From Mycobacterium mantenii (GTDB taxonomy: Bacteria; Actinomycetota; Actinomycetes; Mycobacteriales; Mycobacteriaceae), in the NCBI RefSeq assembly GCF_010731775.1, contig NZ_AP022590.1:1302001-1366000 (forward strand): a DNA stretch of 64,000 nucleotides. Direction: 5' to 3'. Positions 1-64,000 of the stretch are shown piece by piece (within the stretch, counting starts at the first letter, position 1; every line of letters begins with the position of its first letter). The position numbers and the translations under genes were made by a program. Below the pieces are notes generated by a model that did no database searches, was not told the DNA's origin, and saw nothing but the letters and a program-made list of their open reading frames with translations.

Positions 1-229
1 ATCGCTGCACGCCGACCGCGATGGACGCCCGCTGCTGCGGCACCGAGTGGAGTTGGGTGCCGGATCGCTGGCCGACGACGCCATCGGCTCACCACGCGCT
101 GCGATCAACGAATTACGCTATCCGGCAACTTCATTCGAAGACGCCCCGATAGACCCAGGGGCTACCGTGCTGATGTTGGCCGACGGCGGGATGCTCAGTA
201 CATGGCAAGCCGACCGGCTGACCGGCTAG
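1..229 (+). CDS. ureD: Urease accessory protein UreD, C-terminal fragment
   Basis: The reading frame is open from base 2 to a TAG at 227-229 and is cut by the window edge, so only about 75 C-terminal residues are visible. UreD is a scaffold for nickel insertion into urease. No catalytic motif lies in this tail. The assignment rests on position: in M. tuberculosis ureD is followed by a convergent ndh, exactly as here. The stop codon overlaps the ndh stop on the other strand within a shared CTAG. The family call is an inference from synteny. Confidence 0.75.
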   Translation, partial: SLHADRDGRPLLRHRVELGAGSLADDAIGSPRAAINELRYPATSFEDAPIDPGATVLMLADGGMLSTWQADRLTG

Positions 230-1611
230 CTGGCCTTCCGAGCCGCCGGTCGTTTGGTTTCCGCCGCGACCACCGCCAACTGTTCGAGCCTGGTCCGGGC
301 GAAGGCCTGCTGCTCGGTGATGGTGAGCTGGCCGCGCCGGGTGCTCAGGAACGTCACCGTCCAGGACAGCAGCGTGCTGATCTTGGTCTTGAACCCGACC
401 AGGTAGACCAGGTGCAGCACCAGCCACGCGAACCAGGCGAACAGGCCGCTGAACTCGACCGGGCCGATCTTGGCCACCGCGGAAAACCGCGACACCGTCG
501 CCATGGAGCCCTTGTCGAAGTACTGAAACGGCTCGCGTTCGGCCGGGTTGGCGCCGCCGAGTTCGGCCTTGATCGTGCTGGCGACGTACTTGGCGCCCTG
601 AATCGCGCCCTGCGCCACTCCCGGCACGCCTTCGACGGCGGCCAGGTCGCCGATGACGAACACGTTTGGGTGCCCGGGAACGGACAGGTCGGGCAGCACC
701 TTGACTCGGCCGGCCCGGTCCAGTTCGACGGACGACTGGTCGGCGAGGTCGCGGCCCAGCGGGCTGGCCGACACACCGGCCGACCACACCTTGCAGGCCG
801 ATTCGATGCGCCGGATGGTGCCGTCGGAATCCTTGACGGTGATGCCGTTGCGGTCGACATCGGTGACCATCGCACCCAGCTGGATCTCCACGCCCATCTT
901 TTCCAGGCGGGCCGCCGCGCGCCGGCCCAGCTTGTCGCCGAAGGGCGGCAGCACGGCGGGGGCGGCATCGAGCAGGATCACCCGGGCCTTCGTCGAGTCG
1001 ATGTGCCGGAAGGAGCCCTTGAGCGTGTACGTCGCCAATTCGGCTATCTGCCCGGCCATTTCGACGCCGGTCGGGCCGGCGCCGATCACGGTGAACGTCA
1101 GCAACTTAGCCCGCCGTTCCGGATCCCGCGACCGCTCGGCCTGTTCGAAAGCGCTCAAGATCCGGCCACGCACCTCGAGCGCGTCGTCGATCGACTTCAT
1201 GCCCGGTGCGAATTCGGCGAAATGGTCGTTGCCGAAATATGATTGGCCGGCGCCGGCGGCGATGATCAGGCTGTCGTACGGGGTGTCGTAGGTGTGCCCG
1301 AGCAGGTCGGACACCACGAACTTGCCCTCGAGATCGATATGGGTGACGTCACCGAGCAACACCTGAACGTTGCGCTGCCTGCGCAGGACGACACGGGTGG
1401 GTGGTGCGATATCGCCTTCGGACACAATGCCCGTCGCCACCTGATACAGCAACGGCTGGAAGAGGTGATGCGTGGTACGGGCGATCAGTTTGATGTCGAC
1501 GTTGGCGTGCTTGAGTTTCTTTGCCGCGTTGAGTCCGCCGAAACCGGAGCCGATGATGACGACCTGGTGACGGCGCTCCGGTCCAGCTGTGTTACCTGGC
1601 TGGGGGCTCAT
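226..1611 (-). CDS. ndh: Type II NADH dehydrogenase (NDH-2)
   Basis: A 461-residue single-subunit, non-proton-pumping NADH:menaquinone oxidoreductase that feeds electrons to the respiratory chain at the inner face of the membrane. An FAD dinucleotide-binding motif GSGFGG lies at residues 21-26 and the NAD-binding GAGPTG motif near 180. A hydrophobic, Trp/Leu-rich segment near 390-412 fits the C-terminal membrane anchor. The ATG at 1611 (MSPQPGN) is chosen over an upstream in-frame start because it matches the M. tuberculosis Ndh N-terminus and has a CAGGAG ribosome site about 9 nt upstream. The protein matches the mycobacterial enzyme along its length. Confidence 0.97.
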   Translation of the reverse strand: MSPQPGNTAGPERRHQVVIIGSGFGGLNAAKKLKHANVDIKLIARTTHHLFQPLLYQVATGIVSEGDIAPPTRVVLRRQRNVQVLLGDVTHIDLEGKFVVSDLLGHTYDTPYDSLIIAAGAGQSYFGNDHFAEFAPGMKSIDDALEVRGRILSAFEQAERSRDPERRAKLLTFTVIGAGPTGVEMAGQIAELATYTLKGSFRHIDSTKARVILLDAAPAVLPPFGDKLGRRAAARLEKMGVEIQLGAMVTDVDRNGITVKDSDGTIRRIESACKVWSAGVSASPLGRDLADQSSVELDRAGRVKVLPDLSVPGHPNVFVIGDLAAVEGVPGVAQGAIQGAKYVASTIKAELGGANPAEREPFQYFDKGSMATVSRFSAVAKIGPVEFSGLFAWFAWLVLHLVYLVGFKTKISTLLSWTVTFLSTRRGQLTITEQQAFARTRLEQLAVVAAETKRPAARKAS

Positions 1612-1703
1612 GTTTCCGCTGCTCCTGACGGGGGCTTCTGGACGCGCGACTGCAACTAGCCACAACGCTAGTCAGGCGGATACCCGCAAACCTAACTCGC
1701 AAC

Positions 1704-1755
1704 ATGTGTAATCAAACACATCGCCCGTATCACGGCTGGTCGTGCGACGTGATAC
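1704..1755. promoter_or_regulatory. Two palindromes upstream of ndh
   Basis: The 186-nt gap before ndh holds two inverted repeats. ATGTGT-AATCAA-ACACAT at 1704-1721 has the TGTG-N8-CACA core and spacing of a CRP/Rv3676 site, with A/T changes at the two inner positions. The second has 8-bp arms GTATCACG/CGTGATAC at 1727-1734 and 1748-1755 around 13 nt. Either could be an operator for ndh. No binding is shown by sequence alone. Confidence 0.4.
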
Positions 1756-1797
1756 TCGTCATGTTCCGCCGAGCGGCGCGTCGGGTTGTCGAAAGGC

Positions 1798-2715
1798 CTA
1801 CAGTCCCACGAGCGGACGCAGCGCTTCGCCGGCCGCCTCGACGACGCCGGGTGTGTAGAAGGGGAGGTTGATGATCACGCCGTCGATGCCCGCGTCGATG
1901 ACCTTGGCTTTGATCTGATCGGCGACTGAGTCGGCCGTCCCGACCACCATGCGCTGCGTCATCTCGGCGGGAATCTGGTCGAGGTTCGCGTTCTCGTCGA
2001 TCATCACCGTGGTCAGCGTGCTGGTTTCCAGGGTGGCGGGGTCGCGGCCCACCTCCTCGCAGGACCTGCGCACGGCGTCCAACTTGCGCGGCAGCTCGTC
2101 GAAACCCGCGATCACGTTGAGGTGGTCGAAATGCCGCGCGGCGAGCGGGATTGTCTTCTTCTCACCGCTGCCGCCGATCATCAGCGGAATGTGGTCCCGG
2201 AAGCGGGGATTGGCGAACGCCTCATTGGTCTTGTACCACTTGCCCGAGAAGGTGGCCCGCTCGCCCTTGATCATCGGCAGGATGATCTCCAAGGCCTCGT
2301 CTAGCCGGTTGAACCTGTCGGTGAAGGTGCCGAATTCGAAGCCCAACTGGTCGTGCTCGAGCTGGAACCATCCGGTACCGATGCCCAGAATCGCCCGGCC
2401 CTGGCTCACCACATCCAGCGTGGTGATCGTCTTCGCGAGCAGCGTGGGGTTCCGATACGTATTGCCGGTCACCAAGGTGCCCAGCTGCACCCGCTCGGTG
2501 GCGGTGGCCAGCGCCCCCAGGGCGGTATAGGCCTCCAGCATCGGCTGGTCGGGCGAGCCCAACATCGGCAGTTGGTAGAAGTGGTCCATCACCAAAACCG
2601 AGTCGAATCCGGCGGATTCGGCCTCGCGGGCTTGGGCGATGACGGTGGGGAAGAGTTGCTCAACCCCGGTGCCGTAGGAAAAGTTGGGAATCTGCAGACC
2701 GAGTCGAATTGCCAC
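1798..2715 (-). CDS. LLM-class F420-dependent oxidoreductase (Rv1855c homologue)
   Basis: A 305-residue luciferase-like monooxygenase fold protein. It starts with the family-typical strand (IRLGLQIPNFSYG), has the conserved GTGWFQLEH segment near residues 117-125, and the GGSGEKK phosphate-loop region near 180, where F420 or FMN would bind. No substrate can be named. It lies between an SDR upstream and ndh downstream on the same strand, the same order as Rv1856c-Rv1855c-Rv1854c. F420 use is inferred from the mycobacterial subfamily. Confidence 0.85.
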   Translation of the reverse strand: MAIRLGLQIPNFSYGTGVEQLFPTVIAQAREAESAGFDSVLVMDHFYQLPMLGSPDQPMLEAYTALGALATATERVQLGTLVTGNTYRNPTLLAKTITTLDVVSQGRAILGIGTGWFQLEHDQLGFEFGTFTDRFNRLDEALEIILPMIKGERATFSGKWYKTNEAFANPRFRDHIPLMIGGSGEKKTIPLAARHFDHLNVIAGFDELPRKLDAVRRSCEEVGRDPATLETSTLTTVMIDENANLDQIPAEMTQRMVVGTADSVADQIKAKVIDAGIDGVIINLPFYTPGVVEAAGEALRPLVGL

Positions 2716-2779
2716 GAGAGTTAACCGTAGCGATCCGCCCCGCCGGGGAGAAGGGTGCGCGACGCGCGCTCGTTACGCC

Positions 2780-3457
2780 TCAGGCGAAACGAGCCAGCGC
2801 ACCGTGGCTCACGTGCAACGTCTGGCCGGTGATGTGGCGAGCCGCCGAGCTGGTCAGGAACAACGCCAACCGGGCCGCCTCGGTGGCCACCGGCGTCGAG
2901 GTTCGGGACAGTCCGTCGTAGCCGGCCTCGGCGCTGCGTCCACTCGCCACGACGTTGACGGTGATTCCGCGGGTTCCGAAAATGCCTGCCTGGCCCGCGG
3001 TCCAATTCGACAGCGCGGCCTTGATGGCGGCGTCGGCGCTGCCGGCCGGCGGGTTCTCGGGCACCAGGCTGATGATGGAGCCGCCCGAGCGCAGGTGGTC
3101 ACCCATGGCCTGCACGGTCAACACCGCCGAAAGCACCGTCGCGTCAAGGGCATTGCGCCAGGCGTTGGCCGTGTCGGCGATCGAGTAGGTGCGCGGGTCG
3201 CCGGCGTCCCAGACGGGTGCCGGCACGTTGACGATGGTGTCCAGGTGATGCGGGAACAGCGGACGGGCCTCTTCCAGGCTGGCCGGGTCGGTGGTGTCGC
3301 ACACGATCGCCTCGACCTCGAGCTCCTTGGCGGCGATCTCCAGATCGCTCTTGCGTGCGCCCACCAGGGTCACTTTGTGGCCGTCATCGCGGAAGCCCTC
3401 GGCTACCGAGCGCCCAAGCTCCGTGTCTCCGCCGGTAACCAGCACCTCCACTGCCAT
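2780..3457 (-). CDS. SDR-family protein lacking the catalytic tyrosine (Rv1856c homologue)
   Basis: A 225-residue Rossmann-fold protein with an N-terminal VLVTGGDTELG nucleotide motif and an SDR-like C-terminus (ITGQTLHVSHGAL). The YxxxK active-site pair reads DAAIK: the lysine is kept but the tyrosine position holds Asp. It may bind NAD(P) without classical dehydrogenase activity. The ATG at 3457 is preferred over a start 14 codons upstream because GAGGAGGT sits directly before it. It is co-directional with the LLM gene 64 nt downstream. Confidence 0.85.
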   Translation of the reverse strand: MAVEVLVTGGDTELGRSVAEGFRDDGHKVTLVGARKSDLEIAAKELEVEAIVCDTTDPASLEEARPLFPHHLDTIVNVPAPVWDAGDPRTYSIADTANAWRNALDATVLSAVLTVQAMGDHLRSGGSIISLVPENPPAGSADAAIKAALSNWTAGQAGIFGTRGITVNVVASGRSAEAGYDGLSRTSTPVATEAARLALFLTSSAARHITGQTLHVSHGALARFA

Positions 3458-3626
3458 GACCTCCTCGTGTTGACGCGCGTATGGCAACGATTCCCACATA
3501 TGTTACTGGACAGTAGCTAGTCGGCGAAACTTTCCCAGGGGCGACGCGCGGATCATTTGCGTAACTATTCGGCCGCCACTTTCTTGCGGCGATTTGGCGG
3601 CCGCGCGAACCGCATCATCGGCGGGC

Positions 3627-3632
3627 TAGGGT
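3627..3632 (+). promoter_or_regulatory. -10 hexamer of modA, leaderless pattern
   Basis: TAGGGT lies 6 nt before the modA ATG at 3639, so transcription would begin at or next to the start codon. No ribosome-binding site is visible, which fits leaderless translation. Confidence 0.5.
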
Positions 3633-3638
3633 GCATCC

Positions 3639-4415
3639 ATGCGTCGGATCGGGATCCTGGCCGCTGCGGTTTCTCTGGTGCTGATGGCGGGCCTGATCGG
3701 GTGCAGCTCGAAGTCACCGTCCTCGCAGGCGTCGGCGGCGTCCGGCAAGGTCATCGTCTTCGCCGCGGCGTCGCTCAAGCCGTCATTCACGCAGATCGGC
3801 CAGCAGTTCAAGACCCAGAATCCGGGTTTCGGCGTCGAATTTGAATTTGCCGGCTCGTCCGACCTGGCGACCCAGTTGACGCAGGGCGCGACGGCCGACG
3901 TCTTCGCCTCGGCCGACACAGCCCAGATGGACACGGTGAGCAAGGCCGGCTTGCTCAATGGCAACCCGACGAATTTCGCCTCGAACACGTTGGTCATCGT
4001 CACCGCGCCGGGAAACCCCAAGAAGATCGGATCCTTCGCCGACCTGGCCAGGCCCGGCCTCAACGTGGTGACCTGCCAGCAGCCGGTGCCGTGCGGGGCG
4101 GCCACCGGACGCGTCGAAGACGGCACCGGCGTGCGACTGAACCCGGTGAGTGAGGAACAGAGCGTGACGGATGTCCTCAACAAGGTTACGACCGGGCAGG
4201 CGGACGCCGGGCTGGTGTACGTCACCGACGCCCACAGCGCGGGAAACAAGGTGACGACCGTGAACTTCCCGGAGGCCGCCAACGCGGTGAACGTCTATCC
4301 GATCGGCGTGCTGAAGAAGGCCCCGCTCGCCGCGCAGGCGCAGAAGTTTGTCGACCTGGTGACCTCACCGGCCGGGCAGCAAATTCTGGCCCAGGCCGGC
4401 TTCGCGAAACCTTGA
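3639..4415 (+). CDS. modA: Molybdate ABC transporter substrate-binding lipoprotein ModA
   Basis: A 258-residue periplasmic-type binding protein that captures molybdate (or tungstate) for the ModBC permease. A signal peptide ends in lipobox L19-I-G-C22, so the mature protein should be lipid-anchored outside the membrane. The family segment VIVFAAASLKPSF near residues 38-50 and FEFAGSSDLATQL near 68-80 contribute oxyanion-binding Ser residues. The gene is separated from modB by 886 nt holding an antisense pseudogene, whereas in M. tuberculosis modA and modB are adjacent. Confidence 0.95.
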   Translation: MRRIGILAAAVSLVLMAGLIGCSSKSPSSQASAASGKVIVFAAASLKPSFTQIGQQFKTQNPGFGVEFEFAGSSDLATQLTQGATADVFASADTAQMDTVSKAGLLNGNPTNFASNTLVIVTAPGNPKKIGSFADLARPGLNVVTCQQPVPCGAATGRVEDGTGVRLNPVSEEQSVTDVLNKVTTGQADAGLVYVTDAHSAGNKVTTVNFPEAANAVNVYPIGVLKKAPLAAQAQKFVDLVTSPAGQQILAQAGFAKP

Positions 4416-4442
4416 CCGTCGGGCAGTTGACGCCGCATCACC

Positions 4443-4478
4443 GCTGAGCCGCCACCAGCTCCTGCGGTGGCACTCAGC
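4443..4478. terminator. Hairpin between modA and the antisense cyclase relic
   Basis: GCTGAG-CC-GCCACC pairs with GGTGGC-A-CTCAGC across a 9-nt loop, with a small internal asymmetry. It lies 27 nt after the modA stop and covers the stop of the opposing pseudogene, so it could end transcription from both sides. There is no U-tract, which is common in mycobacteria. Confidence 0.5.
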
Positions 4479-5201
4479 CTTGGCGTTCGAGTTCTGTTCG
4501 GGCCCGGTCGATTTGGTCGTATGCGTACATCACCAGCTCGGCGATGGTCATCGTCTCAGCCTTGCGGGCGAGCGATCCACAGGTTTGGTCGCCGAGAACC
4601 TCGCGGAGGTGGGTAATGGCTGCGCCGAGCTCGGGCAAGGTCGTTGGGGCCATGGGATTGACCGCAGCGAAACCGGCGATGGTGGCCGCTGGTTCGTAGC
4701 GTCCGAGGCTCTCCAGAACAACGGCCAGGATGGCCAGCGGGTTATGCAACATGCCGACGTTGCCCGTCTCGTGGTTGTTCCGGATGGCGACGGCGAGGGA
4801 ATCCAACGTCGCGATCGGGTCCCCGTGCTCGGCTTCAAGTACGCACAGCCAGTACGAGAATTGTGTCTCATAGAAACGGTTGCCGCTGTCCTGCGCGATG
4901 GGCACCACGCGGCGCAAGGCATCCAGCGCGCTGTCTGGATTTGTGTCACGGAAGGCGTACCCCCACGCGAAAAGTGCGTACGCAAGCACCCACGGATTGC
5001 CGATCGCTTCGGCGGCATCGATGAGGCCGTTGGCCGTCACCATCGCCTCGTCGGTTGAACCGCAGACCTCGACCGCCTCGCGCAACGCGTCGTCGTGAGC
5101 GGCGAGGGCGACCCGATCCCGTCCGCGTCGACCTCCCACCGACGCGTCGAACCCTCAACGTCGGTGAACAGGAACGTCACGACACCCGAAGGCGCTGACA
5201 C
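4474..5201 (-). pseudogene. Relic of a class III adenylyl cyclase/ATPase/TPR regulator
   Basis: From a GTG at 5199-5201 the minus strand reads the start of a class III nucleotide cyclase (VTFLFTDVEGSTRRWEVDADG). The frame then breaks near 5118 and resumes in another frame with VALAAHDDALREAVEV, the normal next segment; one missing base would explain it. Right after, the sequence jumps to a 190-residue helical TPR-like C-terminus (CGSTDEAM... to the stop at 4474) of the kind that ends the large mycobacterial cyclase/LuxR regulators. The cyclase core and ATPase are gone. The 221-residue open frame could still be translated from a GTG at 5139. It lies inside the mod locus, antisense to it. Confidence 0.75.
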
Positions 5202-5289
5202 CCCTGCAGAATCTCACAACAAACGCGCCCCGAACCCGCACATCGGCGGAAACCACCGCGTGCTAGCCGATTGGCCACCGGCGCAGCGC

Positions 5290-5295
5290 TAGGTT
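5290..5295 (+). promoter_or_regulatory. -10 hexamer of modB, leaderless pattern
   Basis: TAGGTT ends 6 nt before the modB ATG at 5302. It gives modBC a possible promoter of its own, which would be needed because modA is now distant. Confidence 0.5.
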
Positions 5296-5301
5296 GAGGC
5301 G

Positions 5302-6135
5302 ATGTCTATCGCCCGACCGTGGTTAGGGGGTGTACGTATCGGCGAGCGTCGCACGGATCTGCCCCGCTGGGTGTATCTCCCCGCGGCGGTGGGAGCCGTC
5401 TTCGTGGTGCTGCCGCTGCTGGCCATTGCGGTCAAGGTCGACTGGCCGCATTTCTGGTCGCTGATCACCAGCTCGTCGTCGAGGACGGCGTTGTTTCTGA
5501 GCCTCAAGACCGCCGCCGCCAGCACGGTGCTGTGCGTGGCGCTGGGGGTGCCGATGGCGCTGGTGCTCGCGCGCAGCACGGCGCACGTGATCCGGTTGCT
5601 CCGGCCCCTGATCCTGCTGCCCCTGGTGCTGCCGCCGGTGGTGGGCGGCATCGCGCTGCTGTACGCGTTCGGCCGGCTCGGGTTGCTCGGCCGGTACCTG
5701 GAAGCCGCCGGCGTCAGCATCGCGTTCAGCACCACCGCCGTGGTGCTGGCACAGACTTTCGTCTCGTTGCCGTTCCTGGTGATTGCGCTCGAGGGCGCCG
5801 CACGTTCCGCGGGGGCCGATTTCGAGGTGGTCGCCTCGACGCTGGGGGCGCGCCCCAGCGTCGTCTGGTGGCGCGTCACCCTGCCGCTGCTGCTGCCGGG
5901 CGTGGTGTCGGGCGCGGTGCTGGCCTTCGCCCGCTCGCTGGGTGAGTTCGGCGCGACGCTGACGTTCGCCGGATCCCGGCAGGGGGTGACCCGCACGCTG
6001 CCGCTGGAGATCTACCTGCAACGGGTGACCGACGCCAATGCCGCTGTGGCGCTGTCGATCCTGCTGGTGGTGGTGGCGGCCCTGGTGGTGCTGGGACTGG
6101 GTACCCGCCGCCTGACCGGGGCCGACACCAGGTAA
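5302..6135 (+). CDS. modB: Molybdate ABC transporter permease ModB
   Basis: A 277-residue inner-membrane permease with about six hydrophobic segments that forms the molybdate channel. The cytoplasmic coupling (EAA-type) loop is visible near residues 174-197 ([14 protein letters not shown] followed by [10 protein letters not shown]). The protein aligns with M. tuberculosis ModB from [10 protein letters not shown] onward; about 14 extra N-terminal residues come from this start. modC begins 2 nt after the stop, so the two are surely co-transcribed and probably translationally coupled. Confidence 0.95.
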
Positions 6136-6137
6136 CC

Positions 6138-7241
6138 ATGAGTGAATTGCAGCTGCGCGCGGTCGTCGCGGACCGCAACGTGGACGTGGAGTTCACCGTG
6201 TCCGCGGGTGAGGTGCTCGCGGTGCTCGGGCCCAACGGCGCCGGCAAATCGACCGTCCTGCATGTCATCGCGGGGCTACTCCGTCCCGACCGCGGGGTGG
6301 TGCGGCTGGGGGACCGGGCCTTGACGGACACCGCGGCCGGTATCAACGTGGCGACACACGACCGTAGGGTCGGGCTACTGATGCAAGACGCGCTGCTGTT
6401 CCCGCACATGAGCGTTGCCGCGAATGTGGCGTTCGGACCGCAAAGTCGGCGCACGCGGTTGCGTTCGGGTCGCGCCAGCCGCACAGCGACGGCGCTGCGC
6501 TGGCTGCGCGAGGTGGATGCCGAGGGCTTTGCCGACCGGAAACCGCGACAGCTGTCCGGCGGCCAAGCACAGCGCGTCGCGATCGCCCGGGCGCTGGCGG
6601 CCGAACCCGACGTGCTGCTGCTCGACGAACCGCTGGCCGGCCTCGACGTCGCCGCGGCCGCCGCGATCCGGGCGGTGCTGCGCACGGTCATCACCCGCAT
6701 CGGCTGCGCGGCGGTGATGGTCACCCACGACCTGCTGGACGTGTTCACCCTGGCCGACCGCGTCCTGGTGCTCGAGTCCGGCCAGATCGCCGAAATCGGC
6801 CCGGTGCCCGAGGTTCTCACCGCCCCACGCAGTCATTTCGCGGCCCGCATCGCGGGCATCAACCTGGTGAACGGCACCGTCGATCGCGACGGCTCGCTGC
6901 ACGCTGACTCCGGTGACCGCTGGTATGCGGCCCCACCGCAGAGCGGCGAATCGTTTTCGCCCGACCAACGTGTGATCGCGGTGTTCCCGCCGACGGCGGT
7001 GGCCGTGTATCGCGAGCGGCCGCACGGCAGCCCCCGCAACACCGTCGAGGTCACCGTGGCCGAGATCGACGTCCACGGGCGGGCTGTATTGGTGCGCGGC
7101 GAGCAGCAACCCGACGGTGCCCCGGGCCTCGCCGCAGAGATCACCGTCGACGCCGCTTCGGAGCTGCAATTGGTGCCCGGCGATCGAGTGTGGTTCTCCA
7201 TCAAGGCCCACGAGGTGACACTGCATCGAGCCGCGCGCTGA
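6138..7241 (+). CDS. modC: Molybdate ABC transporter ATPase ModC
   Basis: A 367-residue ATPase that drives molybdate import. Walker A GPNGAGKS at 31-38, signature LSGGQ near 138, Walker B LLLDEP with a D-loop GLD near 158-168, and the switch His in VTHDL near 197 are all present. After about residue 225 comes a C-terminal region with a MOP-like (molybdate-binding) fold near 290-360, which senses molybdate in this family. It is tightly coupled to modB. Length fits ModC. Confidence 0.95.
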   Translation: MSELQLRAVVADRNVDVEFTVSAGEVLAVLGPNGAGKSTVLHVIAGLLRPDRGVVRLGDRALTDTAAGINVATHDRRVGLLMQDALLFPHMSVAANVAFGPQSRRTRLRSGRASRTATALRWLREVDAEGFADRKPRQLSGGQAQRVAIARALAAEPDVLLLDEPLAGLDVAAAAAIRAVLRTVITRIGCAAVMVTHDLLDVFTLADRVLVLESGQIAEIGPVPEVLTAPRSHFAARIAGINLVNGTVDRDGSLHADSGDRWYAAPPQSGESFSPDQRVIAVFPPTAVAVYRERPHGSPRNTVEVTVAEIDVHGRAVLVRGEQQPDGAPGLAAEITVDAASELQLVPGDRVWFSIKAHEVTLHRAAR

Positions 7242-7331
7242 GCCGCTCGGCGGCGAGCGCGGGGCTCGAGAAGATTGCGCATTGGCAACATCGGTAAATC
7301 CGCGCTGCACTAGTCCGCACTACACCCTTGC

Positions 7332-7355
7332 GTCACAGCGGTAACACGGTAGGTT
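7332..7355 (+). promoter_or_regulatory. apa promoter with MtrA-like direct repeat
   Basis: TAGGTT at 7350-7355 lies 7 nt before the apa ATG, the leaderless pattern. Just upstream, GTCACAGCG (7332-7340) and GTAACACGG (7341-7349) form a 9-nt direct repeat resembling the GTCACAGCG motif reported for the response regulator MtrA. The repeat occupies the -35 region. MtrA control is an inference. Confidence 0.45.
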
Positions 7356-7362
7356 CGTCGCC

Positions 7363-8409
7363 ATGGAGCAGGTGGATCCGACCTCGACCCGTCGTAAAGG
7401 GCTGTGGACGACGCTGGCGATCACCACGGTGACCGGTGCCAGCGCAGTCGCCATTGCGTTGCCGGCAACTTCCAGCGCCGATCCCGAGGTGCCGACCCCG
7501 GTCCCGCCGAGCACGGCCGCGGCCCCGCCCGGCGCGCCGGCGACCAACGCGCCGCCGGCCGCGCCGGCGCCGAATGCGCAACCGGCGCCGGGTGATCCCA
7601 ACGCGGCGCCACCGCCGCCTCCGGCCAACCCCAACGCCGCACCGCCGCCTCCGGTCGACCCGAACGCGCCGCCGCCACCGGCGGCTGACCCGAACGCCGG
7701 GCGGATCACCAACGCGGTCGGGGGATTCAGTTACGTCCTGCCCGGCGGCTGGGTGGAGTCCGACGCCTCGCACCTCGACTACGGCTCGGCGCTGCTGAGC
7801 AAGGTCACCGGCCCGCCGCCGATGCCCGACCAGCCACCCGCGGTGGCCAACGACACCCGCATCGTGATGGGCCGCCTGGACCAGAAGCTTTACGCCAGTG
7901 CGGAAGCCAACAATGCCAAGGCCGCGGTACGACTGGGGTCGGACATGGGCGAGTTCTTCATGCCCTATCCCGGCACCCGCATCAACCAGGACAGCACGCC
8001 CCTCAACGGCAGCAACGGGAGCACCGGCAGCGCGTCGTATTACGAGGTCAAGTTCAGCGATGCGTCCAAGCCGAACGGCCAGATCTGGACGGGCGTCATC
8101 GGTGCGGCCAACGGCGGGACCGCCCAGCGCTGGTTCGTGGTGTGGCTCGGAACTTCCAACGACCCGGTGGACCGGGTCGCGGCCAAGGCGCTGACCGAGT
8201 CGATCCAGGCGTGGACACCGCCGGCCGCTCCGCCATCGGCTCCGGGGGCGCCGGCCGCTCCCGCAGCCCCGGCGGCGCCGGGCGCTCCCGCACCGGCTCC
8301 CGCGGCTCCCGCCCCGCCGGGCGCGCCGGCGCCGGTTCCGGGTGGTGCGCCGGCCTCCGAGGTCAGTCCGACGCCGACACCCACACCGCAGCAGACGTTC
8401 TCGGCCTGA
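7363..8409 (+). CDS. apa: Alanine/proline-rich secreted protein Apa (ModD, 45/47-kDa antigen)
   Basis: A 348-residue secreted mycobacterial antigen and fibronectin-attachment protein, O-mannosylated in M. tuberculosis. A signal peptide (residues 1-39, cleavage after SSA) is followed by a Pro/Ala-rich region with repeated PNA(A/P)PPPP-type units to about residue 118. A folded domain follows ([15 protein letters not shown]... to about 285), then a second Ala/Pro-rich tail from about 286. The Pro-rich stretches offer Thr acceptor sites for mannosylation. It keeps its M. tuberculosis position after modC, but 121 nt and its own promoter separate them. Confidence 0.95.
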
Positions 8410-8483
8410 CCGCGCCGCCCGATCGGCACGGTCGCGGCTGAAACCGACTGGTCAACCGTCTCCAATTCGGCACTCATTTCGTG

Positions 8484-8529
8484 ACCCAAACTGGGTATAC
8501 CGAAAGGACGGCCCAGCAAATAGCTGGGC
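8484..8529 (+). promoter_or_regulatory. Promoter and 5' hairpin of the Rv1861-like gene
   Basis: TATACC at 8496-8501 is a good -10. Just upstream a small palindrome, ACCCA-AAC-TGGGT, overlaps it at 8484-8496. A perfect 7-bp hairpin (GCCCAGC, loop AAATA, GCTGGGC) covers 8511-8529, so it would sit at the extreme 5' end of the mRNA. The ribosome site AAGGAG follows at 8545-8550. Confidence 0.45.
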
Positions 8530-8557
8530 TTTGCCAGCGATTGCAAGGAGACTCTTC

Positions 8558-8857
8558 ATGACCGTCATGGCAGCTACCGAATACCTTGCCCGTTCCACGA
8601 CGTTCACCAGCGTCGGCATCATCGGCTACATCATCATCGGCGGTCTGGCCGGCGCGCTCGCCAGCAGGATCATCCGTGGTAGCGGGGCCGGCATCCTGAT
8701 GGACATCGTGATCGGCGTCGTCGGCGCGCTGATCGGAGGCTTCATCCTGAGCTTCTTCGTCAACACCGCGGGTGGTGGCATCATCTTCACCTTCCTCACC
8801 GCGTTGCTCGGAGCGCTCATCCTGCTCTGGGTCGTCGGCATGGTCCGCCGCACCTAG
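8558..8857 (+). CDS. GlsB/YeaQ/YmgE-type stress membrane protein (Rv1861 homologue)
   Basis: A 99-residue, very hydrophobic protein with three predicted membrane segments separated by glycine-rich turns (GYIIIGGLAGALASRI, DIVIGVVGALIGGFIL, FLTALLGALILLWVVG). The repeated G-rich transmembrane pattern is that of the transglycosylase-associated (YeaQ/GlsB) family. Biochemical function is unknown; members respond to envelope stress. The ATG at 8558 is set by AAGGAG 7 nt upstream; a longer in-frame extension upstream is not protein-like. Confidence 0.85.
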   Translation: MTVMAATEYLARSTTFTSVGIIGYIIIGGLAGALASRIIRGSGAGILMDIVIGVVGALIGGFILSFFVNTAGGGIIFTFLTALLGALILLWVVGMVRRT

Positions 8858-8904
8858 GTCACTTAACCCGTTGCAGCCGTGGTGGTTAGCGGCATGATGG
8901 ATTG

Positions 8905-9933
8905 ATGCCTCCACCGGTGACCACCACGGCAATGCGGGCCTGGCGGGTCCGTCGACCCGGGCCGATGAACACCGACCCGCTAGAGCAGGTCACCACCGAG
9001 ATACCGCGCCCGGGACCGTCCGAACTGCTGGTAGCCGTGCGAGCGTGCGGCGTCTGCCGCACCGACCTGCACGTCACCGAAGGCGATTTGCCAGTTCACC
9101 GCGACCACGTCACTCCGGGGCATGAGGTGGTCGGCGAGGTCATCGAAATGGGGGCGGAGGCCGGCGGCGAGTTTCGGGTCGGTGACCGGGTAGGCATCGC
9201 CTGGCTGCGCCACACCTGCGGCGTGTGTACGTATTGCCGTCGCGGCGACGAGAACCTGTGCCCCCACTCCCGCTACACCGGCTGGGACGCCGACGGCGGC
9301 TACGCCGAATTCGCCACCGTCCCGGCCGCTTTCGCGCACCCACTGCCGAACGGCTACAGCGACAGCGAGCTGGCCCCATTGTTGTGTGCGGGCATCATCG
9401 GCTACCGCTCGCTGCTGCGGGCCGAGCTGCCGCCCGGGGGGCGCCTGGGTTTGTACGGGTTCGGCGGCAGCGCGCACATCACCGCGCAGGTGGCGCTGGC
9501 GCAAGGCGCCGAGGTACACGTGATGACCCGCGGATCCCAGGCGCGGGAACTGGCGCTGGAGCTGGGCGCGGCGTCGGCACAGGGCGCCGCCGATCCGCCG
9601 CCGGTGCCGCTGGATGCCGCGATCCTGTTCGCCCCGGTGGGTGAGTTGGTGCTGCCCGCGTTGGAAGCGCTGGACCGCGGCGGCACCCTGGCGATCGCCG
9701 GGATCCACCTGTCCGATATCCCGCCCCTGAATTACCAGCGCCACCTGTTCCAGGAGCGACAAATCCGATCGGTCACGTCCAACACCCGGGCCGACGCACG
9801 GGCCTTCCTCGACCTCGCCGGCAAGCACCACATCGAGGTGACCACACCGGAATATCCGCTCGGACAAGCGGATCGGGCGTTGGCAGATCTGAGCGCGGGC
9901 CGCATCGCCGGTGCGGCGGTGCTGCTCGTCTGA
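8905..9933 (+). CDS. adhA: Zinc-binding alcohol dehydrogenase AdhA
   Basis: A 342-residue medium-chain dehydrogenase that oxidises alcohols with NAD(P). Catalytic zinc ligands are seen in [11 protein letters not shown] (Cys) and TPGHEVVGE (His). The structural zinc site is the four-Cys cluster [22 protein letters not shown] nucleotide-binding turn lies near residues 185-190. It matches M. tuberculosis AdhA (Rv1862) throughout. The ATG at 8905 is chosen over a TTG one codon upstream. It ends 6 nt from the convergent CPBP protease gene. Confidence 0.92.
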
Positions 9934-9939
9934 TCGGCG

Positions 9940-10701
9940 TCAGGCGGACAGATGCCAAACCAGCGCGGCGGCCAGCGCGCCGAGCCCGTTCAATGACCAG
10001 TGCAACGCGATCGGCGCGATCAGGCTGCCGCTGCGCCGGCGCAGCCAGCTGAAGACGAATCCGGCGGCCCCTGTCGCCAGCACCGCCCCGGTCACCCCGA
10101 CCATCATGCCTAAGATCCCGCCGCCGAACAGCCGGGTGAGGCCGACGTTGCTGCTGGTCAGCCCGAGCGACGTCGCGATGTGCCACAGCCCGAACAACAG
10201 CGAACCCGCCAGCGCGACGCCGCGAAAGCCCCAGGCCCGGTGCAGCGCGCCGTGCAGGACGCCCCGGAAGGCCAGTTCCTCGGGGATGACGGTCTGCAAC
10301 GGGATGACGACCATCGAGGCGATCATCGCCCCCGAGATCGTGGCGTAGCGGTTGTTCATGAACATCGGCCGGGTCGCCGGCAGCAGCACACCCACCGCGA
10401 TCACCGCCGCCACGACGGCCACGGCAGCCAGCGCGTAGCCCAGGCCGGGCTTCCAGTGCTCGCGGCCCAGGCCGAGGTCCGCCCAGCCCAAGCCGCGGCA
10501 GCGCATCAAGATGACCAACCCGACGGCCGCGGCCGGCACGGTGGCGACGCTCGCCCACGGCGTGGTGAAGTGCGCGACCAGATTGGTCAGCGCCAGCACC
10601 ACCACGACGACGGCGATGTCGAGGTTGATCCGGAAACTGTGCAGCGCCGAAAGCTGCGCCACCACCGGGTGAGTGTCGGCTGTCCCGGTGGCGTCAAACA
10701 T
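9940..10701 (-). CDS. CPBP (CAAX/Abi-type) intramembrane metalloprotease
   Basis: A 253-residue polytopic membrane protein with about seven hydrophobic segments. The family motifs are present: PEELAFRG (the EExxxR glutamates), FGLWHIATS (His) and a last HWSLNGLG (His/Asn). These residues form the metal site of Rce1-like intramembrane proteases. Substrate is unknown; bacterial members act in prenylated-peptide processing or self-immunity. It corresponds in place to Rv1863c. Confidence 0.85.
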   Translation of the reverse strand: MFDATGTADTHPVVAQLSALHSFRINLDIAVVVVVLALTNLVAHFTTPWASVATVPAAAVGLVILMRCRGLGWADLGLGREHWKPGLGYALAAVAVVAAVIAVGVLLPATRPMFMNNRYATISGAMIASMVVIPLQTVIPEELAFRGVLHGALHRAWGFRGVALAGSLLFGLWHIATSLGLTSSNVGLTRLFGGGILGMMVGVTGAVLATGAAGFVFSWLRRRSGSLIAPIALHWSLNGLGALAAALVWHLSA

Positions 10702-10741
10702 CCGTCCAGCCTACCGGCGCCAGGCGGCCGCGACAGTTCAA

Positions 10742-10799
10742 CGAGATGGCCGTCATGGTTTCGATTAGCGCCCGAAGCGCAGCCATGACGGCAATCTCG
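10742..10799. terminator. Long imperfect palindrome after the phosphoketolase gene
   Basis: Arms of 17 nt (10742-10758 and 10783-10799) pair with a single mismatch around a 24-nt centre that itself contains a GCGC/GCGC stem. It lies between xfp and the CPBP gene, both on the minus strand. It may terminate xfp transcription or be an extragenic palindromic element. No T-run follows. Confidence 0.45.
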
Positions 10800-10810
10800 G
10801 CGTCAAATCA

Positions 10811-11006
10811 CTCGCTCGACTCCCAGCCTGATGGGTCGTCTCGCTCCCATCACTCACTGCGTTCGTTCTGCTCGCTCGACTCCCAGCCTGATGGGTCGTC
10901 TCGCTCCCATCACTCACTGCGTTCGTTCTGCTCGCTCGACTCCCAGCCTGATGGGTCGTCTCGCTCCCATCACTCACTGCGTTCGTTCTGCTCGCTCGAC
11001 TCCCAG
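10811..11006. repeat. 60-bp tandem repeat, 3.3 copies (VNTR-like)
   Basis: Three complete identical 60-bp units (10811-10870, 10871-10930, 10931-10990) are followed by a 16-nt partial unit (to 11006). The unit starts CTCGCTCGACTCCCAG and ends GCGTTCGTTCTG. Copies are identical, suggesting recent expansion. The partial copy and the adjoining unit encode the last residues and stop of the phosphoketolase; the other two lie downstream. Every unit carries the same stop codon in that frame, so copy number should not change the protein. Confidence 0.95.
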
Positions 11007-13408
11007 GTCCAGCCGGCGATCTGCGGGTCGTCCTCGCCATGCTCGCGCGTGTAGATCCGCGCGGCGAGGCGGGCGTCGACCATGCGCTGGCGCAACATGG
11101 CGGCACGGCTGGCCAGCCCGTCGACCCGGTCGATGACGTCCATCACCAGGTGGAAGCGGTCCAGATCGTTGAGCATCACCATGTCGAACGGCGTGGTCGT
11201 GGTGCCGCGCTCCTTGAACCCGCGCACGTGGATGTGCGGGTGATTGGTGCGCCGGTAGGTGAGCCGGTGAATCAGCCACGGATAGCCGTGGTAGGCGAAG
11301 ATGACCGGCTTGTCGCGGGTGAACAGAGCGTCGAACTCCCGCTCGGGCAGGCCGTGCGGGTGCTCGGACTCCGGCTGCAGCCGCATCAGGTCGACGACGT
11401 TGACCACCCGCACCGCCAGCTCCGGCAGTTCGCGGCGCAGAATGTCGGCGGCGGCCAGCGTCTCCAGGGTGGGGATGTCGCCGGCGCAGGCCAGCACCAC
11501 GTCGGGCTCGTCGGCGGCCGTGCTCGCCCAAGGCCAGATGCCCAGGCCGCGCGCACAATGCGCGATGGCCTGGTCCATGTCCAGGTAGGCCAGCGCGGGC
11601 TGCTTGCCGGCGACGATGACGTTGATGTAGTCCCGGCTGCGCAGGCAATGGTCGGCCACCGACAGCAGCGTGTTGCCGTCCGGCGGCAGGTACACCCGGG
11701 TCAATTCGGCCCGCTTGTTGGCGACCAGGTCGATGAAGCCGGGGTCCTGGTGCGACGCGCCGTTGTGGTCTTGGCGCCAGACGTGCGAGCTGAGCAGGTA
11801 GTTGAGCGACGCGATCGGCCGGCGCCATGGCAGTTCGCGGCTGGTGGCAAGCCATTTCGCGTGCTGGTTAAGCATCGAGTCGACAATGTGCACGAAGGCT
11901 TCGTAGCAGTTGAACAGGCCGTGCCGCCCGGTCAGCAAGTAGCCTTCCAGCCAGCCCTGGCACAGGTGTTCGGAGAGCACCTCCATCACACGGCCATTGG
12001 GCGCGAGGTGCTCGTCGTCGGGTTCGACCTCCGACAGCCACACCTTGTCGGTCGACCCGAAGACGGCGTCGAGCCGGTTGGAGGCCGTCTCGTCGGGTCC
12101 CATGAGCCGGAACCGGTCGCGGTTGCGGGCGATCACGTCGCGCAGGAACGTGCCCAGCACCCGGGTGGCCTCATGCGTGCCGGCCGCCGGCCGCTCGACC
12201 GCCACGGCGTAGTCGCGGAAGTCCGGCAGGTCGAGATCGTGCAGCAGCAACCCGCCGTTGGCGTGCGGATTGGCGCTCATCCGCCGATCCCCGACGGGCG
12301 CCAGCGCCCGCAATTCGTCGCGCAGCCTGCCGTTGTCGTCGAAAAGCTGCTCGGGTCCGTAGCTGCGCAGCCATTCTTCGAGCTGGGCGCGGTGTTCGGG
12401 ATTGTTGTGCGTCTCGGACAGCGGCACCTGATGCGAACGCCACGTGCCCTCGACCTTCTTGCCGTCGACCACCTTGGGCCCGGTCCAGCCCTTGGGCGTG
12501 CGCAGCACGATCATGGGCCACACGGGGCGCTGCCCCTGATCGCCGCCGCGTGCCGCGCTCTGGATGCCGGCGATGTCGTCGAAAGCGTCGTCGAGTGCGG
12601 CCGCCAGTTGCTGGTGCACGTCGGCCGGATCGTCGCCGGCGACCGTGATCGGCCGGTAGCCGTAGCCGCGCAGCAGCGATTCCAGCTCCTGCTGCGGGAT
12701 GCGGGCCAGCACAGTGGGGTTGGCGATCTTGTAGCCGTTGAGCGCCAGGATGGGCAGCACCGCGCCGTCGGTCACCGGATTGAGGAACTTGTTGGAGTGC
12801 CAACTGGTGGCCAACGGCCCGGTTTCGGCCTCGCCGTCACCGACGACGCACGCCACCACCAGGTAGGGATTGTCGAGGGCCGCGCCGTAGGCGTGCACCA
12901 GCGCGTAGCCGAGCTCACCGCCCTCGTGAATGGATCCCGGTGTCTGGGCCGCGACGTGGCTGGGGATGCCGCCGGGGAAGGAGAACTGCCGGAACAGCTT
13001 GCGCAGCCCCTCGGTGTCCTCTTCGATGCCGGTGTACACCTCGCTGTAAGTGCCTTCCAGGTAGGCGTTGGCGACCAATCCGGGGCCGCCGTGCCCCGGC
13101 CCGGTCACGTAGATGACGTCGGCGTCCCGGTTGCGGATGATCCGGTTCAGGTGCGCATAGATGAGGTTGAGTCCGGGCGTGGTGCCCCAGTGCCCCAGCA
13201 ACCGCGGTTTGACGTGCTCGGCGGACAGCGGCTCGTTGAGCAGCGGATTGTCCAGCAGATAGATCTGCCCGACCGACAAATAATTGGCGGCGCGCCAGTA
13301 CTTGTCGAGGAGAGCTAGTTCGTCGTCGGAGAGCGGAGACTGCGTGGGCGCGGGCGCGGGCGTGGGGGTTCGGGTTTCGAGGCTCACTCGCCCGATTGTC
13401 CGCGCCAT
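10970..13408 (-). CDS. xfp: Xylulose-5-phosphate/fructose-6-phosphate phosphoketolase
   Basis: An 812-residue thiamine diphosphate enzyme that splits xylulose-5-P or fructose-6-P to acetyl phosphate plus a sugar phosphate. Conserved blocks include [15 protein letters not shown] (N-terminal), the GPGHGGP loop near residues 103-109, and the ThDP/metal segment [19 protein letters not shown]. Further blocks include SHQDPGF in the pyrimidine-binding domain. Length is normal for the family. The last 11 residues (from SSEQNERSE) derive from the tandem repeat. A GTG nine codons in (VSLETRT) is an alternative start. I recall no M. tuberculosis counterpart. Confidence 0.95.
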
Positions 13409-13431
13409 CGGTGAACAACGCTCGTGCGTGA

Positions 13432-14292
13432 TTACTCTTCGCCGCGGGCTCGGGCCTCGTACGCCCGGCGCTTCGCGACGTCGACGTCGTCGGTGAAGAC
13501 GTGATCGCCGCCGAGCATCCGGTTGAGTCCCTCGGCGATTCGGCGCGGCCAGAATTTCTGGGACACCACCATCGCGCCCGCCGCCTTGGTGATCCGCACC
13601 CGGGGCTTGGGGTGGGCTACCAGGTTGACGATCGCGTCGGCGATCTCGGTGGGCTCCGCGTTCCGGAACCCCTTCATCCCCGGCGTCCCGGCGACCAGCT
13701 CGGTGTTGACGAACGTCGGCAACACCGTGGAGAACTTCACCCCGGACGACCGGTACTCGAGCCGGGCCGAGTCGGTGAACGCGACCACCGCGTGCTTGCT
13801 GGCGCAGTAGGTGGCCAGGCCGACGATGTAGAGCTCGCCGGCCAGCGAGGCGACGTTGATGACGTGCCCCTGGCCGCGGGGGACCATGCGCTGGGCGGCC
13901 AGCTTGCTGCCCAGCATGACGCCGTAGACGTTGATGTCCAGGATCCGCCGGGTGACGGCGTCCGGCTCGTCGACGATGCGGCCGACGGGCATGATGCCGG
14001 CGTTGTTGATCAGCACGTCGATCGGGCCGAGCTGACGCTCGACCTCGTCCAGGAAATCGGAGAACGAGTGCGGATCGGTGACGTCGAGCTTGCCGTAGAC
14101 GTCGAGGCCCAGGTCGGCGCCCGACTCCTTCACCCGGACCTCGTCGACGTCGCCGATGGCGACCTTGGCGCCCAAGTTGTGCAGCGCGGTCGCGGTGGCC
14201 AGCCCGATTCCCCGGGCGCCACCGGTGATCACGATGACCTTGCCTTTTAGCCGGCCCCTACCCTTGAGGCCGATCGAAGCCGTGTCTGCCAT
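13432..14292 (-). CDS. Short-chain dehydrogenase/reductase (Rv1865c homologue)
   Basis: A 286-residue classical SDR. Cofactor motif TGGARGIG near residues 23-30, NNAG near 98-101, catalytic Ser in NVASLAG and YCASK (Tyr/Lys) near 165-169 are intact. The substrate is unknown. The C-terminus beyond the SDR core (about 220-286) is Arg-rich and amphipathic ([14 protein letters not shown]), which may associate with membranes. GGAGGGG precedes the ATG at 14292. Confidence 0.9.
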
Positions 14293-14312
14293 GTCCGGTC
14301 CCCTCCAGATTC

Positions 14313-14326
14313 TTGACGGGTGTCAA
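14313..14326. promoter_or_regulatory. TTGAC/GTCAA palindrome upstream of the SDR gene
   Basis: TTGAC-GGGT-GTCAA at 14313-14326 lies 21 nt upstream of the SDR start. An overlapping TGTC-AACTA-GACA repeat spans 14321-14333. Both look like operator half-sites, for example for a TetR-type repressor. None is encoded nearby. Confidence 0.3.
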
Positions 14327-14395
14327 CTAGACAACCGGCTAAGCACAGCACTCGAAGCCGGCCCGCGCAACAAGCCCCGGCTACGGCCAACCGGT

Positions 14396-15313
14396 TCAGC
14401 TCAGGGCAAACCAGACCAGGCTGGCGCCGCCGGCCAGGGCGCAATAGATCGCGAAGGGCGTCAGGGTGCGGGTTTGGAAGTAGCGCGTCAGGAACCGCAC
14501 GGCGAGATAGGCGCAGACGAACGAGGCGACGCTGCCGGCCAGCACCTGGCCGCCGATTCCCTCGCCCAGCGGACCGAAGAGCTCCGGGATCTTGTACACG
14601 CCGGCGGCCAGGATGATCGGCGTCGCGAGCAAGAAGGAGAACCGGGCGGCGTCTTCGTGCGACAGGCCCCGCCACAGGCCGGCCACGATGGTGATCCCCG
14701 AGCGGCTGATGCCGGGGAGCAGGGCCAGGATTTGCGCCGCACCGATCACCACGCCGCGAGCCAGGGGGAGTTGGGCGAGCCGACGGTCCGAGGCCTCGTC
14801 GCCGTGTTCGGGCTCCTCGCCGGCCACCGCGGGCTCATCCGGGGCGGGCGCGATGCGCCGGCGGAGCACTTCGCCCGCGTAGAGCGCGATGCCGTTGAGC
14901 AACAAGAAGGCCGCCGCGGGCACGGGCTTGCCGAGTGTGGTGCGGAACAGCTGTTCCAGGGCCAGCCCGGCCAGACCCACCGGAATCGTGCCCACGACGA
15001 TTAGCCATGCCAGCCGTTCATCGGGCGTCTGGATCCGCCGGTGGCCCAGCGACGAGAAGAACCCCGTCACAATGCGCACCCAGTCCCGCCAGAAGAACAC
15101 CAGCAGGGCCGCGGCGGTGGCCACGTGCAGGCCCACGATGAACGCGAGGTAGGGCGATTTGGGGGCGGAGACGCTGAGATCCTGGGCCCACCGCCCGCCG
15201 ACCAGCGCCGGCACCAGCACCGCGTGCCCCAGGCTGGAGACCGGGAACAACTCGGTGACGCCTTGGAACGCGCCGACCACCACGGCCTCGACGTAGCTCA
15301 GGTGCGCGGTCAT
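14396..15313 (-). CDS. Undecaprenyl-diphosphatase family protein (UppP/BacA)
   Basis: A 305-residue membrane phosphatase that would recycle undecaprenyl (decaprenyl) diphosphate for cell-wall synthesis. Family motifs are GAFQGVTELFPVSSLGH near residues 13-29, with the QGVTE glutamate, and LPGISRSG near 200. About eight hydrophobic segments are present. The ATG at 15313 has GGAGG 9 nt upstream; a further 45 codons upstream are open but not membrane-protein-like. The loop between segments (residues 160-185) is acidic and longer than usual. It may be a second copy beside the main uppP of the genome. Confidence 0.85.
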   Translation of the reverse strand: MTAHLSYVEAVVVGAFQGVTELFPVSSLGHAVLVPALVGGRWAQDLSVSAPKSPYLAFIVGLHVATAAALLVFFWRDWVRIVTGFFSSLGHRRIQTPDERLAWLIVVGTIPVGLAGLALEQLFRTTLGKPVPAAAFLLLNGIALYAGEVLRRRIAPAPDEPAVAGEEPEHGDEASDRRLAQLPLARGVVIGAAQILALLPGISRSGITIVAGLWRGLSHEDAARFSFLLATPIILAAGVYKIPELFGPLGEGIGGQVLAGSVASFVCAYLAVRFLTRYFQTRTLTPFAIYCALAGGASLVWFALS

Positions 15314-15520
15314 AGGTGATGCCTCCATGAGACGACGGGTAAGGCCTGGCGGTCGGCCTGTGACGATAGCCGACGCCGCGCCGGCGTGGATCTTCGACAC
15401 AGCGTTGCGCCGGAATCGATGCCGCGTGCACCGAATCAGCTTGTCCACCCGGCACTTTGGCCGTCACCGCGGTCGATCGGCGTCGGGAACGGCCGTCGCG
15501 CAGCGGCCTGACCAGCCAGG

Positions 15521-15526
15521 TACGGT
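15521..15526 (+). promoter_or_regulatory. -10 hexamer of the CoA-transferase gene
   Basis: TACGGT ends 6 nt before the ATG at 15533, the leaderless arrangement. No ribosome site is seen. Confidence 0.45.
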
Positions 15527-15532
15527 GTGCAG

Positions 15533-17935
15533 ATGGCCGACGGGTTGCTCGACGCCGTGCGCGTCCTCGACTTGTCCAGCGGCGTCGCCGACGCGGTCAC
15601 CCGGCTGTTCGCCGACCTGGGTGCCGACGTCCTCAAGGTGGAGCCGCCGGGCGGCTGCCTGGGACGCGATGCGCTGCCCACGCTACGCGGAGCGAGCATT
15701 TCGTTCGCCGTGCACAACGCCAACAAGCGCAGTGCGGTGCTCGACCCGTTCGACGACGAGGACTGCGCGCGCTTCCTGGACCTGGCCGCGGAGGCCGACA
15801 TCGTCGTGGACACCGGCGCCGACGAGCGCGGGGCGATGTTCGGGACCTCCGGTGAGGAGCTGGCGGCCCGCTACCCGCACCTGGTGGTGCTGTCGATCAC
15901 CGATTTCGGGGCGACGGGCTCGCGGTCGTCCTGGCGTGCCACCGATCCGGTGTTGTACGCGATGTGTGGTGCGCTGTCGCGGTCCGGCCCCACCAGCGGC
16001 ACCCCCGTGTTGCCGCCGGACGGTATCGCGTCGGCAACCGCCGCCGTTCAGGCCGCGTGGGCGGTGCTTGCGGCGTACTACAATCGATTGCGTTGTGGCA
16101 CAGGTGACTACATCGACTTTTCCTGGTTCGACGCCGTTGTGATGGCCCTCGATCCCGCGTTCGGTGCGCACGGCCAGGCCGCCGCCGGTGTCCGCCGCAG
16201 CGGGCGGTGGCGTGGCCGGCCGAAGAACCAGGACGCGTACCCGATCTATGCGTGCCAGGACGGTTACGTCCGGTTGTGTGTGATGGCGCCGCGGCAGTGG
16301 CGCGGCCTGCGGCGCTGGCTGGGGGAACCGCAGGACTTTCAGGACGAGAAATACGACGCGATCGGCGCGCGGTTCGCGGCATGGCCGCAGATCAGCGAGC
16401 TGATCCGGGAGTTGTTTGCCGGACAGACTATGAAGGATCTGGTGGCCGCCGGGCAGGCAAACGGGGTGCCGATCGCCGCGGTGCTGACGCCCGCACGGAT
16501 CCTGGGTTCCGAACACTTTCAGGCGGTGGGCGCCATCACCGAGGCCGAACTCGTCCCCGGCGTGCGCACCAGCGTGCCGACGGGGTATTTCGTCGTCGAC
16601 GGCCGCCGCGCGGGCTTTCGCACCCCGGTGCCCGCCGCGGGGCAGGACGAACCGTGTTGGCGGGGCAATCCGTCGGTGGTGCCGTCGTCATCGGGCCGGC
16701 TGGGCGACTATCCCTTCGCCGGGCTGCGGATTCTGGATCTGGGCATCATCGTCGCCGGTGGTGAACTGAGCCGGCTGTTCGGCGACCTGGGCGCCGACGT
16801 CATCAAAGTCGAAAGTGTCGATTACCCAGACGGATTGCGGCAGGCCAGGATTGGCGATGCCATGAGCGAGTCGTTCGCCTGGACACACCGCAACAACCGC
16901 GGATTGGGGCTGGATCTGCGCAGCGCCGAGGGCAAGAAGATCTTCGGTCGCCTGGTGGCCCAGGCCGATGCGGTTTTCGCCAACTTCAAGCCGGGAACCC
17001 TTGCCGCACTGGGGTTTTCCTACGATGAGCTGTGCGCCATCAACCCGCGGATCGTGCTGGCCGAGAGCAGCGCGTTCGGCGACTCGGGGCCGTGGAGCGC
17101 TCGGCTGGGCTACGGCCCGTTGGTCCGCGCCACGACCGGGGTCACCAGCCTCTGGACCTCGGACGGTGCGCAGGACGAAGCCGGCACGGGCAGGCACGGC
17201 TTCTACGACGCGACCACGGTCTTTCCCGATCACGTGGTGGGGCGGGTCACGGCGATCGGGGCGCTGGCCGCGCTGATCCACCGCGGCCGGGCCGGCCGGG
17301 GAGCCCACGTCCACGTCTCGCAGGCCGAAGTCGTGGTCAACCAGCTCGACACGCTGTACGTCACCGAGGCCGCGCTGGCCGCGGGCGTCGCGCAGATTCG
17401 CGAGGACACCAGCCTGCATGCGGTCTACCCGTGTGCGGGTGACGACGAGTGGTGCGTCATCTCGATCCGAACCGATGATGAATGGCGCCGTGCCACTTCG
17501 ATTTTCGACCATGCGGGATGGGCAGACGATCCCCGCTTCGCCACCGGCGAAGCGCGCCTGGCCCATCGCGGCGAACTGATGGAGCTGGTTTCCGTCTGGA
17601 CCCGTACCCGCACCCCGCTGCGGGCGGCCGAACTGCTGCAGGCGGCCGGAGTGCCGGCCGGGCCGATGAGCCGCTCGCCGGACGTGCTCGAGGACCCGCA
17701 GCTGAACGCCCGCCACGTGTACAGCCCCATGGTGCATCCGCTAATCGACAATCCGCTGCCCGCCGAGACCGGCCCGGCGCCGTTTCGGCACATCCCGCCG
17801 GCCCGGCAGGCCCCGGCCCCGATGCCCGGCCAGCACACCGTGGAGATCTGCCGAGACCTGCTGGGAATGAACCCCGCGGACATCCGGCGGCTGATCGACG
17901 ACGGCGTCCTGTCCGGCCCGGTCGACAACGCTTAG
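15533..17935 (+). CDS. Tandem-domain family III CoA-transferase (Rv1866 homologue)
   Basis: An 800-residue protein made of two CaiB/BaiF-type CoA-transferase halves. Each begins with the same motif: VLDLSSGVADAVTRLFADLGADVLK near residue 11 and ILDLGIIVAGGELSRLFGDLGADVIK near 400, split here for length by the domain boundary at about 385. Such enzymes move CoA between organic acids. A typical family III subunit is about 400 residues, so this is a fused pair, possibly one half catalytic. It is followed 145 nt later by the thiolase-like gene, as Rv1866-Rv1867, suggesting joint acyl-CoA work. Confidence 0.9.
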   Translation: MADGLLDAVRVLDLSSGVADAVTRLFADLGADVLKVEPPGGCLGRDALPTLRGASISFAVHNANKRSAVLDPFDDEDCARFLDLAAEADIVVDTGADERGAMFGTSGEELAARYPHLVVLSITDFGATGSRSSWRATDPVLYAMCGALSRSGPTSGTPVLPPDGIASATAAVQAAWAVLAAYYNRLRCGTGDYIDFSWFDAVVMALDPAFGAHGQAAAGVRRSGRWRGRPKNQDAYPIYACQDGYVRLCVMAPRQWRGLRRWLGEPQDFQDEKYDAIGARFAAWPQISELIRELFAGQTMKDLVAAGQANGVPIAAVLTPARILGSEHFQAVGAITEAELVPGVRTSVPTGYFVVDGRRAGFRTPVPAAGQDEPCWRGNPSVVPSSSGRLGDYPFAGLRILDLGIIVAGGELSRLFGDLGADVIKVESVDYPDGLRQARIGDAMSESFAWTHRNNRGLGLDLRSAEGKKIFGRLVAQADAVFANFKPGTLAALGFSYDELCAINPRIVLAESSAFGDSGPWSARLGYGPLVRATTGVTSLWTSDGAQDEAGTGRHGFYDATTVFPDHVVGRVTAIGALAALIHRGRAGRGAHVHVSQAEVVVNQLDTLYVTEAALAAGVAQIREDTSLHAVYPCAGDDEWCVISIRTDDEWRRATSIFDHAGWADDPRFATGEARLAHRGELMELVSVWTRTRTPLRAAELLQAAGVPAGPMSRSPDVLEDPQLNARHVYSPMVHPLIDNPLPAETGPAPFRHIPPARQAPAPMPGQHTVEICRDLLGMNPADIRRLIDDGVLSGPVDNA

Positions 17936-18067
17936 CGGTCGAGGCAGATCTCATCCGCGCTCAGTGTCACGCTGGCGTGACCGAGGCCGCCCGGCGCCAC
18001 GCTGGGGTACGCTCGCGGCCGCCCGCGCGGGCGAGGCCCGCCCACCGGGCCGGATTCATAGCCACGC

Positions 18068-18073
18068 TAAATT
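18068..18073 (+). promoter_or_regulatory. -10 hexamer of the thiolase-like gene
   Basis: TAAATT lies 7 nt before the ATG at 18081, fitting leaderless transcription. Confidence 0.45.
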
Positions 18074-18080
18074 CGTCCCT

Positions 18081-19565
18081 ATGACCGTCGACCCCAGGAC
18101 CCCGGTGTTGATCGGCTATGGCCAGGTCAACCATCGCGACGAGATCGACCCCGGAACCCGGTCGGTGGAGCCGATGGATTTGATGGTGGCTGCGGCCGAG
18201 CGTGCAGCCGACGCCACCGTGATCGGGGCCGTGGATTCCGTCCGGGTCGTGAACATCCTGTCCGCCCACTATCGCGACCCGGGCCTGTTGCTCGGCGAGC
18301 GAATCGGTGCCTCCGATTTCGGCACGCTGTACAGCCCGGTCGGCGGCAACGTGCCGCAGTCGCTGGTCAACCAGGCCTGCCTGGACATCCAGCGGGGCCG
18401 GGCCAAAGTGGTGCTGCTGGCCGGCGCCGAAACCTGGCGCACCAGGCGGGGACTGCGGGCCAAGGGCGGCAAGCTGGTCTGGACCGAGCAGGACCCCTCG
18501 GTGCCGATGGCCGAAGTCAGCGGCGACGACGTGCCGATGGCCGGTGAGGCCGAAATCAGGATCTCCCTCGACCGGCCGGCCTACGTCTACCCGATGTTCG
18601 AGGAGGCGCTTCGGGTCGCGAACGGCGAGTCGATCGATGACCACCTCGACCGCATCGGAGCGCTGTGGGCCCGGTTCAACGCCGTGGCGGTCGACAACCC
18701 GCACGCCTGGATCCGCAAGCCGTCGAGCGCTGATGACATTCGCCGGGCGGGCCCGAACAACCGAATGATCAGTTGGCCGTACACCAAGCTGATGAACTCC
18801 AACAACATGGTCGACCAGGGCGCGGCGCTGGTCCTGACTTCGGTTGGGGAGGCGACGCGGCTGAAGATCCCGGCCGAGCGGTGGGTTTTCCCGCACGCGG
18901 GCACCGACGCGCACGACACACCATCCATTGCCGAGCGTCACGAACTGCACCGCTCGGCGGCGATCCGGATCGCCGGTGCGCGGGCGCTGGAACTGGCCGG
19001 CCTGGGCATCGACGACGTCGATTACGTCGATCTGTACTCGTGCTTTCCCTCCGCGGTCCAGGTGGCTGCCGCCGAGTTGGGGTTGAGCGTCGACGATCCC
19101 GTCCGCCCGCTGACGGTGACCGGCGGGCTGACATTCGCCGGCGGACCGTGGAGCAACTACGTAATGCATTCGATCGCCACCATGGCGGAGTTGCTGGTGG
19201 CGAATCCGGGCCGGCGCGGCCTGATCACCGCCAACGGCGGCTACCTGACCAAACACAGCTTCGGGGTGTACAGCACCGAGCCGCCGGCCGAATTCCGCTG
19301 GGAAGACTCGCAACCGGCCGTCGACCGGGAGCCGACGACGGACGCGGTGGTGGAGTGGGAAGGCGTCGGCACCGTCGAAGCCTGGACGACGCCGTTCGAC
19401 CGCGACGGCCAGCCGGAAAAGGCGTTTCTGGCCGTGCGTACGCCCGACGGGTCGCGCGCGCTTGCCGTGGTCACCGACCGCGCCGCGGCGCAGGCATCGG
19501 TGCGCGAAGATATCGGTGGCGCCAAGGTTGCCGTCGCCGCGGACGGCAGCGCGACGCTGCAATAG
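18081..19565 (+). CDS. Thiolase-like (SCP-x type) protein (Rv1867 homologue)
   Basis: A 494-residue thiolase-superfamily protein with an added C-terminal domain (about 390-494). The usual nucleophile context GGNCxxS reads GGNVPQSLVNQ near residues 88-98, so the catalytic Cys is replaced by Val. The C-terminal NGGYLTKHSFGVYS block keeps the family His. Degradative or condensing activity is therefore doubtful; it could be an acyl-CoA binding or carrier partner. The ATG at 18081 gives the same length as Rv1867. An open extension 39 codons upstream lacks family similarity. Confidence 0.85.
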   Translation: MTVDPRTPVLIGYGQVNHRDEIDPGTRSVEPMDLMVAAAERAADATVIGAVDSVRVVNILSAHYRDPGLLLGERIGASDFGTLYSPVGGNVPQSLVNQACLDIQRGRAKVVLLAGAETWRTRRGLRAKGGKLVWTEQDPSVPMAEVSGDDVPMAGEAEIRISLDRPAYVYPMFEEALRVANGESIDDHLDRIGALWARFNAVAVDNPHAWIRKPSSADDIRRAGPNNRMISWPYTKLMNSNNMVDQGAALVLTSVGEATRLKIPAERWVFPHAGTDAHDTPSIAERHELHRSAAIRIAGARALELAGLGIDDVDYVDLYSCFPSAVQVAAAELGLSVDDPVRPLTVTGGLTFAGGPWSNYVMHSIATMAELLVANPGRRGLITANGGYLTKHSFGVYSTEPPAEFRWEDSQPAVDREPTTDAVVEWEGVGTVEAWTTPFDRDGQPEKAFLAVRTPDGSRALAVVTDRAAAQASVREDIGGAKVAVAADGSATLQ

Positions 19566-19678
19566 CCGCGGCCGGCGGCGTCGCAGCAGGTCGCCGGGCC
19601 TTAAGCGGGCAAACGGTCGCGTAGCCCAGGTCCGCTTGCCTATTGTTGAGTGCTGAGGGTTGGGGGAGGTGAGCCCAG

Positions 19679-21805
19679 GTGCACATCCTGGTTACCGACG
19701 CCACCGGCGCACTCGGGCGCCTGGTCGCTGGGCAGCTCATCGCTGCTGGGCACACAGTCACGGGGATTGCTGAGCTCCCGCATCCGTGCCTCGACCGCAA
19801 CGTCGACTTTGTTTGCGTATCGCTGAACGACCGGGTGCTGCGGGAACTGACCGACGAAGCCGATGCGGTGATCCACCTGGCCCCCATCGACCCGTCCGCC
19901 CCCGGCAGCGCGGACATGGAAGGCCTTGCCCGGGTGACCGACGCGGCCGCCCGCGCCGGTTGCCGGCTGCTGTTCGTGTCGCAGGCCGCCGGCCGGGCCG
20001 AGCTCTATCGACCGGCCGAAGACCTGGTGTCCTCGAGTTGGGGGCCCAGCGTGGTCGTCCGGATCGCACCACCGGTCGGTCGCCAGCTTGACTGGATGGT
20101 GTGCCGTACCGTCGCCACCCTGGTGCGCGCCAAGGTTTCGGCTCAGCCCATGCGGGTGCTGCATCTCGACGATCTGATGCGCTTTTTGGTGTTGGCGCTG
20201 AACACCGACCGCACGGGTGTCGTGGACCTCGCCAGCCCGGACACCATCAACCTGATCACCGCGTGGCGGATGTTGCGAGCCACCGACCCGCGGTTCCGGC
20301 TGCACCGGGTGCGCAGCTGGTCGCAGCTCATCCCTGAGATGAATCTCACTGCGGCACAAGAGGATTGGTCCTTCAACTTCGGCTGGCACGCGCTTGACGC
20401 GGTCGGCGACACCGCTCGTGGACTGGTTGGCCGCCGAATCGACACCGCAGGCGCGATCAACCACGGCGGACGGCTCGCCTTGCCGGTCGAGGTGCTGCCA
20501 CACGGCCGGCGGGCGGCGAACGGCGCGCACAGCGCCGCGCCCGAAGGCATCGAGGGCGAATTCGACGACCAGATCGATCCGCGGTTCCCGGTCTTCAGCG
20601 GCTCCGCCCTCAACGAGGCACTGCCCGGACCGCTCACCCCGATAACGCTGGACGTGCAACTGAGCGGACTGCGCACTGCCAGCCGCGTGTTGGGCCAGCT
20701 GCTCGCGCTCGGCGGCGCGGTCGACGAGGAATGGGGCAGCAGGGCCATCGCGGTGTTCGGCCATCGTCCCTACGTCGGGGTTTCGGTCAACATGGTGGCC
20801 GCCGCCCAGCTGCCCGGTTGGGACCAGGACGCCCTCGTCCGCAACGCCCTGGTCGGCCAGCCCCACATCGGGGATCCGCTGCCGCTCGGCGAGCCGGCCC
20901 TGGCGGGCGGGCCGCTCGGCTCTGTCGCCAAGGCGGTTGCCACGGGACGGTCGGTGGCCCTGCTGCGCCATCTGCGGGCCGACACCCGGGCCTACGGTGC
21001 CGCCGCTATCGCGGAGCACCTCGACGCGAGCCAGCTGGCATTGCTGCCGGAGGCCGCACTGGAAGTCCGGCTCCGGCTGTTACGCGACCGCATACATCAG
21101 GGGTGGATCCTCAACGCGCTCTGGCTGATCGACGCCGGCGTCAGCGCCGCGGCCCCGGTGCGCGGCCACGCCGGCCGCAGCGTGGCCGGGGTGGGCATGA
21201 TCGCCGACAGCGACCTCGTCGCCGCGGAGATCGCCGAGTTGGCGGCGGCGCTGCGCGCCGACCCGCCGTTGTGCGCCCTGGCCGAGGAGGGCAACCTCGC
21301 CAGCATTCGCGCGTTGTCGCCGGACACCGCGGCCGCCGTGGATGCCGCCGTGGCGCGAATCGGGCATCGAGGCCCGGGGGAGGCGGAGCTGGCCAGCACG
21401 ACATTCGCCGACGACCCGACCATGTTGCTGACCGCGGGCGCAGCCGCCTCGGCACAATCCACCCTGCCGGTGACGACGAACGATCGGTCCGCCGCCAACG
21501 CCCGCGGGTCGCGGGAGCTTGCCTACGACAGCACGATGCGGTTCACGCATGAGCTTCGGATGACGTTGCGCGCCTTGGGTTCTCTGCGATTGGAGGCGGA
21601 CCTGATCGACGACGTCGACGACATGTACTACTTGACCTGCAACGAACTGGTCACCCTTCCGGGCGATGCGCGGCTGCGGATCAAACGGCGGCGCACCGAA
21701 CGGGAGCGGTTGCAGGTGCAATGCCCGCCCGACGTCATCGACGGCACATGGGCTCCGGTCCGGCGCAGCGCTGATGACTCCGACACCCAGCGCACCGCCG
21801 GCTGA
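19679..21805 (+). CDS. Fusion of an NAD-dependent epimerase-like domain and a PEP-utiliser-like helical domain (Rv1868 homologue)
   Basis: A 708-residue protein. Residues 1-about 220 form an extended-SDR domain starting ILVTDATGALGRLV with VIHLAP near 61. Residues about 300-650 resemble the helical, non-catalytic part of PEP-utilising enzymes such as rifampin phosphotransferase, including the hallmark GHRGPGEAELASTTFADDP near 561-579. The mobile His phosphocarrier domain is not seen. No function can be assigned. A GTG start at 19679 follows a strong GGGGGAGGTGAG ribosome site. It ends 3 nt from the convergent reductase gene. Confidence 0.8.
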   Translation: MHILVTDATGALGRLVAGQLIAAGHTVTGIAELPHPCLDRNVDFVCVSLNDRVLRELTDEADAVIHLAPIDPSAPGSADMEGLARVTDAAARAGCRLLFVSQAAGRAELYRPAEDLVSSSWGPSVVVRIAPPVGRQLDWMVCRTVATLVRAKVSAQPMRVLHLDDLMRFLVLALNTDRTGVVDLASPDTINLITAWRMLRATDPRFRLHRVRSWSQLIPEMNLTAAQEDWSFNFGWHALDAVGDTARGLVGRRIDTAGAINHGGRLALPVEVLPHGRRAANGAHSAAPEGIEGEFDDQIDPRFPVFSGSALNEALPGPLTPITLDVQLSGLRTASRVLGQLLALGGAVDEEWGSRAIAVFGHRPYVGVSVNMVAAAQLPGWDQDALVRNALVGQPHIGDPLPLGEPALAGGPLGSVAKAVATGRSVALLRHLRADTRAYGAAAIAEHLDASQLALLPEAALEVRLRLLRDRIHQGWILNALWLIDAGVSAAAPVRGHAGRSVAGVGMIADSDLVAAEIAELAAALRADPPLCALAEEGNLASIRALSPDTAAAVDAAVARIGHRGPGEAELASTTFADDPTMLLTAGAAASAQSTLPVTTNDRSAANARGSRELAYDSTMRFTHELRMTLRALGSLRLEADLIDDVDDMYYLTCNELVTLPGDARLRIKRRRTERERLQVQCPPDVIDGTWAPVRRSADDSDTQRTAG

Positions 21806-21808
21806 CGA

Positions 21809-23050
21809 TCACCCGCGCAGATCGGCCAGCGGTGACTGTGGATCGCCCAGCTTGTCGACGTCGACCGGGGCCCGGGACCGGATCAGTGTTTTGACGTCGT
21901 CGAGCACATCCCAGACATTGACGTTCATGCCGGCCAGCACCCGGTCATCGCCGTCGAGCCAGAACGCGACGAATTCGCGGCCGGCGACATCGCCGCGGAA
22001 CACCACGCGCGCGAAGCCGGCCGCGTGCCCGGCGTATTCCATGCCAAGGTCGTATTGGTCGGTGAAGAAATAGGGAAGCTCGGCGTATTCGCCTGGCCTG
22101 CCGAGCATCCCCGCCACCGCGACCGCGGGTTGCTTGAGCGCATTGGCCCAGTGCTCGGTGCGGATCCGGGTGCCGAAGAGCGGGTGTTCGGCCGCGGCGA
22201 TGTCGCCGACGGCATAGATGTCGGGGTCGCTGGTGCGCAACGAGGCATCGACCAGCACACCGCCCTCACCCATGGACAGCCCGGCCTGTTCGGCGAGTTC
22301 GGTGTTCGGCTTGGCGCCGACGGCCACCAGCACGGCGTCGGCCGCGATCGTCGCCCCGTCGCGGGTCCGCAAACCGGTGGCAGAACCGTGCGCTCCGTCG
22401 GCCCGGGTGATCTCCTCGACCTGTGTCTCGAGCCGCAAATCCACCCCGTGCTCGCGATGCAAGGTGGCGAACACTTCGCCGACGGTTTCTCCCAGGGCCG
22501 CCATCAGCGGTTGTTCGGCCGCCTCGACCACAGTGACGTCGACGCCGCGCTGACGGGCGCCGGCGGCCACTTCCAGCCCGATCCAGCCGGCGCCCACGAC
22601 GGCCAACGAAGTACCTTCGCTCAGAGCGGAATTCAGTGCCACCGCGTCTTCATAGGTGCGCAGATAATGCACCCCGCCGGAGTCCGAGCCCGGTATCGGC
22701 GGGCGCCGCGCGGCCGAGCCGGTCGCCAGCAGCAGCTTGTCGTAACCGACGGTGGTGCCGTCGGACAGTCCCACCGTGTGGCCCGCGGAGTCCAGGGCGG
22801 ACGCCCTCGTGTTGATCCGCAAGTCGACCTCGTTGTCCCGGTACCAGTCGGCGTTCTGCACGGTGAAATCGGCCAGCGACTTCTTCCCGGCCAGATACTC
22901 CTTCGACAGTGGGGGCCGCTCGTAGGGCAGCTGCTGCTCGTCGGCGAACACCGTGATGTGCCCATCGAAGTTGTTGTCTCGCAATGCTTCTACGGCTTTG
23001 GCTGCCGCGAGCCCGCCGCCGACGATGACGAAGCTGGTCGAGTCGGCCAT
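21809..23050 (-). CDS. FAD-dependent ferredoxin/rubredoxin-type reductase (Rv1869c homologue)
   Basis: A 413-residue pyridine-nucleotide disulphide oxidoreductase-fold flavoprotein that passes electrons from NAD(P)H to a ferredoxin-like partner. FAD motif VGGGLAAAKAVEAL at residues 10-23, ERPPLSKEYL near 44-53, NAD motif VGAGWIGLEVA near 152-162 and the second FAD contact YAVGDIA near 275 are all present. No partner ferredoxin or oxygenase is adjacent, so the electron acceptor is unknown. It starts with ATG at 23050. Confidence 0.92.
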   Translation of the reverse strand: MADSTSFVIVGGGLAAAKAVEALRDNNFDGHITVFADEQQLPYERPPLSKEYLAGKKSLADFTVQNADWYRDNEVDLRINTRASALDSAGHTVGLSDGTTVGYDKLLLATGSAARRPPIPGSDSGGVHYLRTYEDAVALNSALSEGTSLAVVGAGWIGLEVAAGARQRGVDVTVVEAAEQPLMAALGETVGEVFATLHREHGVDLRLETQVEEITRADGAHGSATGLRTRDGATIAADAVLVAVGAKPNTELAEQAGLSMGEGGVLVDASLRTSDPDIYAVGDIAAAEHPLFGTRIRTEHWANALKQPAVAVAGMLGRPGEYAELPYFFTDQYDLGMEYAGHAAGFARVVFRGDVAGREFVAFWLDGDDRVLAGMNVNVWDVLDDVKTLIRSRAPVDVDKLGDPQSPLADLRG

Positions 23051-23098
23051 GATGGGCGCCCCCGTTCTTTCGAAGAATTCCAGCCTACTCGTGAGCGC

Positions 23099-23824
23099 CT
23101 AACTCAAAAGCTCGCGCAATGCCAGCGCATTACGGACCGCATGGCCACCCAGGTCGTTGTTGAAATACATCCACACGTCCCTCCCGTCGCGGGCCCACTC
23201 GGCGATGCGATCGGCCCAGCGCCGTAAGTCGTCGTCGGAATAGGAACCGGCGTAGTTCGCTTCGGGATCCGGGCCGTGCATCCGGATGTACACGAAGTCG
23301 GTCGTCGCCCGGGGTATGCACTCCAGCCCCAGGCCGCTCATCACCACATAGGCGGCGCGGTGGCGTTCCAGCAATTCGAACACGGCGGGGTCATTCCAGG
23401 ACGGGTGACGCAATTCGACGGCCACCCGGATCGCCCCGGGCATCAGCGCCAGGAACGAATCCAGGCGCGCATCGTCGCGCTGCTGGCCGGGATGCAATTG
23501 CACCAGTAGTACGCCGTGCCGATCACCCAGCAGACGCCAACAACGTTCGAACCGCTCGATCCACGGCTCGGGCGAGGCCAGCCGACGGTAGTGCGTCAAT
23601 CCGCGATGCGCCTTGACCGACATGGTGAAACCCTCCGGCAACTGCCGGCGCCAACCCGTGAAGGTCGAATCCTGCGGCCACCGGTAAAAACTCCCATTCA
23701 GTTCGACGGTGTCGAACACCTCGACGTAGCGGGCGAGCCGGCGCCCCGACGGCGTTCCGGCCGGGTACAGCACATTGACCCAGTGGTTGTACGACCACCC
23801 CGAGGTGCCGATGCGTATGGTCAC
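23099..23824 (-). CDS. DUF72 (YecE-like) protein
   Basis: A 241-residue TIM-barrel-like DUF72 protein. The family hallmarks IRIGTSGWSY at the N-terminus, FDTVELNGSFYRWP near residue 37, and YIRMHGPD and MYFNNDLGGHA towards the C-terminus are conserved. Biochemical function is unknown. The downstream endonuclease III-like gene ends 7 nt before its start, so these may be co-transcribed as part of a string of small genes. Confidence 0.88.
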   Translation of the reverse strand: MTIRIGTSGWSYNHWVNVLYPAGTPSGRRLARYVEVFDTVELNGSFYRWPQDSTFTGWRRQLPEGFTMSVKAHRGLTHYRRLASPEPWIERFERCWRLLGDRHGVLLVQLHPGQQRDDARLDSFLALMPGAIRVAVELRHPSWNDPAVFELLERHRAAYVVMSGLGLECIPRATTDFVYIRMHGPDPEANYAGSYSDDDLRRWADRIAEWARDGRDVWMYFNNDLGGHAVRNALALRELLS

Positions 23825-23831
23825 GACTCGC

Positions 23832-24458
23832 TCAGCCGGTCACCCGCTGCCGCACATCGTCGTCCAGCGACGCCCTGACCAGGGCGGCGGCCAGCCGCGC
23901 ATTATCCTGCGGCGCAAGTGATCCCAGCTTCGCCGGATCGGCGGGCAAACCAAGTTTCCTGGCGGTTCCGATGGTTCGGTCGTCGAAGTACGGACGCACC
24001 CAGGTCCACACGTCTTGGACTTCGCGCAGGTAGATGTCGGCACCGGTATCGCCGATTCCGTTGAACGCCTTCAGCATCCGTTTAGCCGCGCCCACGTCAT
24101 GCCCACAGCGCTCGGCCAATTGGCGCAGATCGCCGGAGTACTCGTCACGAACGCGGTCGGCCATATCGGCGAGCCGGGTCGCCGAGCTTTCGTCGTAGCG
24201 CACGTAGTGCGCTCGCCCGAACGCTTCGATCATGGTCTTCCGGTCCGCCGCCTGCACGGCTTTCGGTGTCCGCAGGCCCGCTTTGAACAGTTCCCGCGCG
24301 GCGGCCATGGCGATGTCGGCGTCGATCGGCTTGCTGGCGAGCATGCACAGCACCAGGAGCTGAAACAGCGGCATCGGCTTGTCGCTCATCGTGATGTGTG
24401 CCTGCGCCGCATAGGTCCTACCGGCGACGTCGAGCAGTCGTCGCACCTGCTTGTCCAT
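23832..24458 (-). CDS. Endonuclease III-like helix-hairpin-helix protein (Rv1870c homologue)
   Basis: A 208-residue protein with a HhH-GPD-like helical fold; the hairpin reads MLKAFNGIGDTGADIYL near residues 138-154. In active Endo III/Nth the hairpin carries a catalytic Lys and is followed by a VDTH Asp; here neither is recognisable (GDTGAD, VWTWVRPYFDD), and there is no C-terminal 4Fe-4S Cys cluster. DNA binding is plausible, glycosylase activity is doubtful. The ATG at 24458 (MDKQVRRLL) matches the M. tuberculosis start. Confidence 0.75.
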   Translation of the reverse strand: MDKQVRRLLDVAGRTYAAQAHITMSDKPMPLFQLLVLCMLASKPIDADIAMAAARELFKAGLRTPKAVQAADRKTMIEAFGRAHYVRYDESSATRLADMADRVRDEYSGDLRQLAERCGHDVGAAKRMLKAFNGIGDTGADIYLREVQDVWTWVRPYFDDRTIGTARKLGLPADPAKLGSLAPQDNARLAAALVRASLDDDVRQRVTG

Positions 24459-24499
24459 AGGCAATCGCGTACCCCAGCCCTGCGCGAGCAAACCGCACG

Positions 24500-24832
24500 C
24501 TATTTGGGTGGCAGGCCTCGCGCGTCACCCACGCCGTGGGTGACCCAACCCTTCAACTGTCGTTCGGTTCGCAGGCCGGTGTCGTCAACCCGTAGCCAGC
24601 CGCGAACATCTCGGCCACCCATCACCATGGGGTGGACGTGCGCGCGCCGCAGCATCGTGTCGAGATCGTCCGGCGCCACCCGCACCAGCAGCCCGCCCTG
24701 GCCGCTGACGGCCACCGACATGTTGCCGTTGATCAGAAACGCCAGACCGCCGAACATGCGTTTCTCCTCGAGACCCGGCTCAGCGCCGAGGAGTTCGCGG
24801 ATCCGGTTGGCTAGATCCTCGTCGTAGGCCAT
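24500..24832 (-). CDS. TfoX N-terminal domain protein
   Basis: A 110-residue protein of the TfoX/Sxy N-terminal domain family. The family pattern KRMFGGLAFLINGNM near residues 24-38 and LLVRV near 48 is clear. The competence regulator TfoX of gamma-proteobacteria has a second domain, absent here. The role in mycobacteria is unknown. Its 3' end is 41 nt from the next gene downstream; the upstream DUF385 gene ends 9 nt before its start. Confidence 0.85.
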   Translation of the reverse strand: MAYDEDLANRIRELLGAEPGLEEKRMFGGLAFLINGNMSVAVSGQGGLLVRVAPDDLDTMLRRAHVHPMVMGGRDVRGWLRVDDTGLRTERQLKGWVTHGVGDARGLPPK

Positions 24833-24841
24833 GAAAGGGCG

Positions 24842-25228
24842 TCAGTCCAGATCGACACGGACGGTCAGCAGGTCGCTGCCCATCAGCCGTACCACCGCGC
24901 TGTTCAGTCGCGGCAGCTTGCCCAGCCGTTGCACCGCGTCGTCGTCGGGCAGCAGATGGGCGGTCCCGTTTCGCCACTGCCCACCGACCCGCACCCGCAC
25001 GGCCGGATTGGCTTTGATGTTGCGGACGTAGTCCGAATGGTCACCGTGTTCGGAGACCATCCAGAACTGGTTGTCCACGACGCGCCCGCCCACCGCGGTG
25101 CGCCGCGGCTGTCCGCTCTTGCGTCCGGTGGTTTCCAGCCTGGTCGTTGGCAACTGACGACCCACCGGATTGACCAGCAGCCGCTGAACGCGATGGACTA
25201 TTTCCCGTTTGAGACTCACGGGCTCCAT
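24842..25228 (-). CDS. Ddn-like (DUF385) F420-dependent nitroreductase/quinone reductase family protein
   Basis: A 128-residue split-barrel protein of the deazaflavin-dependent nitroreductase family. The conserved pattern is LETTGRKSGQPRRTAV near residues 31-46, then WMVSEHGDHSDYVRNIKANPAVRV near 56 onwards (two blocks), which contact F420. Such enzymes reduce quinones or nitro compounds with F420H2. A GTG three codons downstream (25219), with GGAG ahead of it, is an alternative start. Confidence 0.85.
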   Translation of the reverse strand: MEPVSLKREIVHRVQRLLVNPVGRQLPTTRLETTGRKSGQPRRTAVGGRVVDNQFWMVSEHGDHSDYVRNIKANPAVRVRVGGQWRNGTAHLLPDDDAVQRLGKLPRLNSAVVRLMGSDLLTVRVDLD

Positions 25229-25295
25229 TCAACGCCAACGCCCAGCGACACACTAGCGTGACGCTGGGCGGCGAGCGTTATCCCAGCGTGGCGGG

Positions 25296-27635
25296 TTAGG
25301 CGGCCACCGTGGCGGCCTCGGGCGCCGGTTCCAGCGCCTGGGACACGATCTCGGCGACGTCGGTCATGGGCCGCACATCCAGCGCCTCGAGCACCTCGGC
25401 CGGCACGTCGTCGAGATCCGGCTCGTTGCGCGCGGGGATGAAAACAGTTGACAATCCTGCACGTTGGGCCGCCAACAGCTTCTGCTTGACGCCACCGATG
25501 GGCAGCACCCGGCCGTTCAGCGTGACCTCGCCGGTCATGCCGACGTCCGAGCGGACCTGACGTCCGGTCGCCATCGACACCAGCGCGGTCACCATGGTGA
25601 CCCCGGCCGACGGGCCGTCCTTGGGCACCGCACCGGCCGGCACGTGCACGTGGATGCGCCGGTCCAGCGCCGTGGGGTCTTTCTTAGTATCAATGCCCAG
25701 CTCAGCGGCGTGTGAGCGCACGTAGGACAGCGCGATCTGCGCCGACTCCTTCATCACGTCACCCAGCTGCCCGGTCAACTGCAGGCCCGGCTCGCCGTCG
25801 GTGGCGCCGGCCTCGATGTACAGCACGTCGCCGCCGAGACCTGTGACAGCCAGCCCGGTGGCCACGCCCGGCACCGCCGTGCGTTCCGCCGACTCCGGCA
25901 TGAACCGCGGACGGCCCAGGTAATCAACCAGATCCGGCTCGTCGATGGTCAGCTGCGCCGGATCCTCGGCCAGCTTGGTGGTCGCCTTGCGCAGCGCCTT
26001 GGCCAGCAGCCGTTCGAACTGCCGCACACCCGGCTCGCGGGTGTAGTCGGCGGCGATCTTGCGCAACGCGGCGTCGGTCACCGCGACCTCGTCCTCGGTC
26101 AGCGCCGCTCGCTCCCGCTGCCGGGGCAGCAGGTAGTCCCGGGCGATGGCGACCTTGTCGTCCTCGGCGTAGCCGTCGATCTGCACCAACTCCATCCGGT
26201 CCAGCAGGGCCGACGGGATGTTCTCGATGACGTTGGCGGTGGCCAGGAACACCACGTCGGACAGGTCCAGGTCCAGGTCCAGGTAGTGGTCGCGGAACGT
26301 GTGGTTCTGTGCGGGGTCGAGCACCTCGAGCAGCGCCGCGCTCGGGTCGCCGCGATAGTCGGAACCGACCTTGTCGATTTCGTCCAGTAGCACGACGGGA
26401 TTCATCGACCCCGCCTCGCCGATCGCGCGCACGATCCGGCCCGGCAACGCGCCCACGTAGGTGCGCCGATGCCCACGAATCTCGGCCTCGTCGCGCACGC
26501 CGCCCAGGGCGACGCGGACGAACTTGCGGCCCAACGCCCTGGCCACGCTCTCGCCCAGCGACGTCTTGCCGACGCCGGGGGGACCGGCCAGCACCATCAC
26601 CGCGCCGGAGCCGCGGCCGCCGACCACCTGCAGCCCACGCTGGGCACGACGCGCCCGCACGGCCAGGTATTCGACAATGCGGTCCTTGACGTCGTCCAGC
26701 CCGTGGTGGTCGGCGTCCAGGATTTCCCGCGCGGCCTTCAGGTCCGTCGAGTCCTCGCTCTTGACGTTCCAGGGCAGGTCGAGCACGGTGTCCAGCCAGG
26801 TTCGGATCCAGCCGCTTTCCGGGCTCTGGTCGCTGGAGCGTTCCAGCTTGCCGACCTCGCGCAGCGCGGCCTCGCGCACTTTTTCGGGCAGCTCGGCCGC
26901 CTCGACGCGGGCGCGGTAGGCCGTGTCTTCGGGACCATCCGGTCCCAACTCGCCCAGCTCCTTGCGGATGGCGGCGAGCTGTTGGCGCAGCAGGAATTCT
27001 TTCTGCGTCTTCTCCATGCCCTCGCGCACGTCTTCGGCGATCTTGTCGCTCACCTCGACCTCGGCGAGGTGCTCGCTGGTCCAATCGATCAGCACGCGCA
27101 GCCGTTCGGCGACGTCGACGGTCTCCAGCAGTTGCCGCTTCTGCGCGTTGGTCACATAGGACGCGTAGCCCGAGGTGTCCGCCAGGGCCGACGGATCGGT
27201 CAGCCTGTTGACGTAGTCGATGATCTCCCAGGCTTCTCGCCGTTGCAGCATGGCCAGCAGGAGCTTTTTGTACTCCACCGCGAGCGCCTTGATTTCGTCG
27301 GTCGTCTCGGCCTCGGGGACCTCGGTCACCTCGACCCACAGCGCAGCACCCGGCCCGGACGCTCCCGCCCCGATCTGCGCCCTGCGCTCACCGCGCACCA
27401 CCGCGGCCGTCCCGCCGCCGGCAATGCGTCCGACCTGCAGGATTTTTGCGATCACGCCGTGGGAGGGATACCGGTCCTCGAGCCGGGGGGCGATCAGCAG
27501 CTGCCCGGATTCGCTCGCCTGAGCGGCGTCGATCGCCGCGCGGGCGGCGTCGTCCAGCGCGATCGGCACCACCATTCCGGGCAACACGATGGTGTCAGTG
27601 ACAAACAGCACCGGCACCGACTTGGCTTCAGCCAT
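25296..27635 (-). CDS. lon: ATP-dependent protease Lon
   Basis: A 779-residue AAA+ serine protease that degrades damaged and regulatory proteins in the cytosol. An N-terminal substrate domain (LFVTDTIVLPGMVVPI) is followed by a coiled middle. Walker A GPPGVGKT lies near residue 349, Walker B VVLLDEIDK near 417. The protease domain has the catalytic Ser in PKDGPSAG near 676 and Lys in GGVKQKLLAA near 718. The ATG at 27635 has GGAGG 5 nt upstream. From general knowledge, M. tuberculosis lacks lon, while M. smegmatis has it. Confidence 0.96.
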   Translation of the reverse strand: MAEAKSVPVLFVTDTIVLPGMVVPIALDDAARAAIDAAQASESGQLLIAPRLEDRYPSHGVIAKILQVGRIAGGGTAAVVRGERRAQIGAGASGPGAALWVEVTEVPEAETTDEIKALAVEYKKLLLAMLQRREAWEIIDYVNRLTDPSALADTSGYASYVTNAQKRQLLETVDVAERLRVLIDWTSEHLAEVEVSDKIAEDVREGMEKTQKEFLLRQQLAAIRKELGELGPDGPEDTAYRARVEAAELPEKVREAALREVGKLERSSDQSPESGWIRTWLDTVLDLPWNVKSEDSTDLKAAREILDADHHGLDDVKDRIVEYLAVRARRAQRGLQVVGGRGSGAVMVLAGPPGVGKTSLGESVARALGRKFVRVALGGVRDEAEIRGHRRTYVGALPGRIVRAIGEAGSMNPVVLLDEIDKVGSDYRGDPSAALLEVLDPAQNHTFRDHYLDLDLDLSDVVFLATANVIENIPSALLDRMELVQIDGYAEDDKVAIARDYLLPRQRERAALTEDEVAVTDAALRKIAADYTREPGVRQFERLLAKALRKATTKLAEDPAQLTIDEPDLVDYLGRPRFMPESAERTAVPGVATGLAVTGLGGDVLYIEAGATDGEPGLQLTGQLGDVMKESAQIALSYVRSHAAELGIDTKKDPTALDRRIHVHVPAGAVPKDGPSAGVTMVTALVSMATGRQVRSDVGMTGEVTLNGRVLPIGGVKQKLLAAQRAGLSTVFIPARNEPDLDDVPAEVLEALDVRPMTDVAEIVSQALEPAPEAATVAA

Positions 27636-27649
27636 CAAATCCTCCAAAA

Positions 27650-27670
27650 CTTGAGTCTGATGCGCTTAAC
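27650..27670 (-). promoter_or_regulatory. HAIR-like (HspR) operator upstream of lon
   Basis: On the plus strand, CTTGAGT (27650-27656), 7 nt, then GCTTAAC (27664-27670). The HspR consensus is CTTGAGT-N7-ACTCAAG: one half is perfect, the other matches 4 of 7. It lies 15 nt upstream of the lon start codon. HspR represses lon in Streptomyces, so this is a reasonable candidate. Confidence 0.5.
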
Positions 27671-27760
27671 CCAGCCGGGCGCCGGTTTGTTCCCTTCGCG
27701 CCTGTGTTCGCCGCGAGCGTGACGCCATCGTCACACTGGACGGCGAGTGTGACGCCGGCG

Positions 27761-29005
27761 TCACGCCGGAGGCTGAACGGGCCCCAGCCGCTTGAGTTGC
27801 GTCACGTGCCGGGGCGACAGCTCTTCCAGGCAGGTGACGCCGAGTAGCGCCATGGTCCGCAGAATCCCGTCCCGGAGGATGTCGATCGAGCGGCACACCC
27901 CCGCCTCGCCGCCGGCCATCAGCCCGTACAGGTAGGCCCGCCCGACCAGCGTGCAGCGGGCCCCCAGCGCGATCGCGGCGACGATGTCGGCGCCCGACAT
28001 GATGCCCGTGTCCACCAAGATCTCGGTGTCTTTCCCAAGCTCACGCGCGACCGTCGGCAGCAGGTGAAACGGCACCGGGGCCCGGTCCAGCTGACGCCCG
28101 CCGTGATTGGACAGCACGATGCCGTCGACGCCGCGGTCGACGACGGAACGCGCGTCCTCGAGCGTCTGAATCCCTTTCACGACAAGCTTTCCGGGCCATT
28201 GCTCCTTGATCCACTCCAGGTCGTCGAAGGTGAGGCTGGGATCGAACATCGTGCTCAAATACTCGGCGACGGTGCCCGGCCAGCGATCCAGCGAGGCGAA
28301 CGCCAGCGGCTCGGTGGTCAGCAGGTCGAACCACCACTTCGGGTGCGGCACGGCGTCCAGCACGGTGCGCAGCGTCAGCGTCGGCGGGATCGTCATGCCG
28401 TTGCGGTTATCCCGCAGCCGGGCACCGGAGACGGGAACGTCGACGGTGGCCAGCAGCGTGTCGAAACCCGCATCGGCGGCGCGCCGCACCAGCGCCATCG
28501 AGCGCTCGCGATCGCGCCACATGTAGAGCTGGAACCACTTTCGGCCCTGGGGAACGGCGGTCACCAGATCCTCGATCGCACAGGTGCCCAGTGTGGACAG
28601 TGAAAAGGGGATCCCTGCCCGGGCCGCCGCCTGCGCGCCGGCGATCTCGCCCTCGGTGTGCATCAAGCGGGTGAATCCGGTGGGCGCGATTCCGAACGGC
28701 AGCACGACCGGCTGGCCCAGCACGTTCCAGCCGGCGTTGACGTTGCTCACGTCGCGCAGGATCGTCGGGTGAAACTCGATGTCGCGGAAGGCTTGTCGAG
28801 CGCGCTCGAGGGAAAGCTCGTCCTCGGCGGCGCCGTCGGTGTAATCGAACGCCGCCCTCGGGGTGCGGCGCTTGGCGATTTTTCGCAGATCCTGGATCGT
28901 GTAGGCGGACTCGAGCCGGCGCCTGGTCGCGTCCAACCGCGGTCGCTTGAACTGAATCAGCGGCGCGAGATCGCGCACCTTGGGCACTCGTCGTTGGACC
29001 GCCAT
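27761..29005 (-). CDS. lldD2: FMN-dependent L-lactate dehydrogenase LldD2
   Basis: A 414-residue FMN alpha-hydroxyacid oxidase-family enzyme that oxidises L-lactate to pyruvate with respiratory electron transfer. Family blocks: [12 protein letters not shown] near residues 132-143, WFQLYMWRD near 155, KLVVKGIQT near 256, and the active-site [13 protein letters not shown] with His base and Arg near 281-293. The sequence is near-identical in layout to M. tuberculosis Rv1872c. The ATG at 29005 is set by that comparison; it lies 18 nt from the divergent gene's ATG. Confidence 0.95.
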
Positions 29006-29012
29006 GTGTGCA

Positions 29013-29018
29013 ACCGTA
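29013..29018 (-). promoter_or_regulatory. -10 hexamer of lldD2
   Basis: On the minus strand TACGGT lies 7 nt before the lldD2 ATG, a leaderless pattern. The whole gap to the divergent gene is 18 nt, so the -35 region must lie inside that gene. Confidence 0.45.
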
Positions 29019-29023
29019 GTCAC

Positions 29024-29461
29024 ATGGCACCGGCGAGCGACCCCTTCGACCTCGAGCGGTTCGTCGACGCGCAGGCACCGGTGTACGGCGACGTGGTCGA
29101 CGAGCTGCGCTCGGGACGAAAACGCAGTCACTGGATGTGGTTTGTCTTCCCGCAGCTGCGCGGCCTGGGCGGCAGCCCGACCGCGCTGCACTACGGCATC
29201 TCGTCGCTCGACGAGGCCCGCGCATACCTGCGGCATGAGCTGCTCGGGCCGCGCTTGCGCGAGTGCGCCCGGCTGGTCAGCGCGGTGCAGGGGCGATCGG
29301 TCGGGCAGATTTTCGGCTCCCCGGACGACCTCAAGCTGCGCTCGTCGATGACGCTGTTCGCCCGCGCCACCGACGACAACGAGGACTTCGTCGCGGTACT
29401 CGACAAGTACTACGACGGCCGCCAAGACTCGCTGACTCTGGAACGCCTAGGCCGGGCTTAA
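29024..29461 (+). CDS. DUF1810 protein (Rv1873 homologue)
   Basis: A 145-residue all-helical protein of the DUF1810 family. The family signature [17 protein letters not shown] lies near residues 33-49. Structure of the M. tuberculosis homologue has been solved, but no function is known. It is divergent from lldD2 with only 18 nt between start codons, and its 3' end overlaps the convergent GH13 gene by 15 nt. Confidence 0.88.
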
Positions 29462-30778
29462 AATCCGCCAGCCGTGCGGTTCCACGACTAACGCGTCCAC
29501 CACCTCCTGCGGCGGGGCCGCCGATCCGCCGACAACCTCTGCGCGGGACGTGCCCAGCTCCGGCAGCGACACACGCAGCGGCTGGTCGTCGATATTGAGC
29601 ACCACCAGCAGGGCGTCGTCACCGTTGCGCGTCTCATAGACGTAGTGCCGGTTCTCCAGCAGCCGTGCGGTGACGGACGCCGCGTGCAGCCAGGGGTAGC
29701 GGCGACGCAGCCCGATCAGATACTGGTGCAACCGCCAGATCTCGACGCCGTCATCGTCCAATTGCAATGGGGGAGAGCTGAATTCGGGACGCACCGCGTC
29801 ATCGCCGCCGTACCTCTCTTCCTTGACGCCCCGGAACCCCAGCTCGTCGCCGGCGTACACGCTGGGCACCCCGCCGGCGGTGAGCAACAGCACCAGCGCG
29901 TGGGCCACGTGTTCGGGGTTTTCCAGCCGGCTGGCGATGCGGGTGACGTCGTGGTTGCCGATGAACGTCAGCGGCGCGAATTCGGCCAGAAACTCGTTGT
30001 GGCGCTGCAGCGCCCAATCGAGTTCGAAGAAGTTGCGGTCGTTGATGCTGCTCCAGATCGCCTTCCACAGCTCGTATTGCGTGGCCGAGTCGAAGGTCGC
30101 GGCCCGCACGACCGCGGCGTAATCGCCGTGGATGAGTTCGCCGACGAACCAGGCGTCCGGGTGGCGCTCGCGGACCCTCGGCAGGGTCGACGCCCAGAAG
30201 TGTTGCGGCACGGCGTACGCCGCATCGAGGCGCCAGCCGTCGGCGCCGCGGCCCAGCCAGTGCGTCATGACGTCGACGGTGTAGTCGGCCACTTCGGGGT
30301 TGTCGTGGTTGAGGGTGATCAGTCCGGAGTGGCCCTCAAAGGTGTGGAAGCGGCCGCGCCGGCCGCGAAACCAGCGGGAGGCCACGTCATCGCCGTCGGC
30401 CGCAGCGCGAAGGCGGGCGAAGTCCTCCCCGACGTGATTGAACACCCCGTCGAGGAGCACGCGCAGGCCGCGCCGATGCGCCTCGGCGACCAGGTGGTCG
30501 AAATCGGCATCGTCACCCAGCCGGGGATCGATGCGGTAGTGGTCGGTGGTGTCGTAACCGTGTGTGCGCGAGGCGAAGACGGGCCCCAGCGCAATACCCG
30601 AGGCCCCAAGCTCGATGGCATGGTCCAACCAGTCGACGAGCCGCCGCAACCGGTGTTCGCTCGGCTGCGGCGGCTCGCCTGACTGCGGCGCGGGGAATGC
30701 CCCCACGAACCCCAGGGGATAGACCTGCCACCAGATCGCGTGCTGGACCCAGGCGGGTCCCGTCACGGCACTGGTCAC
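29447..30778 (-). CDS. GH13 alpha-amylase family glycosidase
   Basis: A 443-residue single-barrel alpha-amylase family enzyme acting on alpha-glucans or oligosaccharides. The four classic regions are present: DGVFNHV (I), GWRLDAAYA with the nucleophile Asp (II), VGELIHG with the acid Glu (III) and FIGNHD with the third Asp (IV). A beta-sandwich C-terminal domain follows from about residue 365. Domain B is short. No signal peptide is seen, so it is cytosolic. The GTG at 30778 sits 11 nt after the ahpD stop; an in-frame start further upstream would overlap ahpD. Confidence 0.88.
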   Translation of the reverse strand: MTSAVTGPAWVQHAIWWQVYPLGFVGAFPAPQSGEPPQPSEHRLRRLVDWLDHAIELGASGIALGPVFASRTHGYDTTDHYRIDPRLGDDADFDHLVAEAHRRGLRVLLDGVFNHVGEDFARLRAAADGDDVASRWFRGRRGRFHTFEGHSGLITLNHDNPEVADYTVDVMTHWLGRGADGWRLDAAYAVPQHFWASTLPRVRERHPDAWFVGELIHGDYAAVVRAATFDSATQYELWKAIWSSINDRNFFELDWALQRHNEFLAEFAPLTFIGNHDVTRIASRLENPEHVAHALVLLLTAGGVPSVYAGDELGFRGVKEERYGGDDAVRPEFSSPPLQLDDDGVEIWRLHQYLIGLRRRYPWLHAASVTARLLENRHYVYETRNGDDALLVVLNIDDQPLRVSLPELGTSRAEVVGGSAAPPQEVVDALVVEPHGWRILSPA

Positions 30779-30788
30779 GACGGCGCGG

Positions 30789-31325
30789 TCAGCCGACGGC
30801 TGCCAGCGTCTGGGAGGCGACGATCGCTTGTGCCACACCGGAAATGATCGCCGCGGCCTTCAACGCCTCCTGGATGGTTTCCCGGCTGACACCGGCCTCG
30901 CGCAGCGTGTGCTCGTGGGCGGCCACGCAGTCCGGGCAGCCGTTGATCGACGACACCGCGAAGGACCACAGCTCGAAGTTCACCTTCTCCACGCCGGGAT
31001 TGGCGATGATGTTCATCCGCAATCCCGCGCGCAGGTCGTCGTACTTGCCGTCGAGGAAGCCGCGGCCACGGTAGAACACGTTGTTCATGCCCATGATCGA
31101 TGCGGCTCCCAACGCCGCGTTGTATGCCTCGGCGGACAGGATGTCGGCCGCCTCGGCCCCAATCTCATTGAGCACCTGCGTGTTCCGGGTCGCTGCGGCG
31201 CTGGCCAGCAGGGTGCCCCACAGTTGCTCCTCGTTGAGCTCGGTCGTGCGTGTGATCGAGCCCAGGTTGAGCTTGAGATCCTTGGCGTACTCGGGCAGCG
31301 CTTCCTTGAGATTTTCTACGCTCAC
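30789..31325 (-). CDS. ahpD: Alkyl hydroperoxide reductase AhpD
   Basis: A 178-residue thiol reductase that recycles AhpC with help from lipoamide/dihydrolipoamide acyltransferase in mycobacteria. The active site C130-PD-C133 with H137 is intact and numbered exactly as in M. tuberculosis AhpD. A GTG start at 31325 has AGGAGG upstream. It lies 27 nt after ahpC and is co-transcribed with it. Confidence 0.96.
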
Positions 31326-31352
31326 TTCGCCTCCTAATGAGACCCTATGCGA

Positions 31353-31940
31353 TCAGGCCGACTGCTTGAGCAGCTCGGTGGCGTCCAGTGTCGGGTCACC
31401 CTTGCGCCAGTTGCAGGCGCACAACTCGTCGGACTGCAGCGCGTCGAGGACCCGCAGCACCTCTTCGACGTTGCGGCCCACCGAACCCGCGGTGACCGAC
31501 ACGAATTGGATCTCGTTGTTCGGGTCGACGAGGAAGGTCGCCCGGTCGGCCACGCCATCGGCGTTGAGCACACCGGTGCCCAGGCTCAGCTCCCGCTTGA
31601 TGTCCGAAAGCATCGGGAACGGCAGCTTCTTCAAGTCCTCGTGCTGGGCGCGCCAGTTGAAGTGCACGAACTCGCTGTCGATCGAGACGCCCAGAACCTG
31701 CGCGTCGCGGTCGGCGAATTCGTCGTTGAGCTTTCCGAACGCGGCGATCTCGGTCGGGCACACGAAGGTGAAGTCCTTCGGCCAGAAGAACACCACCCGC
31801 CACTTGCCGGCATGGTCCTCGTTGGTGATCGTGGTGAAGTAGTCCCCAGGCTGCTTGGCGTCGACCTTGGACAGATCGCCTGCGATCAACGCAGTGAGCT
31901 CGTAGGCGGGGAACTGGTCGCCGATGGTCAGCAGAGGCAT
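31353..31940 (-). CDS. ahpC: Alkyl hydroperoxide reductase AhpC
   Basis: A 195-residue 2-Cys peroxiredoxin that reduces hydrogen peroxide, organic peroxides and peroxynitrite. Peroxidatic C61 lies in FVCPTEI; C174 and C176 lie in LCACNWRKG, the unusual three-Cys arrangement of mycobacterial AhpC. AAGGAG precedes the ATG. It is divergent from an intact oxyR across a 100-nt control region, unlike in M. tuberculosis where oxyR is a pseudogene. Confidence 0.97.
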
Positions 31941-32040
31941 ATCGCTCCTTATCTGGATTTACTCAAGATTAGATGTCTCCACCATGCTGCCTCGTACTCT
32001 TGTTGAAGTAAAGGTGATATTTCCCACTAGACTTATAGGC
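31941..32040. promoter_or_regulatory. oxyR-ahpC divergent control region
   Basis: The 100-nt gap contains GGTGATATTTCCC at 32013-32025; read on the minus strand it gives ATATCACCTTT, which I recall from the mycobacterial ahpC promoter where OxyR binds. For oxyR, TAGACT at 32028-32033 lies 7 nt before its ATG, a leaderless -10. The ahpC leader is about 80 nt and ends in AAGGAG. Confidence 0.6.
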
Positions 32041-32976
32041 ATGCCCGATAAGAGTTATCAGCCGACGATCGCCGGCCTGCGCGCGTTCGTCGCGGTCGCC
32101 GAGAAGCGTCAATTCAGCAGTGCTGCAACGGGTCTCGGTGTAAGCCAGTCGACTTTGTCGCAGGCGCTGGCGGCGCTGGAAGCCGGCCTGGGCACCCAGC
32201 TGGTCGAGCGCTCCACCCGGCGAGTCTTCTTGACAACGGAGGGCACCCAGCTGCTGTCGCGTGCTCAGGCGGTGGTCGAGGCGGCGGACGCCTTCAGCGC
32301 CGCCGCCGCCGGCTCGTCGGACCCGCTGCGCGCCGGTATGCGGCTGGGGCTGATTCCCACGGTGGCGCCCTATGTGCTGCCGACCGTGCTGGCCGGGGTC
32401 GCCGAGCGGCTGCCGGAGTTGACGTTGCGGGTGACCGAAGACCAGACCGAACGTTTGCTGGCCGTCTTGCGGGAAGGTGCATTAGACGCGGCCTTGATCG
32501 CGCTGCCCGCCGAAGGCGCAGGTGTCACCGCGATTCCCATCTACGACGAAGATTTCGTGCTCGCCCTGCCGCCCGCGCATCCGCTGGCGGGCAGACGGCG
32601 CGTGCCGGCGACGGCGCTGGCGGATCTGCCGCTGCTGTTGCTGGACGAGGGGCACTGCCTGCGCGATCAAGCGCTCGACGTCTGCCATAAGGCGGGCGTG
32701 CGCGCGGAGCTCGCCGATACCCGGGCGGCGTCACTGGCAACCGCGGTGCAATGCGTGACCGGCGGTTTGGGCGTGACGCTCATTCCACAGAGCGCGGTGC
32801 CGGTCGAGGCGTCGAGAAGCCGGCTGGGCCTCGCGCAGTTCGCCGCGCCCCGACCGGGACGCCGGATCGGTTTGGTTTTCCGCTCATCGAGCGGGCGCGA
32901 TGAATCCTATCGCCGGCTGGCCGGGCTCATCGGCACGCTGATCAGCAAGCAGCACCAGGTACGGCTGGTCAAATAG
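32041..32976 (+). CDS. oxyR: Peroxide sensor OxyR (LysR family)
   Basis: A 311-residue LysR-type regulator, uninterrupted. The N-terminal winged helix-turn-helix spans residues 10-68 ([19 protein letters not shown] and the wing [11 protein letters not shown]). The sensor domain has the redox pair C206 and C215 in [12 protein letters not shown], matching C199/C208 of E. coli OxyR. On peroxide stress a disulphide forms and ahpC is activated. It lies head-to-head with ahpC. Confidence 0.95.
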
Positions 32977-32990
32977 CTCAGCGGCGACGG

Positions 32991-32996
32991 TAAGTT
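32991..32996 (+). promoter_or_regulatory. -10 hexamer of the Rv1874-like gene
   Basis: TAAGTT ends 6 nt before the ATG at 33003, the leaderless arrangement. Confidence 0.4.
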
Positions 32997-33002
32997 CTGC
33001 GT

Positions 33003-33704
33003 ATGGAGAAGGTCATCGCAGTGCTGATGCATGCCGAGCCGAATGACGCGTGGTGCGCCCGGCAACGGGGTCATGTCGCCGACGCACTGCTGCAACTGGG
33101 CGTCGCCGGGTTACAGCTGAACGTTCGTGACAGCGCCGTGCGCCACTCGCTGATGACATTGACGACCTTGGACCCACCCGTGGCCGCGGTGGTGAGCATG
33201 TGGACCCAGCAATGCTACGGCGACCAAACCGCGGCGGCACTCAAATTCCTCGGCCAGGAATGCGAACGGCTCGCCGCGTACCTGGTGACCGAGTCGGTCC
33301 CGATCATCGCCCCGCCATCCGAACCCGGCACTCGCACAACAGGTTTGGCCAACATCGCACTGCTGCGCCGGCCCGACGGTATGGACCAGGCGACCTGGCT
33401 GGACCGTTGGCAGCGTGACCACACGTCGGTCGCCATCGAAACGCAGTCGACGTTCGGCTACACGCAGAACTGGGTGGTGCGGTCCCTCACCCCGGACGCT
33501 CCGGGAATCGCGGGCATCGTCGAGGAGTTGTTCCCTGCTGAGGCCATCACCGACCTCCACGCTTTCTTCGGAGCCGCCGATGACAACGACCTGCAGGACC
33601 GGTTGGGCCGAATGGTCGCCAGCACCAGCGCCTTTGGCGCCAACGAGAACATCGACACCGTCCCGACCAGCCGGTACGTCTTCGCCACGCCGTTCAATCA
33701 ATGA
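33003..33704 (+). CDS. EthD-like dimeric alpha/beta barrel protein (Rv1874 homologue)
   Basis: A 233-residue protein with two ferredoxin-like halves. The second half holds RRPDGMDQATWLDRWQRDHTSVAIETQ near residues 121 onwards (two blocks), recalling EthD/DUF1330 stress barrels. No cofactor or catalytic residue can be named. It corresponds to Rv1874 by position. The next gene starts 9 nt downstream, so both are likely one transcript. Confidence 0.8.
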   Translation: MEKVIAVLMHAEPNDAWCARQRGHVADALLQLGVAGLQLNVRDSAVRHSLMTLTTLDPPVAAVVSMWTQQCYGDQTAAALKFLGQECERLAAYLVTESVPIIAPPSEPGTRTTGLANIALLRRPDGMDQATWLDRWQRDHTSVAIETQSTFGYTQNWVVRSLTPDAPGIAGIVEELFPAEAITDLHAFFGAADDNDLQDRLGRMVASTSAFGANENIDTVPTSRYVFATPFNQ

Positions 33705-33713
33705 GGTACTCAA

Positions 33714-34157
33714 ATGACGACACTGAGCGACGCCGTGGCCCTGGCCGCGGCGGAAAATGGTCTGGCGGTGGTATCCACCGTCCGCGCTGACGCAACGGTG
33801 CAGGCTTCGCTGGTCAATGTGGGCCTGTTGCCGCATCCGGCGAATCGTCAACCGGTGCTGGGCTTTACCACCTACGGCCGGGTCAAGCTGGCCAACCTGC
33901 GCGCCCGCCCGCAGCTGGCCATCACCTTCCGCAACGGATGGCAGTGGGCGACCGTCGAGGGTCATGCGGAGCTGGTCGGCCCCGACGACACCCAGCCATG
34001 GCTGGCGGACGCCGATCAGTTGCGGCTGTTGCTGCGCGACGTGTTCACCGCCGCGGGCGGCACCCACGACGACTGGGACGAGTACGACCGGGTGATGGCT
34101 TCCGAGGGTCGCGCCGTGGTGCTGATCGCCCCAACCCGCGTCTACAGCAACGGCTGA
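33714..34157 (+). CDS. PNPOx-like split-barrel F420/FMN-binding protein (Rv1875 homologue)
   Basis: A 147-residue split beta-barrel of the pyridoxamine-phosphate oxidase-like/F420 family (VVSTVRADATVQASLVNV, then KLANLRARPQLAITF and WATVEGHAELVGP). Such proteins bind flavin or F420 at a dimer interface and reduce or bind unknown substrates. It is 9 nt downstream of the EthD-like gene and 18 nt upstream of the enoyl-CoA hydratase gene. Confidence 0.85.
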   Translation: MTTLSDAVALAAAENGLAVVSTVRADATVQASLVNVGLLPHPANRQPVLGFTTYGRVKLANLRARPQLAITFRNGWQWATVEGHAELVGPDDTQPWLADADQLRLLLRDVFTAAGGTHDDWDEYDRVMASEGRAVVLIAPTRVYSNG

Positions 34158-34163
34158 GCTGGT

Positions 34164-34169
34164 TAGGCT
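34164..34169 (+). promoter_or_regulatory. -10 hexamer of the enoyl-CoA hydratase gene
   Basis: TAGGCT lies 6 nt before the GTG at 34176, so an own leaderless transcript is possible even though the upstream gene ends only 18 nt before. Confidence 0.4.
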
Positions 34170-34175
34170 GCTGGC

Positions 34176-34925
34176 GTGACGCTGCAGATCGATGACGAGA
34201 AACGGGTACGCACCCTCACGCTGAACCGGCCGGAGGCGCTCAACGCGTTCAACGAAGCCCTCTACGACGCCACGGCCGAGGCGCTGCTGGCGGCCGCCGA
34301 GGATCCCGAGGTCGCGGTCGTGTTGCTGACCGGCGCGGGTCGTGGCTTCAGCGCCGGTACCGACCTCGCCGAGATGCAGGCTCGTATCACCGGCCCCGAC
34401 TTCACCCCGGGAAAGCACGGCTTCATCGGGCTGATCAATGCGCTCAGCGCGTTTCCCAAGCCGCTGATCTGCGCGGTGAACGGCGTGGGCGTGGGGATCG
34501 GCGCCACGATCCTGGGTTACGCCGATCTGGCGTTCATGTCGTCGACGGCCCGCCTGAAGTGCCCGTTCACCAGCCTGGGCGTGGCGCCCGAGGCGGCTTC
34601 GTCGTACCTCCTGCCCCAACTGGTGGGCCGGCAGAACGCGGCTTGGCTGCTGATGTCGTCGGAATGGGTGGGTGCCGAAGAGGCATTGCGGATGGGCCTG
34701 GTGTGGCGGGTCTGCGAGCCGGACGAGCTGTTGGCGCAGGCCCGTCAGCACGCCGAAGTCCTTGCCTCGCGCCCGATCTCGAGCCTGATGGCCGTCAAGC
34801 ACACGATGATGGAACCCGTTCGTCCCGAGATCGCGGCGGCCACCGCCCGCGAAAACGCACACTTCGCCGAACTCATGGGCGCACAAGCCAATGCGGCGGC
34901 CCTGGCCGACTTCAACAAACGCTGA
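34176..34925 (+). CDS. Enoyl-CoA hydratase/isomerase family protein
   Basis: A 249-residue crotonase-fold enzyme. The CoA oxyanion-hole regions are GRGFSAGTDLAEM near residues 54-66 and GVGVGIGATIL near 107-117. The hydratase Glu pair is not complete: the first position sits in SSTARLKCPFTSLGVAPEAASS near 126-147 with one Glu (PEA). This fits the hydratase/isomerase class broadly, with an acyl-CoA substrate unknown. The start is GTG. Confidence 0.88.
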   Translation: MTLQIDDEKRVRTLTLNRPEALNAFNEALYDATAEALLAAAEDPEVAVVLLTGAGRGFSAGTDLAEMQARITGPDFTPGKHGFIGLINALSAFPKPLICAVNGVGVGIGATILGYADLAFMSSTARLKCPFTSLGVAPEAASSYLLPQLVGRQNAAWLLMSSEWVGAEEALRMGLVWRVCEPDELLAQARQHAEVLASRPISSLMAVKHTMMEPVRPEIAAATARENAHFAELMGAQANAAALADFNKR

Positions 34926-34933
34926 AGCGGCCC

Positions 34934-35119
34934 CTAGACCGACTGGGCCGTTTCGAGCTTCGCCGAGGCGGCGAGAATGGCCCGCAACGTGCGCCGGCAG
35001 CGACCGCAATCACCGCCGGCCCCGCACGCGGCGGCGATTTCCTTGGAGGTCGAGGCGCCCTGTGCGACGACGTCGCACACGGTTTGGTTGGTGGCCCCAA
35101 CGCAAAGGCACACGTACAT
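34934..35119 (-). CDS. bfd: Bacterioferritin-associated ferredoxin Bfd
   Basis: A 61-residue [2Fe-2S] ferredoxin that docks on bacterioferritin and supplies electrons to release stored iron. Cluster ligands C4-x-C6 and C38-x2-C41 follow the Bfd pattern. The ATG at 35119 with GAGGTG upstream is chosen; an in-frame extension of 39 codons upstream is not conserved protein. It is divergent from bfrA, with two IdeR boxes in between. Confidence 0.92.
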   Translation of the reverse strand: MYVCLCVGATNQTVCDVVAQGASTSKEIAAACGAGGDCGRCRRTLRAILAASAKLETAQSV

Positions 35120-35247
35120 CAGCGCACCTCCTGCACTCGGCGTCTTCGTCGTCGAAAGCTCGATCACGCGTCTGCGATTCGTCCGGCTCTGGCGTTCCGA
35201 GTCATCGGGCACCGCGGCCGGGGAGGCCGAATACACATGTCGCGTAT

Positions 35248-35290
35248 TTAGTGGAGTCTAACCTAAGTTCGTTAGTGGAGTCTAACCTAA
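35248..35290. promoter_or_regulatory. Two tandem IdeR iron boxes between bfd and bfrA
   Basis: The 19-bp sequence TTAGTGGAGTCTAACCTAA occurs twice without change, at 35248-35266 and 35272-35290. It matches the IdeR consensus TTAGGTTAGGCTAACCTAA at 15 of 19 positions. From published work, two adjacent IdeR sites activate bfrA in M. tuberculosis when iron is plentiful. The 336-nt divergent gap (35120-35455) holds no other clear element. Confidence 0.9.
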
Positions 35291-35455
35291 CCAAGGCGCG
35301 ACTTACCGCGCTCGGGAGCCACTGAGTGCAGCCAAACCTTGCTGGAACATTCCCAGCCGCCATGGCAAAGTGCAGCTACGGGCCAGGTTCGCGCACTCCA
35401 GCCCAGCGCGCCGCCGCGGCCGCACTCAACAGCCGCTCACACCATAGGAGTGACA

Positions 35456-35935
35456 ATGCAAGGGGATCCGGAAGTTCTGCGTCTGCTCAACGAACAGTTG
35501 ACCAGCGAGCTCACCGCGATCAACCAATACTTCCTGCATTCCAAGATGCAGGACAACTGGGGGTTCACCGAGTTAGCTGAGCACACCCGCGCCGAGTCCT
35601 TCGACGAGATGCGCCACGCCGAGTCGATCACCGATCGCATCCTGCTGCTCGACGGGTTGCCGAATTACCAGCGCCTTTTCTCGCTGCGCATCGGCCAGAC
35701 GCTGCGCGAGCAGTTCGAGGCCGACCTGGCCATCGAATACGAGGTGATGGAGCGTCTCAAGCCGGCGATCATCCTGTGCCGGGAGAAGCAGGACTCCACC
35801 ACCGCGAACCTCTTCGAGGAGATCGTGGCCGACGAGGAAAAGCACATCGACTACCTCGAGACCCAGCTGGAGCTGATGGACAAGCTGGGCGTGGAGCTGT
35901 ACTCGGCGCAGTGCGTGTCGCGGCCCCCCAGCTGA
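35456..35935 (+). CDS. bfrA: Bacterioferritin BfrA
   Basis: A 159-residue heme-containing ferritin that assembles into a 24-mer and stores iron. Ferroxidase ligands E18, E51, H54, E94, E127 and H130 and the heme ligand M52 (EMRH) can be placed. The ATG at 35456 has AGGAG upstream and gives the M. tuberculosis length. Iron-dependent control by the two upstream IdeR boxes is likely. Confidence 0.96.
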   Translation: MQGDPEVLRLLNEQLTSELTAINQYFLHSKMQDNWGFTELAEHTRAESFDEMRHAESITDRILLLDGLPNYQRLFSLRIGQTLREQFEADLAIEYEVMERLKPAIILCREKQDSTTANLFEEIVADEEKHIDYLETQLELMDKLGVELYSAQCVSRPPS

Positions 35936-35963
35936 CCCGGCCGGAAGGTAACGTCCGGGGGGT

Positions 35964-38033
35964 ATGACGAGCTCGAGGGCAGCGACCCAAACTCGGCCAG
36001 CCTCCGGTGCCGCATCCAGTGGCGAGCTGATCAGCCCGCAACGACGCAACCTGATCTTCATCGCGATCGTGCTCGGCATGCTGCTCGCAGCGCTGGACCA
36101 GACGATCGTTGCGACCGCACTACCGACCATCGTCGCCAACCTGGGCGACGCCGGCCATCAGTCCTGGGTCGTCACCAGCTATCTGCTCGCGTCGACCATC
36201 GTCACGGCGCTGGTCGGCAAGCTGGGCGACGTGTTCGGCCGCAAACGCGTATTCCAGACCGCCGTAATCTTTTTCGTCGTCGGCTCGATACTGTGCGGCC
36301 TGGCCCAGTCGATGGCCATGCTGGTGGGGGCGCGGGCCCTGCAAGGGATCGGCGGTGGCGCGATCACCGTCACGGCCAGCGCGCTGATCGGCGAGGTCGT
36401 TCCCCTGCGGGAACGGGGCCGATACCAGGGCATCCTCGGGGCGGTCTTCGGCGTCACCACCGTCATCGGTCCGCTGCTCGGCGGCTACTTCACCGACTAC
36501 CTGAGCTGGCGGTGGGCCTTCTGGGTCAACGTGCCGATCTCGGTCGTTGTGATCTTCGTTGCCGCGGCAGCGATTCCCGCACTCACCGCGTCCGCCAAAC
36601 CGGCGATCGACTACGCCGGGATAACGTTCGTGGGCCTCGGCGCCGCGGGCCTGACGCTGGCGACCAGTTGGGGCGGCACCCTGTACCCGTGGGGATCGCC
36701 GGTGATCATCGGCCTGTTCGTCGGCGCCGCGGTGGCACTCGGCGTTTTTGTGGCGGTGGAACGTCGCGCCGCCGAGCCGATCCTGCCGATTCGGCTGTTC
36801 GCCAGCCCGGTGTTCACCGTGTGCTGCGTGCTGTCCTTCGTGGTGGGCTTCGCGATGCTGGGCGCCATGACCTTCCTGCCGACCTATATGCAATACGTCA
36901 ACGGCGTTTCGGCAACCACTTCGGGTCTGCGCACCCTGCCCATGGTGCTCGGCATGCTGGTCACCTCGACCGGCAGCGGCACCATCGTCGGCCGGACCGG
37001 CCGCTACAAGATCTTCCCGGTGGCCGGCACCGCCCTGATGGCCCTGGCGTTCTTGCTGATGTCGCGGATGCAGCCGTCCACGTCCGCCTTGATCCAGTCG
37101 CTGTACCTGGTGATCCTGGGCGCCGGCATCGGATTGTCCATGCAGGTGCTGATCCTCATCGTGCAGAACACCTCGAACTTCGAAGACCTCGGTGTTGCCA
37201 CATCGGGCGTGACATTCTTCCGCACCATCGGAAGTTCGTTCGGCGCAGCCATTTTCGGCTCGCTGTTCGTGAACTTCCTCAACCGCCGAATCGGCCCGGC
37301 GCTAGCGGCCAGCGGCGCGCCGCCCAGCGCGGTGAGTTCGCCGGGGGCCCTGCACCGGCAGCCGCACGACGTGGCCGCGCCCATAGTGGCGGCCTACGCC
37401 GAGTCGCTCACCCAGGTGTTCTTCTGGGCGGCGCCGGTCGCCGTGGTCGGCTTTGTGCTGGCGTTGTTCCTGCGCGAAATACCGCTCCGCGATATCCACG
37501 ACAGCACAGTCGATCTCGGCGATGCATTCGGGATGCCGACCACCGAGACACCCGACCAGATGCTGGAGAACGCGATCGCACGGATGTTGCGCGGCGAAAC
37601 CGGTATGCGCTTGCGCAGCATCGCGATGCGACCCGATTGCCGGCTCGACGTTGCCGGACTGTGGGGGGTCTTGCGGATCAATCGCTACACGCAGATGTAC
37701 GGGACTGCCCGGCTCACCGACATGGCCGACTACCTCCGGATCCCGTTCGAGGTGCTCGAGCCCACCTTCGCGCGGCTGGTGGCCAACGGTTACGCGCAGC
37801 GCGACGGCGAGCAGATGTGGCTCACCCCGGCCGGGGGGCAACAGGTCGCCTACGTGCACTCCCTGCTGTTGGCCTGGCTCGTCGACAAGCTCGCCCGGTC
37901 ACCGGGCTTCGAGGGCCGCCCGGACCGCCGCACCGTCGAGGCCGCGCTGGATCGCGTCGCGCATCGAGTTCTGGCCCAACGTGATTGGCATGACGAGCAG
38001 CCAACCTTGGCAATCCCGGCGGCCGCTCGCTAG
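35964..38033 (+). CDS. DHA2-type MFS exporter with extra C-terminal domain (Rv1877 homologue)
   Basis: A 689-residue proton-driven drug exporter of the 14-helix DHA2 family. Motifs: LDQTIVATALPTI near residues 45-57, the loop GKLGDVFGRKRVF near 91-103, and motif C-like GPLLGGYFTDYLSWRWAFW near 169-187. Membrane helices end near 520. The remaining about 170 residues are soluble and read like a winged-helix MarR-type segment (ARLTDMADYLRIPFEVLEPTF, then LVANGYAQRDG and WLTPAGGQQVA). Usual DHA2 proteins are about 500 residues. Substrate is unknown. Confidence 0.9.
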   Translation: MTSSRAATQTRPASGAASSGELISPQRRNLIFIAIVLGMLLAALDQTIVATALPTIVANLGDAGHQSWVVTSYLLASTIVTALVGKLGDVFGRKRVFQTAVIFFVVGSILCGLAQSMAMLVGARALQGIGGGAITVTASALIGEVVPLRERGRYQGILGAVFGVTTVIGPLLGGYFTDYLSWRWAFWVNVPISVVVIFVAAAAIPALTASAKPAIDYAGITFVGLGAAGLTLATSWGGTLYPWGSPVIIGLFVGAAVALGVFVAVERRAAEPILPIRLFASPVFTVCCVLSFVVGFAMLGAMTFLPTYMQYVNGVSATTSGLRTLPMVLGMLVTSTGSGTIVGRTGRYKIFPVAGTALMALAFLLMSRMQPSTSALIQSLYLVILGAGIGLSMQVLILIVQNTSNFEDLGVATSGVTFFRTIGSSFGAAIFGSLFVNFLNRRIGPALAASGAPPSAVSSPGALHRQPHDVAAPIVAAYAESLTQVFFWAAPVAVVGFVLALFLREIPLRDIHDSTVDLGDAFGMPTTETPDQMLENAIARMLRGETGMRLRSIAMRPDCRLDVAGLWGVLRINRYTQMYGTARLTDMADYLRIPFEVLEPTFARLVANGYAQRDGEQMWLTPAGGQQVAYVHSLLLAWLVDKLARSPGFEGRPDRRTVEAALDRVAHRVLAQRDWHDEQPTLAIPAAAR

Positions 38034-38087
38034 CCGATTGCCGATGCGCATTGGCCGACATGCCCGATCCGGGTGGTGGCGCGGGCG

Positions 38088-38093
38088 TACCAT
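38088..38093 (+). promoter_or_regulatory. -10 hexamer of the carboxymuconolactone decarboxylase-like gene
   Basis: TACCAT lies 6 nt before the ATG at 38100, the leaderless arrangement. Confidence 0.4.
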
Positions 38094-38099
38094 CACGCC

Positions 38100-38594
38100 A
38101 TGAGCCGAATCGGAACATTTGCTGACGACGACCTGGCCGGCTGGTTTGCGAAGTCTCCCGACATCGGCGGCGCGCTGGGCGGCTTCAGCCAGGCGGTCTA
38201 CACCAAGAACCGACTGCCACTACGCACGCGCGAACTGGCCCGCGCCGTGATCGCCCACCGCAACGAATGCGTCGTCTGCGTCAACACCCGCGATGAGGAC
38301 GGGCCCGCCGCGGGCGTCGACGAGGAGTTGTACGAGCACGTCCACGAATGGCGCACCTGGCCCGGCTACAGCGAACAGGAGCGGCTGGCCGCCGAGTTCG
38401 CCGACCGCTTCGCCACCGAGCACACCGCCCTGCGCGACGACGAAGACTTCTGGAGCCGGTGCGCCGAACACTTCTCCGACGAGTTGCTCGCCGACCTGGC
38501 GCTGTCCTGCGCGCTGTGGGTCGGCATGGGTCGAGTGCTGCGGACCCTGGACATCGGTCAGGCCTGCAAGCTGACCATCCCCAGCCGCGGCTAG
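38100..38594 (+). CDS. Carboxymuconolactone decarboxylase/AhpD-like protein
   Basis: A 164-residue helical protein of the CMD superfamily. The AhpD-like motif appears as RNECVVCVNTRDED near residues 58-71, with a CxxC pair but without the usual following His three or four residues on, so peroxidase-reductase activity is uncertain. The fold core (LPLRTRELARAVIAH near 40-54) is typical. It is monocistronic by spacing. Confidence 0.85.
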   Translation: MSRIGTFADDDLAGWFAKSPDIGGALGGFSQAVYTKNRLPLRTRELARAVIAHRNECVVCVNTRDEDGPAAGVDEELYEHVHEWRTWPGYSEQERLAAEFADRFATEHTALRDDEDFWSRCAEHFSDELLADLALSCALWVGMGRVLRTLDIGQACKLTIPSRG

Positions 38595-38700
38595 CCTCCC
38601 GCTCGCCGATCCGGGCAGCTGGCGGTGTCGCGCGCCGCGGGCACAAATGGCGGTGCGGTGATGTTGCGGTGTGGGTGAGAGAACTCAGAGGGAGGCGCCG

Positions 38701-39591
38701 GTGAAGATTCGCTTCGGCGTCGGGTTGGGTGCCGACACCGCGCCGGACCAACTTGCCCCAATCGTCGATCATCTCGAGGCCAACGGTGCGGACTCGCTGT
38801 GGTTTTCCGAACTCGTGTATTCCCCGGCGGTCGATCCCGTGGTCGGCATGGCGTATGCGCTCGCGCGCACGAACCGGTTGAAAGTGGGCACGTCGGTGGC
38901 CGTGCTTCCCGGGCGGCATCCGGTGCTGGTAGCCAAACAGTTGGCGTCCTTGGCAGCCATCGCGCCCAAGCGGGTCCTGCCCGTCTTCGGCCTGCGCTCG
39001 GCGATACCGGCCGAACGCGAGCTGTTCGCGGTCCCCGACGGTGAGCGCGCGGCGGTGTTCGACGAGTCGCTGCGGCTGCTGCGCGCGGCACTGATCGAGG
39101 AGTCGGCATCGTTCACCGGCCGATACTTCAGCGTCACGGACGTGGCCGTCGCCCCCAGACCTACACCGCCACTGGACATCTGGGTGGGGGGTTCGGCGCC
39201 GGCGGCATTTCGACGCATCGGCGCGCTGGGCGACGGCTGGCTGGGTAGCTTCCTCACCCCGGCGGAGGCGCGGGCCGGGCGCGAAGCGATCGAACGGGCC
39301 GCCGCGCAGGCCGGCCGCAGCATCGAGCCCGACCACTTCGGCATCTCGTTGGCGGTGCTGGACGGGGCCGAGGGGGAGTTGCCCACCGAGTTGGCCGTGG
39401 CGGTACGGCGGCGCCGCCCCGACCGTGACCCCGGCGAGCTGATCGCCGCCGGGTGGGATCAGCTGCACCGACAACTCGATGCCTACATCGAGGCGGGATT
39501 GACGAAATTCGTCATCCGGCCGGTGGGTCAAGCGCCAGTGGATGGCTTCCTCGACCGGTTCGTCACCGAACTCGTCGGCCGGCAGAACTGA
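38701..39591 (+). CDS. LLM-class F420-dependent oxidoreductase
   Basis: A 296-residue luciferase-like TIM barrel protein (KIRFGVGLGADTAPDQL at the N-terminus, VGTSVAVLPGRHPVLVAKQLASL near 60-82 in two blocks, VGGSAPAAFRRI near 161). F420 is the likely cofactor in this genus. A GTG at 38701 follows GAGGGAGG and is preferred to an in-frame start 10 codons upstream. It ends 58 nt before glnA3 and may share its transcript. Confidence 0.85.
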   Translation: MKIRFGVGLGADTAPDQLAPIVDHLEANGADSLWFSELVYSPAVDPVVGMAYALARTNRLKVGTSVAVLPGRHPVLVAKQLASLAAIAPKRVLPVFGLRSAIPAERELFAVPDGERAAVFDESLRLLRAALIEESASFTGRYFSVTDVAVAPRPTPPLDIWVGGSAPAAFRRIGALGDGWLGSFLTPAEARAGREAIERAAAQAGRSIEPDHFGISLAVLDGAEGELPTELAVAVRRRRPDRDPGELIAAGWDQLHRQLDAYIEAGLTKFVIRPVGQAPVDGFLDRFVTELVGRQN

Positions 39592-39649
39592 CGGTGCCGC
39601 TGAGGCCGTTTGCCGTACCGGGGCAGCTCGAGCCTGCAGAATGGCTGCC

Positions 39650-41002
39650 ATGACCGGCACACCGCTTGCCGCCGCGACGATTGCCCAGCTGGAGGCCGAG
39701 GGCGTCGACACGGTCATCGGCACCGTCGTCAATCCCGCCGGGCTCACCCTGGCCAAGACCGTTCCGATCCGGCGGACCAACACATTCGCGGATCCCGGCC
39801 TGGGGGCCAGCCCGTCCTGGCACGCGTTCGCCATCGACCAGACCGGCATCGCCTTCACCCCGGATGTGGGCGTAGTGGGGGATCAACGCCTTCGCATCGA
39901 TCTGTCCGCGTTGCGCATCGTCGCTGACGGTCTCGCGTGGGCGCCCGCCTCGTTTTTCGACCAGGACGGCACGCCGGTTCCCGCCTGCAGCCGGGGAACG
40001 TTGGGGCGGATCGAGGACACGCTCACCGAAGCCGGCATCGAGGCTTCGATCGGGCACGAGATCGAATTCCTTCTGGTCGGCCCCGACGGCGGGCGGCTGC
40101 CGTCGACGTTGTGGGCGCAGTACGGCCTGGCCGGCGTGCTGGAGCACGAAGCTTTCGTGCGCGACGTGATCGGCTCGGCGACGACGGCCGGCATCGCGAT
40201 CGAACAGTTCCACTCCGAGTATGGCGCCAACCAGTTCGAAATCTCACTGTCACCCCAGCCCCCGGTGGCCGCGGCCGATCAGCTGATGCTGATGCGGCTC
40301 GTCATCGGCCGCGCGGCGCGCCGCTACGGGCTGCGCATCAGCTTGTCGCCCGCACCCTTCGCCGACGGCGTGGGATCCGGTGCTCACCAACACTTTTCGC
40401 TGACGACACCGGAAGGTCCCTTGTTCTCCGACGGTGCCGGAGCCCGGGGCATGACGGCGGCGGGGGAGAGCGCGATAGCGGGCGTGGTTCGCGGTCTCCC
40501 GGAAGCCCAAGGCGTACTGTGCGGGTCGATCGTCTCCGGCTTGCGGATGCGGCCCGGCAACTGGGCCGGCGCCTATGCGTGCTGGGGCACCGAAAATCGG
40601 GAGGCTGCGGTGCGTTTCGTCACCGGCGGGCCCGGGAGTCCGCGCGGCGGCAACGTCGAGGTGAAAATCGTCGATCCGTCGGCGAACCCATACCTGGCCT
40701 CGGCGGCCATCCTCGGCCTGGCGCTGGACGGAATCAAGTGCCAGGCGACGCTGCCGCCGGAGATCACGATCGACCCGTCGGCGCTGTCCGATTCCGACCG
40801 CGAGCGCGACGGTATCGTGTTGCTGACCGACGACCAGGCCGAAGCGATTGCGGCGCTTGATGGTTCAGAGACGATGCGCCGCATTCTGGGCGATCCGGCG
40901 GTCGACATGGTGGTCGCGGTTCGCCGCCTGGAACAGGAGCGCTACGGCAACCTGGACCCCGGCGGAATGGCGGACAAATTCCGCATGGCCTGGAGCCTGT
41001 GA
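39650..41002 (+). CDS. glnA3: Glutamine synthetase-like protein GlnA3
   Basis: A 450-residue member of the GlnA family, equal in length to M. tuberculosis GlnA3 (Rv1878). Catalytic-domain blocks: GHEIEFLLVG near residues 130-139 with a metal-binding Glu, EYGANQFEIS near 190, GAHQHFSL near 244 (His for ATP/metal), RMRPGNWAG near 303 and NPYLASAAI near 344. In Streptomyces and mycobacteria such paralogues gamma-glutamylate polyamines or amines instead of making glutamine; that role is an inference here. It is followed 9 nt later by an amidohydrolase. Confidence 0.92.
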   Translation: MTGTPLAAATIAQLEAEGVDTVIGTVVNPAGLTLAKTVPIRRTNTFADPGLGASPSWHAFAIDQTGIAFTPDVGVVGDQRLRIDLSALRIVADGLAWAPASFFDQDGTPVPACSRGTLGRIEDTLTEAGIEASIGHEIEFLLVGPDGGRLPSTLWAQYGLAGVLEHEAFVRDVIGSATTAGIAIEQFHSEYGANQFEISLSPQPPVAAADQLMLMRLVIGRAARRYGLRISLSPAPFADGVGSGAHQHFSLTTPEGPLFSDGAGARGMTAAGESAIAGVVRGLPEAQGVLCGSIVSGLRMRPGNWAGAYACWGTENREAAVRFVTGGPGSPRGGNVEVKIVDPSANPYLASAAILGLALDGIKCQATLPPEITIDPSALSDSDRERDGIVLLTDDQAEAIAALDGSETMRRILGDPAVDMVVAVRRLEQERYGNLDPGGMADKFRMAWSL

Positions 41003-41011
41003 CGGCACTCT

Positions 41012-42127
41012 ATGGTCTCCGACACCCGCGACCTGGCCCAACACATCGGCGAAGTGGCGCTGATCGATCAGCATGTCCACGGCTGCTGGTCGGCGCCCGG
41101 AGACCGGCAGCGATTCGAGAACGCGCTCAACGAGGCCAACAGCGAACCCATCACCCATTCGGGTTTCGACTCACAACTGGGGTTCGCGGTCCGCGCGCAT
41201 TGCGCCCCCGTCCTGGGGCTGCCGAAACACGCCGATCCGCAGGCCTACTGGGAGCGTCGCCGCCAGTTTGACGAAAACGACCTGAACCGGCTGTTCTTGA
41301 CGGCCGCCGGGGTGAGCGACTGGTTGGTGGACACCGGGATCGGCGGCACTGGTGTCGCCGGAGTCGCGGATATGGCTCGGCTGTCCGGCAACCGAGTGCA
41401 CGAGGTCGTTCGCCTCGAGGAGGTGGCCGAGCAGGCCGCGCAGCTGCCGGGTGACTATGCGACGGCGTTCGGGGACTTGCTGCGCCGGCGCGCGGCCGGC
41501 GCGGTCGGCACCAAATCGATTCTGGCCTACCGTGGCGGGTTCGACGGCGACCTGAGCGAACCGTCGACGACGGAGGTCGCCGAAGCGGCGGCCCGCTGGC
41601 GTGAGGGCGGCGGGACGCGGTTGCAGGACAGGGTCCTGTTGCGGTTCGGGTTGCACCAGGCGCTGCGGCTGGGCAAACCGCTGCAATTCCACGTCGGGTT
41701 CGGCGACCGTGACTGCGATCTGCACAAAGCCAATCCGCTTCTCCTGCTTGACTTTCTGCGGGGTACTGCGGACATCCCGATCGTGCTGTTGCACTGTTAT
41801 CCCTATGAGCGCGAGGCGGGTTATCTTGCCCAGGCGTTCAACAACGTCTACGTCGACGGCGGATTGAGCGTCAACCATTTGGGGGCCCGGTCACGGGCGT
41901 TCCTTGCCCGATTGCTGGAGATGGCGCCCTTTTCCAAAATCCTCTATTCGTCGGACGGTTTCGGTCCGGCGGAATTGCACTTCCTCGGTACGGTCTTGTG
42001 GCGCAGGGGCGTCGAGCGGTTGCTGCGCGAATTTGTGGACCGTGACGACTGGAGCGAGCCAGACGCTATCCGGGTGGTCGACCTGATCGCCCGGGAGAAC
42101 GCCGCCCGCATCTACGACCTCGGGTGA
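41012..42127 (+). CDS. Metal-dependent amidohydrolase (Rv1879 homologue)
   Basis: A 371-residue TIM-barrel amidohydrolase. The metal motif HxH is DQHVHG near residues 19-24; further metal or catalytic residues sit in LQFHVGFGDRD near 227, LLHCYPYEREAG near 260 and YSSDGFGPAE near 312. It is 9 nt from glnA3. In fungi the same two domains are fused as FluG, which supports a joint pathway in which one enzyme glutamylates an amine and the other hydrolyses the product or a related amide. Confidence 0.88.
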   Translation: MVSDTRDLAQHIGEVALIDQHVHGCWSAPGDRQRFENALNEANSEPITHSGFDSQLGFAVRAHCAPVLGLPKHADPQAYWERRRQFDENDLNRLFLTAAGVSDWLVDTGIGGTGVAGVADMARLSGNRVHEVVRLEEVAEQAAQLPGDYATAFGDLLRRRAAGAVGTKSILAYRGGFDGDLSEPSTTEVAEAAARWREGGGTRLQDRVLLRFGLHQALRLGKPLQFHVGFGDRDCDLHKANPLLLLDFLRGTADIPIVLLHCYPYEREAGYLAQAFNNVYVDGGLSVNHLGARSRAFLARLLEMAPFSKILYSSDGFGPAELHFLGTVLWRRGVERLLREFVDRDDWSEPDAIRVVDLIARENAARIYDLG

Positions 42128-42140
42128 ACTCACCACCCGA
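42120..42140 (+). terminator. Hairpin at the end of the glnA3 operon
   Basis: TCGGGTG and CACCCGA pair around a 7-nt loop; the stem overlaps the amidohydrolase stop codon. An A/T-rich stretch (AGAATTTC) follows. A candidate weak intrinsic terminator. Confidence 0.4.
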
Positions 42141-42246
42141 AGAATTTCACGATTTCGCATGTAGTTAATCGGTCGGGCGCCTAAGCTTCGATCGACGAAT
42201 CGGGCAACGTCACCAAATTGATGATGGAAAAGGGAGGTTTGGGCAG

Positions 42247-42387
42247 GTGTTGTCCCGTGCTGCGTTGTTCGCCGCAGCCGTCGTCATTGCCGGCGCCGCC
42301 ATGGCGCCATCGACCTACGCGTCACCCAGTGGCGGTTGCTACACCGCCAGTTCTGGTGACTGCGTGCCGTATCCGCAGCAGATGTAG
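42247..42387 (+). CDS. Small secreted peptide, 46 residues
   Basis: A GTG at 42247 after GGGAGG opens a 46-codon frame ending TAG at 42385-42387. Residues 1-25 look like a signal peptide (LSRAALFAAAVVIAGAAMA, then PSTYA). The mature part is about 21 residues with two cysteines (GGCYTASSGDCVPYPQQM). The pattern resembles the N-terminal motif of short mycobacterial secreted proteins of the DUF3761 type, which usually continue with a second Cys-containing block; that block is absent. It could be a complete peptide or a truncated gene. The IS element begins 134 nt downstream. Confidence 0.55.
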   Translation: MLSRAALFAAAVVIAGAAMAPSTYASPSGGCYTASSGDCVPYPQQM

Positions 42388-42572
42388 CTAAGCCTTTTCG
42401 CGGTCTGTGCCGAGGAATCGCCGAAATGGTCTATGAGGGGTGATCATGCCGGCGTTCCACGGCACCGCGCATCGAACGGACGCCTTCCGTTGCCGATCAG
42501 GGCCTGCGCCCTCCCGCGAAATGAACCATCCCGCGTTTGATGCGCACCTCCTTCCTTGGGAAGGTGCATGTC

Positions 42573-42887
42573 ATGCCGAGCAAGTACGACCCGCAGACGC
42601 GGGCCAAGGCGGTCCGTCTGGTGTTGGAGCACCGTGCTGACTACCCAAGTGAGTGGGCGGCGATCACGGCGGTGTCCAAGCGGTTGGGGATGACGGCCGA
42701 GACGCTGCGTAGTTGGATCCGTCAGCAGCAGGTCGACGACGGTGATCGTGACGGTGTCTCCTCGGCGGCGGCCGCTGAGATCCGCGCCCTCAAGCGGCGC
42801 AACGCCGAGCTCGAGCAGACGATCGAAATCCTCAAGGCGGCAACGTCTTTCTTCGTGCGGGAGAGCGACCCGCGCAACCGCCGCTGA
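42573..42887 (+). CDS. IS3-family transposase OrfA
   Basis: A 104-residue DNA-binding subunit. A helix-turn-helix (AAITAVSKRLGMTAETLRSW) spans about residues 28-47, followed by a leucine-zipper-like coiled coil (AEIRALKRRNAELEQTIEIL) near 66-85. OrfA binds the terminal repeats and is joined to OrfB by a -1 frameshift. The ATG at 42573 matches family N-termini; the 12 codons upstream are not needed. Confidence 0.9.
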   Translation: MPSKYDPQTRAKAVRLVLEHRADYPSEWAAITAVSKRLGMTAETLRSWIRQQQVDDGDRDGVSSAAAAEIRALKRRNAELEQTIEILKAATSFFVRESDPRNRR

Positions 42888-43744
42888 CCAGTTCGGTCTG
42901 CGAGTTCATCGCCAAACACAGGCACCGCTTCGGGGTCGCTCCGATCTGCCGCGTGCTCACCGAGCACGGTGTGCCGATCGCCCCACGCACCTTCTACGCC
43001 TGGGTCAAGCGGGCACCGTCGAAGCGAGCCCTGTGGGACGCCACCATCAGCGAGGTCTTGGCCGGCTACTACGAACCCGATGAGCACGGCCGGCGCAAGC
43101 CCGAGTCGCTGTACGGGTCGGTGAAGATGTGGGCACATCTGCAGCGCAAAGGCATCCCGGTGGCGAAGTCCACGGTGGAACGCCTGATGCGCCGAAACGG
43201 GTGGCAGGGCGTACGCCGCCAGAAGGCCGTGCGCACCACGATCGCCGACCCGGCGGCGGTGAGGCCACCGGATCTGGTGGATCGCCAGTTCGGGGTGGGC
43301 GCACCCAACCAGCTGCTCGTTGCGGACTTCACCTACGTCAAGCTCGTCACGGGGGTGTTCGTCTACGTCGCATTCGTCATCGACGCCTACGCCGGGGCGA
43401 TCGTGGGATGGGAGGCCTGCGCCTCCAAGCAGACCCAGTTCGTCGAATCGGCGATCCGTCAGGCCGTCGCATTGCGGTCGCGTCAGGGTCACCCGATCGA
43501 GGACGCCATCCACCACAGCGACGCAGGATCGCAGTACACCAGCGTGAGATTCGGTGAAACACTTGCCCTTTCGGGCATCCGACCCTCGGTCGGCAGTGTC
43601 GGCGATGCCTATGACAATGCTCTGGCCGAGACCACGATCGGACTCTACAAGACTGAGTGCATCCGGCCTGATTCCCCGTTCCGTCGCGGGCCGCTCACCA
43701 CGGTCGGTGACGTCGAGTACATCACCGCCGACTACGTCGCCTGG
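42842..43744 (+). pseudogene. IS3-family transposase OrfB, 5' part
   Basis: In the frame -1 to OrfA the sequence reads VCEFIAKHRHRFGVAPICRVL, the usual OrfB N-terminal domain, then an rve/DDE integrase core. The three catalytic acids are present: Asp in LLVADFTYVKL, Asp in HHSDAGSQY and Glu in YDNALAETTIGLYKTE. The protein stops matching after ITADYVAW at 43744, where the inner element begins; the last 40 residues lie at 46698-46820. The slip site is not a classical A-rich heptamer; a T/C-rich run near 42846-42852 is the likely region. Confidence 0.88.
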
Positions 43745-43750
43745 TTTGGA

Positions 43751-43763
43751 TATGCGGGTAATC
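43751..43763 (+). repeat. Left inverted repeat of the inner element
   Basis: TATGCGGGTAATC. It matches the reverse complement of the right end (TATGCGGGTGATC) at 12 of 13 positions. Probably the recombinase core-binding site. Confidence 0.8.
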
Positions 43764-43823
43764 CTCGGCGTGTCTTTCGTGGTGCTGCGGGGCTGGCGCG
43801 GATGCTGTGGGCGGGAGGTTGCC

Positions 43824-44837
43824 ATGTTCATGCCGTGCCTGGTTCGACCGCCCGACGGGGGGGTTCCGCAGTTGGGGCATCGGCTGCTCGACGAGTACCT
43901 CCAGATGGTTGCCGCCCGGGCGCGACCGAACACGGTGCTGGCCTCAGCGTTCGACCTGAAGGTGTTCTTCTCGGTAGTGGGCAAGTCGCCCGAAGACGTC
44001 GTCGGCGAGGACGTGTTGTCATTCATCCGGGAGCAGCGTCAGCCCCGCCGTGGCGCGGAGGTGGTGCGGATTGAGGACGGTGAGGCGGGGCTGTCGGCGC
44101 GCACGATCAAGCGGCGGCTGGCCTCGGTCACCGGGCTGTTTGAGTATCTGATCGTTCGTGGTGTTGTCGCGAGAAATCCGGTGCCGCAAGGGTTGTCGAC
44201 GCGGACTCCGAGCCGCGCGGTGCGTGGGGTGCCGTTGATCCGCACTCCGCGCACCCTGCCGCGGGTGATCGACCCGGATGAGGCCGACGCCTTGATGCGG
44301 GCGCTGCGCACCCACCGGGATCGGGCGATGGTACAGGCGATGCTGCTCGGCGGCTTGCGTCGGTGCGAGGTGCTCGGGCTGCGGCTGCGCGATGTGCATC
44401 CTGGCGAGAAGCGGTTGTTCATCGCCGACGGTAAGGGCGGACATCAGCGGATCGTGCCGGTGTCACCGCGCTTTTTCGCTACCCTGGCCAGCTACCTGGA
44501 TCTGGAGCGCCCGGCCACCGCGTCGACCGATCATGTGTTCGTCGTGCTGAAGGGCCAACGTCGGGGTCGGGCGCTCAGCGCGGCCGGCTTGGACGAGATC
44601 GTCGCCGGTGCCCGAGGTCGCGCCGGCATCGAGCATCTGACCTGTCATCAACTGCGGCACACCTGTTTCACCCGGCTGCGTGAGGCCGGGATGGCGCTGG
44701 AGGCGATCCAGGCCCAGGCCGGGCACCGCTCGATCGAATCCACCCGCATCTACCTGCATTTGGCCAACGACTGGCTCGCCGGCGAATACCGGCGCGCGGT
44801 CGAGGCGATCGACGCACAAGCGATGCAGGCACCGTGA
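43824..44837 (+). CDS. Tyrosine recombinase, TnpA-like
   Basis: A 337-residue integrase-family recombinase. The N-terminal SAM-like core-binding domain spans about residues 14-115. The catalytic domain holds Arg in GGLRRCEVLGLR, Lys in DGKGGHQR, HQLRH, and GHRSIESTRIYLH with the final His and Tyr nucleophile. All active residues are present. The ATG at 43824 has GGGAGG upstream; the frame is open further back through the IS junction but that part is not recombinase. The stop overlaps the next start. Confidence 0.9.
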   Translation: MFMPCLVRPPDGGVPQLGHRLLDEYLQMVAARARPNTVLASAFDLKVFFSVVGKSPEDVVGEDVLSFIREQRQPRRGAEVVRIEDGEAGLSARTIKRRLASVTGLFEYLIVRGVVARNPVPQGLSTRTPSRAVRGVPLIRTPRTLPRVIDPDEADALMRALRTHRDRAMVQAMLLGGLRRCEVLGLRLRDVHPGEKRLFIADGKGGHQRIVPVSPRFFATLASYLDLERPATASTDHVFVVLKGQRRGRALSAAGLDEIVAGARGRAGIEHLTCHQLRHTCFTRLREAGMALEAIQAQAGHRSIESTRIYLHLANDWLAGEYRRAVEAIDAQAMQAP

Positions 44838-46666
44838 TACCCGCACCACAACAGTCGGTGGCCGCAGATGACGCCTCGCTCATCGAGGACTACCTGGCCG
44901 CGATGCGGGCTGCCGGGCGCAAGACCGGCCGATCTACAGTTCAGGCTGCGCAAACGTGCCAGGCCAAGATCCGCCGGGCCGGCGGATGGGGTGGCCTCAC
45001 CGCCGAGCAGCAGATTGACGCGGTCGCCAAAGCACCCTCGTTCACCTCGTGGTTGATGGTCACCAGCCGCATCACTGTGGATGCCGAACTGCTTAGCCAA
45101 ACCGATCTGCGGCCAGGACTCCCGGCACGCCAGTTCTGCGCCACCGACTATCACTGGTTCAGCGAAAGTTGTTCCCGGATCGGTGTCTCGGCAAGGGACT
45201 CTGCGGCGCAGTGGAACATCTTGGCGAAGATCACCGCGATCACCGGTGTGTCACCGGGCGCGATCACCGGCGAACATTTCGACGCCGCCCGCGTCGCGAT
45301 GACCACCGCCTACGCCCGCCGGGGCAAGCCCACCGCGGGCCAGAACGTGGCCGCGGTCTTTCACCGTTTGCGGCTGACGCTCTTCCATGCCGGCCGGATC
45401 CCCACGCTGCGCCCGCCGCCAGCGCGGCAACCCGTCTCGGTGACCGGATGGGCAGCCGTCACACCGGGTTTCGCGGCTACCGCCCGCCGCTATGTGGAGC
45501 AAGTCACGTTGAGTCTGCGCCCGAGCACCGTCAAGAGCATCGAACACGACCTGCGCCAGTTCGGCACCTGGCTCGCGCACACCTATCCCGATGTGGCGTC
45601 CTGTGCTGATCTTGAGCGCACGCACATCGAGGCGTTCAAACGATGGTTGTCGACGCATCCCACACCGAGCACGGGCAAACCGCTTAACCGGGTCAGCATC
45701 AAGAACGCCCTGATCAACCTGCACTGCTTTCTCACCCGTACCGCCGAGTGGGGCTACCCGAACTCGCCGATCCGGCCGCTGATGTTTCCCGGGGACTTGC
45801 CCATCATCGACAAGCCGCTGCCACGCTTCCTCGACGACGCCGCCGCGACGAAGCTGTTGCGCTCCGCGCGTGCGGACCCGGACCCGTTGTCCCGGTTGAT
45901 CATCGAATTGTTGGCCCGCACCGGAATCCGCCGCAGCGAACTGCTCGCCCTGACTGTGGACGCGGTCGTGCAGATCGGATCCGCCTACTGGCTACGGATC
46001 CCGATCGGCAAGCTGCACAACGACCGCTATATCCCCTTGCACCCACAGCTGAAGGACCTGCTCGACGACTGGATCAGCCATCACCGACCCAGCGGTCTGC
46101 GCACCGATCGCCTTTTGCTCGAACACAATCGACCGATCAGCTCCCACCGCATCACCGCCGCGTTGCGTCGCGCTTCCGAAACAGCCGGCATCGACAACGT
46201 CACCGCCCATCAGCTGCGTCACACCTTGGCTACCCAAGCGGTGAACCGTGGCATGAGCCTCGACGCGATCGCAGCTCTGCTCGGACACAAAACCTTAGCC
46301 ATGACAATGATTTACGCGCGAATCGCCGACAAGACCGTCGCCGAGGAGTACTTCGCCGTCACCGAGAAGGTAGAAGCACTCTACGGCCAACCCCACCAGC
46401 TCGCCAGCGATGACGAAGGCTGCGAAATGCGCAAGCTCCGCACCGAGATGCACCGCCGCATGCTGGGCAACGGCTACTGCGCACGCCCAGTCGAGATGGA
46501 CTGCCACTTCGAATCGATCTGCGAATCCTGCAGCTTCTTCGTCACCACCATCGAGTTCCGGCCCACCCTGCAACGCCAGCGTGACGATGCCGCTCGCAAG
46601 GGCCAGGTCGGCCGTCAGAAGGTCTTCGATGGCCTCCTCAACCGCCTCGACACCACCGCGTCGTGA
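44834..46666 (+). CDS. Tyrosine recombinase with Cys-rich tail, TnpB-like
   Basis: A 610-residue recombinase. Residues 1-about 210 form a long N-terminal region; a core-binding domain lies near 215-325. The catalytic domain has Arg in RTGIRRSELLALT, Lys in IGKLHNDRY, HQLRH, and GHKTLAMTMIYAR with His and Tyr. After about 525 comes a tail with cysteines in GYCARPVEMDCHFESICESCSFF (two blocks, C...C...C-x2-C), a possible zinc site near residues 549-571, as in Tn554 TnpB-type proteins. GTG start overlaps the upstream stop, so the pair is translationally coupled. Confidence 0.88.
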   Translation: MIPAPQQSVAADDASLIEDYLAAMRAAGRKTGRSTVQAAQTCQAKIRRAGGWGGLTAEQQIDAVAKAPSFTSWLMVTSRITVDAELLSQTDLRPGLPARQFCATDYHWFSESCSRIGVSARDSAAQWNILAKITAITGVSPGAITGEHFDAARVAMTTAYARRGKPTAGQNVAAVFHRLRLTLFHAGRIPTLRPPPARQPVSVTGWAAVTPGFAATARRYVEQVTLSLRPSTVKSIEHDLRQFGTWLAHTYPDVASCADLERTHIEAFKRWLSTHPTPSTGKPLNRVSIKNALINLHCFLTRTAEWGYPNSPIRPLMFPGDLPIIDKPLPRFLDDAAATKLLRSARADPDPLSRLIIELLARTGIRRSELLALTVDAVVQIGSAYWLRIPIGKLHNDRYIPLHPQLKDLLDDWISHHRPSGLRTDRLLLEHNRPISSHRITAALRRASETAGIDNVTAHQLRHTLATQAVNRGMSLDAIAALLGHKTLAMTMIYARIADKTVAEEYFAVTEKVEALYGQPHQLASDDEGCEMRKLRTEMHRRMLGNGYCARPVEMDCHFESICESCSFFVTTIEFRPTLQRQRDDAARKGQVGRQKVFDGLLNRLDTTAS

Positions 46667-46682
46667 CCGCCGCCCTTGACAC

Positions 46683-46695
46683 GATCACCCGCATA
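46683..46695 (-). repeat. Right inverted repeat of the inner element
   Basis: GATCACCCGCATA on the plus strand, the inverted partner of 43751-43763 with one mismatch. It lies 16 nt after the TnpB-like stop and 2 nt before the orfB remainder. Confidence 0.8.
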
Positions 46696-46697
46696 AG

Positions 46698-46820
46698 TAC
46701 AACCAGCAGCGCCTCATGCACCGCCTCGGCCGAGTCCCACCCGCCGAAGCCGAAGCCCAGTACTATTCCCAACACGTGACCGACCAACCGGCCGGCTCAC
46801 AGAACCCCGAGGGTGCATGA
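46698..46820 (+). pseudogene. IS3-family transposase OrfB, 3' part
   Basis: Reads YNQQRLMHRLGRVPPAEAEA followed by QYYSQHV and a stop at 46818-46820, the standard C-terminus of IS3 OrfB (YNxxRLH...PxExE..YY). Joined to the 5' part at 43744 it restores ...DYVAW-YNQQRL... in frame. The 40 codons have no other use. Confidence 0.88.
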
Positions 46821-46846
46821 AACCCGGGATGCTTCAAAAAGCCCTG

Positions 46847-47290
46847 TCAGACCAGCGCTGAGGCGTCGAACACCCAGCTAGTGTCCCCATTTGCCAAGCC
46901 CTCGAAGTGGTTCGGGGGAGCGAAGGCCACCAGGCTGTTCATGTCCCAGTAGTCCTTCCAGACCGTGATCTTGCCGTCGACGACTTTGTGGACCGTCACG
47001 AACCGCAGCACCCCCTGCTCGCCCGTGGCGAATGTCCATGTCTCGGAGTGCTCGTAGAGCACCTCGGAGCCGTTGGACACCAGCACGCCGGTGTGGTTCT
47101 CGTAACCGGCCAACTGTTCGAGGCCCATCTTCAGGCGTTTGACGATGTCCTCCGGGCCGCGCGCCGACAAGGCCGGAACGGGCATGTCGACATAGAGGCA
47201 GTCATCGGACAGGAAGGTCTTGATCGCTTCCCAATCCCGCTGCGAAAGGGCCTGCCACAACCCACGCACGACGTCGTCGACCGCAATCAT
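46847..47290 (-). CDS. SnoaL-like/limonene-epoxide hydrolase-type protein
   Basis: A 147-residue cone-shaped alpha+beta barrel protein (VVRGLWQALSQRDWEAIKTFLSDDCLYVDMP near residues 5-35 in two blocks, then RFVTVHKVVDGKITVWKDYWDM near 96). Residues resembling the epoxide hydrolase Asp-Arg-Asp triad are hinted at by the WKDYWD segment but cannot be fixed. The ATG at 47290 has AGAGGTG upstream; an ATG five codons earlier (47305) lacks one. The IS element starts 10 nt after the stop. Confidence 0.78.
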   Translation of the reverse strand: MIAVDDVVRGLWQALSQRDWEAIKTFLSDDCLYVDMPVPALSARGPEDIVKRLKMGLEQLAGYENHTGVLVSNGSEVLYEHSETWTFATGEQGVLRFVTVHKVVDGKITVWKDYWDMNSLVAFAPPNHFEGLANGDTSWVFDASALV

Positions 47291-47372
47291 AGACACCTCT
47301 GTCATAGCGGCAAATAAACCCTGTTGCCGCTCAGGTGTCAATAAGTTGGGCAATACTCGCGGACGTGAACCG

Positions 47373-48695
47373 CTAGCTTTCGACGGCTGCCATCGACCAG
47401 GCCGGCCCCAGCGCCACCGGCAAGGACGACCATCCGCGCAGCACCCGGGTTTCGCGCCTGCTTCCGGCGCCCGCCGCGCGGACCTCGGGGAAGCGATCGA
47501 AAAACGTGCGCAATCCGACTTCGCCCTCGGCGCGGGCAAGGGCCGCGCCCAGGCAGAAGTGCCGGCCACCCGAGAACGCGAGATGCCTTCCGGCGTTTTC
47601 TCTTTCGATGTCGAAGCGATGCGGGTCGGGGAACACGGCCGGATCCCGGTTCGCGGCGGCCAGATACACCAGCACCAAGTCGCCACGCTGCAGCCTCCGG
47701 CCGGCGAGCTCGACATCGTTGAGCGCTAGCCGCGCGGTTAGCTGCACCGGCGACTCCACCCGCAGGATCTCTTCGACGGCGTTGGGCCACAACTCGGGAC
47801 GTCGTCGCAAAGTGTCGAGGTGCTGGGGTGCGTCCAGCAGCATGCGGATCCCATTGCCGAGCAGGTTCACGGTGGTCTCGAACCCGGCGGCCAGCACCAG
47901 TCCGGCGATCGCCTGAAGCTCTTTCTCGTTGAGATACGTTTCGGCAGAGCCGCTTTCGGCGGTCTGAATGAGCTGGCTCATCAAATTGTCGCTGGGGGAG
48001 CGCCGCAACTGCTGCAAATGCTCGCCAAGCCAGGAGCTGAAGCCGGCGATCCCGTCCTGCACGCTGCGGTATTGCCGCCACGGCAATCCGATGTCCAGAC
48101 TCGGTGCGGCCAGTTCACCGAATTCCAGGACACGGCGCCGTTCCGACTCAGGCACACCGAGGATGTCGCTGATGATCGAGACCGGAAGTTGGGAGCAATA
48201 CCTCCCAACGATGTCCACCACACCCGATTCGGCGGCCAGCCGATCCAACAGCTCGGCCGCGGTCTGTTCGACGCGATCTCGCAGCGCGGCCACGGCCCTG
48301 GGGGTGAACACCGCCGACACCGTCTTGCGGTAGCGGGTGTGGTCGGGCGGCTCGACGGCCAATAACGACGGAGCACGCAACGGATGCAGAAGGTCGTCAC
48401 GGGTACGGCGTTCCAGCCATCGCAACGGCGCCGGCAGATTCGATCCGAAGACCAACACCCGGAAGTCGTCGGACCGCAGCAGCTCATGGGCGAGCGCGTG
48501 GTCCGCCGTCAGGTAGGCGACCCGGCCTTTCACCAGCCTGCCCTGGGCGCGGACTTCGTCGTAATAGCCCACCGGGTCGGCGGCGACCGCCGGATCGGCG
48601 ATCAGCCTGGCCTGGACCTCGCCCCGCCGGACTCCGAGCGCCGCGGCGCCGCGGATGAAGCCGTGCATCGCGAACCAGTGCAATCGCTCCTTCAC
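47373..48695 (-). CDS. cyp140: Cytochrome P450 CYP140
   Basis: A 440-residue P450 monooxygenase. The oxygen-binding I-helix motif LAAGFETTVN lies near residues 267-276, ExxR in EEILRVESP near 309, and the heme-thiolate loop FSGGRHFCLGAALARAEG near 374-391 with the Cys ligand. Position next to lppE matches Rv1880c (cyp140). Substrate is unknown. The start is GTG at 48695. The SnoaL-like gene follows on the same strand after 82 nt. Confidence 0.93.
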   Translation of the reverse strand: MKERLHWFAMHGFIRGAAALGVRRGEVQARLIADPAVAADPVGYYDEVRAQGRLVKGRVAYLTADHALAHELLRSDDFRVLVFGSNLPAPLRWLERRTRDDLLHPLRAPSLLAVEPPDHTRYRKTVSAVFTPRAVAALRDRVEQTAAELLDRLAAESGVVDIVGRYCSQLPVSIISDILGVPESERRRVLEFGELAAPSLDIGLPWRQYRSVQDGIAGFSSWLGEHLQQLRRSPSDNLMSQLIQTAESGSAETYLNEKELQAIAGLVLAAGFETTVNLLGNGIRMLLDAPQHLDTLRRRPELWPNAVEEILRVESPVQLTARLALNDVELAGRRLQRGDLVLVYLAAANRDPAVFPDPHRFDIERENAGRHLAFSGGRHFCLGAALARAEGEVGLRTFFDRFPEVRAAGAGSRRETRVLRGWSSLPVALGPAWSMAAVES

Positions 48696-48751
48696 CGGCC
48701 CCTCCCTCGCTCAGATGTCGTGTCGAGCCTAGGCCCCGACCACCTGCAGAG

Positions 48752-49174
48752 TCAGCACTCGGCGACGATCTTGAAGTCGGTGGTCACCACTTTGTTGGGG
48801 TTGCTGCTGTTGATGCCGTACGCGCTGCCCGTGATCGTGTACGCGTCGTTGGTGAGATCGACGTGCGCGTCTCCGACCCCGCCCTGCCAGAAGCTGCCGG
48901 TGAATCCGTCGACATTGCGAATCTTCACCCACTGCGGCATCACCCGGTAACCGCTGAGCAGCACCACGGCTTCGACCCCGCCGTCGCGGTCCGGGACGTC
49001 GATGGTCCTATACATCTGGTCCTGCCGGCACGCCGGGGGACTCGTCGTGTGAGTGGTGCCGTCGATGGTCAGACGGGCGGCTCGACGAGGAGTCGTCTGC
49101 GCCGCGCTACACCCCGCGACGCTGACGACAACCGCCGCCAGGACCAAAGCGACTGTGAGTAAGCGATTTTGCAC
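48752..49174 (-). CDS. lppE: Lipoprotein LppE
   Basis: A 140-residue lipoprotein. Signal peptide with lipobox V-A-G-C22 near residues 19-22; the mature part resembles the 19-kDa antigen (LpqH)-like fold with two further Cys (C49 and the C-terminal C140) that could form a disulphide. Function is unknown; the protein should be anchored on the outer face of the membrane. GTG start. It is 12 nt downstream of the SDR gene in one transcription unit. Confidence 0.88.
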   Translation of the reverse strand: MQNRLLTVALVLAAVVVSVAGCSAAQTTPRRAARLTIDGTTHTTSPPACRQDQMYRTIDVPDRDGGVEAVVLLSGYRVMPQWVKIRNVDGFTGSFWQGGVGDAHVDLTNDAYTITGSAYGINSSNPNKVVTTDFKIVAEC

Positions 49175-49186
49175 CAGCCGACCTCC

Positions 49187-50020
49187 TTACTGCCGCTTCG
49201 GCGCTAGCGCGGGTAGGGACTTGACGATGCTGCGTCGCACGAATTCCGGACTCAGCCCTTTGAACAGATCAATCAAGCGAATGCTCTTGGGCACATACCA
49301 ATGCAACCGCTTCTGATTGTGGTAGGCCTGCCACGCGGTGTCGGCCACGCTGCTTGCCGGCATCAAACGGAACAAGCCCTTCTTGGGTGCGGTGGCCCGC
49401 AGTTGCTCAGCCGTCATGGGCGCGCCGCCGTCGTCGGAGTGATTGGTCGTCGTCGTGAGGATGGCGGTGTCGATCAGACCCGGCAGCACGTCGGCGACGC
49501 GCACACCGTGTCGCTGCCATTCCACACTCAGCGCCTCGGTCAGACCTTTGACCGCGTGCTTGGTCGAGGAGTAGACGGCCAGGCGGGGCATGCCATAGGT
49601 CCCGGACGACGACGACGTCGAGAACATCAGACTGCCCGGGGTCTTCCTGAGATAGGGCAGCGAAGCGTATGCGCCGGTCAGTACCGCTTTGAAGTTCACG
49701 TCGACGACGCGCATCGCGGCGTCATAGGGCACGTCCTCGAACCAGCCGGATTCGCCGATGCCGGCGTTGTTCCACATCATGTCGAGTCCGCCACCGCTGT
49801 TGCCCGCGCAGAAATCGGCGAGCGCGCTGTCCAGCTCCGCCTTGTCCGTCACATCGACGGCGCGGGTCCACAGCCGATCAGCACCGAGTTCTTCGCTCAG
49901 CGCCGCCAGGCCGTCCGGGTTGCGATCAACCGCCCCCACCCGCCAACCCTTGGTGTGGAACAGCTTTGCTCCCTCGCGGCCCATGCCGCTGCCCGCACCG
50001 GTGATGAAGACGGATTTCAC
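49187..50020 (-). CDS. Short-chain dehydrogenase (Rv1882c homologue)
   Basis: A 277-residue SDR: TGAGSGMG near residues 7-14, NNAG near 83-86, catalytic Ser in FSTSSSSGTYG near 133, and YSSTK near 150-154. The C-terminal SDLFKGL-type helix (LIDLFKGLSPEFVRRS) is common to mycobacterial SDRs of this type. The start is the GTG at 50020, which gives the Rv1882c length; the longer open frame upstream runs antiframe through the SRPBCC gene and is rejected. That gene ends 5 nt upstream. Confidence 0.9.
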   Translation of the reverse strand: MKSVFITGAGSGMGREGAKLFHTKGWRVGAVDRNPDGLAALSEELGADRLWTRAVDVTDKAELDSALADFCAGNSGGGLDMMWNNAGIGESGWFEDVPYDAAMRVVDVNFKAVLTGAYASLPYLRKTPGSLMFSTSSSSGTYGMPRLAVYSSTKHAVKGLTEALSVEWQRHGVRVADVLPGLIDTAILTTTTNHSDDGGAPMTAEQLRATAPKKGLFRLMPASSVADTAWQAYHNQKRLHWYVPKSIRLIDLFKGLSPEFVRRSIVKSLPALAPKRQ

Positions 50021-50025
50021 TTGCG

Positions 50026-50493
50026 TCAGCCCGCCTCGACCACGTCTTTGATGCGGTTGAGCGTCTTGGTCATGTCCCGGATGTTGCGGCGCTTGCGCAG
50101 AAAGCCGCCGAACAACCAGTAGACGCCGAGCCATGGGGCGGGGTTGAGCCGGAACGACTCGGTGACGTCGGTCCCGCTGCCGCTGGGCGCCAGGCGGTAA
50201 TGCCAGTTGTTGACCGCCCGGTCCCCGAGCAGCACCGTAAAGCCGAATTCGCGGCCCGGTTCGCACGCGGTGACCTTGCACGTCGTCCAATACACCGGGC
50301 CCATCTCGTTGCGCCGGACATGACCGCGGAATTTCGCACCGAGAGCCGGGCCGGTCGCGTCGCCAAGCCACTCGGCTTCAAAAACTTCAGGGGAAAACTT
50401 TCCGGTGTTGCGGACGTCTGCGATCAGATCCCAGATCTTGGCCGCAGGCGCCGCCATATGAACAGTCGCCGAACCTTCCATGGGCTGATCCAA
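50026..50493 (-). CDS. SRPBCC (polyketide cyclase/START-like) protein (Rv1883c homologue)
   Basis: A 155-residue helix-grip fold protein that would bind a hydrophobic ligand in its cavity. The N-terminal strand and helix (SATVHMAAPAAKIWDLIADV) and the C-terminal long helix (RNIRDMTKTLNRIKDVVE) are typical. Ligand is unknown. MEGSATV, four codons downstream, is an alternative start. Tight spacing (5 nt) couples it to the SDR gene. Confidence 0.87.
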   Translation of the reverse strand: MDQPMEGSATVHMAAPAAKIWDLIADVRNTGKFSPEVFEAEWLGDATGPALGAKFRGHVRRNEMGPVYWTTCKVTACEPGREFGFTVLLGDRAVNNWHYRLAPSGSGTDVTESFRLNPAPWLGVYWLFGGFLRKRRNIRDMTKTLNRIKDVVEAG

Positions 50494-50534
50494 ACACAGC
50501 CGGGCGCCGGGTCATAGACCGCAGGTGCGTTTCA

Positions 50535-51077
<543 letters not shown>

Positions 51078-51662
51078 TTATCGCTGGCAATATGACTGCG
51101 TCGCCGATGACAGGGCCTGTTGGTACAGGTTGTCGAGCTGACGGCCCTGGATGACGCTGCCCGTGGCGGCCTGGAGCTGCGCGGCACATTCCGGCGAGTG
51201 CAACAGGTCCCAGTCGGCCAAGATTTGAGTCAGCATCATCTGGTTGAGCGCGTCGATCGCTGATCGCGACGCCGACAGGTCCGGCGAGTCCGCTGGAGCG
51301 CTTGCCCGGTTCAGCTTCCAGCCGGCGAATCGGCTGTATTCGATCGCCTCGGTGGCAGCGATCTGGTCACCGAAAACCCGGGTCACGTAATCGCGGTCGA
51401 TGTGTTCGGCTACGGCGTCGTCGCCCAGTCTGGTCAGCTCTTGCTGGACGCGGGCCGGGTCTTCGATGGCGCCGTGCGTGTTCCACTTGTAGGCGGCGAC
51501 CGGCTCGGCGATCTGCAGCCGCTGCGCGGCCGCGTCGACCAAGGGGGTCAGCGGGCTCGCGGTGTCGGCTCGAGCCGGCGCCACGAGCATCGCCAGGCTG
51601 CCGATCAGGACGCCACAGCGCACGGCCACGGCTGGGCGGGGCAAGTGGACCTTTCGGTGCAT
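51078..51662 (-). CDS. Secreted chorismate mutase (Rv1885c homologue)
   Basis: A 194-residue exported AroQ-gamma chorismate mutase that converts chorismate to prephenate outside the cytoplasm. Residues 1-33 are a signal peptide ([15 protein letters not shown]). The all-helical enzyme domain starts with [23 protein letters not shown], given here as two blocks, containing the Arg and Lys of the active site. C-terminal Cys residues (PECAAQL and SYCQR) match the disulphide of the M. tuberculosis protein. The ATG at 51662 is chosen for the signal peptide. Confidence 0.92.
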
Positions 51663-51724
51663 GACGACGATTCTGGCGTGATTGTGGCCGACGGTCGAAA
51701 CGCCGGGCCATCGACCCCTTGACG

Positions 51725-51762
51725 CACTACTGCGCCTGACGGAGTCGTCAGGCGCAGTAGTG
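51725..51762 (-). terminator. Terminator hairpin after fbpB
   Basis: A perfect 17-bp stem (arms 51725-51741 and 51746-51762) with a GAGT loop, 19 nt after the fbpB stop. No U-tract follows, the I-type form common in mycobacteria. It separates fbpB from the chorismate mutase gene. Confidence 0.85.
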
Positions 51763-51781
51763 ACCGCGAGCGGTTGAGGGG

Positions 51782-53529
<1,748 letters not shown>

Positions 53530-54675
53530 TTGGATACGGTTCTTGGCCTATCCGTGACACCGACCACTGTTGGTTGGGTCCTCGCTGAAGGACACGGCGC
53601 GGACGGCACCATCCTGGATCACCAGGAGCTGGCGCTGCGCGCAGGCCACGGCGTGCGCGCCGTGAATACCGCCGAGCAAGTAGTAGACGAGGTGTTGCGG
53701 GTCGACACGACGGCGGCCGCGAGCGATCAACGTCTGCGCGTCATCGGAGTGACCTGGAACGACGGGGCATCCGCACAGGCTGCGCTGGTGCTGGAGGCGT
53801 TGACCGACGCAGGATTCGACAACGTCGTGCCGGTCCGGTATCTAAAGGCCATCGAGACGTTGGCTCAGGCCATCGCGCCCGTCATCGGTTACGAGCAGAC
53901 CGCGGTCTGCATTCTCGACCAGGACTGGACGACCGTCGTCATGGTCGACACGCACGACGGTGAGACCCAGACGGCGACCAAGCACGTGCGGGGCGGCTTC
54001 GACGGCCTCACCCGCTGGCTCACCGGTATGTTCGAGCGCAACGGATGGCAGCCGGGCGGGGTCGTCGTGGTAGGCGGACACAGCGATATCGACGGTCTCT
54101 CCTGGGAGCTCGAAAAGACTTTGCCGGTGCCGGTGTTCGTGCAATCGATGGCCCAGGTGACGATCGCGCGTGGCGCGGCGTTGTCCGCGGCTCGCAGCAC
54201 CGAATTCACCGACGAGCGGCTGGTGGAGCACATCAGCGAGCCCATTCCGGCGCGCACTCAGAAGCGGCAGCTGTCCTACGCCGGAGCGATGACCGCGTTG
54301 GCGGCCGGTGCCGTCACCTTCGTCGGCTCGGTGTCGCTCGCGGTGGGCATCCACGTCGGTCCGGCCAGCGCGCACGCCGCGCCGAGGCACGCCACGCGGC
54401 CGCCGGCGCCCCAGATCGTCGAGGTCGCGGCCGTCGCGCCGGTTCCGGCGGCCCCCCAGATCAAGCCGCCTGCCCCGCAGGCCAAACCGCCCGCCGGGGA
54501 ACCGATTTCGGAGCCGAGCGCTCCGGAGGAGCAACCGGGCGCCGATGGCGAACGGCAGTCCGTCGTCGATGGCCGACAGCCTTACCTGACCCGGGTGCTG
54601 GAGCACATCCCGGGTGACACCGGCGATCCGGCCGTCGATTCAGCCCCGCGGGCTGCGACTGACCCGCAGCCCTGA
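53530..54675 (+). CDS. DUF7159-type membrane protein (Rv1887 homologue)
   Basis: A 381-residue mycobacterial protein. Residues 1-about 235 have an actin/HSP70-like look, beginning VLGLSVTPTTVGWVLAEG with repeated Gly-Thr loops (VVVVGGHSDIDG near 178). One membrane helix follows (MTALAAGAVTFVGSVSLAVG near 251-270), then an Ala/Pro-rich extracytoplasmic tail of about 100 residues (PPAPQAKPP repeats). Function is unknown. TTG at 53530 is used as the start. It ends 7 nt from the convergent YceI gene. Confidence 0.75.
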   Translation: MDTVLGLSVTPTTVGWVLAEGHGADGTILDHQELALRAGHGVRAVNTAEQVVDEVLRVDTTAAASDQRLRVIGVTWNDGASAQAALVLEALTDAGFDNVVPVRYLKAIETLAQAIAPVIGYEQTAVCILDQDWTTVVMVDTHDGETQTATKHVRGGFDGLTRWLTGMFERNGWQPGGVVVVGGHSDIDGLSWELEKTLPVPVFVQSMAQVTIARGAALSAARSTEFTDERLVEHISEPIPARTQKRQLSYAGAMTALAAGAVTFVGSVSLAVGIHVGPASAHAAPRHATRPPAPQIVEVAAVAPVPAAPQIKPPAPQAKPPAGEPISEPSAPEEQPGADGERQSVVDGRQPYLTRVLEHIPGDTGDPAVDSAPRAATDPQP

Positions 54676-54682
54676 TTTGCGC

Positions 54683-55243
54683 TCAGTTGTCCTTTGGGTG
54701 GACCGCGGAGAAAGACAATGACACGTCGTCGGTGACCTGGACCGAGCCCATCAGTAGCGAATACGGTTTGATGCCGTAATCGGATTGGCGGACGGTGCAT
54801 TCGACGGACATCCGCCATGAGTCCCCGAGATCTTCAGTGCGCAAGTCGATCACGTGGTTGTGCGACGCTCCCCGGATCTCCAGCGTGCCGGTCAAGCGGT
54901 ATCCGTCCTTGGTCTTCTCGATGACGTCTGCGGTGTAACGAATCTCGGGAAACCGGCTGGCATCCAATGACTTCAGGGCGTTGGAACGAGCCAATGTCTT
55001 CTCGGTCCCGGACAGCCCTTTGACGCCGCCGTCACCGCGCAGCACTTCCAACGAATCGGTCTCGACCGCAAGCTCGGCGCTGACCGGTTGGGAGTCGGCC
55101 CACCTGACGGTGGCGCGCCAGCGCGTCATCGCGATGGTGAGACGATGGCCCATCCGCGCGGCCCTGCCGGTAACACCGGTGCGCAGCAACAATTCACCGT
55201 CGGCCGGATCGATGGTCCACAGCGAACCTTTGTCGGAAGTCAC
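54683..55243 (-). CDS. YceI-like lipocalin-fold protein (Rv1890c homologue)
   Basis: A 186-residue YceI-family beta-barrel that would bind an isoprenoid or other lipid. Family traits: WTIDPADGELLLRTGVTGRAARMGH at the start (two blocks), the DASRFPEIRYTA motif near residue 94, TGTLEIRGASHNHVIDL near 116 and DYGIKPYS near 153. No signal peptide, so cytosolic. It lies 13 nt downstream of the zinc alcohol dehydrogenase in the same direction. Confidence 0.85.
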   Translation of the reverse strand: MTSDKGSLWTIDPADGELLLRTGVTGRAARMGHRLTIAMTRWRATVRWADSQPVSAELAVETDSLEVLRGDGGVKGLSGTEKTLARSNALKSLDASRFPEIRYTADVIEKTKDGYRLTGTLEIRGASHNHVIDLRTEDLGDSWRMSVECTVRQSDYGIKPYSLLMGSVQVTDDVSLSFSAVHPKDN

Positions 55244-55256
55244 GGATCGCCCTGTG

Positions 55257-56267
55257 TCACATGGTCAAAACGGTGCGGTAATGCGCCCGTCCCTCTTCCA
55301 GCGCCGCATAGCCCTCCGCGGCTTGCGACAGCGGCATCTCCTCGATCCACGCCCGCACACCGGACAAGACCGCGAAATGCATTGCGTCCTCGACATCCTT
55401 CGCAGTCCCGGAGGGATGGCCGACGATGCTGATGCCCGGCGTTATCAGCTGTAACGGGCTGATCGGCAACGGCTCGGGTGTGACCCCGATGGTGACCAAT
55501 TCACCTTGGGGGAGGATGCCGCCGACCGTGGCAGCCATGGCCTTCGAATTGCCCGCGGTGGCCAGGACGACCGCCGCACCACCCAAGGCCTGCAACGCTT
55601 CTGCCGGGTCGTTGGCTGTGGAGTCGATGTAATGGTGGGCGCCCAATTTTTGGGCATCGTCGGCTTTGCCGGTACCGCGGTTGATGGCGATGGTCTCAAA
55701 GCCCATTGCCCGTGCGAACTGCACCCCGAGGTGGCCGAGGCCGCCGACACCGAGGATCGCCACCCGATCGCCGGGCACCGCTTTGGTGTGCCGCAAGGCG
55801 TTGTAGGTGGTCACGCCCGCGCAGCCCATCGGAGCAGCCTCGGCGTCGGAAAGCTCGGCCGGTATGCGAGCCAGCGCGCTGACCGGCACGGTCACCGACT
55901 CCGCGTATCCGCCGGGATACTGCCAACTGGGCACCTTGCCGTTCTCGCAGTGAATGAACAGGCCCTTGCGGCATTGGTCGCAGCGGTAGCAGCATCCGCC
56001 GAACCATCCGACCGCTACGCGATCACCGATGGCGAAATCCTGTACGTCCCCGATTTCGGCGATCGTGCCGGCGATTTCGTGCCCCGGGGTCAGTGGCCAC
56101 GACATGCCGGGGAATCCGCCGGTGACGAAGTGCGCGTCAGTGCCGCAGATGCCGCACGCGGCGACCGTCAGTCGTACCTCATCGCGACCCGGTGGGGTGG
56201 TTTCGGTGTCGACCAGCTCCAAAGCTGCACCTGCGGACGGGACATGGACGGCTCGATGAGTGGGCAT
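55257..56267 (-). CDS. Zinc-dependent alcohol dehydrogenase
   Basis: A 336-residue medium-chain dehydrogenase. Catalytic zinc ligands are in AACGICGTDAH (Cys) and LTPGHEIAG (His), structural zinc in CCYRCDQCRKGLFIHC, and the cofactor turn is GVGGLGHLG near residues 171-179. This subgroup includes primary alcohol dehydrogenases of the AdhP/CAD type. It starts 12 nt after the CYP125-like stop, so an operon is near certain, and it could oxidise the alcohol made by that P450. Confidence 0.92.
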   Translation of the reverse strand: MPTHRAVHVPSAGAALELVDTETTPPGRDEVRLTVAACGICGTDAHFVTGGFPGMSWPLTPGHEIAGTIAEIGDVQDFAIGDRVAVGWFGGCCYRCDQCRKGLFIHCENGKVPSWQYPGGYAESVTVPVSALARIPAELSDAEAAPMGCAGVTTYNALRHTKAVPGDRVAILGVGGLGHLGVQFARAMGFETIAINRGTGKADDAQKLGAHHYIDSTANDPAEALQALGGAAVVLATAGNSKAMAATVGGILPQGELVTIGVTPEPLPISPLQLITPGISIVGHPSGTAKDVEDAMHFAVLSGVRAWIEEMPLSQAAEGYAALEEGRAHYRTVLTM

Positions 56268-56279
56268 GTCCCTAGCTTG

Positions 56280-57578
56280 TCACCCCTGTGCCTGATGCGC
56301 GACAGGACATTCCTGGGCACCGTCGGTGTGGTAGTCGACCTGCCAGTGCTTGATCCCGTTGAGCCAGCCCGACCGGAGCCGTTCGGGCTTGCTGACCGAT
56401 TCCAGACCGGGCATGGCGTCGGCGATCGCATTGAACATCAGGTCGATGGTCATCCGCGCCAGGTTGGCTCCGATGCAATAGTGTGCGCCGGTGCCACCAA
56501 ACCCCACGTGGGGGTTGGGATCACGCAGAATGTTGAAGGTAAACGGATCGTCGAACACGTCCTCGTCGAAATTGGCTGAGCGGTAGACCATTACGACGCG
56601 TTGGCCCTTTTTGATTTGAACGCCGGACAGTTCGTAGTCCACCAGGGCGGTCCGCTGGAACGAGGTGACCGGGGTGGCCCACCGGACGATCTCGTCGGCC
56701 GTGGTGACGGGACGCTCCCGCTTGTACAGCTCCCACTGATCGGGGAACTCGGTGAAGGCCATCATGCCCTGCGTGATGGAGTTGCGGGTTGTCTCGTTGC
56801 CGGCCACGGCCAGCAGGATGACAAAGAATCCGAATTCGTCGTCGGAGAGCTTGTGCCCGTCGACGTCGGCCTCGATCAACTTGGTGACGATGTCTTCCCC
56901 GGGATTCTGCGCCCGGTCGCCGGCCATCTGCATGGCGTAGGTGATTAGTTCGACCGAGGCGCCCATCGCGTCGTTGCGCGCGAATTCGGGATCCTGGTCG
57001 CCCACCATTTCGTTCGACCAGTGGAAGAGCTTCATCCGGTCTTCCTGAGGCACACCCAGCAATCCGGCGATGGCCTGTAGCGGGAGTTCGCACGACACCT
57101 GCTGGACGAAGTCGCCGGAGCCCTCGGCCGCCGCGGCCGCGACGATCTGTCGGGCGCGCTCGTTCAGGTCGTCACGCAACCGCTCGACGGCGCGGGGGGT
57201 GAAACCGCGGGAAATGATCTTGCGCAGATGGGTGTGCTGCGGGGCGTCCATGTTTAGCAGCACGAACTTGCCCGTCTCGCGCTGCTCGGCCACCGTGCCC
57301 TCTTTGTAGCGGGGCAGGGCGGTGTTCTGCAGGCTGGAGAACACATCACTGCGCCGCGAAATCTCTTTGACGTCCTTGTGCTTGGACACCACCCAGAAAC
57401 CACCGTCGTCGAATCCGCCCACCCCGTTCGGCTGTTCGTTCCACCAGATCGGCGCGGTCCGGCGCAGCTCGGCCAGCTCTTCCACCGGGAGTCGCTCGGC
57501 GTGGATGTCCGGATCGGTGAAGTCGAATCCGGGAGGCAGATTGGGGACCGACTTCACGGTTGGCTCGACGGTTGGCAT
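56280..57578 (-). CDS. CYP125-family cytochrome P450
   Basis: A 432-residue P450 very like M. tuberculosis CYP125A1, the steroid C26 hydroxylase, with the same blocks PNLPPGFDFTDP, AVAGNETTRNSITQGMMAF (I-helix), ADEIVRWATPVTSFQRTAL (ExxR region) and FGGTGAHYCIGANLARM (heme Cys). It is not at the cyp125 locus of the cholesterol cluster, so it is a paralogue. GAGGAG precedes the ATG. A KstR-type palindrome lies about 105 nt upstream, supporting a role in sterol or related side-chain oxidation. Confidence 0.9.
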   Translation of the reverse strand: MPTVEPTVKSVPNLPPGFDFTDPDIHAERLPVEELAELRRTAPIWWNEQPNGVGGFDDGGFWVVSKHKDVKEISRRSDVFSSLQNTALPRYKEGTVAEQRETGKFVLLNMDAPQHTHLRKIISRGFTPRAVERLRDDLNERARQIVAAAAAEGSGDFVQQVSCELPLQAIAGLLGVPQEDRMKLFHWSNEMVGDQDPEFARNDAMGASVELITYAMQMAGDRAQNPGEDIVTKLIEADVDGHKLSDDEFGFFVILLAVAGNETTRNSITQGMMAFTEFPDQWELYKRERPVTTADEIVRWATPVTSFQRTALVDYELSGVQIKKGQRVVMVYRSANFDEDVFDDPFTFNILRDPNPHVGFGGTGAHYCIGANLARMTIDLMFNAIADAMPGLESVSKPERLRSGWLNGIKHWQVDYHTDGAQECPVAHQAQG

Positions 57579-57680
57579 GGCCCGCTCCTCGATGACGAAG
57601 TGGTCTAGTCGTCCTTGTGCAAGGAAACCACTGCTGCACCATGGTTGGGAAGCATTGACGCAAGATCACCGGATGCGAAT

Positions 57681-57694
57681 TGGAACGTGTTCCT
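57681..57694 (-). promoter_or_regulatory. KstR-type operator upstream of the CYP125-like gene
   Basis: TGGAACGTGTTCCT contains the KstR core AAC-N2-GTT with symmetric flanks GGAAC/GTTCC. The consensus TNNAACNNGTTNNA is met except the last base (T for A). It lies in the divergent gap between the P450 operon and the Rv1891-like gene. Confidence 0.6.
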
Positions 57695-57781
57695 CACCGG
57701 GGGTTTTTCACCGCGCGGCGGGTCTGCGCCGGCGATCGTGGTCGCCCGGCGGAACAGTCTTGTGGCTGACGGTCCGACCGA

Positions 57782-57787
57782 TATGCT
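57782..57787 (+). promoter_or_regulatory. -10 hexamer of the Rv1891-like gene
   Basis: TATGCT at 57782-57787, followed by a leader of about 33 nt with AAAGGCGGGG before the ATG at 57826. Confidence 0.45.
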
Positions 57788-57825
57788 TTGGTGCAGGTCA
57801 CCGGCGACGAAAGGCGGGGTAGAAC

Positions 57826-58224
57826 ATGATTCGGGAACTGCTCAGCGCCGCTTCGATAGCGGGCATCACGATCGGCTTGGCGCCGTGCGCGTCGGCGGGC
57901 TACGACGGCGACGTACCGGGGATGAACTATCAGGCTTCGCTGGGCGCGCCGTGCGACAACTACGAAAGCTTCATCTTCGGACGGGGGCCAAGCGGCCAGG
58001 CCGAGGCCTGTCATTTCCCGCCGCCCAACCAGTTCCCGGCGGCGACCACCGGCTACTGGGTGATGTCGTATCCGCTGTATGGGGTCCAGCAGGCCGGCGC
58101 GAAATGCCCCGGCCCGCAGTCCGCGGCACAGTCGGATCGCGGACTGCCGATGCTCTGCCTGGGAGCTCAAGGCTGGCAAGAAGGATGGTTCACCGGCGCA
58201 GGGTTCTTCCCGCCCTCGGGGTAA
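57826..58224 (+). CDS. Secreted protein of unknown function (Rv1891 homologue)
   Basis: A 132-residue exported protein. Signal peptide 1-24 (IRELLSAASIAGITIGLAPC, cleaved after SA). The mature part has four cysteines (in APCDNYE, EACHFPP, AKCPGPQ, MLCLGAQ) that could form two disulphides, and is rich in Gly, Pro and Tyr. No domain is recognised. The next gene starts 5 nt downstream, as Rv1891-Rv1892. Confidence 0.82.
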   Translation: MIRELLSAASIAGITIGLAPCASAGYDGDVPGMNYQASLGAPCDNYESFIFGRGPSGQAEACHFPPPNQFPAATTGYWVMSYPLYGVQQAGAKCPGPQSAAQSDRGLPMLCLGAQGWQEGWFTGAGFFPPSG

Positions 58225-58229
58225 CGGTG

Positions 58230-58520
58230 ATGCGCGAACACCGGCAGGTCCAGAATCCGATTCCACGATGGCTGCGCTTCGTGCTGGCCTCCGATCGCGC
58301 CGGGTCGGCCTGGTATATCGGGACCGGATTTTTCTTCGCGCCGGTGCTCGCCGTGCTCTCGCCTTGGCCCGCGGTCACCGCCGTGCTGTGGGGCGCCATC
58401 GCCCTGGCCGGGTTGTGGCTGGGACTGCTGGGCATCGCCATGGCCATCGGGCTGGCACGAATAATGCGCTCCGGGGCCGAGATTCCCGAAGACTACTGGC
58501 GCTCCCTGGTCAACTACTGA
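58230..58520 (+). CDS. Small membrane protein (Rv1892 homologue)
   Basis: A 96-residue protein with two membrane helices (YIGTGFFFAPVLAVL and a long TAVLWGAIALAGLWLGLLG segment) and a charged start and end. Function unknown. The ATG at 58230 follows the upstream stop by 5 nt; a GTG one codon earlier (58227) is equally possible. It is probably co-expressed with the secreted protein before it. Confidence 0.78.
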   Translation: MREHRQVQNPIPRWLRFVLASDRAGSAWYIGTGFFFAPVLAVLSPWPAVTAVLWGAIALAGLWLGLLGIAMAIGLARIMRSGAEIPEDYWRSLVNY

Positions 58521-58577
58521 CCCTCTAGAGTCATATCCAAGTTCTTTTTCAGGTCCCGCAAACGTTAGGAGACTCCG

Positions 58578-58799
58578 GTGGCGGTCAACCCCAAAGACGC
58601 CGTGGACGCAGTCAAGGACATCGCGAGCAACGCCGTCGAAAAGGCTTCGGACATCGTCGAACACGCCAGCGACATCATCCGCGGCGACCTCAAGGGCGGG
58701 GTCAGCGGCATCGTCGAGAATTCGATCGACATCGGCACCTACGCGGTGGACCGGACGAAGGAAGTGTTCACCGGCCGCGACGAAGTCGACGACGTCTAG
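58578..58799 (+). CDS. Small amphipathic protein (Rv1893 homologue)
   Basis: A 73-residue protein made mostly of amphipathic helix (DAVDAVKDIASNAVEKASDI and VEHASDIIRGDLK), with alternating Val/Ile/Ala and charged residues like a Rv0909-type antitoxin-like or stress protein. Function is not known. GTG start with AGGAG upstream. No partner toxin gene is adjacent. Confidence 0.75.
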   Translation: MAVNPKDAVDAVKDIASNAVEKASDIVEHASDIIRGDLKGGVSGIVENSIDIGTYAVDRTKEVFTGRDEVDDV

Positions 58800-58806
58800 G
58801 CGCGAC

Positions 58807-58827
58807 GCCTCCGCGTCAGGCGGAGGC
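58807..58827. terminator. Bidirectional hairpin between convergent genes
   Basis: GCCTCCGC and GCGGAGGC pair perfectly around GTCAG. The stem sits 7 nt after the Rv1893-like stop and overlaps the stop of the opposing gene. Confidence 0.65.
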
Positions 58828-59946
58828 AGCCTCGTTGAGCTCGTCCAGCCGATTGGTGGCTTCCAGGTACTCCTGCACCCAGCGCTCGATGACCGTTGAC
58901 GTCTTCTCTACCTTGGTGAACTGTCCGACCACCTGACCGACCGGGTTGAACGCCACGTCGACGGATTCGTTCGGGTACCTGTTGGTGGCCCGCACGGCCA
59001 TCCCGGACACCATGTACTGCAACGGCATTCCGAGCGGCTTCGGGTTGTCGGGCGCCTCCCATGCCTCGGTCCAGTCGTTGCGCAGCATCCGGGCGGGCTT
59101 GCCGGTGAACGAGCGGCTGCGGACGGTGTCGCGGCTGCCGGCCTTGACGTAGGCCTCTTGCTGGACCGGGGTGTTCGAGGACTCCTCGACCATCAACCAC
59201 TGCGATCCGGTCCACGCGCCCTGCGCGCCGAGCGCCAGCGCGGCCGCGATCTGCTCACCACTGCCGATGCCACCGGCGGCGAGCACCGGAACCGGGGCGA
59301 CCTCCTTGACGACCTGCGGCCACAGCACGATCGAGCCCACCTCGCCGCAGTGCCCGCCGGCTTCACCACCCTGGGCGATGATGATGTCCACGCCCGCGTC
59401 GGCGTGCTTGCGAGCCTGCGAAGGCGAGCCACACAGCGCCGCCACTTTGAGCCCGGCCTCGTGGATGTGCTTGATCATCTCGGCCGGCGGGGTGCCCAGC
59501 GCGTTCGCGATCATCTTCACCTTCGGGTGCTTGAGCGCCACCTCGACCTGCGGCGTGGCCGTCGCCTCGGTCCAACCGAGGAGCTGCAGGGTGTCGCCGT
59601 CGCTGTCCTCGACCGGCACACCGTGGTCGGCGAGGATCTTCTTGCCGAAGTCGAGGTGCTCCTGCGGCACCATTTTGCGCAGCGTCTCGGCCAGCTCCTC
59701 CGCCGACAGGTGGGAGTCCATGCCCTCGTACTTGTTCGGGATGACGATGTCGACGCCGTAGGAGTGGTCGCCGATGTTCTCGTCAATCCACTTCAGTTCG
59801 ATCTCCAGCTGCTCGGGCGTGAAGCCGACCGCCCCGAGCACGCCGAACCCCCCGGCCTTGCTGACCGCCACGACCACGTCGCGGCAGTGGGTAAAGGCGA
59901 AAATCGGGAACTCGATTCCGAGTTCGTCGCAGATAGGGGTGTGCAT
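58816..59946 (-). CDS. Nitronate monooxygenase-family FMN enzyme (Rv1894c homologue)
   Basis: A 376-residue TIM-barrel FMN protein of the 2-nitropropane dioxygenase/NAD(P)H-dependent flavin oxidoreductase class. Blocks: GGFGVLGAVGFTPEQLE near residues 32-48, VKMIANALGTP near 143, AGGHCGEVGS near 195 and VLAAGGIGSGEQIAAAL near 220 for FMN phosphate. Substrate is unknown; members include enzymes in lipid or sterol pathways. A KstR-type site precedes the gene. Confidence 0.9.
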   Translation of the reverse strand: MHTPICDELGIEFPIFAFTHCRDVVVAVSKAGGFGVLGAVGFTPEQLEIELKWIDENIGDHSYGVDIVIPNKYEGMDSHLSAEELAETLRKMVPQEHLDFGKKILADHGVPVEDSDGDTLQLLGWTEATATPQVEVALKHPKVKMIANALGTPPAEMIKHIHEAGLKVAALCGSPSQARKHADAGVDIIIAQGGEAGGHCGEVGSIVLWPQVVKEVAPVPVLAAGGIGSGEQIAAALALGAQGAWTGSQWLMVEESSNTPVQQEAYVKAGSRDTVRSRSFTGKPARMLRNDWTEAWEAPDNPKPLGMPLQYMVSGMAVRATNRYPNESVDVAFNPVGQVVGQFTKVEKTSTVIERWVQEYLEATNRLDELNEAASA

Positions 59947-59971
59947 TACAACTCCTGGGAGCTCGCCGAAT

Positions 59972-59985
59972 TGGAACGTGTTCTA
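59972..59985 (-). promoter_or_regulatory. KstR-type operator upstream of the Rv1894c-like gene
   Basis: TGGAACGTGTTCTA fits the KstR consensus TNNAACNNGTTNNA exactly and lies 26 nt upstream of the start codon. Confidence 0.7.
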
Positions 59986-60058
59986 GTTTAGTACGTAGCT
60001 CACTGACGTGGCTACCGGGCCCTCACCTGCGCCTTAGGACTACGGCCCGTCGTGCACG

Positions 60059-60523
60059 TCAGATCGCGGTGCTGTTCGCCACCCACAGGATGAGAAACGC
60101 GAGTATGCAGGCGGCGCACAGCAAATGGTCGCGGCAGATCGATCGCGCCAGGCGCGTCTGCTCGGATGGGCTGTCCGTGCGGCGCCCGAGTTGGATCGCA
60201 TCTGGGACGGTGTGTGTCAACGCCAGCATGGTCGGGACGCCGGCGATCGGGGCCGAGGTCACCAGCAGCCAGCCGGGGTCGTGTCCGCGCGCGGCCTGCA
60301 GCACAAGCGTTCCCAGCAACGTGAGCATGACGAGCGCGATCAGGCGGTTCATCGGCCGCGATGTGGTGGTGGCGCGGTGGTAGTAGGCCGCGATGGACGC
60401 GAGCACGGCCTCGGGCAGTTCGGTCGTGGCCTTTCGGTGGCGAAAGACTTGGATGTCGAAGATCAAGTCCATCCACAAGACGGCGAACAAGAACCCACCG
60501 CAGGCCGTGAGCAACGAGACCAT
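60059..60523 (-). CDS. Hypothetical four-helix membrane protein
   Basis: A 154-residue protein with about four membrane helices (LLTACGGFLFAVLWMDLIFD, LIALVMLTLLGTLVLQ, WLLVTSAPIAGVPTMLALTH, LCAACILAFLILWVANS). A Asp/His-containing first helix and a short cytosolic Arg-rich loop are visible. No family is recognised. The ATG at 60523 is chosen because the 27 codons upstream are Arg/Trp-rich and lie in a tandem repeat. Confidence 0.6.
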   Translation of the reverse strand: MVSLLTACGGFLFAVLWMDLIFDIQVFRHRKATTELPEAVLASIAAYYHRATTTSRPMNRLIALVMLTLLGTLVLQAARGHDPGWLLVTSAPIAGVPTMLALTHTVPDAIQLGRRTDSPSEQTRLARSICRDHLLCAACILAFLILWVANSTAI

Positions 60524-60588
60524 GGCACTCACCCACCTCTGATCCGTCCCGGACGCCGTGCCGCAGCGCGCCGCCGCTTGGACCCATT

Positions 60589-60628
60589 GTTCTCGGTGAC
60601 GCAAGAGGGTTCTCGGTGACGCAAGAGG
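60589..60628. repeat. 20-bp exact tandem duplication
   Basis: GTTCTCGGTGACGCAAGAGG occurs twice head to tail. It lies between the membrane protein gene and the HNH gene, upstream of both. Origin unknown. Confidence 0.85.
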
Positions 60629-60732
60629 CGGCCTGGCGCCGGCGAGCGCCGACCCGACATGTCGGCCGAAACCACCTGTACCACTTTCGTTTCAGTGGTT
60701 TCACTGGAGCGTGCCTTGTCGGTGGCCCGCGA

Positions 60733-60754
60733 TAGCATTCGAACATGCGTTCGA
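60733..60754 (+). promoter_or_regulatory. SOS (LexA) box over the start of the HNH gene
   Basis: TCGAACATGCGTTCGA at 60739-60754 fits the mycobacterial LexA consensus TCGAAC-N4-GTTCGA with no mismatch and is fully palindromic at both halves. The ATG at 60745 lies in its centre. TAGCAT at 60733-60738 is a -10 hexamer 6 nt before the ATG, so LexA would cover the transcription start. Confidence 0.85.
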
Positions 60755-62121
60755 GCACCCGTGAAGAGGTCGATGCGGTGTTCGATGCCCTCGAAGCCGC
60801 CATGGACCGGGTCTGCGCATTGTCGTTCGACGCATTGACCACCCCCGAGCGGTTGCGGAAATTAGAACGCCTCGAAACGCTGGCGCGTCGCCTTCAAGTG
60901 CCCAGCCACCAACTGATCAATCAGGTTGGCGAGCAGTCGGATTCGACGGAGTTGGGTGGCAAGTTGTCCTGGGTGTTGGCCGATCGGCTGCATATCAGCC
61001 GGGCCGAGGCCGGCCGGCGCATCGCTGAGGCGGCCGATCTGGGGCCGCGGCGGGCGTTGAGCGGTGCGCCGTTGGCGCCGGTATTGCCGGCGACGGCGGC
61101 GGCCCAGCGTGACGGGGCGATCGGGGCCGATCATGTGGCGGTGATCCGGCGGTTTTTTCACCAGCTGCCCCCCGAGTCGGTCGACGTCGAGACCTGCGTG
61201 CACGCCGAGCAGCATCTGGCGGCCAAGGCCGGCGAGTTTGGGCCCGAGCAGTTCGCCAAGCTGGCCCGGCGCCTGATGGATTGTCTCCATCCCGATGGCA
61301 GCTACACCGACGAAGATCGCGCGCGGGTGCGCGGGCTGGTGCTGGGCACCCAGCAGGCCGACGGCATGTCGCGGCTGAGTGGATGGCTGACGCCGGAAGC
61401 CAGGGCCAGTTGGGAGGCGGTGCTGGCCAAGCTGGCCGCCCCGGGCATGTGCAACCCCGACGACGACACCCCGGCCGTGGACGGCGCCCCGTCCGAGGAG
61501 GCGGTGCGCCGCGACACCCGCAGTGCCGCCCAACGCCATCACGACGGGCTCAACGCCGCGCTGCGCGCGATGCTGGCCAGCAAACAGTTGGGGCAGCACA
61601 ACGGGCTACCGGCGTCGATCGTCGTGACCACCACGCTCGCCGACCTCGAACGCACCACCGGCACCGGGTTGACCGGCGGGGGCACCCTGCTACCGATGTC
61701 CGACGTCATCCGGCTGGCCCGCCACGCGCATCACTATCTGGCGATCTTCGACAAGGGCAAGCCGCTGGCGCTCTACCACACCAAACGCCTGGCCTCACCC
61801 GGGCAACGAATTGTCCTGTACGCCAAGGACCGCGGATGCACCGCACCGGGCTGCGACGTCGCCGGCTACTACTGCGAGGTCCACCACGTCCAAGAGTGGG
61901 CCACGACGTACCGCACCGACATCGACCAACTCACCCTGGCCTGCGGACCCCACCACCGGCTCCTCGACAAGGGCTGGACCACCCGAAAACGCGCCAACGG
62001 CGACACCGAATGGATCCCACCGCCACACCTAGACCGCGGCCAACCCCGCACCAACACCTTCCACCACCCCGAGAAGATTCTTCGCGACGAAGACGACGAG
62101 GGCGAAGACGACGAGCCATAG
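60745..62121 (+). CDS. 13E12-repeat (DUF222) HNH endonuclease family protein
   Basis: A 458-residue protein with an N-terminal helical DUF222 region (residues about 20-330) and a C-terminal HNH nuclease domain: [15 protein letters not shown] and [14 protein letters not shown] near residues 372-415, with the Cys and His residues that hold zinc and cut DNA. The very acidic tail ([11 protein letters not shown]) is typical. In M. tuberculosis these multi-copy genes are LexA-controlled and serve as phage integration targets. The start overlaps an SOS box. Confidence 0.92.
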
Positions 62122-62168
62122 CGCTGGATCCCTTGATCCCGTGCCGAGCCACCGGGTAGCGTAGTGCT

Positions 62169-62201
62169 GCCAATTACGAAACTATGCGTAGCGTAATTGG
62201 C
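62169..62201. promoter_or_regulatory. 10-bp inverted repeat upstream of the monooxygenase gene
   Basis: GCCAATTACG and CGTAATTGGC are perfect inverted arms separated by 13 nt, ending 27 nt before the ATG. The A/T-rich arms stand out in this GC-rich DNA and look like an operator, for instance for a TetR- or GntR-type repressor. Confidence 0.5.
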
Positions 62202-62228
62202 TTCCAAACCATCGAGAGGATCGGCTTG

Positions 62229-64000
62229 ATGCGCAGCCGCTACGCCGGCGATCCCTTCACCACGTCCACGCCCGAGATCGCCGCCGCGCTAGAGGATGTC
62301 AGCGTCCCCACGCTGTTGCTCTCGCTCGTCCATATCACCGGCGACCCCCGCTTCATCCGCGACTACAAGCAGATGGGAATCTTCCTCAACGAGGTCCAGG
62401 GGTTCATGTCGGAAGAGGACAAGGCCCGGGCCCGCGCCGAGGGCGTGTCGGTGATCGCCGAGTATCGGGACCGCGGTTGCCCTGAACCGCAGCCACTGAG
62501 CGCCGAACTCATCAGGGAAATGCTGGATTGGGCGGCTTGCGAGCACGTTCCCGACGACTATCTGTCGCTGGTTTCCGAGGAGCTCGACCTCGACGGCACC
62601 GACCCCCGGCGCCCCGCCCCGCTGCCGGCCGAGCACACCGCCGAGCTTCCGGTTTTGGTCGTCGGATGCGGCGAGTCCGGCATCCTCGCCGGCGTTCGCC
62701 TCAAGCAGGCCAACATCCCGTTCACCATCGTCGAGAAGAACGCAGGACCCGGCGGAACATGGTGGGAGAACAGCTATCCCGGTGCACGGGTGGATGTGGC
62801 GAACCACTTCTATTGCTACAGCTTCGAACCCAACAACGACTGGACCCATTTCTTCGCCGAGCAATACGAGCTGCAGGACTATTTCACCAAGGTCATCGAC
62901 AACCACGGGCTGGCCGAGCATGTGCGCTGGCGGACCGAGGTTCTCGCGGCCGAATGGAACGACGACGACGACGGCACGTGGAGCGTTTCGCTGCGCTCGG
63001 CCGACGGACAGACGACAACCGCGCGCGCACGTGCGCTCATCACCGCGGTGGGACAGCTGAACCGTCCCAACATTCCCGCCTTCGACGGAGCGGACACCTT
63101 CGAGGGACCGTCGTTTCACTCTGCGGCCTGGGATCACTCGGTCGACTTGAAGGGCAAGCGGGTCGCGCTCGTCGGCGCCGGAGCCAGCGGCTTCCAGATC
63201 GCTCCGGCGATCGCCGAAGACGTCGAGCACCTCACCGTGTTCCAGCGCACAGCGCAGTGGATGTTCCCCAACCCCATGTATCACGACGAGGTCGGCGACG
63301 GCGTGCGCTGGGCGATGCGCCATCTCCCGTTCTACGGCAGATGGTACCGCTTCCTGGTGCTCTGGCCCGGCTCGGACAAGGGCTTGGACGCGGCCGAAGG
63401 CGACCCGGGTTACGCCGACCAAGATCACGCCGTCAGTGACATCAACGCCGCCGCGCACATGATGTTTTCGCAATGGATCACCAGCCAGGTCAGCGAAGAC
63501 CCCGAGTTGTTGGCCAAGGTGCTGCCGGACTATCCCGCGTGCGGCAAACGCACCCTGCAGGACAACGGCAGCTGGCTGCGAACGCTGCAGCGCGACAACG
63601 TCGAATTGGTGCGCACGGCGATCGCCAAGATCACCCCGCACGGCATCGTCACCGCTGACGGCCTGACTCATGAAGTCGATGTCATCGTGTACGCCACCGG
63701 CTTTCGACACATCGACGTGCTGTGGCCGTTGAAAGTCACCGGCCGCAACGGCACTGACCTGCATGAGATGTGGGGGAGCCGGCCGTATGCCTACCTCGGG
63801 ATCACCGTCCCGGAATTCCCGAACTTCTTCATCGTCTACGGGCCGGGAACCCACCTGGCCCACGGCGGCAGCCTGATCTTCCAGTCCGAACTGCAGATGC
63901 GCTACGTCGACCAGTGTCTGGCTCGACTGGCCGAACCCACCGTGCATTCCATCGAACCGAAACCCCAAGCCGCCACCGACTGGCACCGGCGAACGCAGAC
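62229..64000 (+). CDS. Baeyer-Villiger-type flavin monooxygenase, 3' end beyond the window
   Basis: An open frame of at least 590 residues running off the right edge. A 130-residue N-terminal extension precedes the FAD motif GCGESG at 146-151. The Baeyer-Villiger fingerprint FxGxxxHxxxW is met by FEGPSFHSAAWD near residue 290, and the NADPH motif GAGASG near 316. Such enzymes insert oxygen next to a ketone carbonyl, for example in steroid or cyclic-ketone breakdown. Substrate unknown. The ATG at 62229 is preceded by GAGAGGAT. Confidence 0.9.
   Translation, partial: MRSRYAGDPFTTSTPEIAAALEDVSVPTLLLSLVHITGDPRFIRDYKQMGIFLNEVQGFMSEEDKARARAEGVSVIAEYRDRGCPEPQPLSAELIREMLDWAACEHVPDDYLSLVSEELDLDGTDPRRPAPLPAEHTAELPVLVVGCGESGILAGVRLKQANIPFTIVEKNAGPGGTWWENSYPGARVDVANHFYCYSFEPNNDWTHFFAEQYELQDYFTKVIDNHGLAEHVRWRTEVLAAEWNDDDDGTWSVSLRSADGQTTTARARALITAVGQLNRPNIPAFDGADTFEGPSFHSAAWDHSVDLKGKRVALVGAGASGFQIAPAIAEDVEHLTVFQRTAQWMFPNPMYHDEVGDGVRWAMRHLPFYGRWYRFLVLWPGSDKGLDAAEGDPGYADQDHAVSDINAAAHMMFSQWITSQVSEDPELLAKVLPDYPACGKRTLQDNGSWLRTLQRDNVELVRTAIAKITPHGIVTADGLTHEVDVIVYATGFRHIDVLWPLKVTGRNGTDLHEMWGSRPYAYLGITVPEFPNFFIVYGPGTHLAHGGSLIFQSELQMRYVDQCLARLAEPTVHSIEPKPQAATDWHRRTQ

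Follow-up and report, generated by a model that had tools for sequence, protein, structure and literature searches.

A Tn554-like transposon at a conserved OrfB codon of an IS3-family element in Mycobacterium mantenii, with relatives in other transposase and recombinase genes

The window that we analysed, 64,000 nucleotides of the genome of Mycobacterium mantenii (contig NZ_AP022590.1), contains an IS3-family insertion sequence (IS) whose OrfB gene is interrupted by a second element. This insert is very probably a Tn554-like transposon made up of its ends and two recombinases, with an attachment site in IS3-type OrfB genes, namely the conserved Trp/Phe-(Tyr/Phe)-Asn motif close to the C-terminus. 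Rather than having landed by chance, it appears to be specialised in parasitising other transposons: among its relatives, insertions recur at this codon in a range of IS3 elements, or at other fixed conserved positions in recombinase genes of mobile DNA, which points to site-specific targeting and not to accident. A chance landing in the IS was dropped as the main reading once the relatives showed the same codon. The insert belongs to a known class, and its habit of targeting is one that we have not found described.

The outer element shares with the IS3 family its OrfA with a helix-turn-helix (HTH) domain, its OrfB with an rve integrase core, its terminal inverted repeats and its 3-bp target duplication, and departs from the family in nothing unusual except the insert (Table 1). 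It spans 42522-46836 between the AAA repeats, starting with TGAACCATCC... and finishing with ...GGGATGCTTCA, and measures 1,362 bp without the insert, in agreement with the about 1.36 kb of the earlier note. Both ends and the AAA duplication are intact, as that note had said, and are read at 42519-42521/42522 and at 46836/46837-46839. The flanking 3-bp direct repeat has the behaviour expected of a target duplication, with a match in six of nine copies (the window, L002, L003, L004, L005 and L007) and a difference in the other three (L006, L008 and L016). OrfB is broken after the TGG codon at 43742-43744 and continues from the TAC codon at 46698-46700.

Table 1. Features of the interrupted IS and of the inner element, in window positions
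Feature	Position	Strand	Evidence
Left 3-bp direct repeat AAA flanking the IS	42519..42521	.	sequence; similar 3-bp repeats in 6 of 9 copies
Left IS end TGAACCATCCCGCGTTTGATGCGCACC	42522..42548	+	same start in other copies
OrfA of the IS, from ATG 42573	42573..42887	+	HTH_Tnp_1; weak IS3 match
OrfB N-terminal part, last codon Trp TGG	42887..43744	+	IS3 profile 87-351
Inserted two-recombinase transposon, net 2,953 bp	43745..46697	+	comparison with uninterrupted copies
Left spacer TTTGGA, constant in nearest relatives regardless of target	43745..43750	+	junction reading
Left terminal repeat TATGCGGGTAATC	43751..43763	+	sequence
int1, tyrosine recombinase, 337 aa	43824..44837	+	ORF, profiles, alignment
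int2, long tyrosine recombinase, 610 aa, four conserved C-terminal cysteines	44834..46666	+	ORF, profiles, alignment
Right terminal repeat, TATGCGGGTGATC on the minus strand	46683..46695	-	sequence
OrfB C-terminal part YNQQRLMHRLG..., stop TGA 46818-46820	46698..46820	+	uninterrupted copies, IS3 profile
Right IS end	46811..46836	-	sequence; other copies
Right 3-bp direct repeat AAA	46837..46839	.	sequence

The host genome (6.19 Mb, one contig) holds nine further copies that cover the 5' part of the IS, with about 100% identity in eight and 96% in one. The search for an uninterrupted copy in the same genome, which the earlier note had proposed, thus has nine results. GCCTGG^TACAACCAGCAG is read across the site in all eight of the uninterrupted copies printed (^ marks the insertion or exchange point here and below), and the ninth has CTGGTACAAC at the expected place. 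Compared with these copies, no target bases were lost or duplicated at the insertion. Since the uninterrupted copies read TGG-TAC without a break, the cut between the Trp and Tyr codons is confirmed and 46698-46820 is the natural C-terminus of OrfB, so that the finding named in the earlier note as one that would count against it did not appear. The insert is secondary, because nine uninterrupted copies exist in the same genome, while the inner element occurs there as a single copy; the order of events, the IS first and the inner element second, is therefore upheld. The earlier note had also let OrfB resume in frame 2.95 kb further on at 46698, and this holds for the codon boundary only, as the net insert of 2,953 bp (3x984+1) does not keep the frame through. 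Against the NCBIfam IS3 model, the broken OrfB of the window covers positions 87-351; five of the nine other copies are open over 87-369 in a single frame, three are split by frameshifts and one is degenerate. The expectation that the IS should now be immobile does not follow, because five other copies keep a complete OrfB frame and this copy keeps both ends, and mobilisation in trans may be possible. Taken together, the earlier note is partly supported: it gave the correct order of events, but their meaning only in part, having overlooked the fixed target site.

The insert can be placed in three equivalent ways (43744-46696, 43745-46697 or 43746-46698), because the GT at the junction can be assigned to either side. 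Its terminal repeats are 13 bp long and imperfect, and its two genes, which overlap, both encode tyrosine recombinases. No further gene was seen in the insert besides int1 and int2, and no tnpC was found between int2 and the right end. This anatomy bears out the description as a second transposon and, judged from the sequence, would make it a Tn554-like element with two tyrosine recombinases. Alignments of 13 int1 and 19 int2 proteins show no variation at the presumed catalytic positions, which we take to correspond to the Arg-Lys-His-Arg-His-Tyr set of tyrosine recombinases; the four C-terminal cysteines of int2 are likewise invariant across the 19 aligned int2 proteins. The predicted structure of int2 is weak (mean pLDDT 72.9, pTM 0.41), and the Xer and integrase relatives found for its C-terminal half by Foldseek and sequence search add little.

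Three other identities were considered for the insert and rejected. It is not a group II intron, since both of its genes are tyrosine recombinases; it is not a RIT element, as it has two recombinases rather than three in tandem; and none of the 181 phage records that match int2 does so over 80% of the int2 length. A 21-bp signature of the left end was found in one of 401 sampled genomes of the family, the window's own, in a sample evidently without other known carriers.

Tn554 of Staphylococcus uses one main site, radC. It shares with the insert two tyrosine recombinases, imperfect terminal repeats and site-specific insertion without target duplication, but it has TnpC, whereas the insert has no third gene. 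Moreover, a 6-bp donor footprint is described for Tn554, and for SEs and Tn554-related elements in the excerpts of PMC10214605, whereas the insert has an IS gene as target, a constant left spacer and target bases on its right side, which would not resemble such a footprint. According to the same excerpts, SEs resemble the insert in having one ordinary and one large recombinase, imperfect repeats (13-19 bp in SEs) and target specificity, and differ in having four core genes, the 6-bp footprint and reported sites some of which are host genes, bcp for example. A precedent for landing in an IS3 gene comes from E. coli, where an SE is reported within insJ of IS3 (PMC10214605).

The closest described class is that of the actinobacterial Tn554-like elements defined by Van Houdt et al. 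2012 (PMC3414803), which includes pairs without TnpC, for example on pREL1. These pairs, mostly from Actinobacteria, share with the insert a long and an ordinary tyrosine recombinase that are adjacent, in the same direction and without TnpC; the insert has the gene content of the class, with adjacent recombinases of 610 aa (long) and 337 aa, and the long protein in the pairs of the consulted excerpts measures 611-828 aa. Sequence similarity also ties the insert to members named in that paper: on pREL1 (NC_007491) the match spans the whole of int2 and the annotated pair is without TnpC; the int2 of this pair (L104) is about 48% identical to pair members on a sister plasmid. In the same excerpts, several attB sites are said to be possible and no target sites are given for these elements, while a transposase gene and radC are each named as the location of a RIT; an account of the TnpA group of recombinases (PMC8138268, excerpts) likewise gives no targets. 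Relative to those excerpts of PMC3414803, the new part is the targeting of recombinase genes. Among the openly accessible papers that our searches listed, we recognised none on the targeting of transposase genes by this class.

Relatives were sought by similarity of the recombinases, not by flanking sequence, and their junctions were read afterwards. Genomes with relatives numbered 12 of 396 in the genus, 6 of 397 in the order and 3 of 396 in the phylum by int2, and 4 of 394 in the class by int1; the window's own genome is part of every count, and the cut-off was particular to each search. We also examined 9 plasmid records of the 40 listed among 1,128 with a match. A further 35 named loci were taken, of which seven (L046-L052) are unrelated tyrosine recombinases by our reading. 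As a result, 65 elements with a readable junction were counted, places fetched twice being entered once. This count leaves out L034, L036, L079, L042, L044, L045 and L096/L078 (no readable end), L046-L052 (unrelated), L058 (the contig stops at the repeat) and L141 (degraded). By our reading, 57 of the 65 lie in a gene for transposition or recombination, four of them on weak evidence (two of type F, L039 and L064), and the other eight, type E among them, do not; several copies share one genome and are not independent.

Type A is the window's own target, W^YN in the OrfB of IS3-type elements. We found 18 copies with 15 distinct junctions, all in the sense orientation and at the same codon, and the 15 junctions read as many different transposases. 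The right side starts with Tyr/Phe and then Asn/Asp in 18 of 18, and the left side closes with Trp in 11 of 12, the exception being L018, whose left flank is without Trp and without a recognisable OrfB. Seven left halves were scanned with the NCBIfam IS3 model; L080 has no match, and in each of the other six the match ends at position 350, while the right half of L025 starts at position 351. In a wider scan, 16 of 29 fragments of types A and G match the IS3 model at E 0.05, and those unmatched are mostly short C-terminal pieces, for which the motif is the evidence. It could be supposed that insertion is loose and that only insertions in dispensable IS genes survive, as insertion into an IS is presumably harmless and mobile DNA holds most of the counted elements. 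We regard this as highly improbable, since such selection would spare any position and orientation in an IS, yet all 18 type A copies share a single codon and a single orientation, and a different single position is used by each of types B, C and D. Selection against insertions in host genes could nevertheless sharpen the pattern produced by targeting.

The type A junctions have in common the word CTgG^T(a/t)CaAC, which leaves room for recombinases that read just a short word, approximately CTGGTWCAAC, that happens to be present in IS3 genes. This reading is unlikely. In this genome there are 40 occurrences of the word, against 31 of its reversed control; by coordinates, IS3 genes contain 11 of the 40, so that a rule based on the word only would put most insertions elsewhere, yet every one of the 18 copies lies in OrfB. 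The recombinases therefore read more than the word, or else copies that landed elsewhere were lost, and selection could explain part of the difference.

The other types occupy other fixed sites. Type B (12 copies, 9 distinct by our reading) interrupts tyrosine recombinase genes in antisense orientation, at a point past the catalytic His (LLGH and variants) and before the box of the catalytic Tyr; in 9 of 9, the N-terminal fragment matches Phage_integrase and its end falls at the same His. Genes interrupted by type B include int2 of type A elements (in G466, G435 and G681) and int2 of a type D element (in G618). Type C (7 copies, 6 distinct) is found in IS3 OrfA, again antisense, with ILKxAS on one side and FFAxELDR on the other; in 3 of 3 the match to the profile of IS3 OrfA goes no further than position 81. 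Type D (12 copies, 11 distinct by our reading) lies in IstA of IS21 between FGG and VPxxxYDN. Against the IS21 profile, six of six left halves stop at position 173/174 and four of four right halves start at 176-179; in a scan of 18 fragments, 17 match IS21. In the junction script, 11 of 12 right sides of type B pass, the right end in L136 having been missed; the left flank of L089 has a stop in the motif frame, with 10 of 11 passing; for type D, 8 of 11 pass the left-motif test and the other three end by eye in DG or NG. The distinct junctions reported by the script (10 for B and 12 for D) are each one too many, owing to the misread L136 and to L089, which has the same target as L088.

Smaller groups complete the set. 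Two elements of type F lie in IS3-like OrfA with weak matches (E 3e-4 and 4e-3), and two others in ISL3 genes (L027 by profile, L039 by eye). Three distant cousins with a DUF6262 gene interrupt OrfB of IS3 elements as well, at the different motif GxC^xDNA. The gene interrupted by L064 encodes an ATPase, by our reading a transposition helper, the profile naming only an XrtA-associated ATPase. At the five type E places a short flank is conserved, with no recognisable recombinase gene; a tRNA target was rejected for it, with no tRNA gene in the six loci scanned. L071, L140 and L101 have no recognisable recombinase gene at the junction, and three short G681 loci gave no Rfam match at gathering scores. 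Listed by block, the sites are IS3 OrfB W^YN, IS3 OrfB C^DNA, IS3 OrfA, IS21 IstA and ISL3; a further block is the His-to-Tyr box of tyrosine recombinases, including those of cousin elements.

The target type follows the recombinase tree. With labels assigned from the flanks before tree building, the int1 protein tree (47 rows kept; L037 was too short) needs eight changes for nine target labels, which is the minimum possible, while shuffles of the labels over the 40 distinct labelled rows need at least 21 changes, with a mean of 26.6 in 1,000 trials. Type A forms two supported groups that are joined solely via unresolved branches, so it may have arisen twice. Long branches belong to L102, L071 and L140.

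A shared site could also come from descent, if one old insertion had been inherited and the IS and insert had diverged as a unit. The window and G435 do have the same kind of IS with a related insert (the element is 82% identical; for the IS, identity is 86% in the 5' part and 92% in the final 140 bp), and G681 has four copies of one composite. However, the window IS differs hardly at all from the uninterrupted copies in its own genome, and in G435, where the IS is present once empty and once occupied, the two are 97.7% and 95.1% identical over 133 and 143 bp. The many different transposases at the type A junctions, and sister clades that use unrelated genes, also speak against common descent of the site, which we consider most improbable. 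Judging by these identities, the window and G435 are most simply read as two insertions into two local IS lineages. G681 has ten near-identical IS copies, all occupied at or beside the site, four with a type A element containing a type B element and six with a different insert. The IS::element::element composite thus stands at four places, which does not tell the route of its spread.

We return to targeting by the recombinases as the preferred reading; the clade-wise choice of target is read from the junction sequences, and the strand exchange proposed here would be consistent with them. The left spacer is constant within subgroups (TTTGGA or TCACGA), and the right side has a constant A followed by target bases. 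Int1 and int2 would act jointly on the ends, with a division of labour between them that is presumed, and would form a circle with the junction CCCGCATA-A-G-TTTGGA-TATGCGGG, that is CCCGCATA-AGTTTGGA-TATGCGGG with an 8-bp spacer. The circle would then recombine with the target at one point, giving x^G on the left and A^N on the right, and an exchange point between positions 1 and 2 of the 8-bp spacer would account for both products. The spacer would thereby stay with the element, and no duplication would arise. Recombinase genes of mobile DNA may offer many landing sites at little cost to the host, and each insertion would disable that copy of the IS.

More broadly, we lean slightly towards regarding the class as a guild of hyperparasitic transposons, in which each clade is locked on a different conserved codon block of mobile-DNA enzymes, new clades arise by motif switching, and the elements, through the genes that they split, act as a natural brake on IS elements and on their own kind, with nested stacks as the expected outcome. 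If so, a poorly understood transposon class would gain a readable targeting rule, with conserved transposase and recombinase codons as attachment sites. Related clades with different sites would allow target choice by paired tyrosine recombinases to be compared clade by clade. The finding also suggests that some control of IS elements comes from other mobile DNA, and would give a reason for the nested mobile elements of actinobacterial genomes.

Besides type A, the recombinase-pair transposon of the window, a second kind of insert was found in the IS of genome G681, where six of the ten IS copies hold it immediately 3' of TGGTACA. This insert, judged by eye a group II intron, contains a reverse-transcriptase-like ORF of 556 aa; an Rfam scan of three short loci of G681 gave no match. 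It is a second mobile element, unrelated to the recombinase-pair transposon, at the same spot of OrfB. In the window genome (G000), three IS copies have a split OrfB frame in common and therefore may represent one inactive lineage.

Positions of inserts, IS copies and a stretch of L027
Feature	Locus or genome	Positions	Remark
Non-type-A insert in IS of G681	L134; also L124-L128	2876-4946 (L134)	
IS copy with split OrfB frame	G000	2943960-2945182	
IS copy with split OrfB frame	G000	2876765-2877987	
IS copy with split OrfB frame	G000	5771533-5772755	
Stretch of Dormiibacterota contig with the distant right terminal repeat	L027	2933-3951	

Cousins carrying a DUF6262 (TnpC-like) gene (loci L106, L107 and L108) have different terminal repeats (TTGACCGGCTAATC), and cut IS3 OrfB at a second motif, directly before DNA..ES. 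In the Dormiibacterota element L027, whose right flank matches ISL3, about 1 kb separates int2 from the right terminal repeat beyond it, so the element may hold additional DNA or a nested second end. The type E relatives, without a recognisable recombinase gene as target (L138, L139, L105, L099 and L097), share short flanks (TGCTTG on the left, ATGCCG..GAGCG on the right) in varied surroundings.

Three-level nesting was observed at L080, L081-L084 and L136, where type A splits the IS3 element and type B, which targets tyrosine recombinase genes, in turn splits int2 of type A in reversed orientation. The targets of type B mostly have CTC in the LLGH stretch, whereas type B int2 mostly writes TTG in its own, as in six of the seven elements read (L084, L085, L086, L087, L081 and L089), with CTC retained only in L068. 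This difference may protect type B against self-insertion.
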